DNA of 64,000 nt from Betaproteobacteria bacterium HGW-Betaproteobacteria-7 (GTDB lineage Bacteria > Pseudomonadota > Gammaproteobacteria > Burkholderiales > Rhodocyclaceae). Within the stretch, counting starts at the first letter, position 1, and every line of letters begins with the position of its first letter. Under the pieces are notes generated by a model. It searched no databases. It was not told the DNA's origin and saw only the letters and a list, made by a program, of their open reading frames with translations. Location of the stretch: contig PHCE01000002.1 of NCBI GenBank assembly GCA_002840765.1, positions 310,001 through 374,000 on the forward strand, read 5' to 3'. Both the position numbers and the translations under genes were made by a program. Of this stretch, positions 1 to 64,000 are shown piece by piece.

Positions 1-660
1 GAACAGCAACATGCAGGCCTTGATGATCTGCACCCAGGTCGTCGCGACCATGCCGCCGAAGGTGACATACACCATCATCAGCAGACCCACCGCGAAGATG
101 GCAACGTTGTAGTCAAGACCGAAGAGGAGCTTGATCAGCTGACCGGCACCGACCATCTGGGCGATCAGGTAGAAGCAGACCACGGTCAGCGAGGAGATCG
201 CGGCCATGGTGCGCACCTTGCCCTGGTCGAGGCGATAGGCGGTAATGTCGGAGAAGGTGAACTTGCCCAGGTTGCGCAGACGTTCGGCCATCAGGAAGAG
301 GATGATCGGCCAGCCGGCGAAGAAGCACAGCATGTAGATATAGCCGTCGTAACCCTGCATGTAGACCATGGCGGTCAGACCGAGCAGCGTGGCCGCCGAC
401 ATGTAGTCACCGGCAATGGCCAGACCGTTCTGGAAACCGGTGATGCCGCCGCCGGCGGTGTAGAAGTCCGAGGTGGACTTGGTGCGGCTGGCCGCCCAGT
501 AGGTGATCCCCATGGTCATCGCCACGAAGATGCAGAACATGATGATGGCGTGCCAGTTGGTCGCCTGCTTTTCGGTAGCGCCAACAGCGTCGGCAGCGAG
601 GGCCAGGTGGCTCAGGCCAAGCAGGCCGAGCGTCGTAGCCAATTGAATGATGCGGTGCAT
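1..660 (-). CDS. actP: cation/acetate symporter, N-terminal part (runs off left edge)
   Basis: Inner-membrane sodium:solute symporter of the ActP/YjcG type, expected to import acetate or related short carboxylates. Only the first ~220 residues are in the window. The protein opens with a cleavable-looking hydrophobic segment ending LALAADAV, then membrane helices and the family stretches DFYTAGGGI and [11 protein letters not shown]. The ATG at 660 shares its A with the TAA stop of the DUF485 gene upstream (TAATG), so the two are translationally coupled. The DUF485-ActP pair is the usual arrangement for acetate permeases. The substrate is inferred from family and neighbour. Confidence 0.9.
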
Positions 661-980
661 TATTTGTTCTCCTTCCAGGCTTCCTTGACGATTTCCTGGG
701 TCATGGCATCGAATTCGGTATTGGCACGGCGGACATAGAGTGCCGTCAGTACCCAGAAGAAGATGAACATGAATAATTCGACGGCCACGCCAACGGTGAC
801 CATTGAGCCTTCGGCGATCGGCTGGCCCAGCGAGGCCGGGCTGAAAGCGACGACCATCACGAATCCGTAGAACATGGTCAATACGATGGCGGCCAGCGTC
901 CAGGCAAATCGCTCCCTCCTCGAAACCAGCTCCAGGAACTTCGGATTGGCCCGCATCCGCTCATACATAGCGCTGCTCAT
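660..980 (-). CDS. yjcH: DUF485 small membrane protein of the acetate permease operon
   Basis: A 106-residue inner-membrane protein of the DUF485/YjcH family, which is almost always encoded directly before an acetate symporter and is thought to assist it. Two membrane segments are visible, at about residues 24-48 and 58-84, with a charged N-terminus ([11 protein letters not shown]) and a charged C-terminus. The ATG at 980 is preceded by AGGAGA at good spacing. Its stop overlaps the actP start by one base. The exact biochemical role of the family is not established. Confidence 0.88.
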
Positions 981-1118
981 GGCTAGTTCTCCTTTGTTAA
1001 TTAATAATTACCGTCTTTCGGCGGCCAGAATCTTATCTTATATAAGAGTCAAACCGGTTGATTTGTATCAGCCATTACGCATTAATTTATTGATTTTCCG
1101 AAAAGGGATATCCCACAG
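981..1118. promoter_or_regulatory. divergent promoter region with a 12-bp palindrome
   Basis: This AT-rich stretch separates the leftward acetate operon from the rightward crotonase gene, so it must hold promoters for both. It contains a perfect palindrome, TCTTATATAAGA, at 1036-1047, placed midway between the two genes. This could be an operator or part of a -10 region. No regulator is encoded next to it. Confidence 0.4.
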
Positions 1119-1895
1119 ATGAGTCAGATCCACCTCTTGATTGATGGCGAAATCGCCACGCTGCTGCTCGACAATCCGGGCAAGCTAAATGCCATCAACC
1201 TCGCCATGTGGCAGCAACTGGCTGGCCACATGGCGGCGATTAGCGCCGATTCCGGCGTCCGCTGCGTCGTCATCCGCGGCGCCGGCAACGAGGCCTTCGC
1301 CGCCGGTGGCGATCTCGAGGAATTCGTCAACGGCCGGGCGACACTCGAGCAGGCGCTGCACTACCACGGGCAGGTCGCCGCGGCGCTCAACGCCATTGCC
1401 GACTGCCCGCACCCGACCGTCGCCCTGATTCGCGGCGCCTGTATCGGCGGCGGCCTGGAAATCGCCGGCGTCTGCGACCTGCGCATCTGCGGCGTAGGTG
1501 CGCGTTTCGGCGCGCCGATCAACAAGCTCGGCTTCTCCATGTATCCCGGCGAAATGGAAGGCCTGCTCAAGCTGGCCGGCCCGGCGGTGATGAAAGAGAT
1601 CCTGCTCGAAGGGCGCATCCTGACCGCCACCGAGGCCTACGAAAAAGGCTTGGTCACCCGCGTCGTGCCGGACGCCCAGGTCGAGGACGAAGCCTATGCC
1701 TCGGCCCGGCGCATCGCCGCCGGCGCACCGTTGGTCGCCGGCTGGCACAAGCAGTGGATCCGCCGCCTGCAAAGCGGCAAGCCGCTCAACGACGAGGAAA
1801 AAGCCGCCTCCTTCGCCTTCCTCGACACTGAAGACTACAAGGAAGGGCTGAGCGCCTTTCTGGAAAAACGCAAGCCGGTATTCAAGGCACGCTAA
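1119..1895 (+). CDS. enoyl-CoA hydratase/isomerase family protein
   Basis: A 258-residue crotonase-fold protein acting on acyl-CoA thioesters in the cytoplasm. The oxyanion-hole stretches are clear: GNEAFAAGGDLEEF near residues 52-66 and GACIGGGLEIAGVCDL near 105-120. The glutamate in LEIAG matches one catalytic Glu of crotonase. The second Glu, normally in a FGxPE motif, is replaced (FGAPINKLGF), so a plain hydratase reaction is doubtful and an isomerase, decarboxylase or other crotonase activity is possible. It is divergent from the acetate operon. The precise substrate cannot be told from sequence. Confidence 0.85.
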   Translation: MSQIHLLIDGEIATLLLDNPGKLNAINLAMWQQLAGHMAAISADSGVRCVVIRGAGNEAFAAGGDLEEFVNGRATLEQALHYHGQVAAALNAIADCPHPTVALIRGACIGGGLEIAGVCDLRICGVGARFGAPINKLGFSMYPGEMEGLLKLAGPAVMKEILLEGRILTATEAYEKGLVTRVVPDAQVEDEAYASARRIAAGAPLVAGWHKQWIRRLQSGKPLNDEEKAASFAFLDTEDYKEGLSAFLEKRKPVFKAR

Positions 1896-1896
1896 G

Positions 1897-2703
1897 TCAG
1901 CTGCCGAAGACGGTGTGCAGCATCTTCGCCGAAAGCACAATCAACACGCCGGCAAAAACCTTTTTTAGCGTCGCCACCGGCAAGCGGTGCGCCAAGCGGG
2001 CACCCAACGGGGCAGTGAACATGGAAACCAGACTGACTGCCACCAGCGCCGGCAGGTAGACGTAACCGACCGACCAGTCCGGCAACCCGGCACTGCCACA
2101 ACCGTTGATCAGATAGCCGGCGGCGCCGGCCAGCGCGATCGGCAGGCCAATCGCCGCCGAGGTGCCGATGGCGTTCTGCATCTTGACGTTGCACCAGGTC
2201 ATGAAGGGCACAGAGAGAGAGCCACCGCCAATCGCCACCAAGGCCGAGATGCCGCCGATAACCCCACCAACGCCGACCAGACCGGGCACCCCTGGTAACT
2301 CACGCGACGGTTTTGGTTTTACGTTGAGAATCATCTGCAGCGACACGTAGGCCATGAAACAGCCAAAAAAGATGGCCAGAGGAGCGCTGTCGACCCGGGA
2401 GGCGACGAAAGTGCCGGCAAATGTGCCAACCAGCACGCCAGGTGTAATGCCGCGCACGATGTCCCAACGCACCGCGCCATGCGCATGATGGGCACGCAGA
2501 CTGGAAATCGAGGTCATCACGATCGCCGCCATCGATGTGCCGAGCGCCACATGCACCAGATGCTCATGCGGAAACCCTTGGGCGGCAAACATCGTCGTCA
2601 GCACAGGCACCATGATGCCGCCACCGCCGACCCCCAGCAGCCCGGCGAAGAAACCAACAAAAGCCCCCAGTATCAGGTAGGCCGCCAGCCACTCTATTGC
2701 CAT
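1897..2703 (-). CDS. TSUP family (TauE/SafE-like) membrane transporter
   Basis: A 268-residue polytopic membrane protein of the TauE/SafE (TSUP) family, whose members move sulfite, sulfonates or other organic anions. Its N-terminus has the glycine-rich signature GFFAGLLGVGGGGIMVPVL, and a second half-repeat has GGISALVAIGGGSLSVPF, the internal duplication typical of the family; about eight hydrophobic segments are present. It starts four bases after the stop of the EVE gene and is probably co-transcribed with it. It converges on the crotonase gene with only one base between the stops. The substrate is unknown. Confidence 0.85.
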   Translation of the reverse strand: MAIEWLAAYLILGAFVGFFAGLLGVGGGGIMVPVLTTMFAAQGFPHEHLVHVALGTSMAAIVMTSISSLRAHHAHGAVRWDIVRGITPGVLVGTFAGTFVASRVDSAPLAIFFGCFMAYVSLQMILNVKPKPSRELPGVPGLVGVGGVIGGISALVAIGGGSLSVPFMTWCNVKMQNAIGTSAAIGLPIALAGAAGYLINGCGSAGLPDWSVGYVYLPALVAVSLVSMFTAPLGARLAHRLPVATLKKVFAGVLIVLSAKMLHTVFGS

Positions 2704-2707
2704 TGCA

Positions 2708-3187
2708 CTACCTCTTTGGTGCCGGCAGCTCGAGCAGGCAGCCGGTGATGAATTGCCATTCTTCAGCGCTCACCGGCGTGATCGACAGCCGGTTGCCGCG
2801 GGCAAGGAGGCGCATGTTAGCAAGTTCCGGACAGGTCCGCAGTTCGGCCAGGGTCAGGTAGCGCGTTCTGGCGACAAAGCGAACATCACGCACCAACCAG
2901 CGGGGTTTCTCAGGCGTCGAACTGGCATCGAAATAGGGACTGCCGGCGGCGAATTGGGTGGCATCCGGGTAGGGGTCGGAGCCAATTTCACAGATACCAG
3001 CTATGCCCGGGTCAGTGCCCCCAGAATGATAGAAGAAGGCCTGATCACCAATTTTCATCGTGTCGCGCAGAAAATTGCGCGCCTGATAATTGCGCACCCC
3101 GAACCAGGGCACGGTCTGCCCTGGCGCCGCCGCGAGGTCGTCGATCGACACCTCGTCAGGCTCGGATTTCATCAGCCAGTAATGCAT
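2708..3187 (-). CDS. EVE domain-containing protein
   Basis: A 159-residue EVE-domain protein. EVE domains are related to PUA and YTH folds and bind modified bases in RNA or DNA. The start at 3187 gives the canonical N-terminus MHYWLMKSEPDEVSIDDL; a longer reading adds 23 residues that overlap the terminator of the 6S RNA gene and looks artificial. Family hallmarks include WFGVRNYQARNFLRD and GDQAFFYHSG. It lies downstream of zapB-zapA-6S RNA, a neighbourhood I recall as common in betaproteobacteria. Its cellular role is not established. Confidence 0.85.
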   Translation of the reverse strand: MHYWLMKSEPDEVSIDDLAAAPGQTVPWFGVRNYQARNFLRDTMKIGDQAFFYHSGGTDPGIAGICEIGSDPYPDATQFAAGSPYFDASSTPEKPRWLVRDVRFVARTRYLTLAELRTCPELANMRLLARGNRLSITPVSAEEWQFITGCLLELPAPKR

Positions 3188-3205
3188 GTCGCGGTTCCGC
3201 AAATG

Positions 3206-3235
3206 AAAACAGGTGGCAGAAAAATCTGCCACCTG
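3206..3235 (-). terminator. rho-independent terminator after 6S RNA
   Basis: A perfect 11-bp inverted repeat (CAGGTGGCAGA at 3210-3220 and its complement at 3225-3235) with a 4-base loop is followed on the minus strand by TTTT. It begins about 11 bases after the predicted 3' end of 6S RNA and precedes the EVE gene start. Confidence 0.85.
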
Positions 3236-3245
3236 TCTGGAGGAA

Positions 3246-3421
3246 GGCCCCCGCAAGTGCCGTCAGGCCGGCATCCTGAACCTGGGTCCAGAGTGGCTGC
3301 TTTCCTCCCGCTTCAGGCCCCCGCGACGAAGCGGGCGCACAACAGCGGTTTCGATGGTCAGCAACCGATGCCAATCAGCATTGGTTCAAGGAATGTATGG
3401 CCTTAACAAACACCGCAGGGG
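3246..3421 (-). ncRNA. ssrS: 6S RNA
   Basis: 6S RNA binds the housekeeping RNA polymerase holoenzyme by mimicking an open promoter. The call rests on three observations. It lies between zapA and a strong terminator, the standard ssrS position. Its ends can pair: CCCCTGCGGTG near the 5' end against CACTTGCGGGGG near the 3' end. Inside these, CCTTGAACC pairs with GGTTCAGG, giving the long rod-like hairpin with a central bubble expected of 6S. The 5' half reads TGCGGTGTTTGTTAAGGCC. The ends are estimated from pairing and may be off by several bases. No promoter was assigned; it may lie inside zapA. Confidence 0.85.
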
Positions 3422-3455
3422 ACGCTCGGCGGGCGGCGCCGGGATCAGTAACAGC

Positions 3456-3782
3456 CTAGATGTCGAGCCGTTGCTGGGGCGCAAGCACGGAATCAATCCG
3501 CGCTCCCATGTCACCGATTCTACGCCTTGCGTCGGAAGTATCAACCGCTTCGCCGACTGTTTTTTCGGTGGCCCCCGAGAGGTACTCATGGGCGATATTG
3601 AGCGCCGCCATGACGGCCACGCGCTCGGCGATGGTGCTCTTGGTCCGCTGGGCAATTTCGCGCATCTTGCCGTCGACCATATCGACCGCCGAGAGCAAGG
3701 CATCGCGCTCTTCCGGGGTACAGGCGACGCGGTACTCGCGGCCCATGATCTTGACGTCGAGGAAATTCGGCTCGAGGCTCAT
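3456..3782 (-). CDS. zapA: cell division protein ZapA
   Basis: A 108-residue FtsZ-associated protein that bundles FtsZ filaments at midcell. The N-terminus (MSLEPNFLDVKIMGREYRVAC) carries the conserved ZapA globular head, with TPEERDAL next, followed by a helical C-terminal half suited to coiled-coil dimerisation. The ATG at 3782 lies one base after the TGA of the zapB-like gene, which fixes the start; the open frame itself extends 13 residues further upstream. It is followed by the 6S RNA gene. Confidence 0.93.
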   Translation of the reverse strand: MSLEPNFLDVKIMGREYRVACTPEERDALLSAVDMVDGKMREIAQRTKSTIAERVAVMAALNIAHEYLSGATEKTVGEAVDTSDARRRIGDMGARIDSVLAPQQRLDI

Positions 3783-3783
3783 C

Positions 3784-3981
3784 TCAGGCATCCTCTGGCA
3801 CTTTGTCCATGAGGACTTCAAGCCGTTCGCGAGCGGCGGTCATCGTCTGCCGCAGGTGCAGGCGTTCGGCCTCGGCCGCCACCATCTGGTTCTTCAGGAC
3901 TTCGTTCTCGGCGCGCAACTGGTGAACCAGGGCAACGACCTGATCGATCCTGGCTTCGAGCGCTTCGAGTTCGCTATTCAT
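3784..3981 (-). CDS. ZapB-like small coiled-coil protein
   Basis: A 65-residue, almost entirely helical protein (MNSELEALEARIDQVVALV...) with heptad-like leucine, valine and methionine spacing, matching the short coiled-coil protein usually found before zapA in beta- and gammaproteobacteria and often called ZapB-like. It probably acts with ZapA at the Z ring. An upstream in-frame GTG at 3990 would add three residues, but the promoter described at 3989-4018 places transcription start next to the ATG at 3981, so the mRNA may be leaderless. No Shine-Dalgarno sequence is visible. Confidence 0.8.
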   Translation of the reverse strand: MNSELEALEARIDQVVALVHQLRAENEVLKNQMVAAEAERLHLRQTMTAARERLEVLMDKVPEDA

Positions 3982-3988
3982 GGCGCGC

Positions 3989-4018
3989 ACTATAGAGGGA
4001 GAAATGTCGCCCGGTCAA
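3989..4018 (-). promoter_or_regulatory. sigma-70 promoter of the zapB-like/zapA operon
   Basis: On the minus strand TTGACC (4018-4013) and TATAGT (3994-3989) are separated by 18 bases, a near-consensus sigma-70 promoter. The expected start, about seven bases beyond the -10 box, falls at 3981-3982, on the A of the ATG. Confidence 0.7.
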
Positions 4019-4109
4019 GGACTAAGCTCCTATTCTAAAAGTGGTTTATAGAAACCGGCTCAGACATTTCAGATGCGTTGCCGGGCATGCCGATGTAGAA
4101 TTCGCGCCG

Positions 4110-4296
4110 TTTCAGGTGCTGCGCGCGGTTTCGCCAAACGCAGTTAAACGGGAAAGCGGTGCGTCGCCCAAGCGACCAAGCCGCTGCTGCCCCCGCAACG
4201 GTAAGCAAGTGCGGGCGTATCACGAAGCCACTGGGGTCATTCCTGGGAAGGCGATACGTCAAGACTTGCGAGCCCGGATACCGGCCTGCGACAACC
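4110..4296 (+). promoter_or_regulatory. cobalamin riboswitch, copy 1
   Basis: Adenosylcobalamin-type aptamer with the conserved core visible: GGGAAAGCGGTGCG, the stretch CTGCCCCCGCAACGGTAA, and the B12 box GAAGCCACTGGGGTCATTCC followed by GGGAAGGCG. Between the aptamer and the receptor gene lies a hairpin (CCGGT at 4342-4346 with GCCGG at 4361-4365, plus an inner GCG/CGC pair) immediately before the ribosome binding site GAGGAAGGA and the ATG at 4379. There is no U tract, so translational control is more likely than termination. High cobalamin should repress the receptor. A second copy at 6592 is nearly identical. Confidence 0.95.
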
Positions 4297-4378
4297 AGCG
4301 GATGTAGCCTTCTCCCTCGGCATTTCCTTTTTCAATGCATTCCGGTATGCGGGGACGCCTGCCGGGAGAGGAAGGATC

Positions 4379-6541
4379 ATGAAAATTTGCATGCGACCCG
4401 TCGCCTTGGGTCTGATTGCGGCATTTGGCCAGGCCAGTGCCTTGCTGGCCGAGGAAACCCTCGCCCCCATCGTCGTCACCGCCGCCCGCGCGCCCTTGCT
4501 GCTTGAGCACGCAACCGGTGAAACCATCGTCATTACCGACCGGGAAATTGAAGCCCGGCAGCCCGTCCGGCTGACCGACATTGTCGACAACACGCCCGGC
4601 CTTTTCGTGGCGACCGGCAAAGGCATGTTGCAGCCTGGACCCGGCCTGGCCATGCGCGGCATGCCCAGTGATCGCCGATCGCTCGTTCTGGTCGACGGCG
4701 TCGCCATGACCGACGGCTACAGCGGCAGCGTTCTGCTCGGCGGCATGCCGCCGGAGTCGATCAAGCAGGCCGAAATTCTCTTTGGGCCGATGTCCTCCCT
4801 GTATGGCGGCAATGCGATGGGCGGTGTCATCAACTTTGTCACCCGCATGCCCAAGAGTCCCGAATTCGGCATCACCATCGGTTATGGCGATGCCGTCGAC
4901 CAGGGCACAGCGCCGGCCAATGTGCGCAAGACTTTCATCCATGCCGGCACCTTGCTCGCCAACGGACTCTCCTTCCGCATCACCGCCAATCGGGCAAGCA
5001 CCGACGGCTATCGCAGCGAATGGGTGACTGGCAACCGTCCGGCCGGCACCCGCGGTGGCGTCCCGACCACAACGGAGCTCGGCGCTCCGACCGTCCTGCT
5101 CGGCCAGAAAGGCGACAACACCTGGGAAGAGCAGGGCGCCTCGGTAAAAGTCGAACAACATCTCGGTGGCAGCACCCGCTGGCGTGCCGGCTGGCTGCTT
5201 CAGGAATATGGATACGCCTACGATCGGCCGGAAACCTACCTGCGTTCCAATGCTACCGGAGCACCGGTATACACCTCGGCCTTCGCTGGCGGCGACAGCG
5301 ACTACCAGCGCCAGATCGTTCATGCCGGCTACGAAAGCGGACTCGGCGTCGGCCATCTGAATCTGCTATTCAGCCACAGCACGGTGAAAACCAATTCCTT
5401 CATCATCGCAACCGCCGGAGCGACGGCCTTTGGCGGTCCTGGACGCCTGAACGACAGTCCCTCCGACTCGAGTAGTTTCGATAGCTACTGGAATGCCGCC
5501 CTGGGCGCCCATGACCTGACCGTCGGCTACGCCTTCCGACAGGACCGCGCCGATGCCAGGGACTACACCTTGAGCAACTGGGCCGATGCCGATTCGCGTA
5601 CCAGCCTCTATTCGCGCGCCAAGGGGAAAATGAATCTGAACGCCGCCTATGTTCAGGATAACTGGTTACTGGCCCCCAACCTGACCGTGCAGGCCGGCCT
5701 GCGCTACGATCACTGGGAGAACGCCGACGGCCTGAGCATCGACCCCTCCGGCCGCTATACGCACGAGAATCGCCGCGAATCGGCCTGGAGCCCGAAGATC
5801 GGCGCCTCACTGCGCCTCTCCGAGCGCCTGACCCTGCGCACCTCGGCCGGCCAGGCCTTCCACGCGCCGACCGTCTATGACCTGTACCGCAGTTCCTCGC
5901 TGAGCACCTACAACATCAGCGCCAATCCGGCTCTCAAACCGGAAACCGTTACCGCTTGGGAAGTCGGCGTCGATTGGCAGCCGTGGACAGGCGGCGAGAT
6001 CCGCAGCACCTATTTCCACAACGAAATCACCGACTTGATCTACCTCGGGCCGCGCCAGCCGGGGCCCGCCGGCAAGGACGTGCGGCTGCGCATCAATGCC
6101 GGCAAGGCCGAGAGCAGCGGCGTGACCTTCGCCATCACGCACCGTTTCGACGCTGACAACCGGGTCTTCGCCAACCTCACCTACACCGATAGCGAAATGC
6201 TGGAGAACCAAGCCTCGCCAAACTCGGTCGGCAAGCAGCTGACCCATTTGCCGCGCAAGTTGGCCAGCGTTGGCTTCGCCAGCCGCCGCGGCGCCTGGCA
6301 ACTGGCCGCCAGCGGACGCTATGCCGGCAAGCAGTTCAGCGACGATAGCAATGCCGACGAGGCGACCGGCGTCTACAAGGCCTACGACGCCTATTTCGTC
6401 GTCGACGCGCGGCTGGCCTATCGTTTCAGCCGGCAGCTGACGGCATCGCTGGCGGTCAGCAACCTATTTGACCGGGACTATTTTTCCTACTACGCCGCCC
6501 CCGGCCGAGCCTGGTTCGCCTCGCTTTCCTATAACCACTAA
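4379..6541 (+). CDS. TonB-dependent receptor under cobalamin riboswitch
   Basis: A 720-residue outer-membrane receptor with a signal peptide (cleavage near LLAEE), a TonB-box-like APIVVTAAR, a plug domain (VDNTPGLF, MRGMPSDRRSLVLVDG, YGGNAMGGVINFVT) and a beta-barrel ending in an aromatic C-terminal strand (AWFASLSYNH). Control by a cobalamin riboswitch makes a corrinoid the probable substrate. The sequence differs considerably from the second receptor downstream, so it may take a different corrinoid or chelate. The ATG at 4379 has a strong ribosome binding site (GAGGAAGGA). Confidence 0.88.
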   Translation: MKICMRPVALGLIAAFGQASALLAEETLAPIVVTAARAPLLLEHATGETIVITDREIEARQPVRLTDIVDNTPGLFVATGKGMLQPGPGLAMRGMPSDRRSLVLVDGVAMTDGYSGSVLLGGMPPESIKQAEILFGPMSSLYGGNAMGGVINFVTRMPKSPEFGITIGYGDAVDQGTAPANVRKTFIHAGTLLANGLSFRITANRASTDGYRSEWVTGNRPAGTRGGVPTTTELGAPTVLLGQKGDNTWEEQGASVKVEQHLGGSTRWRAGWLLQEYGYAYDRPETYLRSNATGAPVYTSAFAGGDSDYQRQIVHAGYESGLGVGHLNLLFSHSTVKTNSFIIATAGATAFGGPGRLNDSPSDSSSFDSYWNAALGAHDLTVGYAFRQDRADARDYTLSNWADADSRTSLYSRAKGKMNLNAAYVQDNWLLAPNLTVQAGLRYDHWENADGLSIDPSGRYTHENRRESAWSPKIGASLRLSERLTLRTSAGQAFHAPTVYDLYRSSSLSTYNISANPALKPETVTAWEVGVDWQPWTGGEIRSTYFHNEITDLIYLGPRQPGPAGKDVRLRINAGKAESSGVTFAITHRFDADNRVFANLTYTDSEMLENQASPNSVGKQLTHLPRKLASVGFASRRGAWQLAASGRYAGKQFSDDSNADEATGVYKAYDAYFVVDARLAYRFSRQLTASLAVSNLFDRDYFSYYAAPGRAWFASLSYNH

Positions 6542-6591
6542 GCAGACACAGCACTGCCGGCCGATGCCGGCAGCAGGTAAAATACCAGTTG

Positions 6592-6778
6592 TTTCAGGTG
6601 CTGCGCACGGCCTCGCCAAGCGCAGTTAAACGGGAAAGCGGTGCGTCGCCCAAGCGACCAAGCCGCTGCTGCCCCCGCAACGGTAAGTAAGTGCGGGCGT
6701 ATCACGAAGCCACTGGGGTCATTCCTGGGAAGGCGATACGTCAAGACTTGCGAGCCCGGATACCGGCCTGCGACAACC
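6592..6778 (+). promoter_or_regulatory. cobalamin riboswitch, copy 2
   Basis: The same 187-base aptamer as at 4110, with five single-base differences found by eye (four in the first 40 bases and one near the middle). The B12 box is identical. The expression platform is shorter: copy 1 carries about 25 extra bases between aptamer and hairpin. Here the hairpin CCGGC (6799-6803) with GCCGG (6818-6822) directly abuts the ribosome binding site GGAAGGAG and the ATG at 6835. It is expected to repress the BtuB-like receptor, and perhaps the following ABC and cob genes, when cobalamin is plentiful. Confidence 0.95.
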
Positions 6779-6834
6779 AGCGGATGTTTCAATGCATTCC
6801 GGCGTGCGGGGACGCCTGCCGGGAAGGAGAATCC

Positions 6835-8811
6835 ATGTATCTACGCAGCAAGCCGCTCACGGCGGCCCTCTCTCTCGCCCTTCTGGGAACGGCGCAAGCC
6901 CAGACCAGCCCGCATCTCGAACCGGTTTTCGTCACCGCCACCCGTTTCAGCGAAAACGAGGTGCGCGTACCGGCCAACGTCAGCGTCATCTCCCGCGATG
7001 ACATTCTGTCCACACCGGCCCACGACCTGCCCGGCATCCTCAAGTCGCGGGCCGGCGTCAGCGTCAGCGCGCTCTACGGCAGTCTGGGACTCGACTCGAC
7101 GATCGACCTGCGTGGCTTCGGCGAGACGGCCGGCGCCAATACGCTGGTCCTGCTCGATGGTCAGCGCCTGAATCCCATCGACTCCGGCGCGGTCTCCTGG
7201 TCCGCCGTTCCCCTCGACAGCATTGAGCGGATCGAGGTACTGCGCGGAGCCGGAACCGTGCTCTACGGCGACCGGGCAACTGGTGGCGTGGTGAACATCA
7301 TCACCCGCAAATCCGGCAAACCGGAAGCCGCGGTCACCGTCGGCGCCGGCAGCTACGACACGCGAACGATCGATGCCCATGTGGCGGCCGGCAACAGCAG
7401 TGCCTACTTCAATGCCTTCGGTCATTACGCCGCCACCAACGGCTGGCGCGACAACGCCCAGTCGGACCAGATGGCATTGAGTGGCCGGGCCGGCGTGTAC
7501 ATCGGCCAAGGCGAAGGCTTCCTGGACTATGCGGTGTACAAGGACAGCTCCGGCTTGCCGGGCTATCTGCTCAGCGCCGACTACGCCAGCCGGCCGCGTC
7601 ACTCGCGGACGCCGGATGACCGTCAGCGCCGCGATGGCTATCGCCTGCGCCCGGGAATCGCACTTCCGCTAACCTCCTACCTGACGCTCGAGGCCGAGGC
7701 GGCGCTGGAGCACCAGGACAACCGCGCGCGCTACCTTTCCTTCGGCAGCCGGACCAAGGCCAGCCGCGACAACTGGTCGCTGACCCCGCGCCTGCGCTGG
7801 CAGCATGGCCTGGGCCAGCTGGCGAGCGAGACCGTGGCCGGCGTCGACTACTACTCCGGCGAGGTGGATGCGTTCTACAGCACGGCCGCCAGCCAGGGCG
7901 CCCGACAAAAAAGCGCCGGCTACTATGTCCAGAACACCACCGAGCTGACCCCGGGATTGGCCGCCACGGCCGGCCTGCGTCACCAGAATGTCGAGCAGGA
8001 TGCCCGGCAGGGAGCCTTCACCAATGTGTTCGGAACACAACCGGCGATGCGCGGCGACGGCGAGCATTCGCGCAACGCCTGGGACATCGGCCTCAATTAC
8101 GCCGGGCAGGGCTGGCGACTATACGGCAAGGTCGGCACCACCTTCCGCTTCGCCAATACCGATGAACTGTTCAGCTACGACCCGATGACCGGCAACCCGG
8201 TCTTCGCCGGCGACATCAAGCCGCAACAAGGCCGGATTCAGGAATTGGGCGGCAGCCTGACACTCGGCGCAGTCAGCAGCCGGGCGGCGGTGTACCACAT
8301 GCGCATCGAGGACGAGATCGCTTACGACGGCGCCTTGTTCGCCAACGTCAACCTTGACCCGACCCGCCGTCTCGGCGCCGAAGTCGAAGTCGACTGGCGC
8401 ATCCAGCCCAGCCTGCTGGCCCGACTAAGCTACGCCTACACCGATGCCAAGTTCCGCAGCGGCCCGTACGAGGACAAGCAGATCCCGCTGGTCGCGCAGG
8501 ACCGGACGGCTGCCAGCCTGACCTGGGATAGCGGCGCATTCGGCAAGTACTCGGCGATCGCCAACTACACCGGCAAACGACATTTCAGCGGCGACTATGC
8601 GAACCAGCGCAAATTACTTGCCGGCTACACGACTGTCGACGTCATGGCTAGCTGGAACTTCAAGCCGTGGTCGATTTCGGCCCGCCTGATCAACGCCTTC
8701 GACAAACGCTATTCATCCTATGCCGGCTATTCGACCTTTGCCGGCGATTACTATTACTACCCCGCCGACGGCCGCAACTTCCTGCTCACCGCCAGCTACC
8801 AGTTCCACTGA
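6835..8811 (+). CDS. btuB: BtuB-like TonB-dependent vitamin B12 receptor
   Basis: A 658-residue outer-membrane corrinoid receptor. It has a signal peptide ending in GTAQAQ, a TonB-box-like region (EPVFVTATRF), a plug (GILKSRAGVSVS, IDLRGFGETAGANTLVLLDG, VLYGDRATGGVVNIITR) and a 22-strand-type barrel closing with FLLTASYQFH. The ATG at 6835 follows GGAAGGAG; longer in-frame readings run back through the riboswitch and are rejected. The next gene, a BtuC-type permease, starts one base after the stop, so receptor and inner-membrane transporter form one operon. Confidence 0.9.
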   Translation: MYLRSKPLTAALSLALLGTAQAQTSPHLEPVFVTATRFSENEVRVPANVSVISRDDILSTPAHDLPGILKSRAGVSVSALYGSLGLDSTIDLRGFGETAGANTLVLLDGQRLNPIDSGAVSWSAVPLDSIERIEVLRGAGTVLYGDRATGGVVNIITRKSGKPEAAVTVGAGSYDTRTIDAHVAAGNSSAYFNAFGHYAATNGWRDNAQSDQMALSGRAGVYIGQGEGFLDYAVYKDSSGLPGYLLSADYASRPRHSRTPDDRQRRDGYRLRPGIALPLTSYLTLEAEAALEHQDNRARYLSFGSRTKASRDNWSLTPRLRWQHGLGQLASETVAGVDYYSGEVDAFYSTAASQGARQKSAGYYVQNTTELTPGLAATAGLRHQNVEQDARQGAFTNVFGTQPAMRGDGEHSRNAWDIGLNYAGQGWRLYGKVGTTFRFANTDELFSYDPMTGNPVFAGDIKPQQGRIQELGGSLTLGAVSSRAAVYHMRIEDEIAYDGALFANVNLDPTRRLGAEVEVDWRIQPSLLARLSYAYTDAKFRSGPYEDKQIPLVAQDRTAASLTWDSGAFGKYSAIANYTGKRHFSGDYANQRKLLAGYTTVDVMASWNFKPWSISARLINAFDKRYSSYAGYSTFAGDYYYYPADGRNFLLTASYQFH

Positions 8812-8812
8812 C

Positions 8813-9790
8813 ATGCCCTCCAGCCGTCGCGCCCTGCTGATCCTCTCCGTGCTGGCCCTGCTGGCGCTGGCCAGCATCGGCCTGGCGCTGATGGTCGGCA
8901 GCTACCGCGTGGCGCCGGCCGATGTACTGGCGGCGTTGCTCGGGGGCGAGGCGGGCGGTGCCGAAATCGTGTTGCAACTGCGGCTGCCGCGGGCCCTCGC
9001 CGGTTTCGCCTGTGGTGGTCTGCTGGCGCTGGCCGGGGCGCTGATGCAGGTGCTGCTCCGCAATCCGCTGGCCGATCCGTACGTGCTCGGTATTTCCGGC
9101 GGCGCCGGGGTCGGCGCCATGTTCGCCATCCTGATCGGCCTGCCGGTACTCGGTATCGACGGATTGGCCTTCGCCGGGGCGCTCGGCGCGATGTTCATCG
9201 TCTTCGGTCTGGCGCACGGCGACGGCAGTTGGACGCAGACCCGCCTGTTGCTGACCGGCGTCATCGTCGCCGCCGGCTGCGGCGCGCTGGTCGCGCTGAT
9301 GTTGTCGGTGGCCGAGGAGCACAAGCTGCGCGGCATGCTGTTCTGGCTGATGGGTGACCTCGGGCAGAGCAGCAGCCCGTGGCCACCCTTGCTGGCGCTG
9401 CTGGTGGCGCTGGCGGTGAGCATCCCCTTCGCCCGCGAACTGAACCTGCTGGCCCGCGGCCTGATGCAGGCGCGAGCGCTGGGTGTCGCCGTCGATCGCC
9501 TGCGCTACGCCGTCTACCTGCTGGCGTCGCTGGCCACCGCCGCCTCGGTAACCACCGCCGGCTCGATCGGCTTCGTCGGCCTGGTCGTGCCGCATCTGGT
9601 GCGGCTGGCCACCGGCAACGACCAGCGCCTGCTGCTGCCGGCCTCGGTGCTTGCCGGCGGCTCCTTGCTGGTGCTGGCCGACACCGCGGCGCGCACCATC
9701 ATCGCGCCGCAGCAACTGCCGGTCGGCGTGCTGACGGCGCTGATCGGCGTGCCGGTGTTCCTGTTCCTGCTGTCTAGGCAGCCACGATGA
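8813..9790 (+). CDS. btuC: cobalamin ABC transporter permease (FecCD/BtuC family)
   Basis: A 325-residue inner-membrane permease with about ten hydrophobic segments. FecCD hallmarks include LRLPRALAGFACGGLLALAG, QVLLRNPLADPYVLGISGGA and, near the C-terminus, GSIGFVGLVVPHLVRLATG, which contacts the ATPase. The ATG at 8813 lies one base after the receptor stop; an upstream in-frame start would overlap the receptor and is unlikely. Its stop overlaps the next start (ATGA). Cobalamin is inferred from the riboswitch and the cob genes; the family also takes iron-siderophores. Confidence 0.9.
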   Translation: MPSSRRALLILSVLALLALASIGLALMVGSYRVAPADVLAALLGGEAGGAEIVLQLRLPRALAGFACGGLLALAGALMQVLLRNPLADPYVLGISGGAGVGAMFAILIGLPVLGIDGLAFAGALGAMFIVFGLAHGDGSWTQTRLLLTGVIVAAGCGALVALMLSVAEEHKLRGMLFWLMGDLGQSSSPWPPLLALLVALAVSIPFARELNLLARGLMQARALGVAVDRLRYAVYLLASLATAASVTTAGSIGFVGLVVPHLVRLATGNDQRLLLPASVLAGGSLLVLADTAARTIIAPQQLPVGVLTALIGVPVFLFLLSRQPR

Positions 9791-10560
9791 GCGCGCCGCT
9801 GCTCGAAGCCCGCCAGCTGGCCGTCGACATCGGCGGCCGCCGGGTCGTCGACCGACTCGATCTGGCCCTCGCTGCCGGCGAACGGCTGGCCATCCTCGGC
9901 CGCAACGGTGCTGGCAAGTCGACGCTGCTGTCGACACTAGCTGGGCTGCGCCCGCCGACAGCCGGCGCGGTGCTGCTTGACGGCGAAGACTGCAGCTTGC
10001 TGCCAGCGCGCGAATCGGCGCTGCGCCGGGCCTGGCTCGGCCAGTTCCAGAACGATCCTTTCGGTTCGACGGTGCTGGAAACGGCATTGACCGGCCGCCA
10101 TCCACATCTCGGCCGCTGGGCCTGGGAGTCGCCGCGCGATGCCGAACTGGCGCGCAGCGCACTGGCCGCCGTCGGCCTGCACGGCATGGAAGCCCGGCAG
10201 ATCCACACGCTGTCCGGCGGCGAGCGTCAGCGCCTGGCCATCGCCACGCTGCTGACCCAGGCAGCACCGCTCTACCTGCTCGACGAACCGCTGTCGCACC
10301 TCGACCTCAATCACCAGATGGCTGTGCTCGACCTGTTCACCAGCACCGCCCGCGATTGCGGCGCCGGCGTCGTCATGGTCCTGCACGACCCGGCGCTCGC
10401 TCACCGCTTCTGCGATCGCGCCCTGCTGCTCCATGGCGACGGACGCACGGAGACAGGTCCGGTCGACAGCATCCTGACCGCGCCGACGCTGTCCCAACTC
10501 TACGGCTACGGCTTGCGGCAGATCGAAGACCGCGGCCATCGCTGCTTCATCCCGGAGTAA
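9787..10560 (+). CDS. btuD: cobalamin ABC transporter ATPase
   Basis: A 257-residue ABC ATPase that would power the BtuC-type permease. Walker A is GRNGAGKST (about residues 38-46), the signature is LSGGERQRLAIA (about 140-151), Walker B is LYLLDEPLSHLD, and the switch histidine is in VVMVLHDPALA. It overlaps the permease gene by four bases (ATGA), and cobO begins two bases after its stop. No periplasmic binding protein (BtuF) gene is present in this operon. Confidence 0.9.
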   Translation: MSAPLLEARQLAVDIGGRRVVDRLDLALAAGERLAILGRNGAGKSTLLSTLAGLRPPTAGAVLLDGEDCSLLPARESALRRAWLGQFQNDPFGSTVLETALTGRHPHLGRWAWESPRDAELARSALAAVGLHGMEARQIHTLSGGERQRLAIATLLTQAAPLYLLDEPLSHLDLNHQMAVLDLFTSTARDCGAGVVMVLHDPALAHRFCDRALLLHGDGRTETGPVDSILTAPTLSQLYGYGLRQIEDRGHRCFIPE

Positions 10561-10562
10561 AC

Positions 10563-11150
10563 ATGATTTCGCACGAACAACGCATGCAGAAGAAGAAGTC
10601 CGTCGTCGACAGCCACATTGCCGCCGCTCAGGAGGAACGCGGCGTACTGGTGGTCAATACCGGCACCGGCAAGGGCAAGTCCTCGGCGGCTTTCGGCGTC
10701 GTCGCCCGCGCCCTCGGCCACGGTTTGCAGGTCGGCGTCGTGCAGTTCGTCAAGGGTCGATCGGATACCGGCGAGGAAGCCTTCTTCCGTCGCCAGCCTG
10801 GGGTTTCCTGGCACGTCGGCGGCGAGGGCTTCACCTGGGAAACGCAGGACAAGGAGCGCGACGCCCGTGCCGCCCAGGCCGCCTGGGAAGTCGCCTGCAG
10901 TCACCTCGCCGATCCGGACATCGGTCTGGTTGTCCTCGACGAGATGACCTACGCCTTCAAGTATGCCTGGCTCGACCTCGACATGGTCATCGCCAAGCTG
11001 CTGTCGCGCCCGCCGATGCAGCACGTCATCATCACCGGCCGCGCCGCACCGCAGGATTTGCGCGACGTGGCTGACACGGTCAGCGACATCGGCATGGAAA
11101 AGCACGCCTTCCAGGCCGGCATCAAGGCCATGCCCGGCCTCGAATACTGA
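10563..11150 (+). CDS. cobO: corrinoid adenosyltransferase (CobO/BtuR/CobA type)
   Basis: A 195-residue cytoplasmic enzyme that transfers the adenosyl group of ATP to reduced corrinoids, needed both in cobalamin synthesis and salvage. The family P-loop is GTGKGKSSAAFG (about residues 33-44). Other conserved stretches are VQFVKG, WETQDKERD and LDEMTYAFKYAWLD. The ATG at 10563 is two bases after the ATPase stop; a longer in-frame reading would run deep into that gene. The stop overlaps the cobB start by one base (TGATG). Confidence 0.93.
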   Translation: MISHEQRMQKKKSVVDSHIAAAQEERGVLVVNTGTGKGKSSAAFGVVARALGHGLQVGVVQFVKGRSDTGEEAFFRRQPGVSWHVGGEGFTWETQDKERDARAAQAAWEVACSHLADPDIGLVVLDEMTYAFKYAWLDLDMVIAKLLSRPPMQHVIITGRAAPQDLRDVADTVSDIGMEKHAFQAGIKAMPGLEY

Positions 11151-12430
11151 TGCCCGCCTGCCCCGCCCTGCTCATCGCCGCCCCAGCCTCCGGCCAGGGC
11201 AAGACCACCGTCACCGCCGCGCTGGCCCGCCTGCATGCCCGCCAGGGACGGCGCGTCACCGTCTTCAAATGCGGGCCCGACTTTCTTGATCCGCAAATTC
11301 ATGCCGTCGCCAGCGGCCGGCCGTGCCAGAACCTCGATCTCGGCATGTGCGGCGAGGCCGACGCGCGCTGGCGCCTGGCCGCTGCGGCCGGTGATTCCGA
11401 TCTGATTCTGGTCGAGGGCGTCATGGGCCTGTTCGACGGCACGCCGTCAGCGGCCGACATCGCCGAGCGCTTTGCCATCCCGGTGATGGCCCTGATCGAT
11501 GCCGGTGCCATGGCCCAGACTTTCGGCGCCGTCGCCCACGGCCTGGCCAGCTACCGGCCCGGCCTGCCCTTTGCCGGCGTACTGGCCAATCGCGTCGGCA
11601 GCCCGCGCCATACCGAGATGCTGCGCGCCAGCCTGCCGACCGGCATGGGCTGGTTCGGCGCCCTGCCGAAAAGTGCCGACAGCCTGCCCGAGCGGCACCT
11701 CGGCCTGCTCCAGGCGGCCGAAATTGACGATCTGGAAGCCCGCCTGGACAAACTGGCCGATGCCCTGGCTGCCAGCGCCGATGTCGACTTGCCGGCGCCG
11801 GTAGTCTTTGCCGAGGCCACACCTCCCACCGTGCCGCCGCTGCTTAACGGCAAGCGCATCGCCATTGCCCGCGACGCGGCCTACGGTTTCATCTATCCGG
11901 CCAACCTGCAAACGCTGGCGGCGCTGGGTGCGGAGCTGCGCTTCTTCTCACCGGTGGCCGGCGAGTCGCTACCCGATTGCGATGCCGTCTGGCTACCCGG
12001 CGGCTATCCCGAGCTGCATGCCGAGGCGCTGAGCGCCAATGCCGCGCTGTGGTCGGCCCTGGATGCCCATGTAAACGTCGGCAAACCGCTGCTCGCCGAA
12101 TGCGGCGGCATGATGAGCCTGTTTGAAGAAATCGTGGACAAGACCGGCACCAGCCACCGCTTCGCTGGCCTGTTGCCCGGCCGGGCAGTGATGCAGCCGC
12201 GGCTGACGGCGCTCGGCACGCAGTTCGTCGATCTGCCGGAAGGCACGGTGGCCGGCCACACTTTCCACTACTCGCGGAGCGAGACGCCACTAGCCCCGCT
12301 GTACCGCGCCCGCACCGCCGATGGCCGGGCCGGCGAGGCGGTCTATCGTCGTCAGCGGCTGACCGCCTCCTACGTGCATCTCTACTTCCCATCGGCACCG
12401 CAAGCCACCGCCGCCTTGTTCAGCAACTGA
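11150..12430 (+). CDS. cobB: cobyrinate a,c-diamide synthase
   Basis: A 426-residue glutamine-dependent amidotransferase (CobB/CbiA type) that amidates the a and c side chains of cobyrinate. The N-terminal synthetase domain has the P-loop-like ASGQGKTTVTAALA, FKCGPDFLDP and EGVMGLFDG; the C-terminal glutaminase domain has the nucleophile cysteine in LLAECGGMMSLFEEI and the histidine region VAGHTFHYS. Length is normal for the family. It is the last gene of the apparent operon. The rest of the cobalamin pathway is not in the window, so whether the organism makes B12 de novo cannot be judged here. Confidence 0.92.
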   Translation: MPACPALLIAAPASGQGKTTVTAALARLHARQGRRVTVFKCGPDFLDPQIHAVASGRPCQNLDLGMCGEADARWRLAAAAGDSDLILVEGVMGLFDGTPSAADIAERFAIPVMALIDAGAMAQTFGAVAHGLASYRPGLPFAGVLANRVGSPRHTEMLRASLPTGMGWFGALPKSADSLPERHLGLLQAAEIDDLEARLDKLADALAASADVDLPAPVVFAEATPPTVPPLLNGKRIAIARDAAYGFIYPANLQTLAALGAELRFFSPVAGESLPDCDAVWLPGGYPELHAEALSANAALWSALDAHVNVGKPLLAECGGMMSLFEEIVDKTGTSHRFAGLLPGRAVMQPRLTALGTQFVDLPEGTVAGHTFHYSRSETPLAPLYRARTADGRAGEAVYRRQRLTASYVHLYFPSAPQATAALFSN

Positions 12431-12534
12431 GAACTTTCCGGTTTTCTCGAAGTCAGACGCAGCAACACATTTGTTTTTCCGTGCGTCGTCATCTGCGTAC
12501 AATGCGCGCACTACTTTGTCTGAAGGAGTCATCC

Positions 12535-13410
12535 ATGAACAAATTCCTCGCCATGGCAGCTGCCGTGATCATCGGCTTCACGCTGAACATCAACGATGCC
12601 GAAGCCAAGCGCCTCGGTGGTGGCAGTTCTTTTGGCATGAAGCGTCAGGCCACGCCACCGGCCAACAACGTCAGCCAGGCACCGAAACAGGCACCTGCCG
12701 CCGCTGGTCAAGCTGCCCAGCCGAAGCGTTCGTGGATGGGCCCGATCGCCGGCCTCGCCGCTGGTCTGGGTTTGGCCGCCTTGGCCTCGCACCTCGGCTT
12801 CGGCGAAGAACTCGCCAACTTCATGATGATCGCCCTGCTGGCCATGGTCGTCATCGGCGCCATCGGCTTCTTCATGCGCAAGAAGGCGGCGGCTCAAGGT
12901 CATGGCATGCAGTACGCCGCAGCCGGCCCGAAACTTGGCGGTCAGCCGGGCAATGTCGCCCGTCCCGACTTCACCCCGGCCGGTGGCTCCGCCTTCACGC
13001 CCGCCGCCCAGTCTGTTGAATCGACCGGCGGCAACATCCCGGCCGATTTTGATGTCGACGGCTTCGTGCGCAACGCCAAGGTCAACTTCATCCGTCTGCA
13101 GGCCGCCAACGACGCCGGCAATCTCGACGACATCCGCGAATTCACTTCGCCGGAAATGTTCGCCGAGATCAAGATGGCCATCGGCGAGCGCAATGGCGCC
13201 AGCCAGGAAACCGATGTCGTCCAGCTCGACGGTCAGGTCATCGACGTCGCCGAGGAAGCCGGCCGCTACATCGTCAGCGTGCATTTCAGCGGCCAGATCC
13301 GCGAAGAGCGCAACGGCCCGGTCGAAGCCTTCTCGGAAATCTGGCACATGAGCAAGCCGATGGACGGCAGCCGCGGTTGGGTTATCGCTGGTATCCAGCA
13401 AGTTCAGTAA
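12535..13410 (+). CDS. Tim44-like domain membrane protein
   Basis: A 291-residue protein with an N-terminal hydrophobic signal segment (residues 4-24, ending DAEAKRLGGG), a glycine-rich linker, two membrane segments at about 68-88 and 94-112, and a C-terminal Tim44/TIM44-like globular domain (DGFVRNAKVNFIRLQAAND ... EIWHMSKP). The family is common next to metabolic genes in betaproteobacteria, and its bacterial function is unclear. The ATG at 12535 is preceded by GAAGGAG. A plausible -10 TACAAT lies at 12498-12503 without a convincing -35. A strong terminator follows the gene. Confidence 0.8.
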   Translation: MNKFLAMAAAVIIGFTLNINDAEAKRLGGGSSFGMKRQATPPANNVSQAPKQAPAAAGQAAQPKRSWMGPIAGLAAGLGLAALASHLGFGEELANFMMIALLAMVVIGAIGFFMRKKAAAQGHGMQYAAAGPKLGGQPGNVARPDFTPAGGSAFTPAAQSVESTGGNIPADFDVDGFVRNAKVNFIRLQAANDAGNLDDIREFTSPEMFAEIKMAIGERNGASQETDVVQLDGQVIDVAEEAGRYIVSVHFSGQIREERNGPVEAFSEIWHMSKPMDGSRGWVIAGIQQVQ

Positions 13411-13431
13411 CAGATCAGGCAAGACAAAAAA

Positions 13432-13459
13432 CCGGCGGGTTGCCCCCGCCGGTTTTTTT
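13432..13459. terminator. rho-independent terminator, usable in both directions
   Basis: The hairpin CCGGCGGG/CCCGCCGG (13432-13452) is followed by seven T residues on the plus strand and preceded by a run of A on the other side. It can end the rightward Tim44-like gene and the leftward selO gene, whose stops flank it. Confidence 0.9.
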
Positions 13460-13482
13460 ACGTCCGCAACTCACGCAACTCA

Positions 13483-14982
13483 CTAGGTTCCACAAAAGGT
13501 CTGATAACAGGCCGTGACCTCCGGCGGCGCCGGCTCGGCGAAGTCGGCATCGGCAGCACGCTCGTCAAACGGGTGCTCGACCACCGCCAGCAGCCGCTCG
13601 AAGGGCTGCAGATCGCCGTCATCGACAGCTGCATCCAGGGCCGCTTCGAGCCGATGATTGCGCGGAATGTAGCAGGGATTGGCGCCCTGCATGGCCGCCA
13701 GGAGTGTGTCTGAACGCTCAGGCTGGCGGGCCTGCCAGCGTTGCCGCCAGGCGGCGAAATCAGCTAGCGGCACGAGGGGGGAAATAGCATCGGTCTTTCC
13801 CCGCGCCAAGTCGTACAGGGCGCGAAAAGCCTTGGTGAAATCGATGCGCCCCCGCTGGAGCAGGGTCAGGAAATCATCAGTCAGGGCCTGATCGCCTGCG
13901 TCGTCGGCAGGCTCAGCCGACAGCCCGAGTTTGGCCCGCATCACGCCCAACCAGCAAGCCGCGTGTTGTTCCGGGAAAGCATCGAGCACCCCGGTGGCGG
14001 CCGCCACGGCCCGATCAGCATCCGTATCGATCAACGAAAGCAAGGTCTCGGCGAAGCGGGCCAGGTTCCAGCGGGCGATGGAGGCCTGCTGGCCATAGGC
14101 GTAGCGGCCAGTGGCGTCAATCGAGCTGAATACCGTCCGCGGGTGGTAGGCCTCGATGAAGGCGCAGGGCCCGTAATCGATGGTTTCACCGGAAATGGTC
14201 ATGTTGTCCGTGTTCATGACCCCATGAATGAATCCGACGCCCAACCAGCGGGCAACCAATTCCGCTTGCCGCACGGCTACCGCCTTGAGCAATTCGAGGT
14301 AAGGCAGCTCAGCCGCGGCCAGTTCCGGATAATGGCGACGGATAGCGTAATCGGCCAACTTGCGCACGGCCTCTGGTCCCTTGTGGGCGGCAAAGTATTC
14401 GAAGGTGCCGACCCGCAGGTGGCTGGCGGCGACCCGGGTGAGGATGGCGCCCGGCAGCGGGCGCTCCCGGCGAATGGTTTCACCGGTGCTGACGACAGCC
14501 AGGGTGCGGGTGGTGGGAATGCCAAGCGCCGCCATGGCTTCACCGACAAGGTACTCACGTAGCGCTGCTCCCAGCGCGCACTTGCCATCACCCCGCCGGG
14601 AAAATGGCGTCGGGCCGGAACCCTTGAAGGCAATATCACGGCGCTGCCCTTGGCGATCGATGATTTCGCCGAGAAGGAGCGCCCGGCCATCGCCCAGTTG
14701 CGGCGAGAATTGCCCGAACTGGTGGCCGGCGTAGGCTTGGGCAATGGGTGTCGCACCGGCAGGCACACTGTTCCCGGCCAGGATCTTGACGCCCTCGGCC
14801 GCCGCCAGCGCGCCGGGATCCAGGCCTAGCTCCCGGGCCAGCCCCTCGTTCAACTTGACCAGTTGAGGTCCCGGTACCGTGGCCGGCGTCCAGGGAACGT
14901 AATAGCCCTCAAGCTCGCGGGCGTAGGTGTTGTCGAAGGCAAAAATGGCTGAGCCGGTCTCAGCAGTGGTCACAATTCCCAA
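13483..14982 (-). CDS. selO: protein adenylyltransferase SelO (YdiU/UPF0061)
   Basis: A pseudokinase-fold enzyme that AMPylates protein substrates. Visible hallmarks are FAFDNTYARELEGYY near the start, YAGHQFGQFSPQLGDGRA, FKGSGPTPFSRRGDGK and the DNMTISGETIDYGPCAF region with acidic residues for metal binding. It ends in FCGT, keeping a cysteine near the C-terminus as many SelO proteins do. I place the start at the TTG at 14982 because AGGAAG sits six bases upstream and the homologous region begins ~15 residues later, giving 499 residues. A GTG at 14971-14973 or an ATG at 15123 are alternatives. Confidence 0.88.
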   Translation of the reverse strand: MGIVTTAETGSAIFAFDNTYARELEGYYVPWTPATVPGPQLVKLNEGLARELGLDPGALAAAEGVKILAGNSVPAGATPIAQAYAGHQFGQFSPQLGDGRALLLGEIIDRQGQRRDIAFKGSGPTPFSRRGDGKCALGAALREYLVGEAMAALGIPTTRTLAVVSTGETIRRERPLPGAILTRVAASHLRVGTFEYFAAHKGPEAVRKLADYAIRRHYPELAAAELPYLELLKAVAVRQAELVARWLGVGFIHGVMNTDNMTISGETIDYGPCAFIEAYHPRTVFSSIDATGRYAYGQQASIARWNLARFAETLLSLIDTDADRAVAAATGVLDAFPEQHAACWLGVMRAKLGLSAEPADDAGDQALTDDFLTLLQRGRIDFTKAFRALYDLARGKTDAISPLVPLADFAAWRQRWQARQPERSDTLLAAMQGANPCYIPRNHRLEAALDAAVDDGDLQPFERLLAVVEHPFDERAADADFAEPAPPEVTACYQTFCGT

Positions 14983-15143
14983 GATCTGCTTCCTGAGTTC
15001 ATTTGTTGAGTGAGAAAGACAACAGAGTTGGGGAATGGTTGCCCGATAAAGCCCGGGCAGCAAGGCACGTGCGCTACGATCAATGACCAATCGGCCCGGT
15101 TCCAGAGACCGCCATTGACGCAAGACGGCTCGCCAGCGCTAAC

Positions 15144-15389
15144 ATGGACGCCTACCCACTGCCCTGTGCCCAAATGTTCCGCCGCTACCCGCTATCCTTC
15201 ATCATCCTGACCACGCTTGGCGTGCTCTGCGCCATTCCCGGAGTGCTCAGCATTGCCGGCTTTGGGGCGATCATCCATCCGGTGCTCGATGACCCGATGG
15301 CCGGGTTGGCCTTCATCGTTTCGGCCGTGGCCCTGATCGGTTCCGGCGCCTTTCCGCTGGTCATCGCCAAGCTCAAGGAAAACGGCTAG
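15144..15389 (+). CDS. small hydrophobic membrane protein, unknown function
   Basis: An 81-residue reading frame with two clear membrane segments (about residues 17-41 and 51-75: FIILTTLGVLCAIPGVLSIA and LAFIVSAVALIGSGAFPLVI), ending KLKENG. No family was recognised. It fills the only gap between selO and the sulfur transporter gene and converges on the latter with 11 bases between stops. No good ribosome binding site precedes the ATG at 15144; Met11 at 15174 is an alternative start. Its hydrophobic pattern and lack of a strong overlapping gene support it being real. Confidence 0.55.
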   Translation: MDAYPLPCAQMFRRYPLSFIILTTLGVLCAIPGVLSIAGFGAIIHPVLDDPMAGLAFIVSAVALIGSGAFPLVIAKLKENG

Positions 15390-15400
15390 GCGGACTCGCG

Positions 15401-16504
15401 TCAGGCTTCGTGCATCACCCGCCAGAACTGGATTTTCAGCGTCACCGCAGCACCGGCGACGATGGCCAGGAAGGTGACAATGGACCCCAGGGCCAGGGTC
15501 GAAAAACCGGTGATGCCTTGGCCGACCGTGCAGCCGTAGGCGAGCACGCCACCGAAACCCATCAGGGCGCCGCCGATCAGGTGGCTGGCGGTGTCCTCGA
15601 CGCTGACGAAGCCTTCCCAGCGGAAATTGCGCGTCAGCAGGGACCAGGCGAAGGAGCCGGCGATGACGCCGAGCACCGTGGCGATGGCAAAGGTCACGGT
15701 GCGACTGGTATCCGACCACAACAGCAGCAGTTCCAGTGTGTAGGCCTGCGGGGCGACGAAGGTCAGCGATTCCATGCGCCCGCTATTGGTGGTCAGGAAG
15801 GCCTCCTCCAGCGTGTCCGGATGCTCGGCGACATAACCGAGGTGACCGCTGACATACCAGGCAGCAACGACCATCAGGCCGATGCCGAGGCCGCCGAGCA
15901 GGTTGTCGAGGGTCCAGAAATCGCGCTTCAACAGGCAGAAGGCAGTCAGGCCGCCGCCAATGCCGAGCACGGCCAGCCAGAAGGCGGTCGACGCCTCGAC
16001 CCCGGCTGCCGTCAGCAGCGCCGGAATATCCTGGCCACCGGGGAAGTTGATGGCCACCGGATCGAGATAATTGACACGAAAGACGCCGAAAACGCCGCGC
16101 ATGGTCATGTAGGCGAACAGGCCGAGGACCAGGAAGACGACCACCGATTTCAGGTTGCCGCTGCCAATGCGGATCAGCGTCTTCGAACCGCAGCCGGACG
16201 CCAGCACCATGCCGATGCCGAAACAGAAACCGCCGAGCAGGTAAGACAGCCAGGTGAAGGCCGTCGTCCGGTAGATCGACTTGTCGAGATCGATCAGCCC
16301 GGCCGCGTGCAGCACACCGGCACCGAGGATGGCGACGCCGATGGCCAGCAGCCACATGCGCATGCGGCTCCATTCGCCCATGTTGACGATGTCGGAGACG
16401 GCGCCCATGGTGCAGAAATGCGTCTTCTGGCCGATGGCGCCAAAGACGAAGGCGACGGCGAAAGCCAGCCAGAGGATGGTGTTGGGGGAAGCGGCAGTAT
16501 CCAT
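15401..16504 (-). CDS. YeeE/YedE family (TsuA-like) sulfur-compound transporter
   Basis: A 367-residue inner-membrane protein of the YeeE/YedE family; characterised members take up thiosulfate. The conserved cysteine motifs are all present: GQKTHFCTMGAVSD near the N-terminus, LASGCGSKTLIRIG in the middle, and AYGCTVGQGITGFS near the C-terminus, the residues that relay thiosulfate in TsuA. About nine or ten hydrophobic segments are visible. It begins two bases after the queC stop and is probably co-transcribed with it. No TusA-like partner (YeeD) is adjacent. Confidence 0.88.
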   Translation of the reverse strand: MDTAASPNTILWLAFAVAFVFGAIGQKTHFCTMGAVSDIVNMGEWSRMRMWLLAIGVAILGAGVLHAAGLIDLDKSIYRTTAFTWLSYLLGGFCFGIGMVLASGCGSKTLIRIGSGNLKSVVVFLVLGLFAYMTMRGVFGVFRVNYLDPVAINFPGGQDIPALLTAAGVEASTAFWLAVLGIGGGLTAFCLLKRDFWTLDNLLGGLGIGLMVVAAWYVSGHLGYVAEHPDTLEEAFLTTNSGRMESLTFVAPQAYTLELLLLWSDTSRTVTFAIATVLGVIAGSFAWSLLTRNFRWEGFVSVEDTASHLIGGALMGFGGVLAYGCTVGQGITGFSTLALGSIVTFLAIVAGAAVTLKIQFWRVMHEA

Positions 16505-16506
16505 GA

Positions 16507-17184
16507 TCAGGCGCGGTAGGAGGTGGGATCGACGAGGCCGGCAGCGGCAAAGCCTTCGGCGCGCAGCCGGCAGGAGTCACAGACACCGCAGGCGTGGCCG
16601 AGTTCATCCGCCTGGTAGCAGGAGACGGTCAGCCCATAATCGACGCCGAGGGCAGCCCCGGTACGGATGATCTCGGCCTTGGAGAGATCGATCAGCGGTG
16701 CGTGGATCGACAACTGCACGCCCTCGACGCCGGACCGGGTGGCCAGGTTGGCCATCTTTTCGAAGGCGGCCAGGTACTCCGGCCGGCAATCCGGGTAGCC
16801 GGAATAATCGACGGCATTGATGCCGACGAAGATGTCGCGGCTACCGAGCACCTCGGCCCAGGCCAGGGCGAGCGACAGCATGATGGTGTTGCGGGCCGGC
16901 ACGTAGGTGACCGGTATGCCCGGATGCACGCCGTCGATCGGCACGTCGATCGAGGTATCGGTCAGTGCCGAGCCGCCGAACTGGGCAAGGCCGAGGTTGA
17001 GCACGCGATGCTCAATGGCGCCCAGCGCCTGGACCACGCGCTCGGCGGCCTGCAGTTCGGCGCAATGGCGCTGGCCGTAATTGAACGACAGGCAGTAGCA
17101 GGCAAAGCCCTGGCTGCGGGCAATAGCGAGGCAGGTGGCGGAATCGAGACCACCGGAGAGGAGAACGACGGCTGGCTTCATCAT
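16507..17184 (-). CDS. queC: 7-cyano-7-deazaguanine synthase QueC
   Basis: A 225-residue ATP-dependent enzyme that converts 7-carboxy-7-deazaguanine to preQ0 in queuosine synthesis. The PP-loop is [17 protein letters not shown] at the N-terminus, and the zinc-binding cysteine cluster is visible near the C-terminus ([24 protein letters not shown]). [15 protein letters not shown] is another family stretch. Two adjacent methionine codons (MMKP) make the start ambiguous by one residue. Its pathway partner queE is about 7 kb away at the end of the Tol-Pal operon. No preQ1 riboswitch was seen upstream. Confidence 0.95.
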
Positions 17185-17282
17185 GGGGCGCGAATATACC
17201 TGAATTTTGCCCCTTCCTGACCCGGTATCTGCTTGTTCCTGCGCTACAATTTGCCCCTTTCGCCATTCTCCCGGAGATCCCG

Positions 17283-18449
17283 ATGCCGTCTCGCCTGACC
17301 GCTCTCGCCGCCGCCCTGCTGCTGGCCGGTGCCGCCCACGCCGCCGATTCGATCAAGGTCGGTTTCGTGTCGACGCTCTCCGGCCCCGGTGCCGGCCTCG
17401 GTGTCGATATCCGCGACGGTTTCAACCTGGGCATGAAGCAGCTGAACGGCAAACTCGGCGGCCTGCCGGCCGAAGTCCTGATCGCCGACGACCAGCAGAG
17501 CCCGGACGTCGCCAAACAGGCGGCCGACAAGTTCCTGAAGAAGGACAAGGTCGATTTCATGACCGGCATCGTCTTCTCCAACATCATGCTGGCCGTCGGC
17601 CCGGCGGTGTTCCAGAACCAGACCTTCTACATCTCGGCCAATGCCGGCCCATCGCAATACGCCGGCGAGCAGTGCAATCCCTTCTTCTTCAACGTCGCCT
17701 GGCAGAACGACAACCTGCACGAGGCGGTCGGCAAATACGTGCAGGACAAGGGCTTCAAGAACGTGGTGATCGTCACCCCGAACTACCCGGGCGGCAAGGA
17801 CGCCGTCTCCGGTTTCAAGCGCTACTACAAGGGCAAAGTCGCCGACGAGATTTACACCAAGCTCGGCCAGCTTGACTACGCCGCCGAACTGGCGCAGATC
17901 CGCGCTACCAAGCCGGACGCGCTGTTCTTCTTCCTGCCGGGCGGCATGGGCATCAACTTCGTCAAGCAGTTCGTCGCCGCCGGCCTGTCGCGCGACACGC
18001 AGCTGTTCGCCCCCGGTTTCTCCGCCGACGAGGATGTGATCAAGGCCGTCGGCGCGCCGATGATGGGCATGTTCAACTCCTCGCACTGGGCGCACGACAT
18101 GGAGAATGCCGAGAACCAGCGCTTCGTCGCCAATTTCCAGAAGGAATACGGCCGCTTGCCGTCGCTGTACGCCTCGCAAGGCTACGATGCGGCGCTGATG
18201 ATGGACGCCGCCGTGCGCGACGTGAAGGGCAATGTCGCCGACAAGAAGGCGCTGCAGAAGGCGCTGGAAGCCAAGCGCTTCAAGTCGGTACGCGGCGACT
18301 TCAAGTTCAACACCAACCACTACCCGGTGCAGAACTATTACCTGCGCGTCATCGGCAAGGATGTTCAGGACCGTGTCACCAACAAGACCATGGGTACCAT
18401 TTTCACCAATCATGCGGACGCCTATGTCGCGTCCTGCAAGATGAAGTAA
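17283..18449 (+). CDS. Liv-type ABC transporter periplasmic binding protein
   Basis: A 388-residue type-I periplasmic binding protein for branched-chain amino acids or related solutes. It has a signal peptide ([20 protein letters not shown]) and the family start [17 protein letters not shown], then [17 protein letters not shown] and the hinge region [19 protein letters not shown]. The permease and ATPase genes follow in order. The 40-base gap before livH holds a short GGGAC/GTCCC inverted repeat that could lower expression of the downstream genes relative to the binding protein. The ligand is not determined. Confidence 0.9.
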
Positions 18450-18489
18450 TGGCTGACCGGGACCGGTCCGCCAGTCCCGCCCCCGTTTC

Positions 18490-19416
18490 ATGACGCAACT
18501 CATCCTCGAACAGGCCCTCAACGGCCTGCAGTTCGGTCTCATGCTGTTCCTGCTCGCCGCCGGGCTGACGCTCGTCTTCGGCATCATGGACTGCATCAAC
18601 CTGGCGCACGGTTCGCTGTACATGGTCGGCGCCTATTTCGTCGCCGCCGCCGCCCAGGCTGCCGATTCATTCTGGATCGGGCTGGGCGTTGGCGTGGCCG
18701 GCGCTGCCGTGCTCGGCCTGCTGCTTGAACTGACGCTGTTCCGCCAGTTGTACCGGCGCGACCACCTGTCGCAAGTGCTCGCCACCTTCGCTCTGATCCT
18801 GATCGCCAACGAGGCCGTGCGGGTGATCTGGGGACCGGCGCCGCTGCTGCTCAATCCGCCCGAGGCGCTGGCCGGCCCAGTCGAATTGCCACTGTTCGGT
18901 GAAACCTTCTTCTACCCGGCCTACCGGCTGCTGATCATCGGCGTCGGCCTGGCCGTCGCCGGCCTGCTCTACCTGCTCGTGGCGAAAAGCCGGGTTGGCA
19001 TGTGGGTGCGCGCTGGCGCCTCGAATCGCGAAATGACCGAGGCCCTGGGCATCAATGTCCGCTGGTTGTTCACCGCCGTCTTCGTTTTCGGCGCCGCCCT
19101 GTGCGCCCTGGCCGGCGGCCTGCTCGGGCCGTTGCTCGCAGTGCAGGTCGGCATGGGCGAGAGCGTGCTGATCCTCGCCTTCGTCGTCATCATCATCGGT
19201 GGCATCGGTTCGATCCGCGGCGCCCTGGTCGGCAGCCTGATTGTCGGCACCGTGGACACCCTCGGCCGGGCGCTGCTGCCGACGCTGCTGCGCGCTACCC
19301 TGCCCGGCGACGCGGCGGCGACGCTCGGTCCGGCCCTGGCCTCGATCCTGATCTACCTATTAATGGCCGGTATCCTGTTCTTCAAGCCGCAAGGCCTGTT
19401 CCCGGCAAGAGCGTAA
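18490..19416 (+). CDS. livH: Liv-type ABC transporter permease LivH
   Basis: A 308-residue inner-membrane permease of the LivH family with about eight hydrophobic segments. Hallmarks are EQALNGLQFGLMLFLLAAGLTLVFGIMD, INLAHGSLYM near the N-terminus and the cytoplasmic coupling region EMTEALGINVRWL. It ends FKPQGLFPARA, a usual LivH ending. The stop is adjacent to the ATG of livM at 19417. Confidence 0.9.
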   Translation: MTQLILEQALNGLQFGLMLFLLAAGLTLVFGIMDCINLAHGSLYMVGAYFVAAAAQAADSFWIGLGVGVAGAAVLGLLLELTLFRQLYRRDHLSQVLATFALILIANEAVRVIWGPAPLLLNPPEALAGPVELPLFGETFFYPAYRLLIIGVGLAVAGLLYLLVAKSRVGMWVRAGASNREMTEALGINVRWLFTAVFVFGAALCALAGGLLGPLLAVQVGMGESVLILAFVVIIIGGIGSIRGALVGSLIVGTVDTLGRALLPTLLRATLPGDAAATLGPALASILIYLLMAGILFFKPQGLFPARA

Positions 19417-20364
19417 ATGGCCTTCTACCGTCCCACCCGCTGGCAGAGGTCGCTGACCATAGTGCTGCTGACCCTGCTGCTCGGCCTGCCGATGCTGCTG
19501 AACAGTCTCGAACAGGGCTTCTACATCGGCTTCGCCACGCGCGTGCTGATCTTCTCCCTGGCGGCGACCAGCCTCAACCTGGTACTCGGTTTCGGCGGCA
19601 TGGTCTCGCTCGGACACGCCGCCTTCTTCGGTGCCGGCGCCTACATCGCGGCCATCTGCCAGCAGGCCGGTTTGAGCGAAGCGCTGCTGGCGCTGCCCCT
19701 GGCCATGCTCGGGGCCGGCCTGCTGGCCCTGCTCATCGGCGCCATCAGCCTGCGCACACGCGGCGTCTATTTCATCATGATCACCCTGGCCTTCGCCCAG
19801 ATGGTCTATTACCTGTTCATTTCGGCCCGCGCCTGGGGCGGCGACGACGGCCTGCCGCTGAGCGAGCGGATGCGTTTCGCCGGCTTCAGTCTGGTCGACG
19901 ATGCGGCGCTTTATTACCTGGCGCTCGGCGCCCTGGCCGTCGTCATGCTGCTGCTCGGCCGCCTGACTGAGGCCCGCTTCGGGCGCAGCATCCAGGCCAT
20001 CCGCGAGAACGAGACGCGCATGGAGGCGCTCGGCTACCCGGTATTCACCTATCGCCTGGTCTGCTTCGCCCTCGGCGGCGCCGTCGCCGGCCTGGCCGGC
20101 GCCCTGCTCGCCAACCTGACCGGCCTGGCCAGCCCGGCGCTGTTGCAATGGACGCAGTCGGGCACGCTGCTGGTCATGGTCATCATCGGCGGCGTCGGCT
20201 ATCTCTACGGCGGTGTCGTCGGCGCCGTCGTACTCTTGCTGCTGGAAGAAGTGCTGCTCGGCTACTTCGCCCACTGGCACATCGTCCTTGGCCTGTTGCT
20301 GCTGGCCATTGTGCTGTTTGCCCCGAAGGGCGTCGCTGCACTGTTCGGGAGGCCACGTGGCTGA
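19417..20364 (+). CDS. livM: Liv-type ABC transporter permease LivM
   Basis: A 315-residue LivM-family permease with typical stretches NLVLGFGGMVSLGHAAFFGAGAY, FIMITLAFAQMVY and IQAIRENETRMEALGYPV, the last being the ATPase coupling loop. About nine or ten membrane segments are visible. It starts directly after livH and its end overlaps the GTG start of livG by eight bases, consistent with tight translational coupling. Confidence 0.9.
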   Translation: MAFYRPTRWQRSLTIVLLTLLLGLPMLLNSLEQGFYIGFATRVLIFSLAATSLNLVLGFGGMVSLGHAAFFGAGAYIAAICQQAGLSEALLALPLAMLGAGLLALLIGAISLRTRGVYFIMITLAFAQMVYYLFISARAWGGDDGLPLSERMRFAGFSLVDDAALYYLALGALAVVMLLLGRLTEARFGRSIQAIRENETRMEALGYPVFTYRLVCFALGGAVAGLAGALLANLTGLASPALLQWTQSGTLLVMVIIGGVGYLYGGVVGAVVLLLLEEVLLGYFAHWHIVLGLLLLAIVLFAPKGVAALFGRPRG

Positions 20365-21112
20365 GGCGCTGCTTGAAGTCCGCCAGCTATCGCGCTGCTT
20401 TGCCGCCGTCGATGCGTTGAAGGACGTCGATTTCAGCCTCGATGCCGGCGAGGTTCATGCGCTGATCGGGCCCAATGGTGCCGGCAAGACGACCTTCATC
20501 CACCATGTCTCGGGCGCCCTGCAGCCAGACTCCGGCAGCGTCCATTTCGCCGGCCGCGACGTCACCCGCCTGGCCATGCACCAGCGCGTCGCCGCCGGCA
20601 TGGCCCGCTCCTACCAGATCACCAACGTCTTCCGCGGCCTCACGGCGCTCGACAATGTGGCGCTTGCCGTCCAGGGACGGAGCGACGCCGGCAGCAGCTT
20701 CCGCTTCTGGCGGCCAGTGCGCAGCGAACGGCGGCTGTTCGACGAGGCGCAGGACTTTCTCGAGCAAGTCGGCCTGGCCGATAAGGCGGCGATTGTCGCC
20801 GGCCAGTTGTCGCACGGCGAGCAGCGGGCGCTGGAACTGGCCATGGCCCTGGCGACGAAACCGCAGCTGCTGCTGCTCGACGAGCCGATGGCCGGTACCG
20901 GCCCCGAGGAATCGGCGCGCATGGTCGAACTGATCGAGCATCTGGCCCGTCACGTCACCATCCTGCTGGTCGAGCACGACATGGACGCGGTATTCCGCCT
21001 GGCCGACCGCATCTCGGTGCTGGTCAACGGCCAGTTGATCTGCACTGGCACACCGGAGGCGGTGCGCAACGACACCGGCGTCCGCCGCGCCTACCTGGGA
21101 GATCACCTGTGA
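20357..21112 (+). CDS. livG: Liv-type ABC transporter ATPase LivG
   Basis: A 251-residue ABC ATPase. Walker A is GPNGAGKTT, the signature is LSHGEQRALELAMAL, Walker B is LLLLDEPMAG and the switch histidine lies in LLVEHDMDAVF. I place the start at the GTG at 20357 because GGGAGG precedes it and the translation VAEALLEVRQLSRCF matches the family N-terminus; the frame upstream of it is an artefact of the livM overlap. Its end overlaps livF by four bases (GTGA). Confidence 0.88.
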   Translation: MAEALLEVRQLSRCFAAVDALKDVDFSLDAGEVHALIGPNGAGKTTFIHHVSGALQPDSGSVHFAGRDVTRLAMHQRVAAGMARSYQITNVFRGLTALDNVALAVQGRSDAGSSFRFWRPVRSERRLFDEAQDFLEQVGLADKAAIVAGQLSHGEQRALELAMALATKPQLLLLDEPMAGTGPEESARMVELIEHLARHVTILLVEHDMDAVFRLADRISVLVNGQLICTGTPEAVRNDTGVRRAYLGDHL

Positions 21113-21819
21113 GCGGCTTGCTCGAGATCAGCGCCCTGGAAGTCGCCTACGGTTCCAGTCAGGTACTGTTCGGCCTCGATCTGGCCATGGCCGAAGGCGA
21201 AGCGGCGACGCTGCTTGGCCGCAACGGCATGGGCAAGACGACGACACTGCGCGCCCTCTGTGGTCTGCAGCCGGTCAAGGCCGGGCGCATCCGCTTCGCT
21301 GGTGAGGACATCGTCGGCTGGCGCCCGGACCGCATCGGTCGCGCCGGTATCGCGCTGGTCCCGGAAGGCCGCCAGTGCTTTCCCAATTTGACCGTAGACG
21401 AGCATCTGCTGGCCTTTTTTGCCAATCGCCGCAGCGTTGCCGAAGCGTGGACGCCGGCCCGCGTCTACGAACTGTTTCCACGCCTGGCCGAGCGCCGGAA
21501 AAACCTCGGCAACCAGCTTTCCGGCGGCGAACAGCAGATGCTGGCGATCGGCCGGGCGCTGGTCACCAATCCGCGGCTACTGATCCTTGACGAAGCGACC
21601 GAAGGCCTGGCGCCACTGGTCCGCGAGGAAATCTGGGGCTGCCTGGGGCGTCTGCGCGCGGCTGGGCAGAGCATCCTGGTCGTCGACAAGTACGTCGAGA
21701 AGCTGATCGGCCTGGCTGACCGGCATACCGTCATCGAACGCGGCCAGGTCGTCTGGCGCGGCAGTTCGGCAGAACTCGATGCCGATCACGGCATCTGGCA
21801 CCGCTATCTGGGAATTTAA
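21109..21819 (+). CDS. livF: Liv-type ABC transporter ATPase LivF
   Basis: A 236-residue ABC ATPase with Walker A GRNGMGKTT, the typical ALVPEGRQCFPNLTVDEHL segment, signature LSGGEQQMLAIGRAL and Walker B LLILDEATEGLAPL. The switch region reads VVDKYVEKL instead of the common LVEQN, a subfamily variant. It starts with GTG overlapping the livG stop. Its TAA overlaps on the opposite strand the TAA of the cyclic-di-GMP gene (shared TTAA at 21816-21819), so no terminator separates the convergent genes. Confidence 0.9.
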   Translation: MSGLLEISALEVAYGSSQVLFGLDLAMAEGEAATLLGRNGMGKTTTLRALCGLQPVKAGRIRFAGEDIVGWRPDRIGRAGIALVPEGRQCFPNLTVDEHLLAFFANRRSVAEAWTPARVYELFPRLAERRKNLGNQLSGGEQQMLAIGRALVTNPRLLILDEATEGLAPLVREEIWGCLGRLRAAGQSILVVDKYVEKLIGLADRHTVIERGQVVWRGSSAELDADHGIWHRYLGI

Positions 21820-23990
21820 TTGTCCAGCCCGGCCAGACGGGCGTCAAAATCGGCGAAGGGCATCGGCCGGCCAAATAGATAGCCCTGAAAGCCTCGGCAA
21901 CCGTGCTCGATCAGGTAGGCCCGTTGCTCTTCGGTCTCCACCCCTTCGGCGACGACATTCAGGCGCAGGGCATTGCCCATGGCGACGATGGCGCTGACGA
22001 TGGCGGCATCGTCTGGATCGCTGGCGATATCGCGGATGAAGGAACGGTCGATTTTCAACTGCTCGAAGGGGAAGCGCTTCAGATAGGCGAGCGAGGCGTA
22101 GCCGGTACCGAAGTCGTCAAGCGAGAAGCAGACGCCGATCGCCTGCAAGGCCTGCATCTTGTCGACCACCTGGTCGACGTTGTCGAGCAGCAGGCTTTCC
22201 GTCAGCTCGATCTTCAAGCGCGCCGGATCGGCCCCGTGGCGTTGCAGGGCGGCTTGCACCTGGGCGACGAAATCGGGCTGGCGGAACTGGCAGGCGCTGA
22301 CATTGACCGCCAGATAGAGATCGCGGCTAGGTGCACGCTCAGCCCAGCGGCGTAGTTGGGCACAGGCCTCGTCAAGCACCCATAGGCCGATCGGCACGAT
22401 CAGGCCGGAGGCCTCGGCCAATGGCACGAAATCGCCAGGCATGATCGCTGGCCGGCCAGCCGGCTGCCAGCGGATCAGGCACTCGGCGCCGCGCAACCGA
22501 CCGCTGCAATCAACCTGCGGCTGGACAAAAAGCACGAACTCGTTGCGCACCAGCGCACTGCGCAGACCCGATTCGAGCGCCGCCCGTTCATGGAGCGCCG
22601 TCTGCATGGCATTGTCGAAGAAGCGCACCATATTGCGCCCGGCATCCTTGGCCCGGTAGAGCGCGATGTCGGCCTGCTTGACCAGTGCCTCAACACTTCC
22701 TCCCAGACCGAAGAACAGGCTGATGCCGATGCTGGCGCTGCTGAAATGCTCGCTGCCATCGGCCAGGCGGAAGGGCCGGGTCAATTCGCTGCGGATATGT
22801 TCCGCCACTGTTTCCGCCTGAACCGCGGCGGCCGCCGCATCACTCCCCAGTTCCTCCAGCATCACGGCGAACTCGTCGCCGCCCTGGCGAGCCGCCGTAT
22901 CGCCCTCGCTGATGCAGCCGCGCAGGCGACCGGCCACCTCGACCAGCAGGCTGTCGCCGACATCGTGGCCGAGGGTGTCGTTGAGGGTCTTGAAATGATC
23001 GAGGTCGATGAACAGCAGCGCCCCGTAATGACCGCTACGCCGGGCTGCCTGGCCGGCCTTGTCGAGGCGGTTGAGGAGCAGGCGGCGATTGGGCAGGTCA
23101 GTCAGCGGGTCGTAGAAGGCGAGGTGATGGATTTCCGATTCCGCCACCTTGAGGTTGCTGATATCGGAAAAGGTGCTGACGTAATGGCTCAGTGCGCCTT
23201 TTGCGTCGCACACGGCGCTGATGGTCAGCCATTCGGGATAGATCTCACCACTCTTCCGGCGATTCCAGATTTCTCCCTGCCAGTGCCCCGTCTGCTCAAG
23301 TTCGCGCCACATTGCCTGATAGAACTGACGGTCCTGGCGCCCTGACTTGAGCATGCTTGGCAAACAACCGACCGCCTCTTCGGCGCTGTACCCGGTGAGT
23401 TTGGTGAAGGCTGGATTGACGCGCAGGATGCGCTGTTCGTGATCGGTCACCATGATCGCTGCCTGCGACTCGAAGGCGATGGCAGCCACCCGCAATTCCT
23501 GCTCCATGCTCAGGCGCTCACCGATATCGGCAGCGATTCCCAGGTAGCCGATCAACTCGTCGGCGGCATTGCGCAGGGCGGTGATGGTCAGCTGGACGTG
23601 CAGGCGGGAGCCATCCTTGCGCACGTAGACCCAGGCACCGTCGTCGCGGCCCTCGCTGGCAACGCGAGAAACCAGAGCGGCAAATCCGGAAGCCTGAGCG
23701 CCACCGCTGTCATCGAGCAGACGGATGCGCGCCGCCACTTCTTCCGGCGCATGAAACAGTTCCGGTGTCGCCCGACCCACCACTTCGTGCCACGCATAGC
23801 CGAGCATCTGCTGGGCCGCCCGGTTGAAGTAGAGGATGGTCCCGGCAACATCGGTGGCGATGATGGCCGAGCCGGCGTTCTCGAGAATCGCATACTGGAT
23901 GGCACAGAGGTCGGGGAGGACCGCCCCCGGTGCAACCTGAACATCGGCGGCACAACAGTACTGGGTTGAATCTTGATCCTGGCTCATCAC
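21816..23990 (-). CDS. PAS-PAS-GGDEF-EAL cyclic-di-GMP signalling protein
   Basis: A 724-residue cytoplasmic protein with two PAS domains (about residues 30-155 and 165-280), a GGDEF domain (about 285-455) and an EAL domain (about 475-715). The GGDEF motif is intact (RQGGDEF, 368-374), but the inhibitory RxxD site is replaced by SEGD. The EAL motif reads ECL at 503-505, keeping the essential Glu; DDFGTGYASL, QLKIDRSF and VAEGVET are intact, so phosphodiesterase activity is plausible. It has no membrane segment. A PilZ protein gene lies just upstream on the same strand. Confidence 0.92.
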   Translation of the reverse strand: MMSQDQDSTQYCCAADVQVAPGAVLPDLCAIQYAILENAGSAIIATDVAGTILYFNRAAQQMLGYAWHEVVGRATPELFHAPEEVAARIRLLDDSGGAQASGFAALVSRVASEGRDDGAWVYVRKDGSRLHVQLTITALRNAADELIGYLGIAADIGERLSMEQELRVAAIAFESQAAIMVTDHEQRILRVNPAFTKLTGYSAEEAVGCLPSMLKSGRQDRQFYQAMWRELEQTGHWQGEIWNRRKSGEIYPEWLTISAVCDAKGALSHYVSTFSDISNLKVAESEIHHLAFYDPLTDLPNRRLLLNRLDKAGQAARRSGHYGALLFIDLDHFKTLNDTLGHDVGDSLLVEVAGRLRGCISEGDTAARQGGDEFAVMLEELGSDAAAAAVQAETVAEHIRSELTRPFRLADGSEHFSSASIGISLFFGLGGSVEALVKQADIALYRAKDAGRNMVRFFDNAMQTALHERAALESGLRSALVRNEFVLFVQPQVDCSGRLRGAECLIRWQPAGRPAIMPGDFVPLAEASGLIVPIGLWVLDEACAQLRRWAERAPSRDLYLAVNVSACQFRQPDFVAQVQAALQRHGADPARLKIELTESLLLDNVDQVVDKMQALQAIGVCFSLDDFGTGYASLAYLKRFPFEQLKIDRSFIRDIASDPDDAAIVSAIVAMGNALRLNVVAEGVETEEQRAYLIEHGCRGFQGYLFGRPMPFADFDARLAGLDN

Positions 23991-24132
23991 AAGGGATTGA
24001 CAGCAAAGTCAGTAGTTATTTCGGTCACCAGGGATCGGCGAAACGCCCGGCTGCTTGTCGAAAATATTCATCAATACTGTGATTATCGCCACCAATTGCG
24101 AAAAACAGCAAGCAAGCATTTTGCATTTCGCT

Positions 24133-24156
24133 GCCTCCGCCGCCTGCGGCGAGGGC
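24133..24156 (-). terminator. GC-rich hairpin after the PilZ gene
   Basis: The sequence CGCCGC-CT-GCGGCG with flanking complementary bases lies about 20 bases after the PilZ stop. There is no T tract on the minus strand, so it may only be a stabilising or rho-assisted end of the Tol-Pal transcript. Apart from this hairpin the 23991-24176 gap shows no gene. Confidence 0.35.
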
Positions 24157-24176
24157 CTAGCCGCCAACAATCAGGC

Positions 24177-24539
24177 TCAGTTGCTCAGCAGCGTCCTGAT
24201 TTCCCGTTCGAGCAGTGCTTCGTCGCCGAGATTGAGCGCTACCAGGCGACGCAGATGGGTGATGCTGTCGAGGTCGATTTCCCGGCAGGCCAAGCCGTAG
24301 CAGTTGCCCAGATGATGGACGACGGCAACTTCCATACGTATGGTCGAAGCCGCACCCTCCAGGTGAATCTCGAGGATGCCATTGTTGCCGATGGTGACGT
24401 AGAGATCGTCTTGGGGACGAATCATCGCTCCCTTCAGCGAGAGATCGAGGACATCGACCGGATGCTCGCCATTGGCGAGAAACAGTACAGCCGACGTATG
24501 GAAGGGAATGCGCGTGAATTGACGGCGGTTGCTGGTCAT
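24177..24539 (-). CDS. PilZ domain cyclic-di-GMP receptor
   Basis: A 120-residue single-domain PilZ protein. The ligand-binding signature is complete: RRQFTR at residues 5-10 (RxxxR type) and DLSLKG at about residues 32-37 (D/NxSxxG), so it should bind cyclic-di-GMP. It sits 14 bases after queE at the distal end of the ybgC-tolQRAB-pal-cpoB-queE operon, which suggests co-expression with Tol-Pal. Downstream is a GGDEF-EAL gene on the same strand. The output target is unknown. Confidence 0.88.
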   Translation of the reverse strand: MTSNRRQFTRIPFHTSAVLFLANGEHPVDVLDLSLKGAMIRPQDDLYVTIGNNGILEIHLEGAASTIRMEVAVVHHLGNCYGLACREIDLDSITHLRRLVALNLGDEALLEREIRTLLSN

Positions 24540-24553
24540 TGTTGTCTCCCGCT

Positions 24554-25192
24554 TTATTTTCCCTGAATGTTACCCCAAAGCAGTTTGTGCAGTTGCATCT
24601 GGAAACGCACATTCAGGCCATCGGCGAGAATCCATTCAGCTAGTTGCACCGGTTCAAGCAGCCCCTGAGCCGCCGACAGCAGCACCGGACAGAGGGTATC
24701 CAGGCGTCGCTCGCGCAATTGCTCGCGCGTCCACTCGTAATCGGCCCGCGAGGCGATGATGATCTTGATCTCGTCCCGGGCGTTCAGGCAGTCCAGGTTT
24801 TCCCAGCGATTGCGCGCGCACTCGCCGGAATCCGGCGCCTTGAGGTCCATGATCCGCGAAACGCGCGGATCCACGGAAGCGATATCCAGGGCGCCAGAGG
24901 TTTCCAGGGAAACATCGTAGCCGGCGTCGCACAATGCCGTCAGCAGCAGCAGACAGTCCTTCTGCGCCAACGGTTCGCCGCCGGTGACGCAGACCTGGCG
25001 CACCGGATACTTGCCGACCTCGGCCAGTACCGCAGGGATATCGCTGGCCTCGCCACCGGTGAAACTGTAGGCCGTGTCGCACCAAACGCAGCGCAGCGGG
25101 CAGCCGGTGAGGCGGACAAACACCGTCGGCAGGCCGGCACGCGAGGCTTCCCCCTGCAGGGAGAAGAAGATTTCAGTAAGACGCAGGGCCAA
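24554..25192 (-). CDS. queE: 7-carboxy-7-deazaguanine synthase QueE
   Basis: A 212-residue radical-SAM enzyme that makes 7-carboxy-7-deazaguanine for queuosine synthesis. The iron-sulfur cluster cysteines are in CPLRCVWCDT; EIFFSLQGE and VCVTGGEPLAQ are further hallmarks. The ATG at 25192 directly follows the cpoB stop. It precedes the PilZ gene. Its pathway partner queC lies separately at 16507-17184. Confidence 0.94.
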   Translation of the reverse strand: MALRLTEIFFSLQGEASRAGLPTVFVRLTGCPLRCVWCDTAYSFTGGEASDIPAVLAEVGKYPVRQVCVTGGEPLAQKDCLLLLTALCDAGYDVSLETSGALDIASVDPRVSRIMDLKAPDSGECARNRWENLDCLNARDEIKIIIASRADYEWTREQLRERRLDTLCPVLLSAAQGLLEPVQLAEWILADGLNVRFQMQLHKLLWGNIQGK

Positions 25193-25936
25193 TTATTTCA
25201 GCCGCTGCTTCGCCGTATCGGCCGCCGGCGTTCCCGGGAAAGCAGTGATCACCGTTTCCAGCGAACGCTTGGCACCCTTTTGGTTACCCAGTTCCTTCTG
25301 GCAGGTGGCGATGGCCAGCCAGGCATCGGCCGCCTTGGGACTATCGGCATACTTGGTGGTGACCACCGTCTGCGCCTCGATCGCCTTGCTGCAGTTGCGT
25401 TGGGCATACCAGGCATTGCCTAGCCAGTACTGAGCATTGGGCGCCAGCGTTCCGGCCGGATATTTCTGGACGAAAGCGGCAAAGGCCGTTGCCGCCTCCT
25501 TGTAGCGTGCCGCCTTGAAGTGGCCGAGCGCCGCCTCGTAGTCACGGCTTTCCGCCGCCGGGTCGGTCGCCGCTGTCAGCGCCGTTGTCGGCGCAGCTGT
25601 CGGCACCGCCGAATCGCCGGCAGCTACCGGCGTCTCGAACTTGCGCAGCCGGCTGTCGAGATCGAGATAGAAATCCTGCTGCCGCTTCTTCGCCGTTTCC
25701 AGCTCGTAGCTCAGCGTCTCGACCTGACCGCGCAGGCGGGCGATTTCGTCAACCTGGCGCTGGATCAATGCCTGAAGTTCCAGCTGCGCCCTGGCCTGCT
25801 GATCGAACTGGGCTTCATTCTTGATCCGCAGGTCGGCGATCTGACGACGCGCTTCCTCGTCATCGAACATGCCAGCCTGGGCCTGAGTGGCGGCCAGGCT
25901 GGCGATCAACAAGGCGGCGATGCGCAGCTGGCGCAT
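25193..25936 (-). CDS. cpoB: Tol-Pal system periplasmic coordinator CpoB (YbgF)
   Basis: A 247-residue periplasmic protein that links Tol-Pal constriction with peptidoglycan synthesis. It has a signal peptide ending AATQAQAG, a coiled-coil N-terminal region (residues ~28-90, ADLRIKNEAQFDQQARAQLELQ...) that trimerises in the family, a low-complexity Ala/Thr linker, and C-terminal TPR repeats (YEAALGHFKAARYKEAATAF, AQYWLGNAWYAQRN). It lies two bases after pal. The length matches the family. Confidence 0.92.
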   Translation of the reverse strand: MRQLRIAALLIASLAATQAQAGMFDDEEARRQIADLRIKNEAQFDQQARAQLELQALIQRQVDEIARLRGQVETLSYELETAKKRQQDFYLDLDSRLRKFETPVAAGDSAVPTAAPTTALTAATDPAAESRDYEAALGHFKAARYKEAATAFAAFVQKYPAGTLAPNAQYWLGNAWYAQRNCSKAIEAQTVVTTKYADSPKAADAWLAIATCQKELGNQKGAKRSLETVITAFPGTPAADTAKQRLK

Positions 25937-25938
25937 GA

Positions 25939-26484
25939 TCAGAACTCGCCGCGGCCGTCAGCAGCCCGGTAAAGGATGTCGGCGCGACGGTTTTCCGACC
26001 AGGCGGCTTCGCCAGAACCCGGGTTCTTCGGCTTCTCTTCGCCGAGGCTGACCGATTCCACCTGATCTTCACGCGCGCCAAGCAGGACCAGCGAACGCTT
26101 CACCGCATCGGCACGCTTCTGGCCGAGCGACAGGTTGTATTCGCGGCTGCCGCGCTCGTCGGTATTACCCTGGATCAGCACCTTGAAGCCGCGATTGTCG
26201 ACCAGGTACTTGGCGTGGGAGGCGATCAGATCCTGGTATTCACCCTTGACTTCGTAGCGGTCGAGATCGAAGTAGACGCTGCGTTGAGCCAGCTTGCTCT
26301 TCGGATCGGTCAGGACGCGCGGCAGGCCGCTGGCGTCAAGATCGCCAGTAACGACCGGGGCGACAGTGCCACCGCCGCTACGCGACTCGACCGGGGCGCC
26401 GCCGGCGCTGTCTTCCGGCAGGGGTGTGGTGCTGCAACCAAGGATCAGGGCGGACAGCAGGGCGGGGATGATCAGTTTGTTCAT
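25939..26484 (-). CDS. pal: peptidoglycan-associated lipoprotein Pal
   Basis: A 181-residue outer-membrane lipoprotein anchoring to peptidoglycan. The lipobox is ALILGCSTT, with the lipidated Cys at residue 16. The OmpA-like domain shows SVYFDLDRYEVKGEYQ, IQGNTDERGSREYNLSLGQKRA and ENRRADILYR, including the residues that bind diaminopimelate. The ATG at 26484 has GGAG at good spacing; the longer in-frame reading overlaps tolB and is not credible. Confidence 0.95.
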   Translation of the reverse strand: MNKLIIPALLSALILGCSTTPLPEDSAGGAPVESRSGGGTVAPVVTGDLDASGLPRVLTDPKSKLAQRSVYFDLDRYEVKGEYQDLIASHAKYLVDNRGFKVLIQGNTDERGSREYNLSLGQKRADAVKRSLVLLGAREDQVESVSLGEEKPKNPGSGEAAWSENRRADILYRAADGRGEF

Positions 26485-26503
26485 GGTGTTCTCCATTGAG
26501 GTT

Positions 26504-27784
26504 TTACTTGCTGAAAGGGCCCCAGGCCGGCTCGCGCACATCGCCGGCGGCAACCGACAGACGCTGCTTGATCCGGCCATCGCTGGACACGGCAGACAAC
26601 ACGCCGCGCCCACCAATTTCGGTGGCGATCAGGATCATGCGGCTGTTGGGGGCAAAACTGGGGGATTCGTCCTTGTTGGAATCGGTCAGCACCTGAACCT
26701 GGCGACTGGCCAGATCCATCACGGCAAGCTGGAAGCGGCCGTCGCGCCGGGTGATGAAGGCCAGCGTCTTGCCATCCGCCGACGGCCGCGGCGAGACGTT
26801 GTAGCTGCCTTCGAAACTGACGCGCTGGACTTCGCCGCCGCCGGCGTTCATGCGGTACAGCTGCGGGCTGCCGCCACGGTCGGAGGTGAAGTAGATGCTG
26901 CCGTCGGGGGCGAAGCGCGGCTCGGTGTCGATGCCCGAGGAATTGGTCAGGCGCTGCGGGGCACCGCTGCCATCGGCATTGACCAGGTAGATCTGCGAAT
27001 TGCCGTCCTTGGAGAGGACGACAGCCAGCCGGCGCCCATCTGCCGACCAGGCCGGCGCCGAGTTGGAGCCCTTCAGGTTGGCGACGATGTGGCGACGGCC
27101 GCTGGCCAGGGAATGGACGTAGACGATCGGCTTCTTCTTCTCGAAGGAGACATAGGCCAGTTGGCTGCCATCCGGCGACCAAGTGGGGGAGATGATCGGC
27201 TCCGGCGAGGTGAGGGCAGTCGCCGCACCCTGGCCGTCGGCATCGGCGATCTGCAGCAGGAACTGGCCACGCGACTTGACGACGTAGGCGATACGGGTGG
27301 AGAAGACGCCCTTTTCGCCGGTCAGCTTTTCATAGATGAAATCGGCGATGCGGTGACCGGCGACCCGCAACTGCTCAGTGCCGGTCAGGTAGGCGGCACC
27401 GCCCAGAGAAACGCTTTTCTGCGTGTCGTAAAGGCGGAAGCGCGCCTCCAGACGACCGTCGGCGGTACGGACGACGCTACCGGCGGCCAGCGCATCGGCG
27501 CCGCGGGCCTTCCAGTCGGCGTGATTGACCGGCGAGTTCTCGTCGAGCGCGGCGCCGGCCGTATCGACCAGTTTGAACAGGCCGCTGCGCTCCAGATCGC
27601 TACGGACGGTTGCCGTGACGATCCGTGCCGCAGTGCTGTCACCGGCCAGATCGGCAATGGCAACAGGGATGCGGTTGGCACCGGCACCGGTGATCTCGAT
27701 GGACAGCTGGGCTTGGGCCAAGGTCGCGGCGAGAAGGCTGCAAATAAGGAAAAGACGACGGGAAATGCGCTGCATTGGGCTCAT
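26504..27784 (-). CDS. tolB: Tol-Pal system translocation protein TolB
   Basis: A 426-residue periplasmic protein with an N-terminal domain and a six-bladed beta-propeller. It has a signal peptide (FLICSLLAATLAQAQ) and repeated propeller motifs such as PTWSPDGSQLAYVSFE, PAWSADGRRLAVVLS and PRFAPDGSIYFTSDRGG. Two close Met codons exist (27784 and 27775); the first is chosen because GAAGAA precedes it. It lies between tolA and pal. Confidence 0.94.
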   Translation of the reverse strand: MSPMQRISRRLFLICSLLAATLAQAQLSIEITGAGANRIPVAIADLAGDSTAARIVTATVRSDLERSGLFKLVDTAGAALDENSPVNHADWKARGADALAAGSVVRTADGRLEARFRLYDTQKSVSLGGAAYLTGTEQLRVAGHRIADFIYEKLTGEKGVFSTRIAYVVKSRGQFLLQIADADGQGAATALTSPEPIISPTWSPDGSQLAYVSFEKKKPIVYVHSLASGRRHIVANLKGSNSAPAWSADGRRLAVVLSKDGNSQIYLVNADGSGAPQRLTNSSGIDTEPRFAPDGSIYFTSDRGGSPQLYRMNAGGGEVQRVSFEGSYNVSPRPSADGKTLAFITRRDGRFQLAVMDLASRQVQVLTDSNKDESPSFAPNSRMILIATEIGGRGVLSAVSSDGRIKQRLSVAAGDVREPAWGPFSK

Positions 27785-27806
27785 TTTCTTCAGAATTTGG
27801 GGGATT

Positions 27807-28556
27807 TTACTCTTCAATCGGCCGGTACTTGATTTCCAGGACACGCTCGAATAATGAAGGATCATCAGGCTTGGGCAAAGGCGACGACTTGAGTATGGCG
27901 CGTTCGATTGCCGTGTCCAACGCCGGGCTACCACTCGAGCGTTTCAGGCGCACCGCCAGCACTTCGCCGGTCGGCAACTGGTTTACTTCGAAGATCGCCT
28001 CCGGATTGCCGGCGATGCCCGGTGGCAAGACGATGTTGCCGCGCACCTTGCCGCGGATCTTGCTGGCGTAATCGGCCAGACCGCGTTTGCTGGCCGAGGC
28101 ACGCTGCTCGACTTCGGCCTGGGCAGCCAGGCGGGCCTGAGTATTGGCGGCGTTGCGCTGGCGCTCCTCGCGTTCAAGCATTTCCTTGAACGGGTCTGGC
28201 TTCGGCGCAGGCTTGACCGGCTCCGGCTTCTTCGGTTCGGGTTTCTTCTCTTCCGGTTTTTTCGGCTCCGGTTTCTTTTCCTGCTTGACCACAATATCCG
28301 GCTTTTTCGGCGGCGGCGGCTCGGGCTTCGGCTCAACCTTGGGCAGTGGCCTCGGTTCCGGCTTCACTTCCGCTTGCGGCGGCGGCGCCTTGGCCGGCTG
28401 CGGCGACGGTGACCACAACTCGACCTCCATCACCTCCGGTTGGCTGCGTTTCCACTGGACGCCAAGAAACAAGGCGCCGACCAGCAGACCATGCACCACA
28501 AAGGTGAGTATCAGCGCGAATTTCTTGCCGGGTTCCTCGCGGGTCGCGTTGATCAT
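27807..28556 (-). CDS. tolA: Tol-Pal system energy-transducing protein TolA
   Basis: A 249-residue protein with one N-terminal membrane anchor (residues ~12-33, FALILTFVVHGLLVGALFLG), a long Pro/Lys/Glu-rich periplasmic spacer (about 45-125, many KPEPKKPE units) and a C-terminal TonB/TolA-like domain (NPEAIFEVNQLPTGEVLAVRLKRSSG). It spans the periplasm and couples the TolQR motor to TolB and Pal. It is shorter than the E. coli protein, mostly in the spacer, as is common in betaproteobacteria. Confidence 0.92.
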   Translation of the reverse strand: MINATREEPGKKFALILTFVVHGLLVGALFLGVQWKRSQPEVMEVELWSPSPQPAKAPPPQAEVKPEPRPLPKVEPKPEPPPPKKPDIVVKQEKKPEPKKPEEKKPEPKKPEPVKPAPKPDPFKEMLEREERQRNAANTQARLAAQAEVEQRASASKRGLADYASKIRGKVRGNIVLPPGIAGNPEAIFEVNQLPTGEVLAVRLKRSSGSPALDTAIERAILKSSPLPKPDDPSLFERVLEIKYRPIEE

Positions 28557-28562
28557 GAATGC

Positions 28563-28964
28563 CTACTTGGCCGCGGTTTCCAGGCCAACCTTCTGGAACC
28601 CGGCACGCTTGGCCTCGTCCAGTACTTCGATGACGTTCCGGTAAGGGGCTTCCTTGTCGCCGGCGATCAGGATGGGCATCTTGGCGTCAGCCGCCTGCAG
28701 GCTGAGCAACTCGCTTTTCAGTTCCTTAAGGCCCTTGAGCGAGCGCTCCTTGCCGTCGACATCGAACAGCGACAGGCTGCCGTCTTCCTTGATCTGCACC
28801 TTGACGTACTTGTCCGGCTTCTGCGGCGCCGTTCCGGCGGCCGGCAGATCGACCGAGCCAGTGGTCATCATCGGCGTCGCCACCATGAAGATGACGAGTA
28901 GCACCAGCATCACGTCGATGTAGGGAACGACGTTGATTTCGTTTTTCAGGCGGCGCTGGCGCAT
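28563..28964 (-). CDS. tolR: Tol-Pal system motor protein TolR
   Basis: A 133-residue ExbD/TolR protein. Its single membrane helix carries the essential proton-binding aspartate in VVPYIDVMLVLLVIFMVA (Asp17). The periplasmic domain follows (VDLPAAGTAPQKPDKYVKVQI). It is four bases downstream of tolQ and six bases upstream of tolA. Confidence 0.94.
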   Translation of the reverse strand: MRQRRLKNEINVVPYIDVMLVLLVIFMVATPMMTTGSVDLPAAGTAPQKPDKYVKVQIKEDGSLSLFDVDGKERSLKGLKELKSELLSLQAADAKMPILIAGDKEAPYRNVIEVLDEAKRAGFQKVGLETAAK

Positions 28965-28968
28965 GGCC

Positions 28969-29646
28969 TTATCTCATCTGCCGCTGGAGGATGTTGGAAA
29001 ACTCTTCCATGAACGACTCATAGCGGGTGGCCAGGCGGTCAATGTCATGCGAGAAGCGGTTGTAGGCGAGCACCGCCGGAATCGCCGCGAACAGGCCAAT
29101 GGCGGTGGCGACCAGGGCCTCGGCGATGCCGGGAGCGACCGAGGCCAGCGTCGCCTGACCAACATTGGCGAGGGCGCGGAAGGCATGCATGATGCCCCAG
29201 ACGGTGCCGAACAAACCAATGTACGGGGAAACCGAACCGACCGAGGCGAGGAAGGCGAGATGCGCTTCCAGGGTATCCGTCTCGCGCTGGTAGGTGGCGC
29301 GCATGGCCCGCCGTGAACCGTCGACGACATCCTTCGGATCGAGGTTCTTCTGGCCGCGAAGCTTGGTGAATTCGCGGAAACCGGCCTCGAAGATACGCTC
29401 CATCGAACCGGCGTGATGGCGATCGGCAACCGCCCCCTGGTACATGTTGTTGAGGTCGCCGCCGGACCAGAAGTCGCGCTCGAAGGTCTCGGTCTTGGCG
29501 CGTGCCTGGCGCACGGCGAACCACTTCATGAAGATGTAATACCAGGACATGACAGAGACGCCGGCGAGCAGGAGCATGACGGCCTGGACGACGGCGCTGG
29601 CATCAAGGATCAGGTGAAGGATGGATAGATCCTGGGTGACGTTCAT
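28969..29646 (-). CDS. tolQ: Tol-Pal system motor protein TolQ
   Basis: A 225-residue ExbB/TolQ protein, the stator of the proton-driven Tol motor. Three membrane segments are visible: about residues 16-37, 132-155 ([19 protein letters not shown]) and 168-192 ([21 protein letters not shown]). Its ATG overlaps the ybgC stop by four bases (ATGA), so the two are co-translated. Confidence 0.95.
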
Positions 29647-30065
29647 TTAAGGCTTTCCAACTGTTGATACAGATATTGGGGAATCGGGGCGGGCCGCATG
29701 GCAGCCATGTCCACGCAGGCGATCTCGACGGTGCCGGTGACCAGTTCCTCGTCGCCGCGGCGCACATGCTGGCGGAAGACGACGCGGACACGGGTCAGCT
29801 TTTCGACCTCCAGGCCTACGGTCAGCTGATCGTCGAGGCGGGCTGGCCGCAGGTATTCGCAACTTGCCTTGCGGGCAACGAAGCCGATGCCCGCTTCGGC
29901 GGCCAGCACCGACTGGTCGTGACCCGCCTGACGCATCCACTCGGTGCGACAACGTTCGAAGAATTTCAGATAGTTGGCGTAATACACGACGCCTCCGGCA
30001 TCGGTGTCTTCATAGTAGACACGGACGGGAATGGAGAAGGCGTTGGGATTGGGCTCGAATTTCAT
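29643..30065 (-). CDS. ybgC: acyl-CoA thioesterase YbgC of the Tol-Pal operon
   Basis: A 140-residue hotdog-fold thioesterase acting on acyl-CoA or acyl-carrier-protein thioesters, typically the first gene of tol-pal operons. The 4-hydroxybenzoyl-CoA-thioesterase-like catalytic stretch is [30 protein letters not shown] (quoted in parts: [16 protein letters not shown]), containing the active-site Asp. It starts the leftward operon; no clear sigma-70 promoter could be fixed in the 30066-30206 gap, which holds no other gene. Confidence 0.93.
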
Positions 30066-30206
30066 CGCGGGATTTTACCTTGCACTGCAACAGCGTTTTG
30101 TAACGACTTGTTCGCGCGCACATTTTCAGTAACGCGGCAGGTGGCAATCGGATGACCCACGGCGCAAAAGATGGCGGATGGGCAGGCTTGCCAGCATAAT
30201 CCGCCC

Positions 30207-31669
30207 ATGCCTGCTTCCGCCCTCTTCATCGATCGCTACCGTCTGATCCTCCTGCTGAGCCTGCTGCTGACCTGCGGCTTCTTCGCCACCACGTTGATCG
30301 GCTACTTCGTCTCCAAACAAGCAATCCGCTCGGCGATCATCGGCCAGGATCTGCCACTGACGTCGAGCAACATCTACTCGGAGATCCAGAAGGACCTGGT
30401 GAGGCCGGTCCTCATCTCGTCGACGATGGCCCACGACACCTTCGTTCGCGACTGGGTGCTGGCCGGCGAGGCCAATGTCGAGGAAATGACCCGCTACCTG
30501 GCTGAAGTCAAGGAACGCCACGGCGCCTTCAGCAGCTTCTTTGTCGCCGAGCGCAGCGGCAACTATTACACCGGCGCCGGCATCTTCAAGCAGGTCAGCC
30601 CCGATGAGCCGCGCGATGCCTGGTATTACCGGGTGCGCGACATGCAGCCGGATTACGAGATCAACGTTGATCTCGACATGGCCAATCGCGATGCCATGAC
30701 CATTTTCATCAACTATCGGGTCTTCGACTTTGCCGGCAACTACATCGGTGCCACCGGCATCGGCCTGACCGTCGATGCCGTGCGCCGCCTGATCGGCGAA
30801 TACCAGCAGCGCTTCCAGCGCACCATCTACTTCGCTGATGCCCAAGGTCAAATCGTCTTCGGCACGCCGCCCGGCCACGCCGTCGACCTGCGTAAACGCC
30901 CCGGCCTGGGGCCGCAGATCGAGCGCATCCTGGCTGAACGCTCAGGCATCTACCAGTTCGAGGCGGACGGCGACAATCACATCCTGAACGTCAACTATGT
31001 CCCGGAACTGAAGTGGTATCTGTTCGTCGAGCAGAACGAGGATGTCGCCCTGGCCGGCATCCGGCAAACGCTGTACGCCAACCTGGCGATCAGTCTGGCG
31101 GTGACGCTGCTGGTGATCTTCCTGACTTACCTGTCGCTACGCCATTACCACTCGCGGATCGAGGAAATGGCTTCGACCGACAAGCTGACCGGACTGCTCA
31201 ACCGCCACGCCTTCAGCATCCTGATCGAGAAGCTGATGGCCAACCACCGTCGGCAGCCGCGCCCGATCACCTTCCTGCTGGCTGACGTAGACCACTTCAA
31301 GGCGATCAACGACCGCCATGGCCACCGCGCCGGCGACGAAGTGCTGGCCGGCATCGGCGCGCTGCTCCGCAGCAACCTGCGCGCCGCAGATTTCGCCGTG
31401 CGCTGGGGCGGTGAGGAATTTCTCCTGGTGCTGGCGGACTGCCCGGCCGAAGAGGGCCGGCAAGTCGCCGAGAAACTGCGCCTGGCGGTAGCCGATGCCC
31501 GTTTGTGCAGCACCGACCCGGCCCTGCAGGTAACGCTGAGCATCGGCGTCAGTGAATTCGATGGTCAGGAATCGCCGGATCAGGCGGTCAGCCGGGCCGA
31601 CCGGGCGCTGTACTCAGCCAAGGGCGACGGTCGCAACCAGGTCCGAGGCTGCACCAACCAACACCTGAG

Positions 31670-31673
<4 letters not shown>
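30207..31673 (+). CDS. membrane-bound dCache-like diguanylate cyclase
   Basis: A 488-residue sensor cyclase: membrane helix at about residues 10-32, a large periplasmic Cache-type sensor domain (~35-275, with the motifs [21 protein letters not shown] and [12 protein letters not shown] shared by such sensors), a second membrane helix (~283-305, [19 protein letters not shown]) and a C-terminal GGDEF domain. The active site reads RWGGEEF and the RxxD inhibitory site (RAAD) is present five residues earlier, so it should make cyclic-di-GMP with product feedback. I chose the ATG at 30207; 30171 is an alternative. Its stop overlaps that of ruvB on the other strand (CTAG). Confidence 0.9.
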
Positions 31674-32751
<1,078 letters not shown>

Positions 32752-32755
<4 letters not shown>

Positions 32756-33807
32756 GCTGCAGGTTCCTCGCGTATCCAGCGGGTGAACAGCATCTGGCCC
32801 AAGGCAAGCAGCACCGGGCCGAGAAAAATGCCGATGAAACCGAAGACCAGCACGCCACCGAAGACACCGAGGGCAATCAGCAGGACGGACATGCCGGCAC
32901 CGCGAGCCATCAGGACGGGTTTGACGAAGTTGTCGATGCTGCTGATGATGAAAATGCCGTAGAACGCCATGAAGATGGCCCAGCCGAGCTGACCCTGGCC
33001 ATACAACCAGAAGGTGGCGGCGCCCCAGATCAGCGGTGGACCGATCGGGATCATCGACAGGAAGAAGGTGGCGAAACCGAGCAGGATGGCCTGCGGCACA
33101 CCGGCGATCAGAAAGCCGAGCATGGCCACGGTGCCCTGGGCGGCGGCGGTGCCGACAATGCCGAGCATGACGCCAAGCACCGTGTCGCGGGTTTTTTCCA
33201 GCATGTGCTCGCCCAGTTCGCCGCCCAGTTTGTTGGCCGCCCGGTAAAGGGCATTGGCCAGCGCGGCACCGTCACGATAGAGAAAGAAAGCGACGAAAAG
33301 GACCAAGGCCAGCTGCAGCAAGCCGTTAGCCACGACCCCGCCGGCGGCGAGCAGGAATTTCCGGGCCGGGTCGATCAGCTGGGCGAGCGCGGCATTCAGC
33401 GCTTCGCGGCTGCCCGTCAGTTCGTGCCAGAAATCGTTGATCGGCCCCCCGATCAACGGCAGCGCCGCCAGCCAGACCGGCGGGTCGGCCGGCAGGCCGC
33501 CCTCGACATAGGGTTTGACCAGCCCGATCAAGCCATCGGCGCCGCTGGCCAGTGAGCCGGCCAGGAACAAGGTCGGCACCAGCAGGATCAGCACCAGCAG
33601 TAACAGCATCAACAAGGCCCCGACCGTGTCCTGCCCGCGCAGACGCGGCAGCAATCGATCGCGATATACCTCCCAGGTACACACCCAGATGACGAAGGCG
33701 AACAGAATGGCACCGACGAAGGGCAGCAGGACGGCGATGCAGCCGACGATCAGCAGCACCACCAGCGCAATCTGCGCCAGCCGCTTGGGATCCTGTTCGG
33801 TGAACAT
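32752..33807 (-). CDS. AI-2E family transporter inserted between ruvA and ruvB
   Basis: A 351-residue polytopic inner-membrane protein of the AI-2E transporter (PerM/TqsA, UPF0118) superfamily. Hydrophobic clusters occur at about residues 12-45, 62-88, 155-180, 210-260 and 275-335; [19 protein letters not shown] and [25 protein letters not shown] are the typical conserved regions. The start overlaps the ruvA stop by one base (TGATG) and its stop overlaps the ruvB start, so all three are translationally coupled. The substrate is unknown; the family includes autoinducer-2 and Na+/H+ exporters. Confidence 0.87.
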
Positions 33808-34388
33808 CAGACCTTGGACAGCAACTTGAGGGCCTGGCGGATGCCGTCGGAGGTGCCGATCTCGGCCGGCAACTGCTTCAGCGCCGAACTCGCCTCCTTG
33901 TCGTTGTAGCCAAGGGCCAGCAGGGCATTGAGAATATCGTCGCGGGCATCGGCCACCACCGCGCCGCCGAGCGCAACACCGGTGGTTTCGGCCAGCTTGC
34001 CCTTCAGTTCGAGCAGCAGGCGCTCGGCGGTCTTCTTGCCGATACCCGGCACCTTGATCAGGCGCCCGACTTCCTGGCGAGCAACGGCCGCCGCCAGATC
34101 GCCGACCGACAGACCGGAGAGCACCGACAGCGCAGTGCGGGCGCCGATGCCGGAAATCTTCAGCAACTGGCGGAAGGCAAAACGCTCGGACTCGCTGAGG
34201 AAACCATATAAATAGTGGCCATCTTCGCGCACGGCGAAGTGCGTCAGCAACGTCGTCTTCTCGCCAGCCCCCGGCAGGTTGTAGAAGGTACTCATCGGCA
34301 CATCCAGCTCGTAGCCGACGCCGTTGACGTCAAGCACGATCTGCGGCGGGTTCTTTTCGGCGATCAGGCCGGTGAGTCTTCCAATCAT
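33807..34388 (-). CDS. ruvA: Holliday junction DNA helicase subunit RuvA
   Basis: A 193-residue junction-binding protein with an N-terminal OB fold ([28 protein letters not shown]), two helix-hairpin-helix motifs ([17 protein letters not shown] and [19 protein letters not shown]) and a C-terminal domain that touches RuvB ([20 protein letters not shown]). It follows ruvC and precedes the AI-2E permease gene. Confidence 0.96.
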
Positions 34389-34422
34389 GGGTTATCCGGA
34401 TACTGTATGTTCAAACAGGTTG

Positions 34423-34956
34423 TCATCCTATCAGTCGCCCGCCGCGAATGCGATACCCCGCCGTCACCAGCGCCCCCAGTCCCTGCCCGCCGTGGGCGTG
34501 GCAAATGGCGCAGGCCAGCGCATCGGCGGCATCGGCAGTCGGGGCGCCGGGCAGGCTCAACAGGCGGACAACCATGTCCTGCACCTGCTCCTTGGCCGCC
34601 TTGCCCTGGCCGACCACCGCCTGCTTGACCTGCAACGCCGTGTATTCGGCCACCGGCAGGCCGCCATGCACCAGGGCGCTAATCGCCGCCCCGCGCGCCT
34701 GGCCGAGCAGCAGCGTCGATTGCGGATTGACGTTGACGAAGACCTTCTCCACCGCTGCCTGGTTCGGCTGGTAGGTGGCAATGACCTCGCTGATGCCGGC
34801 GAACAACGTGGCGATACGGTCGGGCAGGCCCTGCTTGTCGTTCGACTTGATGCAGCCACTGGCGACATAGACCAATTGCTTGCCATGCATTTCGATGACA
34901 CCAAAGCCGGTCACCCGAAGACCCGGGTCAATCCCGAGGATACGCGGCGCGCTCAT
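34423..34956 (-). CDS. ruvC: Holliday junction resolvase RuvC
   Basis: A 177-residue endonuclease that cleaves Holliday junctions. Acidic active-site positions are visible in [12 protein letters not shown] (Asp near residue 9), [12 protein letters not shown] and the C-terminal [14 protein letters not shown]. The ATG at 34956 gives the family N-terminus [12 protein letters not shown]; the open frame upstream overlaps the DMT exporter gene and is rejected. Its start overlaps that gene's stop (ATGA). Confidence 0.95.
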
Positions 34957-35807
34957 TTGACCGGCCTCGCCACCAGATAGACACCGCCAACGGCCAGCGC
35001 CATGCCGAACATCGCTGCCGGCGTCAGCGCCTCGTCGAACATGGCCCAGGCGATCAGCGCCGTGGTCGGTGGCGTCAGGTAGAACAGGCTGGCGACATTG
35101 ACCGCGCTGCCCGAACGGATCAGCAGATTGAGCAGGCTGATGGCGCCAAGCGAGAGAACCAGCACCAGCCAAGCCAGGGCGAACATGAAATCGCTGGTCC
35201 ATTCAACCTGGTAACCTTCGAACAGCGCGACGGCGATGCCGGTGAGCACTGCCGTCGGCACAAACTGGATCAGTGAACCGGTACGCAGGTCGAAGCGGGC
35301 GCAATAGCGCTTCTGGTACAGCGTGCCGGCGGTGATGCCGAACAGCGCAACGAGCGCCGGCCACAGCATTTCCCCCAGCTCTGCCTGGCCGAACTTGCCG
35401 GCAACGACCAGCGCCACGCCGACAAAACCGAGCGCCAGACCGCCCCATTGGCGAGCGCTCACTTTCTCGTGCAGCAGCCAGCCGGAGCCAAGGGCGGTCA
35501 GCAGCGGCTGCATGCCGACGACCAGCGCGGTGATGCCGGCCGGCAGTCCGTGCTTGATCGCCATGAAGACGCCGCCGAGGTAGATGGCATGAACGAGCAC
35601 ACCAGAAACGCCGATGTGCAGCCATTGCGCTGGCTGCTGCGGCCACGGCGCGCGAGTCGCCAGCACCACCGCCGCCATCAGGGCGATGACGAAGCCGTAG
35701 CGGGTGAGCAGGAAGGACAACGGCCCGGCATGCGGCAGCCCGTACTTGGCGCCGATGAAGCCGGTGCTCCACAGGAAGACGAAAAGGAAGGGGTAGAAGC
35801 GCGACAC
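34953..35807 (-). CDS. DMT superfamily (EamA) transporter
   Basis: A 284-residue, ten-helix transporter with two EamA repeats ([18 protein letters not shown] near the N-terminus and [23 protein letters not shown] in the second half), likely an exporter of amino acids or metabolites. I prefer the GTG at 35807, which gives [13 protein letters not shown] and has GGAAAG upstream, over the ATG at 35873, which adds 22 non-hydrophobic residues. It heads the run DMT-ruvC-ruvA-permease-ruvB with overlapping ends. The substrate is unknown. Confidence 0.82.
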
Positions 35808-35889
35808 GGGACTTTCCGGGACAACTGGCTGGGCTGCCCGCAAGACCGGACAGTAGGTAGGTGAGGGGAGCATACCGCGCCCAGAACGA

Positions 35890-35916
35890 CGAAGCCCGTT
35901 ATCATGACGGGCTTCG
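35890..35916 (-). terminator. hairpin terminator after the hemerythrin gene
   Basis: A perfect 10-bp stem CGAAGCCCGT/ACGGGCTTCG with a 7-base loop lies about 27 bases after the hemerythrin stop (minus strand). The following sequence has few T residues, so termination may be incomplete. Confidence 0.6.
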
Positions 35917-35942
35917 TGGCCAGCGGACAGGCGGGACGGACA

Positions 35943-36362
35943 TCAGCGCAGGGCGCGGTTGCGGGCCTCGCGCTCATGCAGTTCGTCGGCGAAGGGCTGG
36001 TCTTCCTCACGGATGTGCCTTTCGAACCAGATTTCCAGATAGCGCAGGAAACTGAACACATCGCGCTGGCCGCTCACCACCACGCGCACCCAGCCGCCCA
36101 ACGTGGTCAGGGTCTCCCGGTGCATCCGGGCATGTTCGGTGAATTCAAGCTGCAGCGCGGCGGCCATGCGCTCCTCGGTAGCGAAATGCTCGCTCAGGAA
36201 CGCCAGCAAGTCGCCAACCACGGCCTCGGGCAGCTCGTTGTGCTCGATACAGTGATATTTGAGGTTCTCGATACGGTAGAAGATGGCCTCATGCTGTGCA
36301 TCGACCTCGGGAATATCCAGAACCAGCAGTTCCGGCAGCAAGCCGTGGCTAGAAATATCCAT
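35943..36362 (-). CDS. bacteriohemerythrin-like protein
   Basis: A 139-residue single-domain hemerythrin with a diiron O2-binding site. Ligand positions are visible: H in VDAQHEAIFYRIENL, H in LKYHCIEHNEL with its following acidic residues, HFATEERMAA, HARMHRETL and the C-terminal WFERHIREEDQPF. The ATG at 36362 follows GGAAGG at correct spacing; the longer frame adds 19 residues without support. Members carry O2 for oxidases or sense O2. It is separated from yebC by about 90 bases. Confidence 0.88.
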   Translation of the reverse strand: MDISSHGLLPELLVLDIPEVDAQHEAIFYRIENLKYHCIEHNELPEAVVGDLLAFLSEHFATEERMAAALQLEFTEHARMHRETLTTLGGWVRVVVSGQRDVFSFLRYLEIWFERHIREEDQPFADELHEREARNRALR

Positions 36363-36450
36363 GTCGCACAACCTTCCGAGAATGGTGGCCCCAAGCCAGT
36401 GTAGAAGAACGCTCCCCAATTGCCAAACCGTTCTCCACCGCCGGCCCTCC

Positions 36451-37176
36451 TTAGTCGTCCATCACCGCAGTGGTGTAGATTTCCTGCACGTCGTCCAGAT
36501 TTTCCAGGGCGTCGAGCAGCTTCTGCATTCTCACTGCATCTTCGCCGGTGAACTCGTTCTCGCCTTCCGGCTTCATCGTCACTTCGCCGAATTCCGGCTT
36601 GAAGCCAGCGGCTTCCAGGGCGTCCTTGACGGTAATGAAATCGGCCGGTGCCGTCAGCACCTCGATCGAACCATCGTCATTGGTATTTACATCGTCGGCG
36701 CCGGCCTCGATGGCGGCATCCATCAGCGCTGCCTCGTCGGTACCCGGGGCGAAGATCATCTGGCCGCAGTGCTTGAACTGGAAGGCCACGCAGCCGTCGG
36801 TGCCCATGTTGCCACCGTACTTGTTGAAGGCGTGACGCACTTCGGCGACCGTGCGGGTCTTGTTGTCGGTCAGACAGTCGACCATGATCGCCGCGCCGCC
36901 GATGCCGTAGCCTTCGTAGCGGATCTCGACGTAATCGACGCCTTCCAGCTCGCCAGTGCCCTTCTTGATGGCAGTGTCGATCTTGTCCTTGGGCATATTG
37001 ACGCCCTTGGCCTTGTCCACAGCCACGCGCAGGCGCGGATTGAAGCCCGGATCGCCGCCGCCCAATTTGGCGGCGACGGTGATTTCCTTGGCGATCTTGG
37101 AAAAGGCAGCGCCGCGCTTCTCGTCCTGGCGACCCTTACGGTGCTGGATATTGGCCCATTTGGAATGACCAGCCAT
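36451..37176 (-). CDS. yebC: YebC/PmpR family protein
   Basis: A 241-residue protein of the YebC/PmpR family, reported as a transcriptional regulator and more recently implicated in translation of proline-rich stretches. The N-terminus is the invariant [21 protein letters not shown], shown here as [15 protein letters not shown], followed by [20 protein letters not shown] and [20 protein letters not shown]. Length is standard. It is often near ruvC; here it lies about 1.5 kb upstream of ruvC on the same strand. Confidence 0.95.
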
Positions 37177-37314
37177 GATGATTTCCCGAATGCAGATAAC
37201 GAAGAAGGCGAGATTTTACCCGGCCGAAGGCTTCCCGTCAGGCCGGCATAAGCCCACCGCATGCGGGGCGGCATTGCTAGAATGCCCGAACAATTTTCCC
37301 AGGAGCCCGCCGCC

Positions 37315-38928
37315 ATGTCCGAACCCCTGTATCTCGCCAAGTCCGAAGACGCGTACCCGGCACTGCTACCGCAGATGGCCAATCGCCATGGGCTGATTAC
37401 CGGCGCCACCGGCACCGGCAAGACGATCACCCTGCAGTCGATTGCCGAACGCCTGTCGTTCGCGGGCGTGCCGGTGTTCATGGCTGACGTCAAGGGCGAC
37501 CTCTCGGGCATGGGTGCCGTCGGCAATCCCTCGGAGAAGCTGTTGAAGCGCATTGCCGAGCTTGGCCTCGAAGGCTTCCAGCCCTACGCCAACCCGGTTG
37601 CCTTCTGGGACGTCTTCGGCCAGGGCGGCGTACCGGTGCGCGCCACCGTTTCCGACATGGGGCCGCTGCTGCTGGCACGCCTGCTCAACCTCAACGATAC
37701 GCAGACCGGCGTGCTGCAACTTGTCTTCAAGATCGCCGACGATCAGGGCCTGTTGCTGCTCGATCTCAAGGATCTGCGCGCCATGATCCAGCACGTCGGC
37801 GATAACGCCAAGACCTTCACCACCGAATACGGTAACGTCTCGGCCGCCTCCATCGGCGCCATTCAACGCGGCCTGCTGGGGCTCGACGAGCAGGGTGGCG
37901 ACCTGTTCTTCGGCGAGCCGATGCTCGACATTCACGATCTGATGAAGGTGGATGAAAACGGCCGCGGCATCATCAACGTCATGGCCGCCGACAAGCTGAT
38001 CCACGCCCCGGCCCTCTATTCCACCTTCCTCCTCTGGCTGCTCGCCGAACTTTTCGAACAACTGCCGGAAGCCGGCGACCTCGACAAGCCGAAACTGGTG
38101 TTCTTCTTCGACGAGGCCCATCTGCTCTTCTCGGACGCGCCGCAGGCACTGGTGGACAAGGTCGAGCAGGTGGTCCGCCTGATCCGCTCGAAGGGCGTCG
38201 GCGTCTTCTTCGTCACGCAGAACCCGCTCGACGTCCCGGAAAAAATCCTCGGCCAGCTCGGCAACCGCGTCCAGCACGCCCTGCGCGCCTTCACCCCACG
38301 CGACCAGAAGGCCGTGCAGGCGGCAGCGCAGACCATGCGCGCCAATCCCAAGTTCGACGCGGCCACCGTCATCACCGAATTGGGCGTCGGTGAGGCGCTG
38401 GTTTCCTTCCTCGACGAAAAAGGCCGGCCGAACGTCGTCGAACGGGCGCTGATTTTCCCGCCGGCCTCGCGCTTCGGCCCGCTGACCGATGGCGAACGCC
38501 AGGCCATCATTCAGGCCTCGCCGATGCTCGCCACCTACGGCCAGGGCATCGACCGTGAATCCGCCTACGAGGCCCTGCGTGGCCAACCGGCCAACAAGCC
38601 GGCGGCCCCCGGCGCCATTCCCGCCCCGCCGGCCGGCAGCGACCAGAATGCCTGGGGCAACACCACTGCCAGCACCCCGCGCCCGGCACCCGAGCCGCAG
38701 CAACGGCAACAACCCGCCCCCGCCCCGCAGGCAAGTGGTGGCGGTCTGCTCGACGCACTCGGCGGCATGTTGACCGGCACTACCGGCCCGCGCGGCGGCC
38801 GCCGCGAAGGCGTGCTTGAATCGGCCGCGAAGAGCGCCGCCCGCGGCATGGCCGGCACCGTCGGCCGGGCCGTCGGTCAACAGATCCTGCGCGGCATCCT
38901 CGGCTCGATGCTCGGCGGCAAGCGCTGA
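37315..38928 (+). CDS. yjgR: HerA/VirB4-like ATPase, DUF853 (YjgR)
   Basis: A 537-residue predicted P-loop ATPase of the DUF853 family. Walker A is [12 protein letters not shown] (about residues 29-40), Walker B is [17 protein letters not shown], and the family region [13 protein letters not shown] is intact. The C-terminal ~110 residues are low-complexity Pro/Ala/Gln followed by a Gly/Arg-rich tail ending GSMLGGKR. The ATG at 37315 follows AGGAG. The role is unknown; HerA relatives translocate DNA, but YjgR has no established function. Confidence 0.87.
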
Positions 38929-38935
38929 GCCGGAC

Positions 38936-39853
38936 TCACGCCCCGGCTACCGACCGGGGCGCTAGCCGGCCGTGGCGCAACCAGTCAACTGACTCCTGCC
39001 ACAGCGTGTCGCGGAAGCGGCTATTGAAATAGCCAAAATGGCCGATGCTCTCGACGCCAATACTGGCCGGCGCAATGCGCACATGCTGGCGGCGGGCGTT
39101 ATGGTAATAGGCGAGTAGGCGGTCGAGTGCCGCCGGCGTGCCGAAGGGATCATCTTCCAGGCCGATCGCCAGCAGATCGCCGCGCATGGCGGCAAAATGC
39201 CGCAGCGGGTCATCGCCCGGCCGCTGCCAGCGGCGGTAGGCCTCTTCCAGCGAAGCCGGGCGGCGCGCCCATTCCCAGGCGGCGCCGGCCGGCAGGTCTT
39301 CATGCCAACCCAGGCGACGAGCCGGGAAATAGCCGCAGGCCGCGGTCAATAACGGCATCAGCAGGTGCCAGCGCAGCCACATCAGCGGCTTGCCCGGTCC
39401 GTAGTCGCGCCAATAGGCGTACTGCGCACCGACCGTCAGCGCCCGATTGACCAATCCGGCCGATGGTGCCAACCCCAACAACAAGCCGCCGATGCTGTGC
39501 CCGACCAGATACAACGGCCGTCCGGGGAAAGTCCGCCGGGCGTGGCGCAAGGCCGCGTCGCAGTCGTAACGGCCCCAGTCAAGCTTGGTGATGTGCTTCC
39601 AGCGGCGCAGGCTGCCGTGGCGCGAGGCGCCGATGCCCCGGTAGTCGTAGGTCAGCGCCGCCAGGCCGTGTTCGGCGAGGAAGGCAGCGTAGCGATGGTA
39701 GTACTCGGCTTTGACCGCCGTCGCCGGATTGATCACCACCACCGCCTCGGGCTCGCCAACAGCCGGCCACATATGGGCGGCCAGCCGGTAGCCGTCAGCC
39801 GCCATGAGTTCCAGCGCCTGCGGCATCGCCAGTTGCGGCGACCGGGCGTTCAT
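38936..39853 (-). CDS. alpha/beta hydrolase
   Basis: A 305-residue alpha/beta-hydrolase-fold protein. The nucleophile elbow is LVGHSIGGLLLGLAP (GHSIGG, Ser at about residue 125), the strand/oxyanion region is INPATAVKAEYYHRYAAFL, and a late histidine lies in SIGHFGYFNSRF, giving a plausible Ser-Asp-His triad. YDYRGIGASRHGSL is also typical. The ATG at 39853 overlaps the stop of the DUF2917 gene (ATGA); the longer frame overlaps that gene completely and is rejected. No signal peptide. The substrate is unknown. Confidence 0.83.
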   Translation of the reverse strand: MNARSPQLAMPQALELMAADGYRLAAHMWPAVGEPEAVVVINPATAVKAEYYHRYAAFLAEHGLAALTYDYRGIGASRHGSLRRWKHITKLDWGRYDCDAALRHARRTFPGRPLYLVGHSIGGLLLGLAPSAGLVNRALTVGAQYAYWRDYGPGKPLMWLRWHLLMPLLTAACGYFPARRLGWHEDLPAGAAWEWARRPASLEEAYRRWQRPGDDPLRHFAAMRGDLLAIGLEDDPFGTPAALDRLLAYYHNARRQHVRIAPASIGVESIGHFGYFNSRFRDTLWQESVDWLRHGRLAPRSVAGA

Positions 39854-40107
39854 GCCGTCGCTCCCGGCCGACTGCAGACGCTGAGACGCGCGCCGGCCAG
39901 CGTGGACAGCACGATCTCGACGCCGGGCCGCAAGAGCCAGTCTTCGCCGGCGACGAGGATGTTGTCGCCGGTGCTGCCGCTTTCGGTCAGCCAAACTTCG
40001 CCTGACTCGCAACGCAGCTGGCCGCTGCCGCGAACACGCAGGGTTTCGCAGCACTGTAGCGATACGCGCAACGGAACGTCATTGACCGCTTGCAGGATCG
40101 GTCGCAT
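39850..40107 (-). CDS. DUF2917 protein
   Basis: An 85-residue cupin-like beta-strand protein of the DUF2917 family, recognised by the sequence LRVRGSGQLRCESGEVWLTESG and GEDWLLRPGVEIVL. The ATG at 40107 has GGAGGATAGGA before it. It is co-translated with the alpha/beta hydrolase and is divergent from a LysR regulator that probably controls both, since DUF2917 genes are often beside GcvA-like LysR genes. Confidence 0.75.
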   Translation of the reverse strand: MRPILQAVNDVPLRVSLQCCETLRVRGSGQLRCESGEVWLTESGSTGDNILVAGEDWLLRPGVEIVLSTLAGARLSVCSRPGATA

Positions 40108-40140
40108 GTTCCTATCCTCCATTCACGATGTTCATAAATA

Positions 40141-40156
40141 CCGGAATCCTTTCCGG
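40141..40156. promoter_or_regulatory. inverted repeat in the hydrolase/LysR divergent region
   Basis: CCGGAA-TCCT-TTCCGG is a perfect 6-bp inverted repeat with a 4-base spacer, 34 bases upstream of the DUF2917 start and about 85 bases upstream of the first LysR gene. It is a candidate LysR binding site. Confidence 0.4.
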
Positions 40157-40240
40157 CCCACGACGTCAATGTATTAGCCATAGGTGGCATGTAACAAACG
40201 AATATTCGGCATCTATTTCATGCAAGAAACGCATAACTTA

Positions 40241-41164
40241 ATGATCTTCAACCTGCGCAACCTGCCACCGCTCGACCCACTCAAGGGCTTCGTTGCGGCC
40301 GCCCGCCACGCCAGCTTCACCAAGGCCGGCGAAGCGCTGTTCCTGACCCAGTCGGCGATCAGCCGCCAAGTGCAGGCGTTGGAAGGCCAGCTCGGCGTAC
40401 CGCTGTTCCGGCGCAGCACCCGGCAACTGCAACTGACGCCGGAAGGCGAGATCCTCTATCGTGCCGCGCTCGCCGCCTTCGCCGAACTCAACGATGCTGT
40501 CCGCCAGATCGCCGCGCCGCGCCGGCCAGCCGGTGTGAGCATCTCGACCTCCATCGGTTTTGCCGCGCTGTGGCTGGTGCCGCGCCTGTCCAGCTTCCAG
40601 GAGGCGCACCCGGACATCGCCGTGCGCCTGTCGGCCGACAACCGCGCCGTCGATCTCGAGCGCGACGATGTCGACCTGGCCATCCGCTATTGCGCCCCCG
40701 GCGACGCCCCGGCCGGCAGCCACAAACTGTTCACTGAAGCCCTGCTGCCAGTCGTCGGTCCCGGCCTGCGCAGCCAGTTGCCGGCCGCCGCCAGACTCGA
40801 CCACGACACCCTCGGCCAGCTGACCCTGCTCGCCTTCGAAGACGCCATCGCCCACCCGTGGTTCGCCTGGAACAACTGGCTGCAACCGCTCGGCCTCAAT
40901 GCCGGGCAGGCCCGCGGCCATTTGCAGTTCAACCACTACGACCAGTGCATCGCCGCGGCGGTGGCCGGGCAGGGCGTCGCCCTCGGTCGTGAACCGCTGA
41001 TCCGCGACCACCTCGCCGACGGCCGGCTGCTCGCGCTGGCGCCAACGCGGCCGGTGCCCGAACGCGCCTACTATTTGCTGGCCGGCGACACGGCCAATGA
41101 ACCCGCCGTTGCCGCCTTCACCGCCTGGCTGCTGGGCCAGGCCGATACGCCGTCGGAAACCTGA
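40241..41164 (+). CDS. GcvA-like LysR family regulator, first of a tandem pair
   Basis: A LysR-type transcription factor with an N-terminal winged helix-turn-helix (FVAAARHASFTKAGEALFLTQSAISRQVQALE) and a C-terminal effector-binding domain of the GcvA type (DVDLAIRYCAPGD, LLAFEDAIAHPWFAWNNWL). I place the start at 40241 (MIFNLRNLPPLDPLKGF, 307 residues), but 40220 and 40184 (GTG) are possible; none has a good ribosome binding site. It is divergent from the hydrolase/DUF2917 pair and two bases upstream of a second LysR gene. The effector is unknown. Confidence 0.83.
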   Translation: MIFNLRNLPPLDPLKGFVAAARHASFTKAGEALFLTQSAISRQVQALEGQLGVPLFRRSTRQLQLTPEGEILYRAALAAFAELNDAVRQIAAPRRPAGVSISTSIGFAALWLVPRLSSFQEAHPDIAVRLSADNRAVDLERDDVDLAIRYCAPGDAPAGSHKLFTEALLPVVGPGLRSQLPAAARLDHDTLGQLTLLAFEDAIAHPWFAWNNWLQPLGLNAGQARGHLQFNHYDQCIAAAVAGQGVALGREPLIRDHLADGRLLALAPTRPVPERAYYLLAGDTANEPAVAAFTAWLLGQADTPSET

Positions 41165-41166
41165 CC

Positions 41167-42033
41167 ATGCGCGACCTGCCGCCGCTGCACACCCTGCCCG
41201 CTTTCGAAGCCGCCGCCCGTCTCGGCAGCTTCCTCGCCGCCGCCGAGGTATTGCACCTGACGCCTTCGGCGATCAGCCACCGCATCCGCCTGCTCGAAGA
41301 GCACCTCGGCCAGCCGCTGTTCGAACGCCGCCACCGCGCCGTTGCCCTGACCCCGGCCGGCCGCCGCTTCCTGGCCGTGGTCCGCGACAGTCTGCTGCGC
41401 CTCGACGAGGCCAGCGCCCTGCTGCGTGCGCCGCAACGCGAACGCCTGCGCCTGTCGGCGGCGCCGGCGCTGGGCAGCCAGTGGCTGGTCGGCCGCATCG
41501 CCACCTACCAGGAAAAGCACCCCGACCTCGAATTCGTCATTGGCAGCGCCACCGGCCTCGGCCCGCTGCTCGCCGGCGAAGCCGACATCGGCTTGCGCTA
41601 CGGCGAGGAGGAATGGCCCGGGCTACTCGCCTGGAAACTGTTCGAGGAGCGCATCTTCCCGGTGTGCAACCCGGCGCTGGCCGGGCAACTGAGCACGCCG
41701 GCCGACCTCGAACGCCAGCGCCTGCTGCGCCACCCGCTGCTCTCCTGGCAGCGCTGGTTCGCCGCCGCCGGATTGAAGCGCAACGATCCGACCCACGGCC
41801 CGCTCTATGAGGATGCCCGGCTGATGCTCGAAGGCGCCGTTGTCGGCCACGGCATCGCCTTGATGGCCGGCAGCCTGGCCGCCCCCTACCTGGCCGACGG
41901 CCGTCTCGTCCGCCCCTTCGCCGAAGACTGCCCCGACCGCAGCTTCTACGTCGTCGCCCCGCCGGCGATTCAGGAGCGGCCAGCGGCGATGGCCTTCATC
42001 CGCTGGCTGGTGCGCAGCGCGCATGAGGCCTGA
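41167..42033 (+). CDS. GcvA-like LysR family regulator, second of a tandem pair
   Basis: A 288-residue LysR protein of the same subfamily as the preceding gene (MRDLPPLHTLPAFEAAARLGSFLAAAEVLHLTPSAISHR in parts). The effector domain keeps GSQWLVGRIATYQ, GEADIGLRYGEEEWPG and VVGHGIALMAGSLAAPYLADGRLV. It begins two bases after the first LysR stop, so both are made from one transcript and may form mixed complexes or act on the same targets. Target genes are unknown. Confidence 0.87.
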   Translation: MRDLPPLHTLPAFEAAARLGSFLAAAEVLHLTPSAISHRIRLLEEHLGQPLFERRHRAVALTPAGRRFLAVVRDSLLRLDEASALLRAPQRERLRLSAAPALGSQWLVGRIATYQEKHPDLEFVIGSATGLGPLLAGEADIGLRYGEEEWPGLLAWKLFEERIFPVCNPALAGQLSTPADLERQRLLRHPLLSWQRWFAAAGLKRNDPTHGPLYEDARLMLEGAVVGHGIALMAGSLAAPYLADGRLVRPFAEDCPDRSFYVVAPPAIQERPAAMAFIRWLVRSAHEA

Positions 42034-42186
42034 TGGGCAGACGAACAGATATTTGACATGCCCTAGCTTGCTGAAATCGCATACGCTGTAATGACCTGCT
42101 TGTCTGATCACGCAGCCATCTGAACATTTGCCGGCGACTTCGCGGCGACGCCATCGAATCGCCGCTCCGCAGAAGGGGAAGCATCC

Positions 42187-42528
42187 ATGGACCTTGTCTC
42201 AAGTGAACGCGAAAAGTCGGCAAAGACGCTGACGACGATCGTTTATGCCCTGTACGCAGCGTCTTACCTGATCGGCATCACCGCCATCGTGGCCATCATC
42301 ATCAATTACGTTAAAAAAGACGATGTTGCCGGCACCTTCACGGAAAGCCACTTCCGCTGGCAGATCCGGACCTTCTGGTTCGGCTTGCTATGGGGCGTGC
42401 TTGGCGCACTGACCTTCGTACTTGTGGTCGGCTGGTTCGTACTCGTTGCCGACGGCATCTGGATCATTTACCGCATCGTCAAAGGCTGGCTGCGCCTGAA
42501 CGACAACAAGGCGATGTACGCCGACTGA
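42187..42528 (+). CDS. DUF4870-like small membrane protein
   Basis: A 113-residue protein with three hydrophobic segments (about residues 16-42, 61-78 and 79-100) and the family stretch FTESHFRWQIRTFWFGLLWG. The ATG at 42187 has GGGGAAG eight bases upstream. A consensus -35 TTGACA occurs at 42053-42058 but without a convincing -10 at the right distance. The function is unknown. Confidence 0.78.
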   Translation: MDLVSSEREKSAKTLTTIVYALYAASYLIGITAIVAIIINYVKKDDVAGTFTESHFRWQIRTFWFGLLWGVLGALTFVLVVGWFVLVADGIWIIYRIVKGWLRLNDNKAMYAD

Positions 42529-42851
42529 ACCTCGGCTGTACGGCGCTGCGGAAGTACCCCCCGCGCCTAGCGGTAAAAATTTATCTCTAGTGCCTTCGGC
42601 GGAATACGTCCAGCTACTCGCGACCTGTGATTGGAAAATCCTCGCCCCGTGACATGAAAATAATTCATCTCATGTCGAGTCAATTCGTTTGAGCCCACCT
42701 CAAACCCGCCGCATTCTCTCCTCACCGCTCCTTTCCGTCTGCAGTCCGCCTACCCGGCACCAACTGCCCCCGGACCCCGCCGCGTCCACCCTTCGGCGCG
42801 CGCACCGCCGACCGCATCTGCGGCCGGCCCACGGATTTCAAGGAGAACATC
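42529..42851. other. intergenic region before ilvE, no gene recognised
   Basis: This 323-base stretch contains no credible gene. It is more AT-rich in the middle (about 42650-42690) where the short inverted repeat ATGAA-AATAA-TTCAT occurs, followed by a pyrimidine- and C-rich leader to ilvE. It probably carries the ilvE promoter and 5' leader. No attenuator hairpin or riboswitch could be supported. Confidence 0.6.
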
Positions 42852-43766
42852 ATGCAAGACCGCGACGGTTTTATCTGGCTGGACGGGCAGTGGCTGCCCT
42901 GGCGCGAGGCGAAGGTGCACGTGCTGACCCATACCCTGCATTACGGCTACGGCTGCTTCGAGGGCCTGCGCGCCTACGCGACGGCGGACCGGCCGGCGAT
43001 CTTCCGGCTTGACGAGCATTTGAAGCGGCTGGCCGATTCGGCGCACATCCTGGCTATCGACCTACCTTACGACCGTGACGCGCTGGCCGAGGCCTGCCGC
43101 GAAGCGGTGACGCGCAACAAGCTGGACAGCGCCTACATCAGGCCGCTGGTCTTTCTCGGCGCCGAGAAGCTGGGCGTCGATCCGGCTGGAGCGGCGACAC
43201 ATGTGATGGTCGCCGCCTGGTCGTGGGGTGCCTATCTCGGCGGCAAGGCGCTGGAGGAGGGCATCCGCGTGCGGGTCTCGTCCTACGCACGGCATCATCC
43301 CAACGTGCAGATGTGCCGGGCCAAGGCCATCTCGATGTACGCCAACTCCATCCTCGCCGTGCGTGAGGCGCGGCGCGACGGTTACGACGAAGCGCTGCTG
43401 CTCGATACCGAAGGCTACGTCGCCGAGGGTTCCAGCGAGAACCTGTTCCTGGTCCGCGACGGCGAATTGCTGCAGCCGGAGACCACCTCGGCGCTCGACG
43501 GCATCACCCGGCGCACGGTGTGCACGCTGGCCGCCGAGGCCGGGCTGAGCGTGCGCAGCCAGCGGATCACCCGCGACGAGCTATATTGCGCCGACGAGGT
43601 TTTCCTGACCGGTACGGCGGCGGAGATCACACCGGTGGTTGAGGTCGATCGCCGACGGATTGGCGACGGCCGGCCGGGGCCGGTGACGCGCGCCCTGCAG
43701 CAGCGCTTCTTCGCCTGCGTACGCGGCGAGGACGCCGGCCACGCCGACTGGCTGACGACCTGTTAA
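42852..43766 (+). CDS. ilvE: branched-chain amino acid aminotransferase
   Basis: A 304-residue PLP fold-type IV aminotransferase making leucine, isoleucine and valine from their 2-oxo acids. Hallmarks are FIWLDGQWLPWREAKVHVLTHTLHYG, the lysine that binds PLP in QMCRAKAISMYANSILA (Lys at about residue 159), EGSSENLFLVRDG and FLTGTAAEITPVVEVD. Length is standard. It is preceded by AAGGAGA at good spacing. It stands alone, converging on the TIR gene. Confidence 0.93.
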   Translation: MQDRDGFIWLDGQWLPWREAKVHVLTHTLHYGYGCFEGLRAYATADRPAIFRLDEHLKRLADSAHILAIDLPYDRDALAEACREAVTRNKLDSAYIRPLVFLGAEKLGVDPAGAATHVMVAAWSWGAYLGGKALEEGIRVRVSSYARHHPNVQMCRAKAISMYANSILAVREARRDGYDEALLLDTEGYVAEGSSENLFLVRDGELLQPETTSALDGITRRTVCTLAAEAGLSVRSQRITRDELYCADEVFLTGTAAEITPVVEVDRRRIGDGRPGPVTRALQQRFFACVRGEDAGHADWLTTC

Positions 43767-43822
43767 CCCGGGGCCGGGGTTCACTCCCCGGCTGCGCCGT
43801 CACCACCTGCCAATGAAAGGGA

Positions 43823-44785
43823 TCAGTTCGCTCGCCTCAGGGCAACGACCCCACTTTCACCACTGGCCGGGCTGCGGTATTGCCCGTTGAGCATCAAGCC
43901 GTCGGGACTGACCTGCATCAGCGCCTGATAGGGAACGCCATTGAGCGCGTATTCCAGCGCCAGCTGGTTGCCGTTGACCATGCCGGCGCCACTGACCGGG
44001 CCATGCACGCTGATGCCCTGGAAGGCCACCTGCACTCCTTGTTGCAGCAGGCGGTAGTTGCCACCCTCGGCATCCTGCCAGTTGCCGGTCAGGTTGATGG
44101 CGGCGACAGCCGGCAGCGCGCCGTTGCCATATTGCCCACCCTGGCCGCTGATAACCGGCGGCATCATCTCCTCGCCGTTGTCTTCCAGATCGACCGCAGC
44201 AGCGACCAAGAGGAACAGGATGCCGCCGCCGAGCGCCCATTTCTTCCAGCCGCCAGCCTTGGCCGGACTGACCGGCGGCGCCGGGACCGGGTCGCCGCCG
44301 TCATCAGGCACCGGCGAGGGCAGGTCGAGGGCCTTGATCACGGTTTCCAGCAGTTTCGAGACATCGAACTCCCAACGCTTGTCGGTCAGTTCGATGGCAT
44401 TGCGCCTGGCCAGCTGCTTCAAGTCGTCGGGTAGCTGGTCGGCGGCCGGCATCTCCGCCCCTTCGACGAGAACCGGGATGACTCGCACATTGCTGCTGCC
44501 GAGGGCGCTGGCGATTTCCAGACGGATGAAATCATCCGGGTCCTCAAGGCGCCGCCGCCCGGCCGCATTGGTGACATTCAGCCAGCGCGGGCCAATGATC
44601 GCCAGGAGGATGCCGCAGGAGCGCAGGGCGCGGTCGATCGCCTCGACGAAATCGACGCCAGGCTCGATGGTCTCGACATCACGGAAAATGCGCACCGAGC
44701 GCAGGTGCTCACGCAGATGATCGGCCAGTCGCCCGGCGGCGCTCTGACTGTCCTGACGGCGGTAGCTGATGAAGATGCCTTTCAT
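43823..44785 (-). CDS. TIR domain protein with transmembrane anchor and C-terminal beta-rich domain
   Basis: A 320-residue protein. Residues 1-150 form a bacterial TIR domain: MKGIFISYRRQDSQSAAGRL, RIFRDVETIEPGVDFVEAI, GILLAIIGPRWLN, and DDFIRLEIASAL, where Glu90 aligns with the catalytic Glu of TIR NADases. A Pro-rich linker (155-178) leads to a short membrane segment (182-199, WALGGGILFLLVAAAVDL). Residues 228-320 are a beta-rich domain (NLTGNWQDAEGGNYRLLQQG...) predicted outside the cytoplasm. The ATG at 44785 has GGAGGGACG upstream. No defence partner is adjacent. NADase activity is inferred only from the Glu. Confidence 0.82.
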   Translation of the reverse strand: MKGIFISYRRQDSQSAAGRLADHLREHLRSVRIFRDVETIEPGVDFVEAIDRALRSCGILLAIIGPRWLNVTNAAGRRRLEDPDDFIRLEIASALGSSNVRVIPVLVEGAEMPAADQLPDDLKQLARRNAIELTDKRWEFDVSKLLETVIKALDLPSPVPDDGGDPVPAPPVSPAKAGGWKKWALGGGILFLLVAAAVDLEDNGEEMMPPVISGQGGQYGNGALPAVAAINLTGNWQDAEGGNYRLLQQGVQVAFQGISVHGPVSGAGMVNGNQLALEYALNGVPYQALMQVSPDGLMLNGQYRSPASGESGVVALRRAN

Positions 44786-44855
44786 GTCTGCGTCCCTCCT
44801 CCGTGCCCAGAATAGCAACAGTTTGAGCGGCTGGCGACGCGGACGTTCGCGGCGC

Positions 44856-45161
44856 CTAGAACTTCTCCGGGCGCAGCACCTCGACGTCGTGGAGGAAGCC
44901 GATCATTGCGTAATCGCGGTAGTAGGTGGCCTGCAGGTGGGCAAGCAGGCTCTCCGCCTGGCTACGCGGGCAGATCACCTCGATGCGGATGTTGGCTGCC
45001 TCCTGCCAGCTGGCGTCGCGCACGCCACGGCCGCCCTTGCCGCGAGCGTCGGAAATGGTGAAGCCGCGGATGCCGTGCAGGGTGAAATCGCGCATCAGGC
45101 GGGTTTCCAGCGCGGCTTCGGTGATGATGGTGAGCAGGGTGCGCTTTTCGAGTTCGGTCAT
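44856..45161 (-). CDS. sbtB: PII-like protein associated with SbtA
   Basis: A 101-residue protein with the PII fold pattern: LLTIITEAALETRLMRDFTLHGIRGFTISDARG, the T-loop-like GKGGRGVRDASWQEAANIRIEVICP, and AESLLAHLQATYY. Its ATG overlaps the stop of the bicarbonate transporter gene (ATGA). Cyanobacterial SbtB binds adenine nucleotides and controls SbtA; the C-terminal redox Cys motif of some SbtB proteins is missing here (ends LRPEKF). The functional link to the transporter is inferred from the operon. Confidence 0.78.
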   Translation of the reverse strand: MTELEKRTLLTIITEAALETRLMRDFTLHGIRGFTISDARGKGGRGVRDASWQEAANIRIEVICPRSQAESLLAHLQATYYRDYAMIGFLHDVEVLRPEKF

Positions 45162-46099
45162 GACATCGCTCCGGTTAGTTTGAGCGCCAGCTGGTGATAG
45201 AACGGAATGCCGACGAGGATGTTGAGCGGGAAGGTGACGCCGAGGACGGCCGCCAGCGACAGCGCCGGATTGGCTTCCGGCACGGCAATACGCATGGTGG
45301 CCGGGACAGCGATGTAGGAGGCGCTGGCGGCCAGCGTGGCGAGCAGCGTCATGCCACCGACCGAGAGGCCGAGCAGGGCGCCGCAGGCGAGGCCGAGACA
45401 GGCCGAGAGCATCGGCATGGCCACCCCGAAGCCAACGATGAAGGCGCCGCGGCGGCGGATCTCGCCGGTCTGGCGGCTGACGATCAGGCCCATTTCGAGC
45501 AGGAACAGGGCGAGCGCCCCCTTGAACAGATCATGGAACAGACCCTTGATCGGCTGCAGCCCCTCCGGCCCAGCGATCCAGCCGATGGCCATGCCACCGA
45601 GCAGCAGGGTCACACCCTTGCCGAGGAAGCTTTCATGGGCCAGCCCCTTCCAGTCGGTGTCCTTGCGCAACCCGCGGGCGAGGACGATGCCGACGAGGAT
45701 CGCCGGCACTTCCATGACAGCAAGAAAGATGGCCATCTGCGGCTCGAAGGCGATGTCGCGGCTAATCAGCCAGTTGGCGCCGACAGCGAAGGTGGCGACG
45801 CTGACCGAGCCGTAGTGGGCGGCCAGTGAGGCGGCATCGGCTCTGGCCAGCCGACCTATGCGGGCAAGGAGGAAGAAGCCGAGCAGGGTCTGCAGCACGC
45901 CAAGGGCGATGACGGCGAAAAGCTGCGGCACGAGCGGGCCGAGCGCCTGGGTGGCGAGGCCTTCGCCGCCTTTCAGGCCGATGGCCAGCAGCAGGAAGAT
46001 CGACAGCGAATCGTAGAGTTCTGCCGGCAGCTTCAGTTCACTGCGGGCCAGCCCGGCGAACAGGCCGAGCAGGAAGAAGAGAATGACGACGTCGATCAT
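45158..46099 (-). CDS. sbtA: sodium-dependent bicarbonate transporter, SbtA family
   Basis: A 313-residue membrane protein of the SbtA (DUF897) family with about ten helices in two inverted repeats. Hallmarks are LPAELYDSLSIFLLLAIGLKGGEGLA, GSVSVATFAVGANWL and, in the second half, GMTLLATLAASASYIAVPATMRIAVPEANPAL. The ATG at 46099 gives MIDVVILFFLLGLFAGLARSE, the usual start; the frame upstream of it overlaps the LysR gene and is rejected. It should import bicarbonate with Na+. It is downstream of a LysR gene on the same strand. Confidence 0.85.
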   Translation of the reverse strand: MIDVVILFFLLGLFAGLARSELKLPAELYDSLSIFLLLAIGLKGGEGLATQALGPLVPQLFAVIALGVLQTLLGFFLLARIGRLARADAASLAAHYGSVSVATFAVGANWLISRDIAFEPQMAIFLAVMEVPAILVGIVLARGLRKDTDWKGLAHESFLGKGVTLLLGGMAIGWIAGPEGLQPIKGLFHDLFKGALALFLLEMGLIVSRQTGEIRRRGAFIVGFGVAMPMLSACLGLACGALLGLSVGGMTLLATLAASASYIAVPATMRIAVPEANPALSLAAVLGVTFPLNILVGIPFYHQLALKLTGAMS

Positions 46100-46163
46100 G
46101 GGTGTCTGGGCGGAAAGGGGCGGCGCGGATTGTCCGGATATGACGCTCCGGGAAACAGGCAGC

Positions 46164-47090
46164 TTAGCCGTCCGGAAGTTCCGAATTTTCCGAAACCGCC
46201 CCGGCCGACTGCGCCAGATGATCGAACAGCGCCACCGCCGCCGGCGCCAGCGCGGCCCGGCTGCGCACGCAGAGCTGCAGGTCGCGCTGCGCCCAGGCAT
46301 CGACGATATCGACCACAGCGAATGGCGATGCCGGCCGCCGCTCGGCCTCGGCAGCCGCCGCCGGCACCATGCCGATGCCAACGCCAGCGGCGACCATGCG
46401 AACAATGGCGTTGAAACTGCGCACCTGAATGCGCACATCGAGCCGGCCGCCAAGTTCGGCAGCGGCGTTCATCATGAAGGTGTGAATGGCGCTGCCGGCA
46501 TGCAGGCAGACGAAAGGCTCGTCGAGCACGTCGGCAAAGGCCAGCGCCGCCTGTCCGGCCAAGCGATGGCTCGGCGGCACGATCAGCACCAGTCGGTCGC
46601 GCCGGTAGGGCCGGGTTTCCAGGCCGGCGACGCCGGGCTCAGCAGCGACCACGCCGAGGTCCACCTGACCGGCAGCAACGGCGCGGATGATCGCCGGGCT
46701 CGGCTGCTCTTCCAGGCTGACACGCAACCGCGGCTGCTCGCGCAAGAAGCCGCCGATATCTTCCGGCAGGAAGCAGTTGATGGCGTTGGTATTGGCGAAG
46801 ACGGTGACCTGGCTGGCCAAGCCGCTGGCGTAGGGGGCGAGATCGGCGTGCATCTGTTCGAGCTGGGCGAACACCTGGCGGGCATGGCGGAGCAAGGATT
46901 CGCCGGCGGCGGTCGGCGTCAGGCCCCGCGCATGGCGTTCGAAAAGAGCCACACCAAGGGCCGCCTCCAGTTGTGTCAGCCGGTGACTGGCCGATGAAGC
47001 GGCGAGATGCACTCGCTCGGCGGCACGGCTCAGGCTGCCGCAGTCGGCGATGGCGGCGACGAGTCGGAGGTCGGGGAGGTCGTAGCGCAT
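46164..47090 (-). CDS. LysR family regulator upstream of the bicarbonate transporter
   Basis: A 308-residue LysR protein with a standard winged helix-turn-helix (RLVAAIADCGSLSRAAERVHLAASSASHRLTQLE) and effector domain (ANTNAINCFLPEDIGGFLREQP, AAGQVDLGVVAAEPGVAG, AAGVGIGMVPAAAAEAE). The ATG at 47090 gives MRYDLPDLRLVAAI. It lies 64 bases before sbtA on the same strand and is divergent from an MFS gene, so either is a candidate target. The effector is unknown. Confidence 0.85.
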   Translation of the reverse strand: MRYDLPDLRLVAAIADCGSLSRAAERVHLAASSASHRLTQLEAALGVALFERHARGLTPTAAGESLLRHARQVFAQLEQMHADLAPYASGLASQVTVFANTNAINCFLPEDIGGFLREQPRLRVSLEEQPSPAIIRAVAAGQVDLGVVAAEPGVAGLETRPYRRDRLVLIVPPSHRLAGQAALAFADVLDEPFVCLHAGSAIHTFMMNAAAELGGRLDVRIQVRSFNAIVRMVAAGVGIGMVPAAAAEAERRPASPFAVVDIVDAWAQRDLQLCVRSRAALAPAAVALFDHLAQSAGAVSENSELPDG

Positions 47091-47188
47091 GGTTTCGTCC
47101 AGATCGAATGCTCGCTTGCGATAATACCAATTGCCTGCCGGCCCGGGCGGGAGTCCAATCGCCTTTCCCATCCTCGCCCTAAGACGCC

Positions 47189-48376
47189 GTGTCCCCAGCC
47201 GCCACCCCTGCCCAAGCTTCCGCCCGCATCACGCTGGCGCTGTCGCTGGCCGGCTTCTCCTGCTTCATGCTGCTCTACGGCACGCAGCCGCTGCTGCCGC
47301 AATTGACTGGCGCCTTTGGCATTTCGCCGGGCACCGCCAGTCTCAGCGTCACCGCCGGCACCGGGTTGATGGCGCTGCTGCTGATCCCGCTCAGCCTGCT
47401 CGCCGACCGTTACGGTCGCGAACGCCTGATGCGCCTCGGCCTCGTCGGCGCCGCCGGATTCTCGCTGGCTTCCGCCTGGGCGCCGGATTTCACGCTGCTG
47501 GTACTGGCCCGCGCCGGACTCGGACTATGCGTCGCCGGCGTGCCGGCGGCGGCAATGGCCTATCTCGGCGAGGAACTGCCGGTCGCCGAGCGCGCCCGGG
47601 CGATGGGCCTGTACATCGGCGCCAATGCGCTGGGCGGCATGGCCGGCCGGCTGATCGCCGCCGCCGTCAGCGACTGGACCGGCTCCTGGCACTATGGGCT
47701 GGCCGCCATCAGCCTGCTCGGCCTGGTCGTCGCCGCCGTGTTCTGGCGCTTGTTGCCGCCAGCCACTCACTTCGAGCCACGTTCGCTGCAACCACGCGCG
47801 TTGTTCGCCGACGTTCGCCGCATCTACGCCGACCCCGGCTTGCCCTGGCTGTTCTCTATCGCCTTCCTCGGCATGGGAACGCTGGTCGGGCTCTACAACT
47901 ACCTGCCCTTCCGCCTCAGCGCCGCCCCCTACGGCCTCGGTCCGGCGGCCATCGGCAGCATCTTCCTGCTCTACGCGGTGGGCAGCTACGCTTCGGCCTG
48001 GGCCGGGCAGCAGGTCGCCCGCCACGGCCGCCAGCGCATCCTGCTTGGCATGGCACTGCTGATGACCGCCGGCATTGCGGTAACGCTGGCCGCGCCGTTG
48101 TGGCTGATCATCGGCGGGCTGGCGCTCTTCACCTTTGGCTTCTTCGCCGTGCATACGGTCGCCAGCGCCTGGGTCGGCCACCGCGCCGGCACCCGCCGCG
48201 GCCTGGTTTCGGCGCTCTATTTGTCAAGCTATTACCTGGGCGGCAGCGTCATCGGCACGGCCACCGGCTGGGCGTGGACCGAGGCCGGCTGGCCGGGCGT
48301 CATCGCCGCCATGCTGGTTTGCGGCGCGGCGGTGATCGGCATTGCCACGCTGCTGCGCCGGCTGGCCGCCGACTGA
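47189..48376 (+). CDS. MFS transporter
   Basis: A 395-residue major facilitator with twelve hydrophobic segments. The MFS motif between helices 2 and 3 is LLADRYGRERLMRLG, and the second half repeats it weakly as AGQQVARHGRQRILLG. The N-terminal half resembles YnfM/arabinose-efflux-type drug exporters (YGTQPLLPQLTGAFGISPGTASLSVTAGTG, shown in part). It starts with GTG at 47189 and is divergent from the LysR gene. The substrate is unknown. Confidence 0.83.
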   Translation: MSPAATPAQASARITLALSLAGFSCFMLLYGTQPLLPQLTGAFGISPGTASLSVTAGTGLMALLLIPLSLLADRYGRERLMRLGLVGAAGFSLASAWAPDFTLLVLARAGLGLCVAGVPAAAMAYLGEELPVAERARAMGLYIGANALGGMAGRLIAAAVSDWTGSWHYGLAAISLLGLVVAAVFWRLLPPATHFEPRSLQPRALFADVRRIYADPGLPWLFSIAFLGMGTLVGLYNYLPFRLSAAPYGLGPAAIGSIFLLYAVGSYASAWAGQQVARHGRQRILLGMALLMTAGIAVTLAAPLWLIIGGLALFTFGFFAVHTVASAWVGHRAGTRRGLVSALYLSSYYLGGSVIGTATGWAWTEAGWPGVIAAMLVCGAAVIGIATLLRRLAAD

Positions 48377-48390
48377 GGCTGGCCGCACCG

Positions 48391-49272
48391 ATGAGCACTT
48401 CCCGTACCGCCGGTGCCGGCTTTGCCCTGCTTGCCGCCTTTGGCTTTTCATTGAAGGCCATCTTCATCAAGCTGGCTTATCCCTACGGTGTGGACGCCAT
48501 TACGCTGCTCGCCCTGCGCATGGCCTTCGCCCTGCCGGTGTTTCTCTGGGTCGGACTGGCCCGGCAGCGGGCCAGCGACGCGCTCAGCGGCAGTGACTGG
48601 GGACGGATCATCGCCCTCGGCTGCCTCGGCTATTACGGCGCCAGCATTCTCGACTTCTGGGGACTGCAATACATTTCGGCCGGGCTTGAACGCTTGATCC
48701 TGTTTACCTATCCGACGCTGACCATCCTGATCGGCGTGCTCTTCCAGGGGAAAAGCTTCTCCTGGCGGGAAGGTGCGGCGATGGTCCTGTGCTACACCGG
48801 CATCGGCTTCGCCTTCGTGCACGATCTCGGCCTCACCGAATCGCGCGACGTGTGGCTCGGTGGCGGCCTGGTTTTCGCCTCCAGCGTTGCCTACGCGATC
48901 TACCTCGCCGGCAGCGCGCCGATGATTGCCCGGCTGGGGGCGATGCGCTTCTCGGCACTGGCGATGCTGGTGTCGACAGCGGTGACGCTGCTGCATTTTA
49001 TTGCCGTCCAGCCGCTTTCCGCTTTCATCCAGCCGCTGCCGGTCTATGGCTGGAGCCTGGCGATGGCACTGTTCGCCACGGTCATTCCGGTGTTCGCGCT
49101 GGGTGCGGCTATCCGGGTTCTCGGCGCGGGCCGGACGACGCTGTACGGGATGGTCGGACCGCTGCTGACGATCGGTTTCGGCTGGTGGCTGCTCGACGAG
49201 GCCATTTCGGCGGCGCAACTGGCCGGAGCGGCGCTGGTGGTGGCCGGTATCCTGATCGTCAGCCGCCGGTAA
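48391..49272 (+). CDS. DMT superfamily (EamA) transporter
   Basis: A 293-residue ten-helix transporter with two EamA repeats (LLAAFGFSLKAIFIKLAYPYGVD; IRVLGAGRTTLYGMVGPLLTIGFGWWLLDEAI). The ATG at 48391 lies 14 bases after the MFS stop; the open frame continues 420 codons further upstream only because it is a shadow of the MFS gene in another frame. Probable metabolite exporter, substrate unknown. Confidence 0.83.
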   Translation: MSTSRTAGAGFALLAAFGFSLKAIFIKLAYPYGVDAITLLALRMAFALPVFLWVGLARQRASDALSGSDWGRIIALGCLGYYGASILDFWGLQYISAGLERLILFTYPTLTILIGVLFQGKSFSWREGAAMVLCYTGIGFAFVHDLGLTESRDVWLGGGLVFASSVAYAIYLAGSAPMIARLGAMRFSALAMLVSTAVTLLHFIAVQPLSAFIQPLPVYGWSLAMALFATVIPVFALGAAIRVLGAGRTTLYGMVGPLLTIGFGWWLLDEAISAAQLAGAALVVAGILIVSRR

Positions 49273-49300
49273 GCAGCGCGCTCGGGTTAGAATCCGCCGC

Positions 49301-49690
49301 ATGATTGGCATCCTCCTGATTACCCATGGCAGCTTTGGCGAGGCGCTCGTGCAGAACGCCTGCCATGTGCTGAACAAACGGCCGGTGCAGCTGAACCAGC
49401 TCGGTGTCGCCGCTCAGGACGATCCGCTCGACCTGATGCCGCTGGCCCGCCGGATGATCGACCTGGTGGACAACGGCAAGGGCGTGTTGCTGCTCACCGA
49501 CATTTTCGGCGCGACGCCATCGAACCTGGCGCAAAAACTCCTCGAACCAGGCCGCATCGAAGGGCTGACCGGCGTCAACCTACCGATGCTGCTGCGGGCC
49601 CTGAACTATCGCGAGAAGGGCATGGAGATTCTGCTGCATCGCGCCCGCGACGGTGGCCGCGACGGCATCATCAACATGCAGGACCACTGA
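49301..49690 (+). CDS. PTS mannose-type EIIA component
   Basis: A 129-residue EIIA(Man)-fold protein that accepts phosphate from HPr. The phosphorylated His is in ILLITHGSFGEAL (His9), and GVLLLTDIFGATPSNLAQKLL is the second conserved region. The gene is followed three bases later by ptsH and then ptsI. No EIIB, EIIC or EIID gene is present, so the chain is likely regulatory, as in other betaproteobacteria. Confidence 0.9.
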   Translation: MIGILLITHGSFGEALVQNACHVLNKRPVQLNQLGVAAQDDPLDLMPLARRMIDLVDNGKGVLLLTDIFGATPSNLAQKLLEPGRIEGLTGVNLPMLLRALNYREKGMEILLHRARDGGRDGIINMQDH

Positions 49691-49693
49691 AAA

Positions 49694-49963
49694 ATGCTGA
49701 CCCGAGAAACCGAAATCATCAACAAACTGGGCCTGCATGCCCGCGCTTCCGCCAAGTTGACCCAGTTGGCCGGCAAGTACAAATGCGAGGTGTGGATGAC
49801 CAAGGGCACCCGCCGCATCAACGCCAAGAGCATCATGGGCGTGATGATGCTGGCCGCCGGCAGGGGCTCCAAGGTCGGCATCGAGACCGACGGGCCGGAC
49901 GAGGCCGAAGCGATGGACGCGCTGCTGGCGCTGGTCGCCGACTACTTCGGCGAAGGGGAATAG
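49694..49963 (+). CDS. ptsH: phosphocarrier protein HPr
   Basis: An 89-residue HPr. The active-site His is in NKLGLHARASAKL (His16) and the regulatory serine region reads NAKSIMGVMMLAAGRG (Ser47), resembling sites recognised by HPr kinase. It lies three bases after the EIIA gene and five before ptsI. Confidence 0.94.
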   Translation: MLTRETEIINKLGLHARASAKLTQLAGKYKCEVWMTKGTRRINAKSIMGVMMLAAGRGSKVGIETDGPDEAEAMDALLALVADYFGEGE

Positions 49964-49968
49964 GCGCC

Positions 49969-51711
49969 ATGAGCTTCACCCTGCACGGTCTCGGCGTCTC
50001 CGGCGGGATTGCCATCGGACGGGCACTGCTGATGTCGCACGCGACGCTCGAGGTGTCGCACCTGACCGTTGGTCCGCGCATGGTTGACAAGGAAATCGCC
50101 CGTTTTGACCAGGCCGTGGAGACGGTCAAGAAGGAACTGCTGTTGATGAAGGAGTCGACCGAACACGCGCCAGCGGAGCTATCGGCTTTCATCGACATCC
50201 ACACGATGTTCCTCGAGGACCCGGAACTGATCGACAAGCCGCGCGAGATCATCCGCCAGCGGCGCTGCAATGCCGAGTGGGCGCTGGTCCAGCAAATGGA
50301 ACACCTGGTCCAGCAGTTCGAGCAGTTCGACGACCCCTACCTGCGCGAGCGCAAGCTCGACGTCCGCCAGGTGGTCGAGCGCGTCATCAAGGAACTGCTC
50401 GGCCACCCGAGCCGGGCCGTGATGAAGGCCGGCAAGGGTCTCAAGGAAGAAACGCTGATCGTTGTCGCCCACGACCTGTCACCGGCTGACGTGATCTCCT
50501 TCAAGGAACACCGCTTCGCCTCCTTCATCACCGACGTCGGCGGTGCCACCTCGCATACGGCGATCCTCGCCCGCAGCATGGCGATTCCCTCGGTGGTCGG
50601 GCTGGAGAATGGCCGCTCGCTGATCCGCGATGGCGAACCGATGATTGTCGATGGCCAGCGCGGCGTCGTCATCGTCAATCCGGACGAGCGCGTGCTGGAG
50701 GAATACCAGCTGCGCAAGAACCAGATCGAGCTGGAAGACACCAAGCTCAAGCGGCTGAAGAGCGCCAAATCGCAGACGATTGATGGTGTTGAAGTGTTCT
50801 TGCATGCCAACATCGAACTGCCGGTGGACATCCCGGAAGCCCTGGAAGGCGGCGCCGAGGGTGTCGGCCTGTTCCGCACCGAGTTTCTCTTCCTCGACCG
50901 CGGCGACATGCCGGACGAGCAGGAGCAGTACGAAGCCTACAAGAAGGTGGTCAAAGGCATGGGCGGCCGGCCAGTCACCATCCGTACCTTCGACCTCGGC
51001 AACGACAAGGATCTGCGCCCCGATTCCAGCTTCGGCGACCGGGTCAAGACCAATCCGGCCTTGGGCCGCCGCGCCATCCGCCTGTCGCTGGCCGAACCGC
51101 AGATGTTCCAGACGCAGTTGCGGGCCATCCTGCGCGCCTCGAAATACGGGCAGATCAAGCTGCTGATCCCGATGCTGGCGCACGCCCACGAAATCGACCA
51201 GACGCTGGCCGCCATCGAACAGGCCAAGTCCAGCCTGCGTGGCGAAAAAATCGCTTTCGACGAGAACATCCAGGTCGGCGGCATGATCGAGATTCCCGCC
51301 GCGGCGCTGGCCATCGGCCTATTCCTCCGCCGCCTCGATTTCCTGTCGATCGGCACCAACGACCTGATCCAATACACACTGGCCATCGACCGCTCCGACG
51401 AGCAGGTCGCCTCGCTCTACGATCCGCTCCACCCGTCGGTGCTGATGCTGCTGGCACACACCATCTCCAGCGCCGAAAAAGTCGGCATCCCGGTTTCTGT
51501 GTGCGGCGAGATGGCCGGCGACCCGAAGCTGACCCGGCTGTTCCTCGGCATGGGCCTGCGCTATTTCTCGATGCACCCGTCGCAGATCCTCAAGGTCAAG
51601 AACCGGGTGCTCAAGGCCGACGTCAACGAAATTGCCCCCAACGTCCGCCGCATGCTGCGCCTGGAGGAACCGGGCAAGCTGCGCGAGGCGCTGGAAAAGC
51701 TCAACGCTTGA
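49969..51711 (+). CDS. ptsI: phosphoenolpyruvate-protein phosphotransferase (EI)
   Basis: A 580-residue enzyme I that passes phosphate from phosphoenolpyruvate to HPr. The active-site His is in DVGGATSHTAILARSMAIP; the C-terminal PEP-binding domain shows GLFRTEFLFLDRG, TIRTFDLGNDKD and SVCGEMAGDPKLTRLFLGMG with the conserved Cys. The ATG at 49969 gives MSFTLHGLGVSGGIAIG; a longer frame overlaps ptsH and is rejected. Last gene of the EIIA-HPr-EI operon. Confidence 0.95.
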   Translation: MSFTLHGLGVSGGIAIGRALLMSHATLEVSHLTVGPRMVDKEIARFDQAVETVKKELLLMKESTEHAPAELSAFIDIHTMFLEDPELIDKPREIIRQRRCNAEWALVQQMEHLVQQFEQFDDPYLRERKLDVRQVVERVIKELLGHPSRAVMKAGKGLKEETLIVVAHDLSPADVISFKEHRFASFITDVGGATSHTAILARSMAIPSVVGLENGRSLIRDGEPMIVDGQRGVVIVNPDERVLEEYQLRKNQIELEDTKLKRLKSAKSQTIDGVEVFLHANIELPVDIPEALEGGAEGVGLFRTEFLFLDRGDMPDEQEQYEAYKKVVKGMGGRPVTIRTFDLGNDKDLRPDSSFGDRVKTNPALGRRAIRLSLAEPQMFQTQLRAILRASKYGQIKLLIPMLAHAHEIDQTLAAIEQAKSSLRGEKIAFDENIQVGGMIEIPAAALAIGLFLRRLDFLSIGTNDLIQYTLAIDRSDEQVASLYDPLHPSVLMLLAHTISSAEKVGIPVSVCGEMAGDPKLTRLFLGMGLRYFSMHPSQILKVKNRVLKADVNEIAPNVRRMLRLEEPGKLREALEKLNA

Positions 51712-51818
51712 ACAGGTGCCGCAACAACCACCAGATTAGTGGGCGCACACTTCCCACACGAACAAAGCACAATGACATACCCCGCTGGCTAGGCATTCGG
51801 AACTAAACCCATTGCCGC

Positions 51819-51833
51819 GCGACAATTTGTCGC
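51819..51833. promoter_or_regulatory. perfect inverted repeat upstream of the copper receptor gene
   Basis: GCGACAA-T-TTGTCGC is a perfect 7-bp inverted repeat with one central base, 80 bases upstream of the receptor ATG. It is a strong candidate operator for the Crp/Fnr protein encoded two genes on, though other regulators are possible. The rest of the 51712-51913 gap shows no gene. Confidence 0.55.
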
Positions 51834-51913
51834 ATTCCCAGTCTTTGCGAACTCCCCGAAAATCAGCCGGCGCTGAAGCCATCAGCCGCTCAAATAGAAT
51901 CAAGGGGAGTTTC

Positions 51914-54205
51914 ATGGGGTACCGCATCCGTCCGTTGGCCGCTGCCATCGCTGTCGCCTTCGCGCCAACGGCCACCTGGGCCGAACAGCCAGTCAGCACA
52001 CCACGCCTTGACGACGTTGTCGTCAACGACAGTCGCCTGCAGCCCACCCCCGAACCGGCAACCCTTGATTCCCGCAGCCTGGCGCCGCAACGTGCCGCCA
52101 CCAGCGATGCCGCCAGCCTGCTGCGCGACGTACCCGGGGTCAGCCTCTATGGCGCCGGCGCCGTTTCCAGCCTGCCGGCGATCAACGGTTTAGCCGACGA
52201 CCGCCTGCGTATCAAGGTCGACGGCATGGACCTGATCGCCTCCTGCCCCAACCACATGAACCCGGCGCTCTCCTACGTCGACCCGAGCAATCTCGAGAGC
52301 CTGACCGTCTATGCCGGCATCTCGCCGGTCAGCCTCGGCGGCGACAGCATCGGCGGCAGCATCATCGCCGAAACCCGCGCTCCGGAATTCGCCGCCTCCG
52401 GCCAGGGCACCATCGCCAAGGGCGAACTCGGCGCCTTCTATCGCAGCAACAACGACGCCCGCGGCGGCAACGCCTCGGCCACCGTCGCTACGGAAAATTT
52501 CAGCATTTCCTACAACGGCGCCCGCAGCGAGGCGAACAACTACACCGCCGGCAAGAATTTCAAGACCTACACGGCCACCGGTCGTGCCGGCGAGCGCATG
52601 GATCGCGACGAAGTCGGCTCCACCAGTTACCAGACGGACAACCACACTCTCGGCATCGCCATGCGTGGCGGCAACCATCTCTTCGAGGCCAAATTCGGCT
52701 ATCAGAACATGCCCGAGCAGCTCTACCCGAACCAGCGCATGGACCTCCTCGACAACGAACAGAAACGCCTGAACCTGCGCTACCTCGGGCAGTTCGACTG
52801 GGGCCGCCTGGAGGCTCGTGCCTATCACGAGAAGGTCGACCACTTCATGGACTTCGGGGACGACAAGCGCTGGTGGTATGGCGCCGCATCCGGCGGGGCC
52901 GCCGCCATCGACCCGATCGCTTGCGGTGCGATGAGTGCCACGTGCGCCCAGGGCATGCCGATGTACACGGAGAGCAAGACCAGCGGCGCCAGCCTGAAGG
53001 CCGACATCGCCCTCGGCCAGAACGACCTGCTGCGTGTCGGCAGCGAATTCCAGCGCTATCGTCTTGATGATTGGTGGCCGGCTTCCGGCAGCAGCATGTG
53101 GCCCGGCACCTTCGTCAATGTCAATGATGGCGAACGCGACCGCAGTGCGCTGTTCGGCGAATGGGAGGCGCAGCGCGAGCGGTGGACGACCCTGCTCGGC
53201 GTCCGCTACGAGCGCGTCAGCATGAACGCCGGCACTGTTCGCGGCTACAACCCGGCCGGCAGCGGCAATCAGGGCCGCGACGCCAACCTGTTCAACGCCA
53301 GCGACCGTTCGCGCCACGACAATAACTGGGATCTCACCGCGCTCGCCCGCTATGCCGCCAACGCCGGCCTCAACATCGAGGTCGGTCTGGCGCGCAAGGT
53401 ACGCTCGCCCAGCCTGTACGAGGCCTATCCATGGTCGACCTGGCAAATGGCGGCGCTGATGAACAACTTCGTCGGCGACGGCAACGGCTATGTCGGCAAT
53501 CCCGACCTGAAGCCGGAAAAGGCGCACACGCTTTCCGCCACCCTCGACTGGCATGCTGCCGACCGGCGCTGGGAGTTCAAGGCGACGCCGTTCTACACTC
53601 ATGTCACCGACTACATCGATGCCATTCAATGGGACGGCACCACCAATGCACCGCGCACGACACCGCTACGTGATCAATTCACCGTGCTGCGCTACACCAA
53701 CCAATCAGCCCGCCTCTACGGCCTCAATCTCTCCGGCCAGATGCCGCTGGCCAGCACTGGCATCGGCAACCTCGGCATCAAGGGCCTGCTCAGCTACACC
53801 CATGGCCAGAACCGCGATACCGGTGATGGCCTGTACAACATCATGCCGCTGAACGCCAAACTGACGCTGACGCAGAAGTCCGGCGGCTGGGACAATGCCC
53901 TCGAACTGATCGGCGTTGCCGCCAAGGACCGTATTTCCGATGCCCGCAACGAGATGAAAACTGCCGGCTACAGTCTGGTCAATCTGCGCGGCAGTTACTC
54001 GTGGCAGCGGGTGCGCCTCGACTTCGGCGTCGAGAACCTGTTCGACCGCTATTACGAAATGCCGTTGGGCGGCGCCTATCTCGGCCAGGGCACGACAATG
54101 TCGGCCACCCTGAACAACGTGCCGAGTGGCGTCGTGCCGCTGTGGGGCACGCCGGTTCCCGGCATGGGCCGCTCGCTGTACGCCGGCGTCAACGTCAAGT
54201 TCTGA
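51914..54205 (+). CDS. TonB-dependent copper receptor, OprC/NosA-like
   Basis: A 763-residue outer-membrane receptor with a signal peptide ending TATWAEQ, a plug (DVPGVSLYGAGAVSSLPAINGL, VDGMDLIASCPNHMNPALSY) and a beta-barrel closing with SLYAGVNVKF. The CPNHM at residues 111-115 matches the CxxxM copper site of Pseudomonas OprC, and barrel Met/His residues in YPNQRMD (M276) and AYHEKVDHFM (H305/H310) lie where OprC has further ligands. This supports copper uptake. The ATG at 51914 follows GGGGAG. It heads a unit with a Crp/Fnr regulator and a TonB gene. Confidence 0.83.
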   Translation: MGYRIRPLAAAIAVAFAPTATWAEQPVSTPRLDDVVVNDSRLQPTPEPATLDSRSLAPQRAATSDAASLLRDVPGVSLYGAGAVSSLPAINGLADDRLRIKVDGMDLIASCPNHMNPALSYVDPSNLESLTVYAGISPVSLGGDSIGGSIIAETRAPEFAASGQGTIAKGELGAFYRSNNDARGGNASATVATENFSISYNGARSEANNYTAGKNFKTYTATGRAGERMDRDEVGSTSYQTDNHTLGIAMRGGNHLFEAKFGYQNMPEQLYPNQRMDLLDNEQKRLNLRYLGQFDWGRLEARAYHEKVDHFMDFGDDKRWWYGAASGGAAAIDPIACGAMSATCAQGMPMYTESKTSGASLKADIALGQNDLLRVGSEFQRYRLDDWWPASGSSMWPGTFVNVNDGERDRSALFGEWEAQRERWTTLLGVRYERVSMNAGTVRGYNPAGSGNQGRDANLFNASDRSRHDNNWDLTALARYAANAGLNIEVGLARKVRSPSLYEAYPWSTWQMAALMNNFVGDGNGYVGNPDLKPEKAHTLSATLDWHAADRRWEFKATPFYTHVTDYIDAIQWDGTTNAPRTTPLRDQFTVLRYTNQSARLYGLNLSGQMPLASTGIGNLGIKGLLSYTHGQNRDTGDGLYNIMPLNAKLTLTQKSGGWDNALELIGVAAKDRISDARNEMKTAGYSLVNLRGSYSWQRVRLDFGVENLFDRYYEMPLGGAYLGQGTTMSATLNNVPSGVVPLWGTPVPGMGRSLYAGVNVKF

Positions 54206-54229
54206 AATCTGCCGGCTACTACCCAGATC

Positions 54230-54820
54230 ATGAGCCATCCCGCCCGCCCCCCCGAAACCCGCCCTACCGAAAGGCTGGGCCGGCGACTGGCGAGCGGCAC
54301 GGCGATCTATCAGGCCGGCGACAACGGATTGGCCTGGCGGCTGCAACGGGGCGTCGTGCGCCTCGATAGCGTCGGCCGGGACGGAGAATGGCAGTTCGCC
54401 AGCCTCGCCATCGCCGGCGACATACTCGGTTGCGAAACCCTGCTGCTCGGCAGCTACGCTTTCTCCGCCAGCGCCCTCACCGACTGCAGCCTGAGTCCCT
54501 GGCCGGAAGGCGCCCCGGCGCTGGCCGGCGAATCGCTGCTCGCATCTTTGGCCACGGCTCAGCGCCGGGCCGCCGATGTCGTCGCCCTGCGCGGCGGCCA
54601 GGCCGCCGAGCGCGTACTCGGCCTGATCCGCCTGCTCGCCGATGCCGGCGGGCGCGTCGTCCTGCCGTCGCGCCAGGATATCGCCGACATCACCGACCTG
54701 CGCTTCGAGACCATTTCGCGCATCATCAGCAACCTGCAACGCGAAAATTTGCTCACCCCGCTGCGCGTCGCCGGCGTCCACGCCACACGCAGCTTCCAGA
54801 TGCATTGCCCGCCGGCCTGA
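54230..54820 (+). CDS. Crp/Fnr family transcriptional regulator
   Basis: A 196-residue regulator with a shortened cyclic-nucleotide-binding-like domain (GTAIYQAGDNGLAWRLQRGVVRL, GDILGCETLLLGSYAFSA) and a C-terminal helix-turn-helix (LPSRQDIADITDLRFETISRIISNLQREN). The N-terminal Cys cluster of FNR is absent; two internal cysteines (in LGCETL and TDCSL) could sense metal or redox state. It begins 24 bases after the receptor stop and precedes tonB, so it probably controls this unit. Confidence 0.83.
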   Translation: MSHPARPPETRPTERLGRRLASGTAIYQAGDNGLAWRLQRGVVRLDSVGRDGEWQFASLAIAGDILGCETLLLGSYAFSASALTDCSLSPWPEGAPALAGESLLASLATAQRRAADVVALRGGQAAERVLGLIRLLADAGGRVVLPSRQDIADITDLRFETISRIISNLQRENLLTPLRVAGVHATRSFQMHCPPA

Positions 54821-54856
54821 ACGGCAAGCGGCAGGACAAAGCGTTAAAATCGCCCG

Positions 54857-55543
54857 ATGAACACCGCCATTCTCGAGTTGCCGCACGAAATCCCCGAATG
54901 GCGGAGGAGCGGCCATTTTCTGGCACTAGCGGCAGGCCTGCACGCGGCAGTTCTCTTCTTCCCGATGCGCGAAGCCCTGGGCAAGCTGGAATTGCCGCCG
55001 CCCGCCAACATCATGGTTCGCCTCGTCGCCGCGGAAACGCCGGCCCAGCCGGTGCCCATGCAAGCCGCTCCGGCCGTCACCGCGCAACCTACCGCCCCAC
55101 CGGTGCGGCGCCAAATGCCGCCCAGCCCCCCACGCCTGGCCATGGCGCCGCAACAGGTAAGCGAAGCAGCGCCATTCACCGTCCCGGAAACGCCGGTCGC
55201 CGAGGTCGCCAGTGCTCCGGTGACGGAAGCCCCGATTGCCGCCCCGGCACCGGCCAACCTGACGCCGGCACGCTTTGACGTCGCCTATTTACAGAATCCG
55301 CGGCCGAACTATCCCTCCCTGTCGCGGCGCCTCGGGGAAGAAGGCAAGGTACTGTTGCGTGTCCTGGTCAGTCCGCAAGGGCAGGCGCTGGCCGTCGATC
55401 TCGAGCGCAGCAGCAACTTCGCCCGGCTCGACGATGCCGCTCGCCAGGCGGTCGCCCGCTGGCGTTTCGTACCAGCCAGGCGCGGTGAACAAAGCATCGA
55501 GGCAGCGGTGATCGTTCCCGTGGTCTTCCGCCTGGACAGCTGA
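54857..55543 (+). CDS. tonB: TonB energy-transducing protein
   Basis: A 228-residue TonB with one N-terminal membrane anchor (about residues 19-37), a Pro/Ala-rich spacer (~70-135) and a C-terminal TonB domain (YPSLSRRLGEEGKVLLRVLVSPQGQ ... AVARWRFVPARRG). It lies 36 bases after the Crp/Fnr gene and likely energises the copper receptor. No exbB/exbD is adjacent, so it must use a motor encoded elsewhere. Confidence 0.88.
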   Translation: MNTAILELPHEIPEWRRSGHFLALAAGLHAAVLFFPMREALGKLELPPPANIMVRLVAAETPAQPVPMQAAPAVTAQPTAPPVRRQMPPSPPRLAMAPQQVSEAAPFTVPETPVAEVASAPVTEAPIAAPAPANLTPARFDVAYLQNPRPNYPSLSRRLGEEGKVLLRVLVSPQGQALAVDLERSSNFARLDDAARQAVARWRFVPARRGEQSIEAAVIVPVVFRLDS

Positions 55544-55560
55544 CGGATTCCAGACGTGAC

Positions 55561-55582
55561 GACGGGGACCGAAGTCCCCGCC
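55561..55582. terminator. stable hairpin between tonB and the tmRNA gene
   Basis: GACGGGGAC and GTCCCCGCC form a nine-pair stem (one mismatch) with a CGAA/TTCG loop, lying between the convergent tonB and ssrA genes. Neither side has a good T tract, so it may end tonB weakly or belong to the 3' part of the tmRNA transcript. Confidence 0.45.
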
Positions 55583-55802
55583 GGCTATCTTTGGTAACAA
55601 GGCTCTAGCAGCCCCGGCTAACCGTTTTTAGGCGGCAATAGCGAATTGCTCGCCTGACGAGTTGCCTGCGCACCTTTGCCCGCCCTGTCGAAGCCAGTGC
55701 ACCCCCATCCAAACACACTGTCGCCAATGCCCTTGGGTGGAGGTGAGGGGAATCGAACCCCTGTCCAGAACGCCTCCAGATTGCCGGAATTACAACCATG
55801 CT
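55561..55802 (-). ncRNA. ssrA: circularly permuted, two-piece tmRNA
   Basis: Read on the minus strand the acceptor half comes first: from AGCATGG (55802) through the T arm GGGGTTCGATTCCCC to CACCTCC (55745-55739) and discriminator A (55738); the next bases are CCC, so CCA is not encoded. After an intervening stretch (about 55737-55707) the coding half starts with GGGGGTGCACTGGCTTCGAC (55706) and contains AAGGTGC. The 5' GGGGGTG and 3' CACCTCC pair as a 7-bp acceptor stem with a G3-U70 wobble, the alanyl-tRNA synthetase identity pair. A frame ending at TAA (55630-55628) reads EQFAIAA, a plausible tag end; the tag start and the 3' end are uncertain. Confidence 0.88.
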
Positions 55803-55806
55803 TTGA

Positions 55807-55835
55807 ATTATGGGGGCGGGTAGGGGGTTTTACAA
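55807..55835 (-). promoter_or_regulatory. promoter of the tmRNA gene
   Basis: TTGTAA (55835-55830) and CATAAT (55812-55807) with a 17-base spacer lie on the minus strand; the expected start near 55800 coincides with the beginning of the acceptor half. Confidence 0.65.
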
Positions 55836-55855
55836 GGCCGAGGCGCTAGCCTTTT

Positions 55856-56455
55856 TCAGCCGAGTTCGCGTTCGGCGCTGAGCAGGCGTTCGCAGTAGCG
55901 GGCGATCAGGTCCACTTCCAGATTGACCTTGGCGCCTGGCTTGAGCAGGTGCAGCGTGGTGTTTTCCAGGGTGTGTGGGATCAAATTGATGGTGAACACC
56001 TGGCCGCTGACGTCGTTGGTCGTCAGGCTGGTGCCATCGACAGCGACCGAGCCCTTGCGCGCGATGAACTTGGCGATCTCCTTGGGGGCCAGGATTTCCA
56101 GCATCCGGTTGTCGCCGACCGGATCGAAACGCAGTACTTCGCCAACGCCGTCAACGTGGCCGGAAACCAGGTGGCCGCCGATGACATCGGACAGGCGAAG
56201 CGCCTTTTCCAGATTGACCGGGCCGGGGGCATCGAGGCCGACGGTACAGGACAGCGTTTCCGGCGACACATCGACCATGAACTGATTCCCGTCCTTGCCG
56301 ACAACGGTCAGACAGACGCCGCTGTGGGCGATGGAATCGCCGATGGCAACATCGTCGATGCCCAGCTTGCCGGCATCGACATGCAGGCGGAAACCGGCTT
56401 CGCGGGTGGTGAGGTGAGTGATGCGGCCAACCGCCGCGATAATTCCAGAAAACAT
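55856..56455 (-). CDS. ribE: riboflavin synthase alpha subunit
   Basis: A 199-residue enzyme converting two molecules of 6,7-dimethyl-8-ribityllumazine to riboflavin. It has the typical internal duplication: MFSGIIAAVGRI...DSIAHSGVCLTVV in the first half and HLVSGHVDGVGEV...GSVAVDGTSLTTNDV in the second. Length is slightly short but complete. No FMN riboswitch was seen in the 56456-56597 gap, which otherwise holds only the leaders of the two divergent genes. Confidence 0.95.
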   Translation of the reverse strand: MFSGIIAAVGRITHLTTREAGFRLHVDAGKLGIDDVAIGDSIAHSGVCLTVVGKDGNQFMVDVSPETLSCTVGLDAPGPVNLEKALRLSDVIGGHLVSGHVDGVGEVLRFDPVGDNRMLEILAPKEIAKFIARKGSVAVDGTSLTTNDVSGQVFTINLIPHTLENTTLHLLKPGAKVNLEVDLIARYCERLLSAERELG

Positions 56456-56597
56456 GGCTGAACCCGTTGTGCGTAAGGTGAAGGCGCGACTTTATCACGC
56501 CCCGTTTCACCGCTTGTTGACCGGGCGGCTTGCGGGAATGGCTAGTTGATACTAGGGTCTTTCCCTTTGTGCAATCGATTCACCGAAGGGAGACAAA

Positions 56598-57737
56598 ATG
56601 AAGAAAGCATTGCTCGCCACCCTGCTTGCCGGTGTCGCCACGGCGGCGCTTGCCGACATCACTGTCGGCGTTACCGTATCAGCCACCGGCCCGGCCGCCT
56701 CGCTGGGGATCCCGGAAAAAAACACCATCGATCTGCTGCCGAAGAGCATCGCCGGCCAGAAGGTGAACTACATTGTGCTCGACGACGCCTCGGACACGAC
56801 GACGGCAGTCAAGAACGCCCGTAAGCTGATCAGCGAAAACAAGGTGGACTTGATCATCGGCTCGTCGACAACGCCCAATTCACTGGCCATGATTGACGTC
56901 GCCGCCGAGGGCGAGACGCCGATGATCGCCCTGGCCGCCTCGGCGCGCATCGTCGAGCCGATGGACGAGAAGCGCAAATGGGTGTTCAAGACGCCGCAGA
57001 ACGACACCCAGATGGCTACCGCCATCCTCGAGCACATGACCAGCAACAACATCAAGACCGCCGCCTACATCGGCTTCTCCGATGCCTACGGCGAGGGCTG
57101 GTGGAACGAGTTCGCCAAGCTGGCCGAGGCGCGCAAGATCAAGGTGGTGGCCAGCGAACGCTTCAATCGCACCGATACGACGGTGACCGGGCAGATTCTC
57201 AAGATCCTTTCGGCCAGACCCGATGCCGTACTCATCGGCGGCGCCGGCACGCCGGCCGCGCTGCCGCAGCGCTCACTGAAGGAGAAAGGTTTCAAGGGCC
57301 TGATCTACCAGACGCATGGTGCTGCCAACAATGACTTCCTGCGTGTCTGCGGCAAGGACTGCGAAGGCACCGTGCTGCCGACCGGCCCGGTGCTGGTCGC
57401 TGCCCAGTTGCCGGCCGACAACCCGGTCAAGAAACCGGCGCTCGACTATGTAACCAAGTACGAGGCGGTGCATGGCAAGGGCAGCGTCAATGCCTTCGGC
57501 GCCTACGCCTGGGATGCCGGCGGTCTGTTCGCCAGCGCCGTGCCTTCGGCACTGAAGAAGGCGCAGCCGGGCACCCGTGAATTCCGTACCGCTCTGCGTA
57601 CGGCCCTCGAATCGACCAAGGAACTGGCTGGCGCCCACGGCGTCGTCAACACCAGCGCCAATGACCACCTCGGTCTCGACCAGCGTTCGCGCGTCCTCGT
57701 CGTGGTCAAGGACGGCGCCTGGCAACTGGTTCGCTGA
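56598..57737 (+). CDS. Liv-type ABC transporter binding protein, paralogue 1
   Basis: A 379-residue type-I periplasmic binding protein with signal peptide MKKALLATLLAGVATAALA and the conserved start ITVGVTVSATGPAASLGIPE. It is closely related to the next gene over its whole length. It differs by two cysteines (VCGKDCEG at about residue 250 where paralogue 2 has VGGKDVEG), which could form a disulfide. The ATG has AAGGGAG upstream. The ligand is unknown; aromatic or branched-chain amino acids and related acids are candidates. Confidence 0.88.
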   Translation: MKKALLATLLAGVATAALADITVGVTVSATGPAASLGIPEKNTIDLLPKSIAGQKVNYIVLDDASDTTTAVKNARKLISENKVDLIIGSSTTPNSLAMIDVAAEGETPMIALAASARIVEPMDEKRKWVFKTPQNDTQMATAILEHMTSNNIKTAAYIGFSDAYGEGWWNEFAKLAEARKIKVVASERFNRTDTTVTGQILKILSARPDAVLIGGAGTPAALPQRSLKEKGFKGLIYQTHGAANNDFLRVCGKDCEGTVLPTGPVLVAAQLPADNPVKKPALDYVTKYEAVHGKGSVNAFGAYAWDAGGLFASAVPSALKKAQPGTREFRTALRTALESTKELAGAHGVVNTSANDHLGLDQRSRVLVVVKDGAWQLVR

Positions 57738-57830
57738 ACCGACTCCCCACCGACGCGGCCGCTGGCGGACTGCCGGTGTGCCGCGTGCTAGACTTTCGCC
57801 CTTTACCGCCTTCACTTCCGGGATGAGACC

Positions 57831-58970
57831 ATGCTGAAAAAACTGACCGTCGCCGTTCTCGCCGCTTTCTCCGCCACCGCCATGGCCGACATCAATGTCG
57901 GCGTCTCGGTTTCCGCCACTGGCCCGGCCGCCTCGCTGGGCATTCCGGAAAAGAACACCTTCGCCCTGTTGCCAACCACCATCGGCGGCGAAAAGGTCAA
58001 TTACATCATCCTCGACGACGCCACCGACCCGACCGCAGCGACCAAGAACATCAAGAAGTTGATCAGTGAGAACAAGGTCGATGTCGTCGTCGGCTCGACC
58101 ACCACGCCGAACTCGCTGGCGATGATGGACGTCGCCGTCGACAACGAGACGCCGCTGATCTCCATGGCCGGCTCGGCGATCGTCGTCGAACCGATGGACG
58201 CCAAGCGCAAGTGGGTGTTCAAGACGGCGCAGAACGATGCCCACATGGCCACCGCGCTGGTCCAGCACATGACCGACAAGAACGTGAAGACGGTCGCCTT
58301 CATCGGTTTTGCCGATGCCTACGGCGAAGGCTGGTTCAAGGAATTCGCCAAGATCGCCGAGGCCCGCAAGCTGAAGATCGTCGCCAGCGAGCGCTTCCAG
58401 CGCAACGATACGTCGGTGATCGGCCAGACGCTGAAGATGATGTCGGCCAAGCCGGATGCCATCCTCATCGGCGGCGCCGGTACGCCGGCCGCCCTGCCGC
58501 AGAAAACGCTGAAGGAAAAGGGCTACAAGGGCCTGATCTACCAGACCCACGGTGTCGCCAACAACGACTTCCTGCGCGTCGGCGGCAAGGATGTCGAAGG
58601 CGCCTTCCTGCCGGTCGGCCCGATGGTCGTCGCCGCGCAGTTGCCAGCCGACAATCCGGTCAAGAAGTCGGCCATGGAATACGTGACCAAGTACGAGGCG
58701 GCGTACGGCAAGGGCAGCGTCAGTTCCTTCGGCGGTCACGCTTGGGATGCCGGCCTGCTGCTGCAGAACGCCATCCCGCAGGCGTTGAAGAAGGCCAAGC
58801 CGGGCACTGTCGAATTCCGCCGCGCCCTGCGCGACGCCATTGAAGGCACCCAAAACCTGGCCGGCGCCCACGGTATCTTCAACCTGACAGCGAACGATCA
58901 CCAAGGCTTCGACCAGCGTGCCCGCGTCATGGTGACCATCGAAAACAACACCTGGAAGCTGATCAAGTAA
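57831..58970 (+). CDS. Liv-type ABC transporter binding protein, paralogue 2
   Basis: A 379-residue binding protein with signal peptide MLKKLTVAVLAAFSATAMA, matching paralogue 1 through VSATGPAASLGIPEKNT, SSTTPNSLAM-like and YQTHG(V/A)ANNDFLRV regions. The duplication probably widens ligand range for the shared transporter downstream. It lies 93 bases after paralogue 1; the fused permease-ATPase gene starts 109 bases after it. Confidence 0.88.
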   Translation: MLKKLTVAVLAAFSATAMADINVGVSVSATGPAASLGIPEKNTFALLPTTIGGEKVNYIILDDATDPTAATKNIKKLISENKVDVVVGSTTTPNSLAMMDVAVDNETPLISMAGSAIVVEPMDAKRKWVFKTAQNDAHMATALVQHMTDKNVKTVAFIGFADAYGEGWFKEFAKIAEARKLKIVASERFQRNDTSVIGQTLKMMSAKPDAILIGGAGTPAALPQKTLKEKGYKGLIYQTHGVANNDFLRVGGKDVEGAFLPVGPMVVAAQLPADNPVKKSAMEYVTKYEAAYGKGSVSSFGGHAWDAGLLLQNAIPQALKKAKPGTVEFRRALRDAIEGTQNLAGAHGIFNLTANDHQGFDQRARVMVTIENNTWKLIK

Positions 58971-59079
58971 GCAGCGGCTGCTCGCGGGCGGCGCCTGACG
59001 CCCGCGGCATTTGATCGCCCAGCCGTGGAAACGGCTGCCCGGCGCGCATGGCGCGCCAATTCATCGTATCCGGCTCCTG

Positions 59080-61929
59080 ATGGACCTTCAAATCCTCCTT
59101 CTTCTCGGCCAGGACGGCATCACCAACGGTGCCATCTACGCCCTGCTGGCACTGGCCCTGGTACTGGTGTTCACCGTCACCCGCGTCATCTTCATTCCGC
59201 AGGGCGAATTCGTCGCCTTCGGCGCGCTGACCCTGGCCTCGCTGCAGGCTGGTCACGTTCCCGGCACCATCTGGCTGCTGCTCGGCCTGGGCACGACGGT
59301 GGCCGTACTCGACGGTGTCCGGCTGATCGGCGAACGCCGTTACGCCAAGCTGCCGCCGCTGCTCATCTTCAACATTGGCGGGCCGCTGCTGGCGGCCGCT
59401 GGCCTCTTCGCCATCTCGCCGGCGCAACTGCCGCTCGCCGTCCAGGTGATTATCGCGATGCTGTTGGTAGTGCCGATGGGACCGATGATCTACCGCATCG
59501 CTTTCCAGCCGCTGGCCAGTGCCTCGGTGCTGGTGCTGCTGATCGTCTCGGTCGCCGTACACGTCGCCCTGGTCGGCCTCGGCCTGCTCTTCTTCGGCGC
59601 CGAAGGTTCGCGCACGCCGGCGTTCACCGAACTGTCCTTCGAGCTGGCCGGGGCGCCGCTGCAAGGGCAGACCATTCTGGTCGTCGTCGCCTCGGCGGTA
59701 CTGATCATCGGCCTCTATTTCTTCTTCGAGCGCACACTTTACGGCAAGGCCCTGCGCGCCACCGCGATGAACCGCACCGGCGCGCGGCTGATGGGCATTC
59801 CGCCGATCCTCGCCGGCAAGCTGTGCTTCACGCTGTCGGCCGCCATCGGTGCCTTTTCCGGCATCCTGATCGCACCGATCACCACCATCTATTACGAATC
59901 GGGCTTCCTGATCGGTCTCAAGGGCTTTGTCGGCGCCATCATCGGCGGCCTCGCCTCCTATCCGCTGGCCGCCCTCGGCGCCATCCTGGTCGGCCTGCTC
60001 GAGGCCTATTCCTCGTTCTACGCCAGCGCCTTCAAGGAAGTGATCGTGTTCACGCTGATCATTCCGGTGCTGCTCTGGCGCTCGCTGACCACGCGCCATG
60101 TCGAAGACAATGACGAACACACGGATGAGGTCAATCCCGAGTCGCCGACCGCCCAGCCCCAGCGGCGCTGGCTGCGCCACCTGCCATTCGCCGCCTTCAT
60201 CGGCCTGTTACTGGTCGCGCCAAATCTCCTGCCCGAGTTCTCGATCACCCTGCTCAACTACATCGGCCTCTACGCCATCGTTGCCATCGGGCTCGTGCTG
60301 CTGACCGGCGTCGGCGGCCTGACCTCGTTCGGACAGGCAGCTTTCGTCGGTGTCGGTGCGTACACGACGGCCGTGCTCACCACCACCTACGGCCTGTCGC
60401 CCTGGCTAACCTTGTTCATCGGCCTCGCCATCACCGCCGCCGTCGCGCTCTCCCTAGGCTTCATCACCCTGCGCATGGGCGGCCACTACCTGCCACTGGG
60501 TACCATCGCCTGGGGGATCAGCCTGTATTTCCTGTTCGGCAATCTCGAATTTCTCGGCGGCCACACCGGCATCACCAGCATTCCGCCGGTATCGCTGTTC
60601 GGCTGGGAGTTGAAATCCGGTGACCAGTTCTACTACCTGATCTGGCTGGTCGTCCTGCTCGCCATCGTCGCCATCCGCAACCTGCTCGACTCGCGCGAGG
60701 GCAGGGCGATCCGGGCGCTGCGCGGCGGTGTTGTGATGGCCGAGTCGATGGGCGTCAACACCCAGCGCACCAAGATCGTCATCTTCCTGATCGCCGCCCT
60801 GCTGGCCAGCACTTCGGGCTGGCTGTACGCCCACCTGCAGCGCTTCGTCAATCCGACCCCGTTCGGGCTGACGCAGGGCATCGAATACCTGTTCATGGTC
60901 GTTGTCGGCGGCATGGGCCATGTCTGGGGCGCCGTGCTCGGCGCCGGGCTGATCACCATCGTCAAGCAATGGCTGCAGGACTGGCTGCCGCAAATTCTCG
61001 GCCAGAGCGGCAATTTCGAAATCATTGTTTTCGGCATCGCCATGGTCATCGTCCTGCAGAAAGCCCGCGTTGGTCTGTGGCCGGTCATCGTCAAATTGCT
61101 GCCCAGCCGCACCCGGCAACGCACGCTTCCGACTGCCGAAATGCTGGCGAAGCGGCCGACGGCCGCTGCCGGTACGGTGCTGCTCGAAGCCAGCGAGGTC
61201 ACCAAGCGTTTCGGCGGTCTGGTCGCCAACAACAACATGGATCTCAGCGTCCGCGCCGGTGAAGTGATGGCGTTGATCGGCCCGAACGGCGCCGGCAAAA
61301 GCACGATGTTCAACTGCATCTCCGGCGTCGACCCGGCCAGCGCGGGGAAAATCGCCTTCCTCGGCGAATCGACCGTTGATCAGGGTTCGCGCGACATCGC
61401 CCGGCGCGGCATGAGCCGGACCTTCCAGCATGTGCGTTTGCTCGGCCAGATGTCGGTCATCGAGAACGTCGCCATCGGCGCCCATCTGCGCGGCAGCAAG
61501 GGCGTCATCGCCGCCGCCCTGCGCCTCGACCGCAGCGAGGAAAACCGCCTGCTCGCCGAAGCGGCCCGCCAGATCGAACGGGTCGGCCTGGCCGAACATA
61601 TGTTCGATCCGGCCGGCAGCCTGGCCCTTGGCCAGCAGCGCATCGTCGAAATCGCCCGCGCCCTGGCTGCCGACCCCTGTCTGCTGCTCCTTGATGAACC
61701 AGCCGCCGGCCTGCGCTACAAGGAAAAACAGGCGCTGGCCGAACTGCTGCGCAAGCTGCGCGCCGAAGGCATGGGCATTCTGCTGGTCGAACACGACATG
61801 GATTTCGTCATGGGTCTGGCCGACCGCGTAGTGGTCATGGAATTCGGCGAAAAGATCGCCGAAGGGGAGCCCGAACAGGTCCAGCAGAATCCCAAGGTGC
61901 TCGAAGCCTATCTGGGTGGAGTCGAATGA
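59080..61929 (+). CDS. fused LivH-LivM-LivG ABC transporter protein
   Basis: One uninterrupted 949-residue protein joins three usually separate subunits: a LivH-type permease (about residues 1-340, ITNGAIYALLALALVLVFTVTRVIFIPQGE), a LivM-type permease (about 370-680, YIGLYAIVAIGLVLLTGVGGLTSFGQAAFVG) and a LivG-type ATPase (about 705-949; Walker A GPNGAGKST at ~734-742, signature LALGQQRIVEIARAL, Walker B LLLLDEPAAGL, switch His in LVEHDMDFV). The ATG at 59080 is preferred over an upstream TTG at 59011. The stop overlaps the LivF gene (ATGA). Confidence 0.9.
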   Translation: MDLQILLLLGQDGITNGAIYALLALALVLVFTVTRVIFIPQGEFVAFGALTLASLQAGHVPGTIWLLLGLGTTVAVLDGVRLIGERRYAKLPPLLIFNIGGPLLAAAGLFAISPAQLPLAVQVIIAMLLVVPMGPMIYRIAFQPLASASVLVLLIVSVAVHVALVGLGLLFFGAEGSRTPAFTELSFELAGAPLQGQTILVVVASAVLIIGLYFFFERTLYGKALRATAMNRTGARLMGIPPILAGKLCFTLSAAIGAFSGILIAPITTIYYESGFLIGLKGFVGAIIGGLASYPLAALGAILVGLLEAYSSFYASAFKEVIVFTLIIPVLLWRSLTTRHVEDNDEHTDEVNPESPTAQPQRRWLRHLPFAAFIGLLLVAPNLLPEFSITLLNYIGLYAIVAIGLVLLTGVGGLTSFGQAAFVGVGAYTTAVLTTTYGLSPWLTLFIGLAITAAVALSLGFITLRMGGHYLPLGTIAWGISLYFLFGNLEFLGGHTGITSIPPVSLFGWELKSGDQFYYLIWLVVLLAIVAIRNLLDSREGRAIRALRGGVVMAESMGVNTQRTKIVIFLIAALLASTSGWLYAHLQRFVNPTPFGLTQGIEYLFMVVVGGMGHVWGAVLGAGLITIVKQWLQDWLPQILGQSGNFEIIVFGIAMVIVLQKARVGLWPVIVKLLPSRTRQRTLPTAEMLAKRPTAAAGTVLLEASEVTKRFGGLVANNNMDLSVRAGEVMALIGPNGAGKSTMFNCISGVDPASAGKIAFLGESTVDQGSRDIARRGMSRTFQHVRLLGQMSVIENVAIGAHLRGSKGVIAAALRLDRSEENRLLAEAARQIERVGLAEHMFDPAGSLALGQQRIVEIARALAADPCLLLLDEPAAGLRYKEKQALAELLRKLRAEGMGILLVEHDMDFVMGLADRVVVMEFGEKIAEGEPEQVQQNPKVLEAYLGGVE

Positions 61930-62687
61930 TGAGCAAGCACGCACACCTGCACGATCACGAGGTCATTCTCGATGTCAAGAACCTGCGCGTCGCCTACGGC
62001 AAGGTGGAGGCGCTGCACGAAGTCAGCCTGACCATCCGGCGCGGCGAAATCGTTACCGTCATCGGCCCCAACGGCGCCGGCAAGACGACGCTGCTCTCAG
62101 CCGTGATGGGCCTCCTGCCCTCGCGTGGCGACATTGTCTACATGGGCCAGGCCCAGTGGCATGAACGCTCGGTCGAGCATCTGGTCCGCCACGGCATGAC
62201 GCTGGTCCCGGAAAAGCGCGAGCTGTTTGCCGAAATGAGCGTCGAGGACAATCTGCTGCTCGGCGCCTTCGACCGTTACCGCACCGGCCATCGCGACCAG
62301 ATGGACACCATGGACGAGGTTTTCGAGCTGTTCCCGCGGCTTGAAGAACGTCGCGACCAGCTGGCCGGTACGTTGTCCGGCGGCGAGCGGCAGATGCTGG
62401 CCATGGGTCGGGCACTGATGGCCAAGCCGAAGCTGCTGATGCTCGACGAGCCGAGCCTCGGCCTGGCGCCGCTGATCATCAAGGAAATCTTCAGGATCAT
62501 CGGCGCCCTCAAGGAAACCGGCGTCGCCATCCTGCTGATCGAGCAGAATGCCCGCGCCGCGCTGCAGATTTCCGACTACGCCTACGTGCTGGAAACCGGC
62601 GAGGTCTCACTATCCGGGCCGAGCGCCGAACTGGCCGCCGATCCGCGCGTCATCGAATCCTACCTGGGCCTCGGCCACAAGCACTGA
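61926..62687 (+). CDS. livF: Liv-type ABC transporter ATPase LivF (second system)
   Basis: A 253-residue ABC ATPase with Walker A GPNGAGKTT, VPEKRELFAEMSVEDNLLLG, signature LSGGERQMLAMGRAL, Walker B LLMLDEPSLGLAPL and the common LLIEQNARAAL switch. It overlaps the fused permease-ATPase gene by four bases and provides the second, separate ATPase of the complex. The N-terminus has an extra His-rich stretch (MMSKHAHLHDHEV). Confidence 0.92.
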   Translation: MMSKHAHLHDHEVILDVKNLRVAYGKVEALHEVSLTIRRGEIVTVIGPNGAGKTTLLSAVMGLLPSRGDIVYMGQAQWHERSVEHLVRHGMTLVPEKRELFAEMSVEDNLLLGAFDRYRTGHRDQMDTMDEVFELFPRLEERRDQLAGTLSGGERQMLAMGRALMAKPKLLMLDEPSLGLAPLIIKEIFRIIGALKETGVAILLIEQNARAALQISDYAYVLETGEVSLSGPSAELAADPRVIESYLGLGHKH

Positions 62688-62723
62688 CGCGCCGGGACGG
62701 CGAACCACCACCGCCGCCCAGGC

Positions 62724-64000
62724 TCAACGGCGGCCGCGCTCGTCGCCTTCCTCGCCGCGCCCACGACGCTCGGACGACTCCCGTTCACGCGGTGCCTCAC
62801 GCTTTGTTTCCGGTGGCCGCATGGCGGGCTGTCGTGCCTCAGCTTCCGGCCGGCGAACGCTGCGAGTTTCCTCCTGACGCGGTGCCTCTGGCCGGGCAGC
62901 CGGCGAACGCGTTTCAACACGCATTTCACGCATTGGCGCCGGTACCGGCGCAGCCTGAGGCAAAGGCCGGGGCGCCGCCTCCTGACGACGCAACTGCGGA
63001 GCCTCGCCTTCCTTCACTTCCCGACGGCTACGATCATCGTTGCCCTGATCGCGCCGCGGCTCGCGTTGGACTGGCGGCACGGCACGCTCGGGAACTGGCC
63101 GCGGCAGTGCGGCGGGGCTGCGGACCTGGGGAGCGACTACCGCACGGTCGGGCCGACTATCCTCGCGCTGATCACGCACCGGCTCCCGCACCACGGATGG
63201 AACAGCGCTTGCCGGCACCCGCTCTGGCTGCACTGTCTGCTCAGGCAGCGCCGGGCGACGGCTCGGCGCTGCTTCGCGCTCGGCCGGACGCGGCTGACGG
63301 GAATCCGCTTCGCCCCGCCGTTCCGGTCGCGACGCCACTGCTTCATGCCGGGAACGGTCTTCTACCCGCGGCCGGCGGGCCTCGGGGGCCGGTGCCAACC
63401 ATTCCTTCGCCGGCGAAACGGCAGCGACCGGCGCCCGGCCAAGATCATTACGCTCAACGTGCTGGAATTCTCGCCTGGTGATGTTCCGACCTTCGCGCAG
63501 CTGACTGGCCGGGACCACGGTCACGGCATGCGGGCTGTCGCGATGGGTAAAACGCTCGCGCTGGCCGCCGCGCTCGGCACGTTCAATGATCGTGACGTTG
63601 TGGACATGAGTGACATTGAGACGGCGGATATAGGTCGGACTGTAGCGGTAGTGGGGCACATAGACTTCGCGCGGGGCCAACGGGAACCAGCCGACCGCCG
63701 GGGCGGCACCAAAGCTGAAGCTGACGCTCCAGCCGGGATTGCCGATCCAGGCGACCAGTGCCGGCGCATAGACCGGCCGTTCCGCCCGCCGTCCGGGAAT
63801 CCACGCCCAGCGACCATGGATCTGCAGCCAGCGACCATAGTGGAAGGGCGCGAAGCCCCACGGGGCGGCATCGATCCAGGTCCAGCCCCAGGGGGCGACC
63901 CAGGCCCAGCGGCCAAAACGGTAGGGGGCCCAGTCAGCGGCAATCGCCCGCGGATACCAGACGCTGCCGTACTCCCCATCGGCATCCCAGTCACCGTGGG
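62724..64000 (-). CDS. DUF6600-type protein with Arg/Pro-rich tail (5' end outside window)
   Basis: The frame stays open to the right edge, so the start is missing; 425 residues are present. The visible N-terminal part is tryptophan- and tyrosine-rich with the DUF6600-like repeats VWYPRAIAADWAPYRFGRWA and WIDAAPWGFAPFHYGRW, then WFPLAPREVYVPHYRYSPTY. The last ~250 residues are low-complexity Arg/Pro/Glu (for example EREAAPSRRPALPEQ). Full-length relatives are secreted or envelope proteins, but the signal region is not visible here. It converges on livF with 36 bases between. Confidence 0.82.
   Translation of the reverse strand, partial: HGDWDADGEYGSVWYPRAIAADWAPYRFGRWAWVAPWGWTWIDAAPWGFAPFHYGRWLQIHGRWAWIPGRRAERPVYAPALVAWIGNPGWSVSFSFGAAPAVGWFPLAPREVYVPHYRYSPTYIRRLNVTHVHNVTIIERAERGGQRERFTHRDSPHAVTVVPASQLREGRNITRREFQHVERNDLGRAPVAAVSPAKEWLAPAPEARRPRVEDRSRHEAVASRPERRGEADSRQPRPAEREAAPSRRPALPEQTVQPERVPASAVPSVVREPVRDQREDSRPDRAVVAPQVRSPAALPRPVPERAVPPVQREPRRDQGNDDRSRREVKEGEAPQLRRQEAAPRPLPQAAPVPAPMREMRVETRSPAARPEAPRQEETRSVRRPEAEARQPAMRPPETKREAPRERESSERRGRGEEGDERGRR

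Follow-up and report, generated by a model that had tools for sequence, protein, structure and literature searches.

The locus at positions 55557 to 55848 of the window (the whole 64,000-nucleotide stretch that was analysed) holds a two-piece tmRNA gene with a short coding half. This raised the question of whether the organism carries a reduced tmRNA with a short tag, or whether the short form belongs to the assembled record of its genome (G000; 4.40 Mb in 36 contigs, listed as 100% complete). A sequence-only reading had placed the locus in the permuted two-piece class with the acceptor half first on the minus strand, and had described the coding half as short and poor in pseudoknots, with an unusual tag end, EQFAIAA.

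A permuted tmRNA gene of betaproteobacterial type

The class assignment was borne out. The beta-type permuted tmRNA model RF01850 matched over its full length at 55848-55557 on the minus strand (248.7 bits, E = 2.2e-79, gathering threshold 84), and a second model, RF04321 (tmRNA_permuted), matched the same locus with 109.8 bits. By contrast with these models, ARAGORN called one tRNA-Val and no tmRNA in the window. On the minus strand the acceptor half came first, followed by a spacer and the coding half. The gene is thus a member of a known split class, the permuted two-piece tmRNA of betaproteobacterial type. The gene and its neighbours were laid out as follows.

55856 to 56455, minus strand: ribE, riboflavin synthase, the upstream neighbour (TIGR00187, NF006767)
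55802 to 55848, minus strand: promoter-like stretch with CATAAT at the upstream end of the RF01850 match, covering model positions 1 to about 48
55736 to 55801, minus strand: acceptor half with T-arm, acceptor strand CACCUCC at 55745-55739, A73 at 55738, then C-C (from the sequence and the RF01850 alignment)
55707 to 55735, minus strand: intervening spacer of about 29 bases between the paired acceptor strands, predicted to be cut out
55557 to 55706, minus strand: coding half, starting with GGGGGUG at 55706; 150 nt, against 189 nt in the relative G002
55649 to 55652, minus strand: junction of a 39-bp deletion, its placement ambiguous by two bases (GA)
55628 to 55651, minus strand: remnant of the tag frame, E-Q-F-A-I-A-A-stop, with the A-N-D codons gone; ARAGORN read ANDEQFAIAA at the same place in relatives
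54857 to 55543, plus strand: TonB-family protein gene (TIGR01352), convergent with the tmRNA gene

The stretch CCCCCATAAT in the upstream part recurred in most aligned relatives, and this region with its CATAAT would act as a promoter. The two halves were joined by a 7-bp acceptor stem, GGGGGUG with CACCUCC, in which the third pair was G3-U70 and whose pairs were present in the RF01850 alignment. The stem was followed by A-C-C-C, so that the last base of CCA was not encoded; both features had been read correctly from the sequence. When the two pieces were folded together the acceptor stem paired, a result that was uninformative on tagging. Removal of the spacer and processing into two pieces would be expected from what is known of this class. 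The gene resembled other betaproteobacterial permuted tmRNAs (RF01850 beta_tmRNA; RF04321) in gene order, tRNA-like halves, G3-U70, 3' hairpin and the C-terminus of the tag. Elsewhere in the window we found a 6S RNA gene (3244-3424, minus strand) and two cobalamin riboswitches (4097-4303 and 6579-6785), both on the plus strand and separated by about 2.5 kb.

Only one locus in G000 exceeded the RF01850 threshold. The one-piece tmRNA model RF00023 gave 14 matches in the genome, none of them at cut-off; when four of the 14 were rescanned together with a weak second RF01850 match, one was the tmRNA locus itself and the others were tRNAs. A DNA search of G000 for a second copy of the coding half found none, the next best match being 27 nt long at 85% (E = 0.17). 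The covariance search and the check for a one-piece ssrA elsewhere, which had been proposed as tests of the sequence-only reading, were therefore both in its favour. Among the partners of ribosome rescue, SmpB was present in G000 (195.3 bits, 149 aa, alignable and with no internal stop), as was ArfB (180.9 bits, cut-off 100). ArfB exceeded its cut-off in 23 of the 37 genomes searched (G000 and 22 of the other 36). ArfA as a backup was found in none of the 37, E. coli being the only control detected. A 16S gene, sought as a hint of MAG or isolate origin, was not found in G000 by a search that also missed five of 14 control genomes.

The 39-bp deletion in the coding half

The RF01850 survey of 60 genomes gave 26 permuted tmRNAs over cut-off, those of G000 and 25 same-genus relatives; the cut-off was reached by none of the 24 other-family genomes in the survey. 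In the alignment all 25 relatives had 39 or 40 bases where G000 had none. The distance from GGCAACTCG to GCAATTCGC was 17 in G000 and 56 in G002, giving a deletion of 39 bp. Unlike in the known betaproteobacterial permuted tmRNAs, these bases were gone between the pseudoknot 1 region and the tag codon E. Lost with this stretch were the 3' strand of pseudoknot 1, the resume codon GCC with the frame signal ahead of it, and the two tag codons that follow GCC. The CGUC/GACG pairing of pseudoknot 1 in the Rfam model accordingly had no 3' strand in G000, and the tag frame with its resume codon and upstream signal, present in all 25 aligned relatives, was absent from the assembled sequence. Judged from its letters, the gene as written would not be expected to tag in the normal way. 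In the given letters the coding half was indeed short and pseudoknot-poor, but this had been misread: it reflects a private 39-bp deletion that includes the resume codon.

With the resume codon lost along with the sequence ahead of it, EQFAIAA was taken as the leftover of a tag of the ANDEQFAIAA type, not as an alternative tag. Nor was its end unusual, as had been supposed. ARAGORN was run on 19 of the 25 relatives, and in all 19 the tag had the form ANDE(Q/H/R)FA(I/V)AA, read as ANDEQFAIAA, ANDEHFAIAA, ANDERFAIAA or ANDERFAVAA. The end was FAIAA in 16 of the 19 and FAVAA in the other three; FAIAA is the norm of the genus.

The junction was clean and the remainder of the gene was conserved. 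Outside the deletion, G000 had one private base at otherwise invariant columns, compared with 0-9 in the other rows, and this base was also found in the permuted tmRNA of a viral contig, L258. The tmRNAs described as lacking a coding sequence (in mitochondria, two Mallomonadaceae plastids and phage DS6A; described in parts of PMC11915505) are likewise without a normal tag frame. However, those have no coding sequence at all, whereas the G000 gene still has the tag end, its stop codon and the 3' portion of the coding half, and its same-genus relatives have the full form.

The short form was found in none of the other genomes searched. Its pattern occurred in one of 399 genomes of the order, which was G000 itself, in a sample that held only five other same-genus and seven same-family genomes and in which few were likely to have a permuted tmRNA. 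A looser pattern run on GTDB r220 gave 97 stretches, five of them with weak context words and none of the 97 with the tmRNA D-loop motif upstream, and the short-form search of IMG/VR gave no matches; both collections may omit records close to the window's own genome. Carriage of the short form by viruses was rejected on this IMG/VR result, together with a search there for the conserved tmRNA pattern, which returned one contig, L258, with a full tag segment. L258 (IMGVR_UViG_3300045950_000336) carried a complete-looking permuted tmRNA with a tag frame read as ANDERFALAA, and may be host DNA beside a prophage.

Deletions elsewhere on the contig and the origin of the gap

The contig of the tmRNA gene was compared with two relatives, using G000 C10:1-450000 (20 stretches and the window) and 400 kb each of G014 and G018. 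An earlier frameshift screen was too noisy and was replaced, since stops and splits arising from spurious antisense ORFs turned up in G000 and in its relatives alike. The comparison rested on 300 gene-anchored three-way DNA alignments that covered 163.9 kb of G000, with some spurious ORFs among the anchors. Private gaps of at least 10 bases with well-matched flanks were listed in nine rows (five in G000, three in G014, one in G018), and four rows at the edges of anchor ORFs were dropped (G000 407210; G014 192836 and 204952; G018 215130). After this filtering G000 retained four private deletions (28, 69, 62 and 85 bp), G014 retained one, of 12 bp and in frame, and G018 retained none. The four deletions in G000, with gene names taken from the relatives' proteins, were as follows.

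G000 C10:220632: 28-bp deletion in an RNase II-like gene, from the three-way alignment (only sub-threshold matches to the RNase II/R family)
G000 C10:248599: 69-bp deletion, in frame, in the NADP malic enzyme gene (relative's protein NF009501, 1178.8 bits, cut-off 1178)
G000 C10:383462: 62-bp frameshift deletion in atpA (relative's protein TIGR00962, 811 bits)
G000 C10:385781: 85-bp deletion across the start of atpD (relative's protein TIGR01039, 696 bits)

The only close match to atpA in the G000 genome (91%; the next were 33% and 27%) was recognised only from residue 36 on, and the frame that begins at its own start codon stopped after 47 residues. The start of atpD that was found in both relatives did not occur in the 450-kb stretch of G000 under comparison. 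From sequence alone, shortened AtpA and AtpD products made from later starts are possible, but a living 4.4-Mb bacterium with lesions in both atpA and atpD is hard to accept.

The deletion sites were also compared for DNA shared between species, as the fraction of 21-mers within 80 bases of each site that occurred in the G014 or G018 stretches. This was 0.43 at the RNase II-like gene, 0.04 at the malic enzyme gene, 0.61 at atpA, 0.69 at atpD and 0.64 at the tmRNA gene. At 300 random sites the fraction had a median of 0 and a 97th percentile of 0.28, and it reached 0.60 at most. Four of the five deletions therefore lay in unusually conserved DNA, the malic enzyme site being the exception, as would be expected if words shared across species had confused the assembly. 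Among the permuted tmRNA matches of the genus, six of 26 ended at the edge of a contig, and in G026 the contig broke off at the right-hand edge of the 39-bp deletion, to within a few bases.

Since conserved genes on the same contig (atpA, atpD, malic enzyme, RNase II-like), essential ones among them, carry similar gaps, we judge the loss in the tmRNA gene to be most likely an assembly error. The loss of the 39 bp is probably an artefact, most likely not shared by the living genome, and the organism would have an ordinary beta-type permuted tmRNA. The gap would be one of a series of deletions introduced at assembly, mostly at sites of unusually high conservation between species. Some observations count against an artefact: the malic enzyme site lay outside the DNA shared between species, its lesion was in frame and might be real, and the 12-bp case in G014 shows that natural private indels also occur in coding DNA. 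The curators of a tmRNA database report that tmRNA genes from certain older MAGs can carry large internal deletions, and they reject such cases (PMC11915505). Like those, the present deletion was private, internal, in the coding portion and visible only against relatives; those come from older MAGs, whereas the G000 record may or may not be a MAG. Given this probable assembly error, the gene is kept among the permuted tmRNAs although the assembled sequence lacks a tag frame. In the organism, processing would split the transcript into acceptor and coding pieces, and the two would pair into a tRNA-like domain that is presumably charged with alanine by way of G3-U70. The paired RNA would then bind SmpB, enter stalled ribosomes and add to the stalled peptide a tag of the ANDEQFAIAA type, as the full tag frames of close relatives suggest.

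It is unlikely, though the best placed of the alternatives, that the deletion is real and recent and has left a tag-defective tmRNA. The gene would then be a fresh pseudogene, or its product would accept the peptide with SmpB without resuming in a set frame, and ArfB would serve as a backup. The clean junction, the conservation of the rest of the gene and the presence of ArfB fit such an event, and bacteria without functional ssrA or smpB exist, as noted in passages of PMC4131195. Against it, the same contig carries the atpA frameshift and the lost atpD start, and the gap in the tmRNA gene resembles these lesions.

Far less probable is a working minimal two-piece tmRNA, in which a 4-bp CUCG/CGAG hairpin would replace pseudoknot 1 and translation would resume at GAG to add the seven-residue tag EQFAIAA. 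An A does stand at -4 of this GAG in the tag frame, and for E. coli the relevant part of PMC2481249 gives the A at -4 (A86) as the main frame signal, with C at -5 tolerated and the -1 triplet minor. Chance alone is, however, likely to place an A in frame at -4 of one codon or another, and the GAG would be paired within the predicted new hairpin. In E. coli, single-stranded RNA can stand in for pseudoknot 1, but tagging is almost lost in E. coli chimeras when pseudoknot 1 and the linker are changed together (both from PMC4236655), and here the entire linker before the resume codon is missing. Two-residue tags are reported in other bacteria, with 25 sequences, commonly in Fermentibacterota (from an excerpt of PMC11915505), which makes a tag below ten residues, such as seven here, imaginable. 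Those tags are known from 25 sequences, whereas the present form comes from one genome with its resume region deleted. Searches of 399 genomes from the order and of GTDB r220 and IMG/VR, two collections that may omit near records, gave the form in G000 only, and all of the assembly evidence counts against it too.

That this copy is a leftover beside a second, intact tmRNA is hardly credible: one-piece tmRNAs occurred in eight of the 60 genomes searched in the genus and tmRNA genes are described as frequent targets of genomic islands (in parts of PMC11915505), but G000 had no second RF01850 locus, no over-threshold RF00023 match and no second coding half in a record listed as 100% complete.

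tmRNA variation in the genus and use of the record

The permuted form was present in 25 of the 35 same-genus relatives of the RF01850 survey, and a one-piece tmRNA exceeded the cut-off in eight of 60 genomes of the genus that were searched for it (G011, G015, G016, G017, G020, G029, G031 and G453). One-piece and permuted forms therefore split a single genus, which points to recent gain, loss or replacement.

The permuted gene of another same-genus genome assembled as a single contig (L020, G024:C1:329279-329605) carried private bases at nine columns that were otherwise invariant; one base was missing from its T-arm, and its promoter region differed. In its acceptor stem, a change of C to T was matched by a change of G to A that preserves the pair. 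G024 had no one-piece tmRNA over the cut-off, and L020 may be a diverging or decaying copy. In G003 there were two partial permuted tmRNA matches (C52:1-312 and C78:4-129), as expected of either an island inserted in the gene or a split assembly. The part of the gene after the stop codon fell into two sequence types (L013, L016-L019 and L021-L023 against the other rows) that were uncoupled from the first half, as in L013 and L009. This suggests that the 3' part has been exchanged, perhaps by island insertion.

Until its reads have been checked, the G000 record should not be cited as a case of a short-tag tmRNA or of tmRNA loss, and any other conserved gene that looks odd in it merits equal suspicion. 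The gene itself adds one further sequence to a known class, and the lesson is methodological. Where loci are highly conserved, as tmRNA, atpA and atpD are, an assembly can drop tens of bases with no mark of a gap, and such an unmarked loss can mimic a new RNA variant or the loss of a gene.
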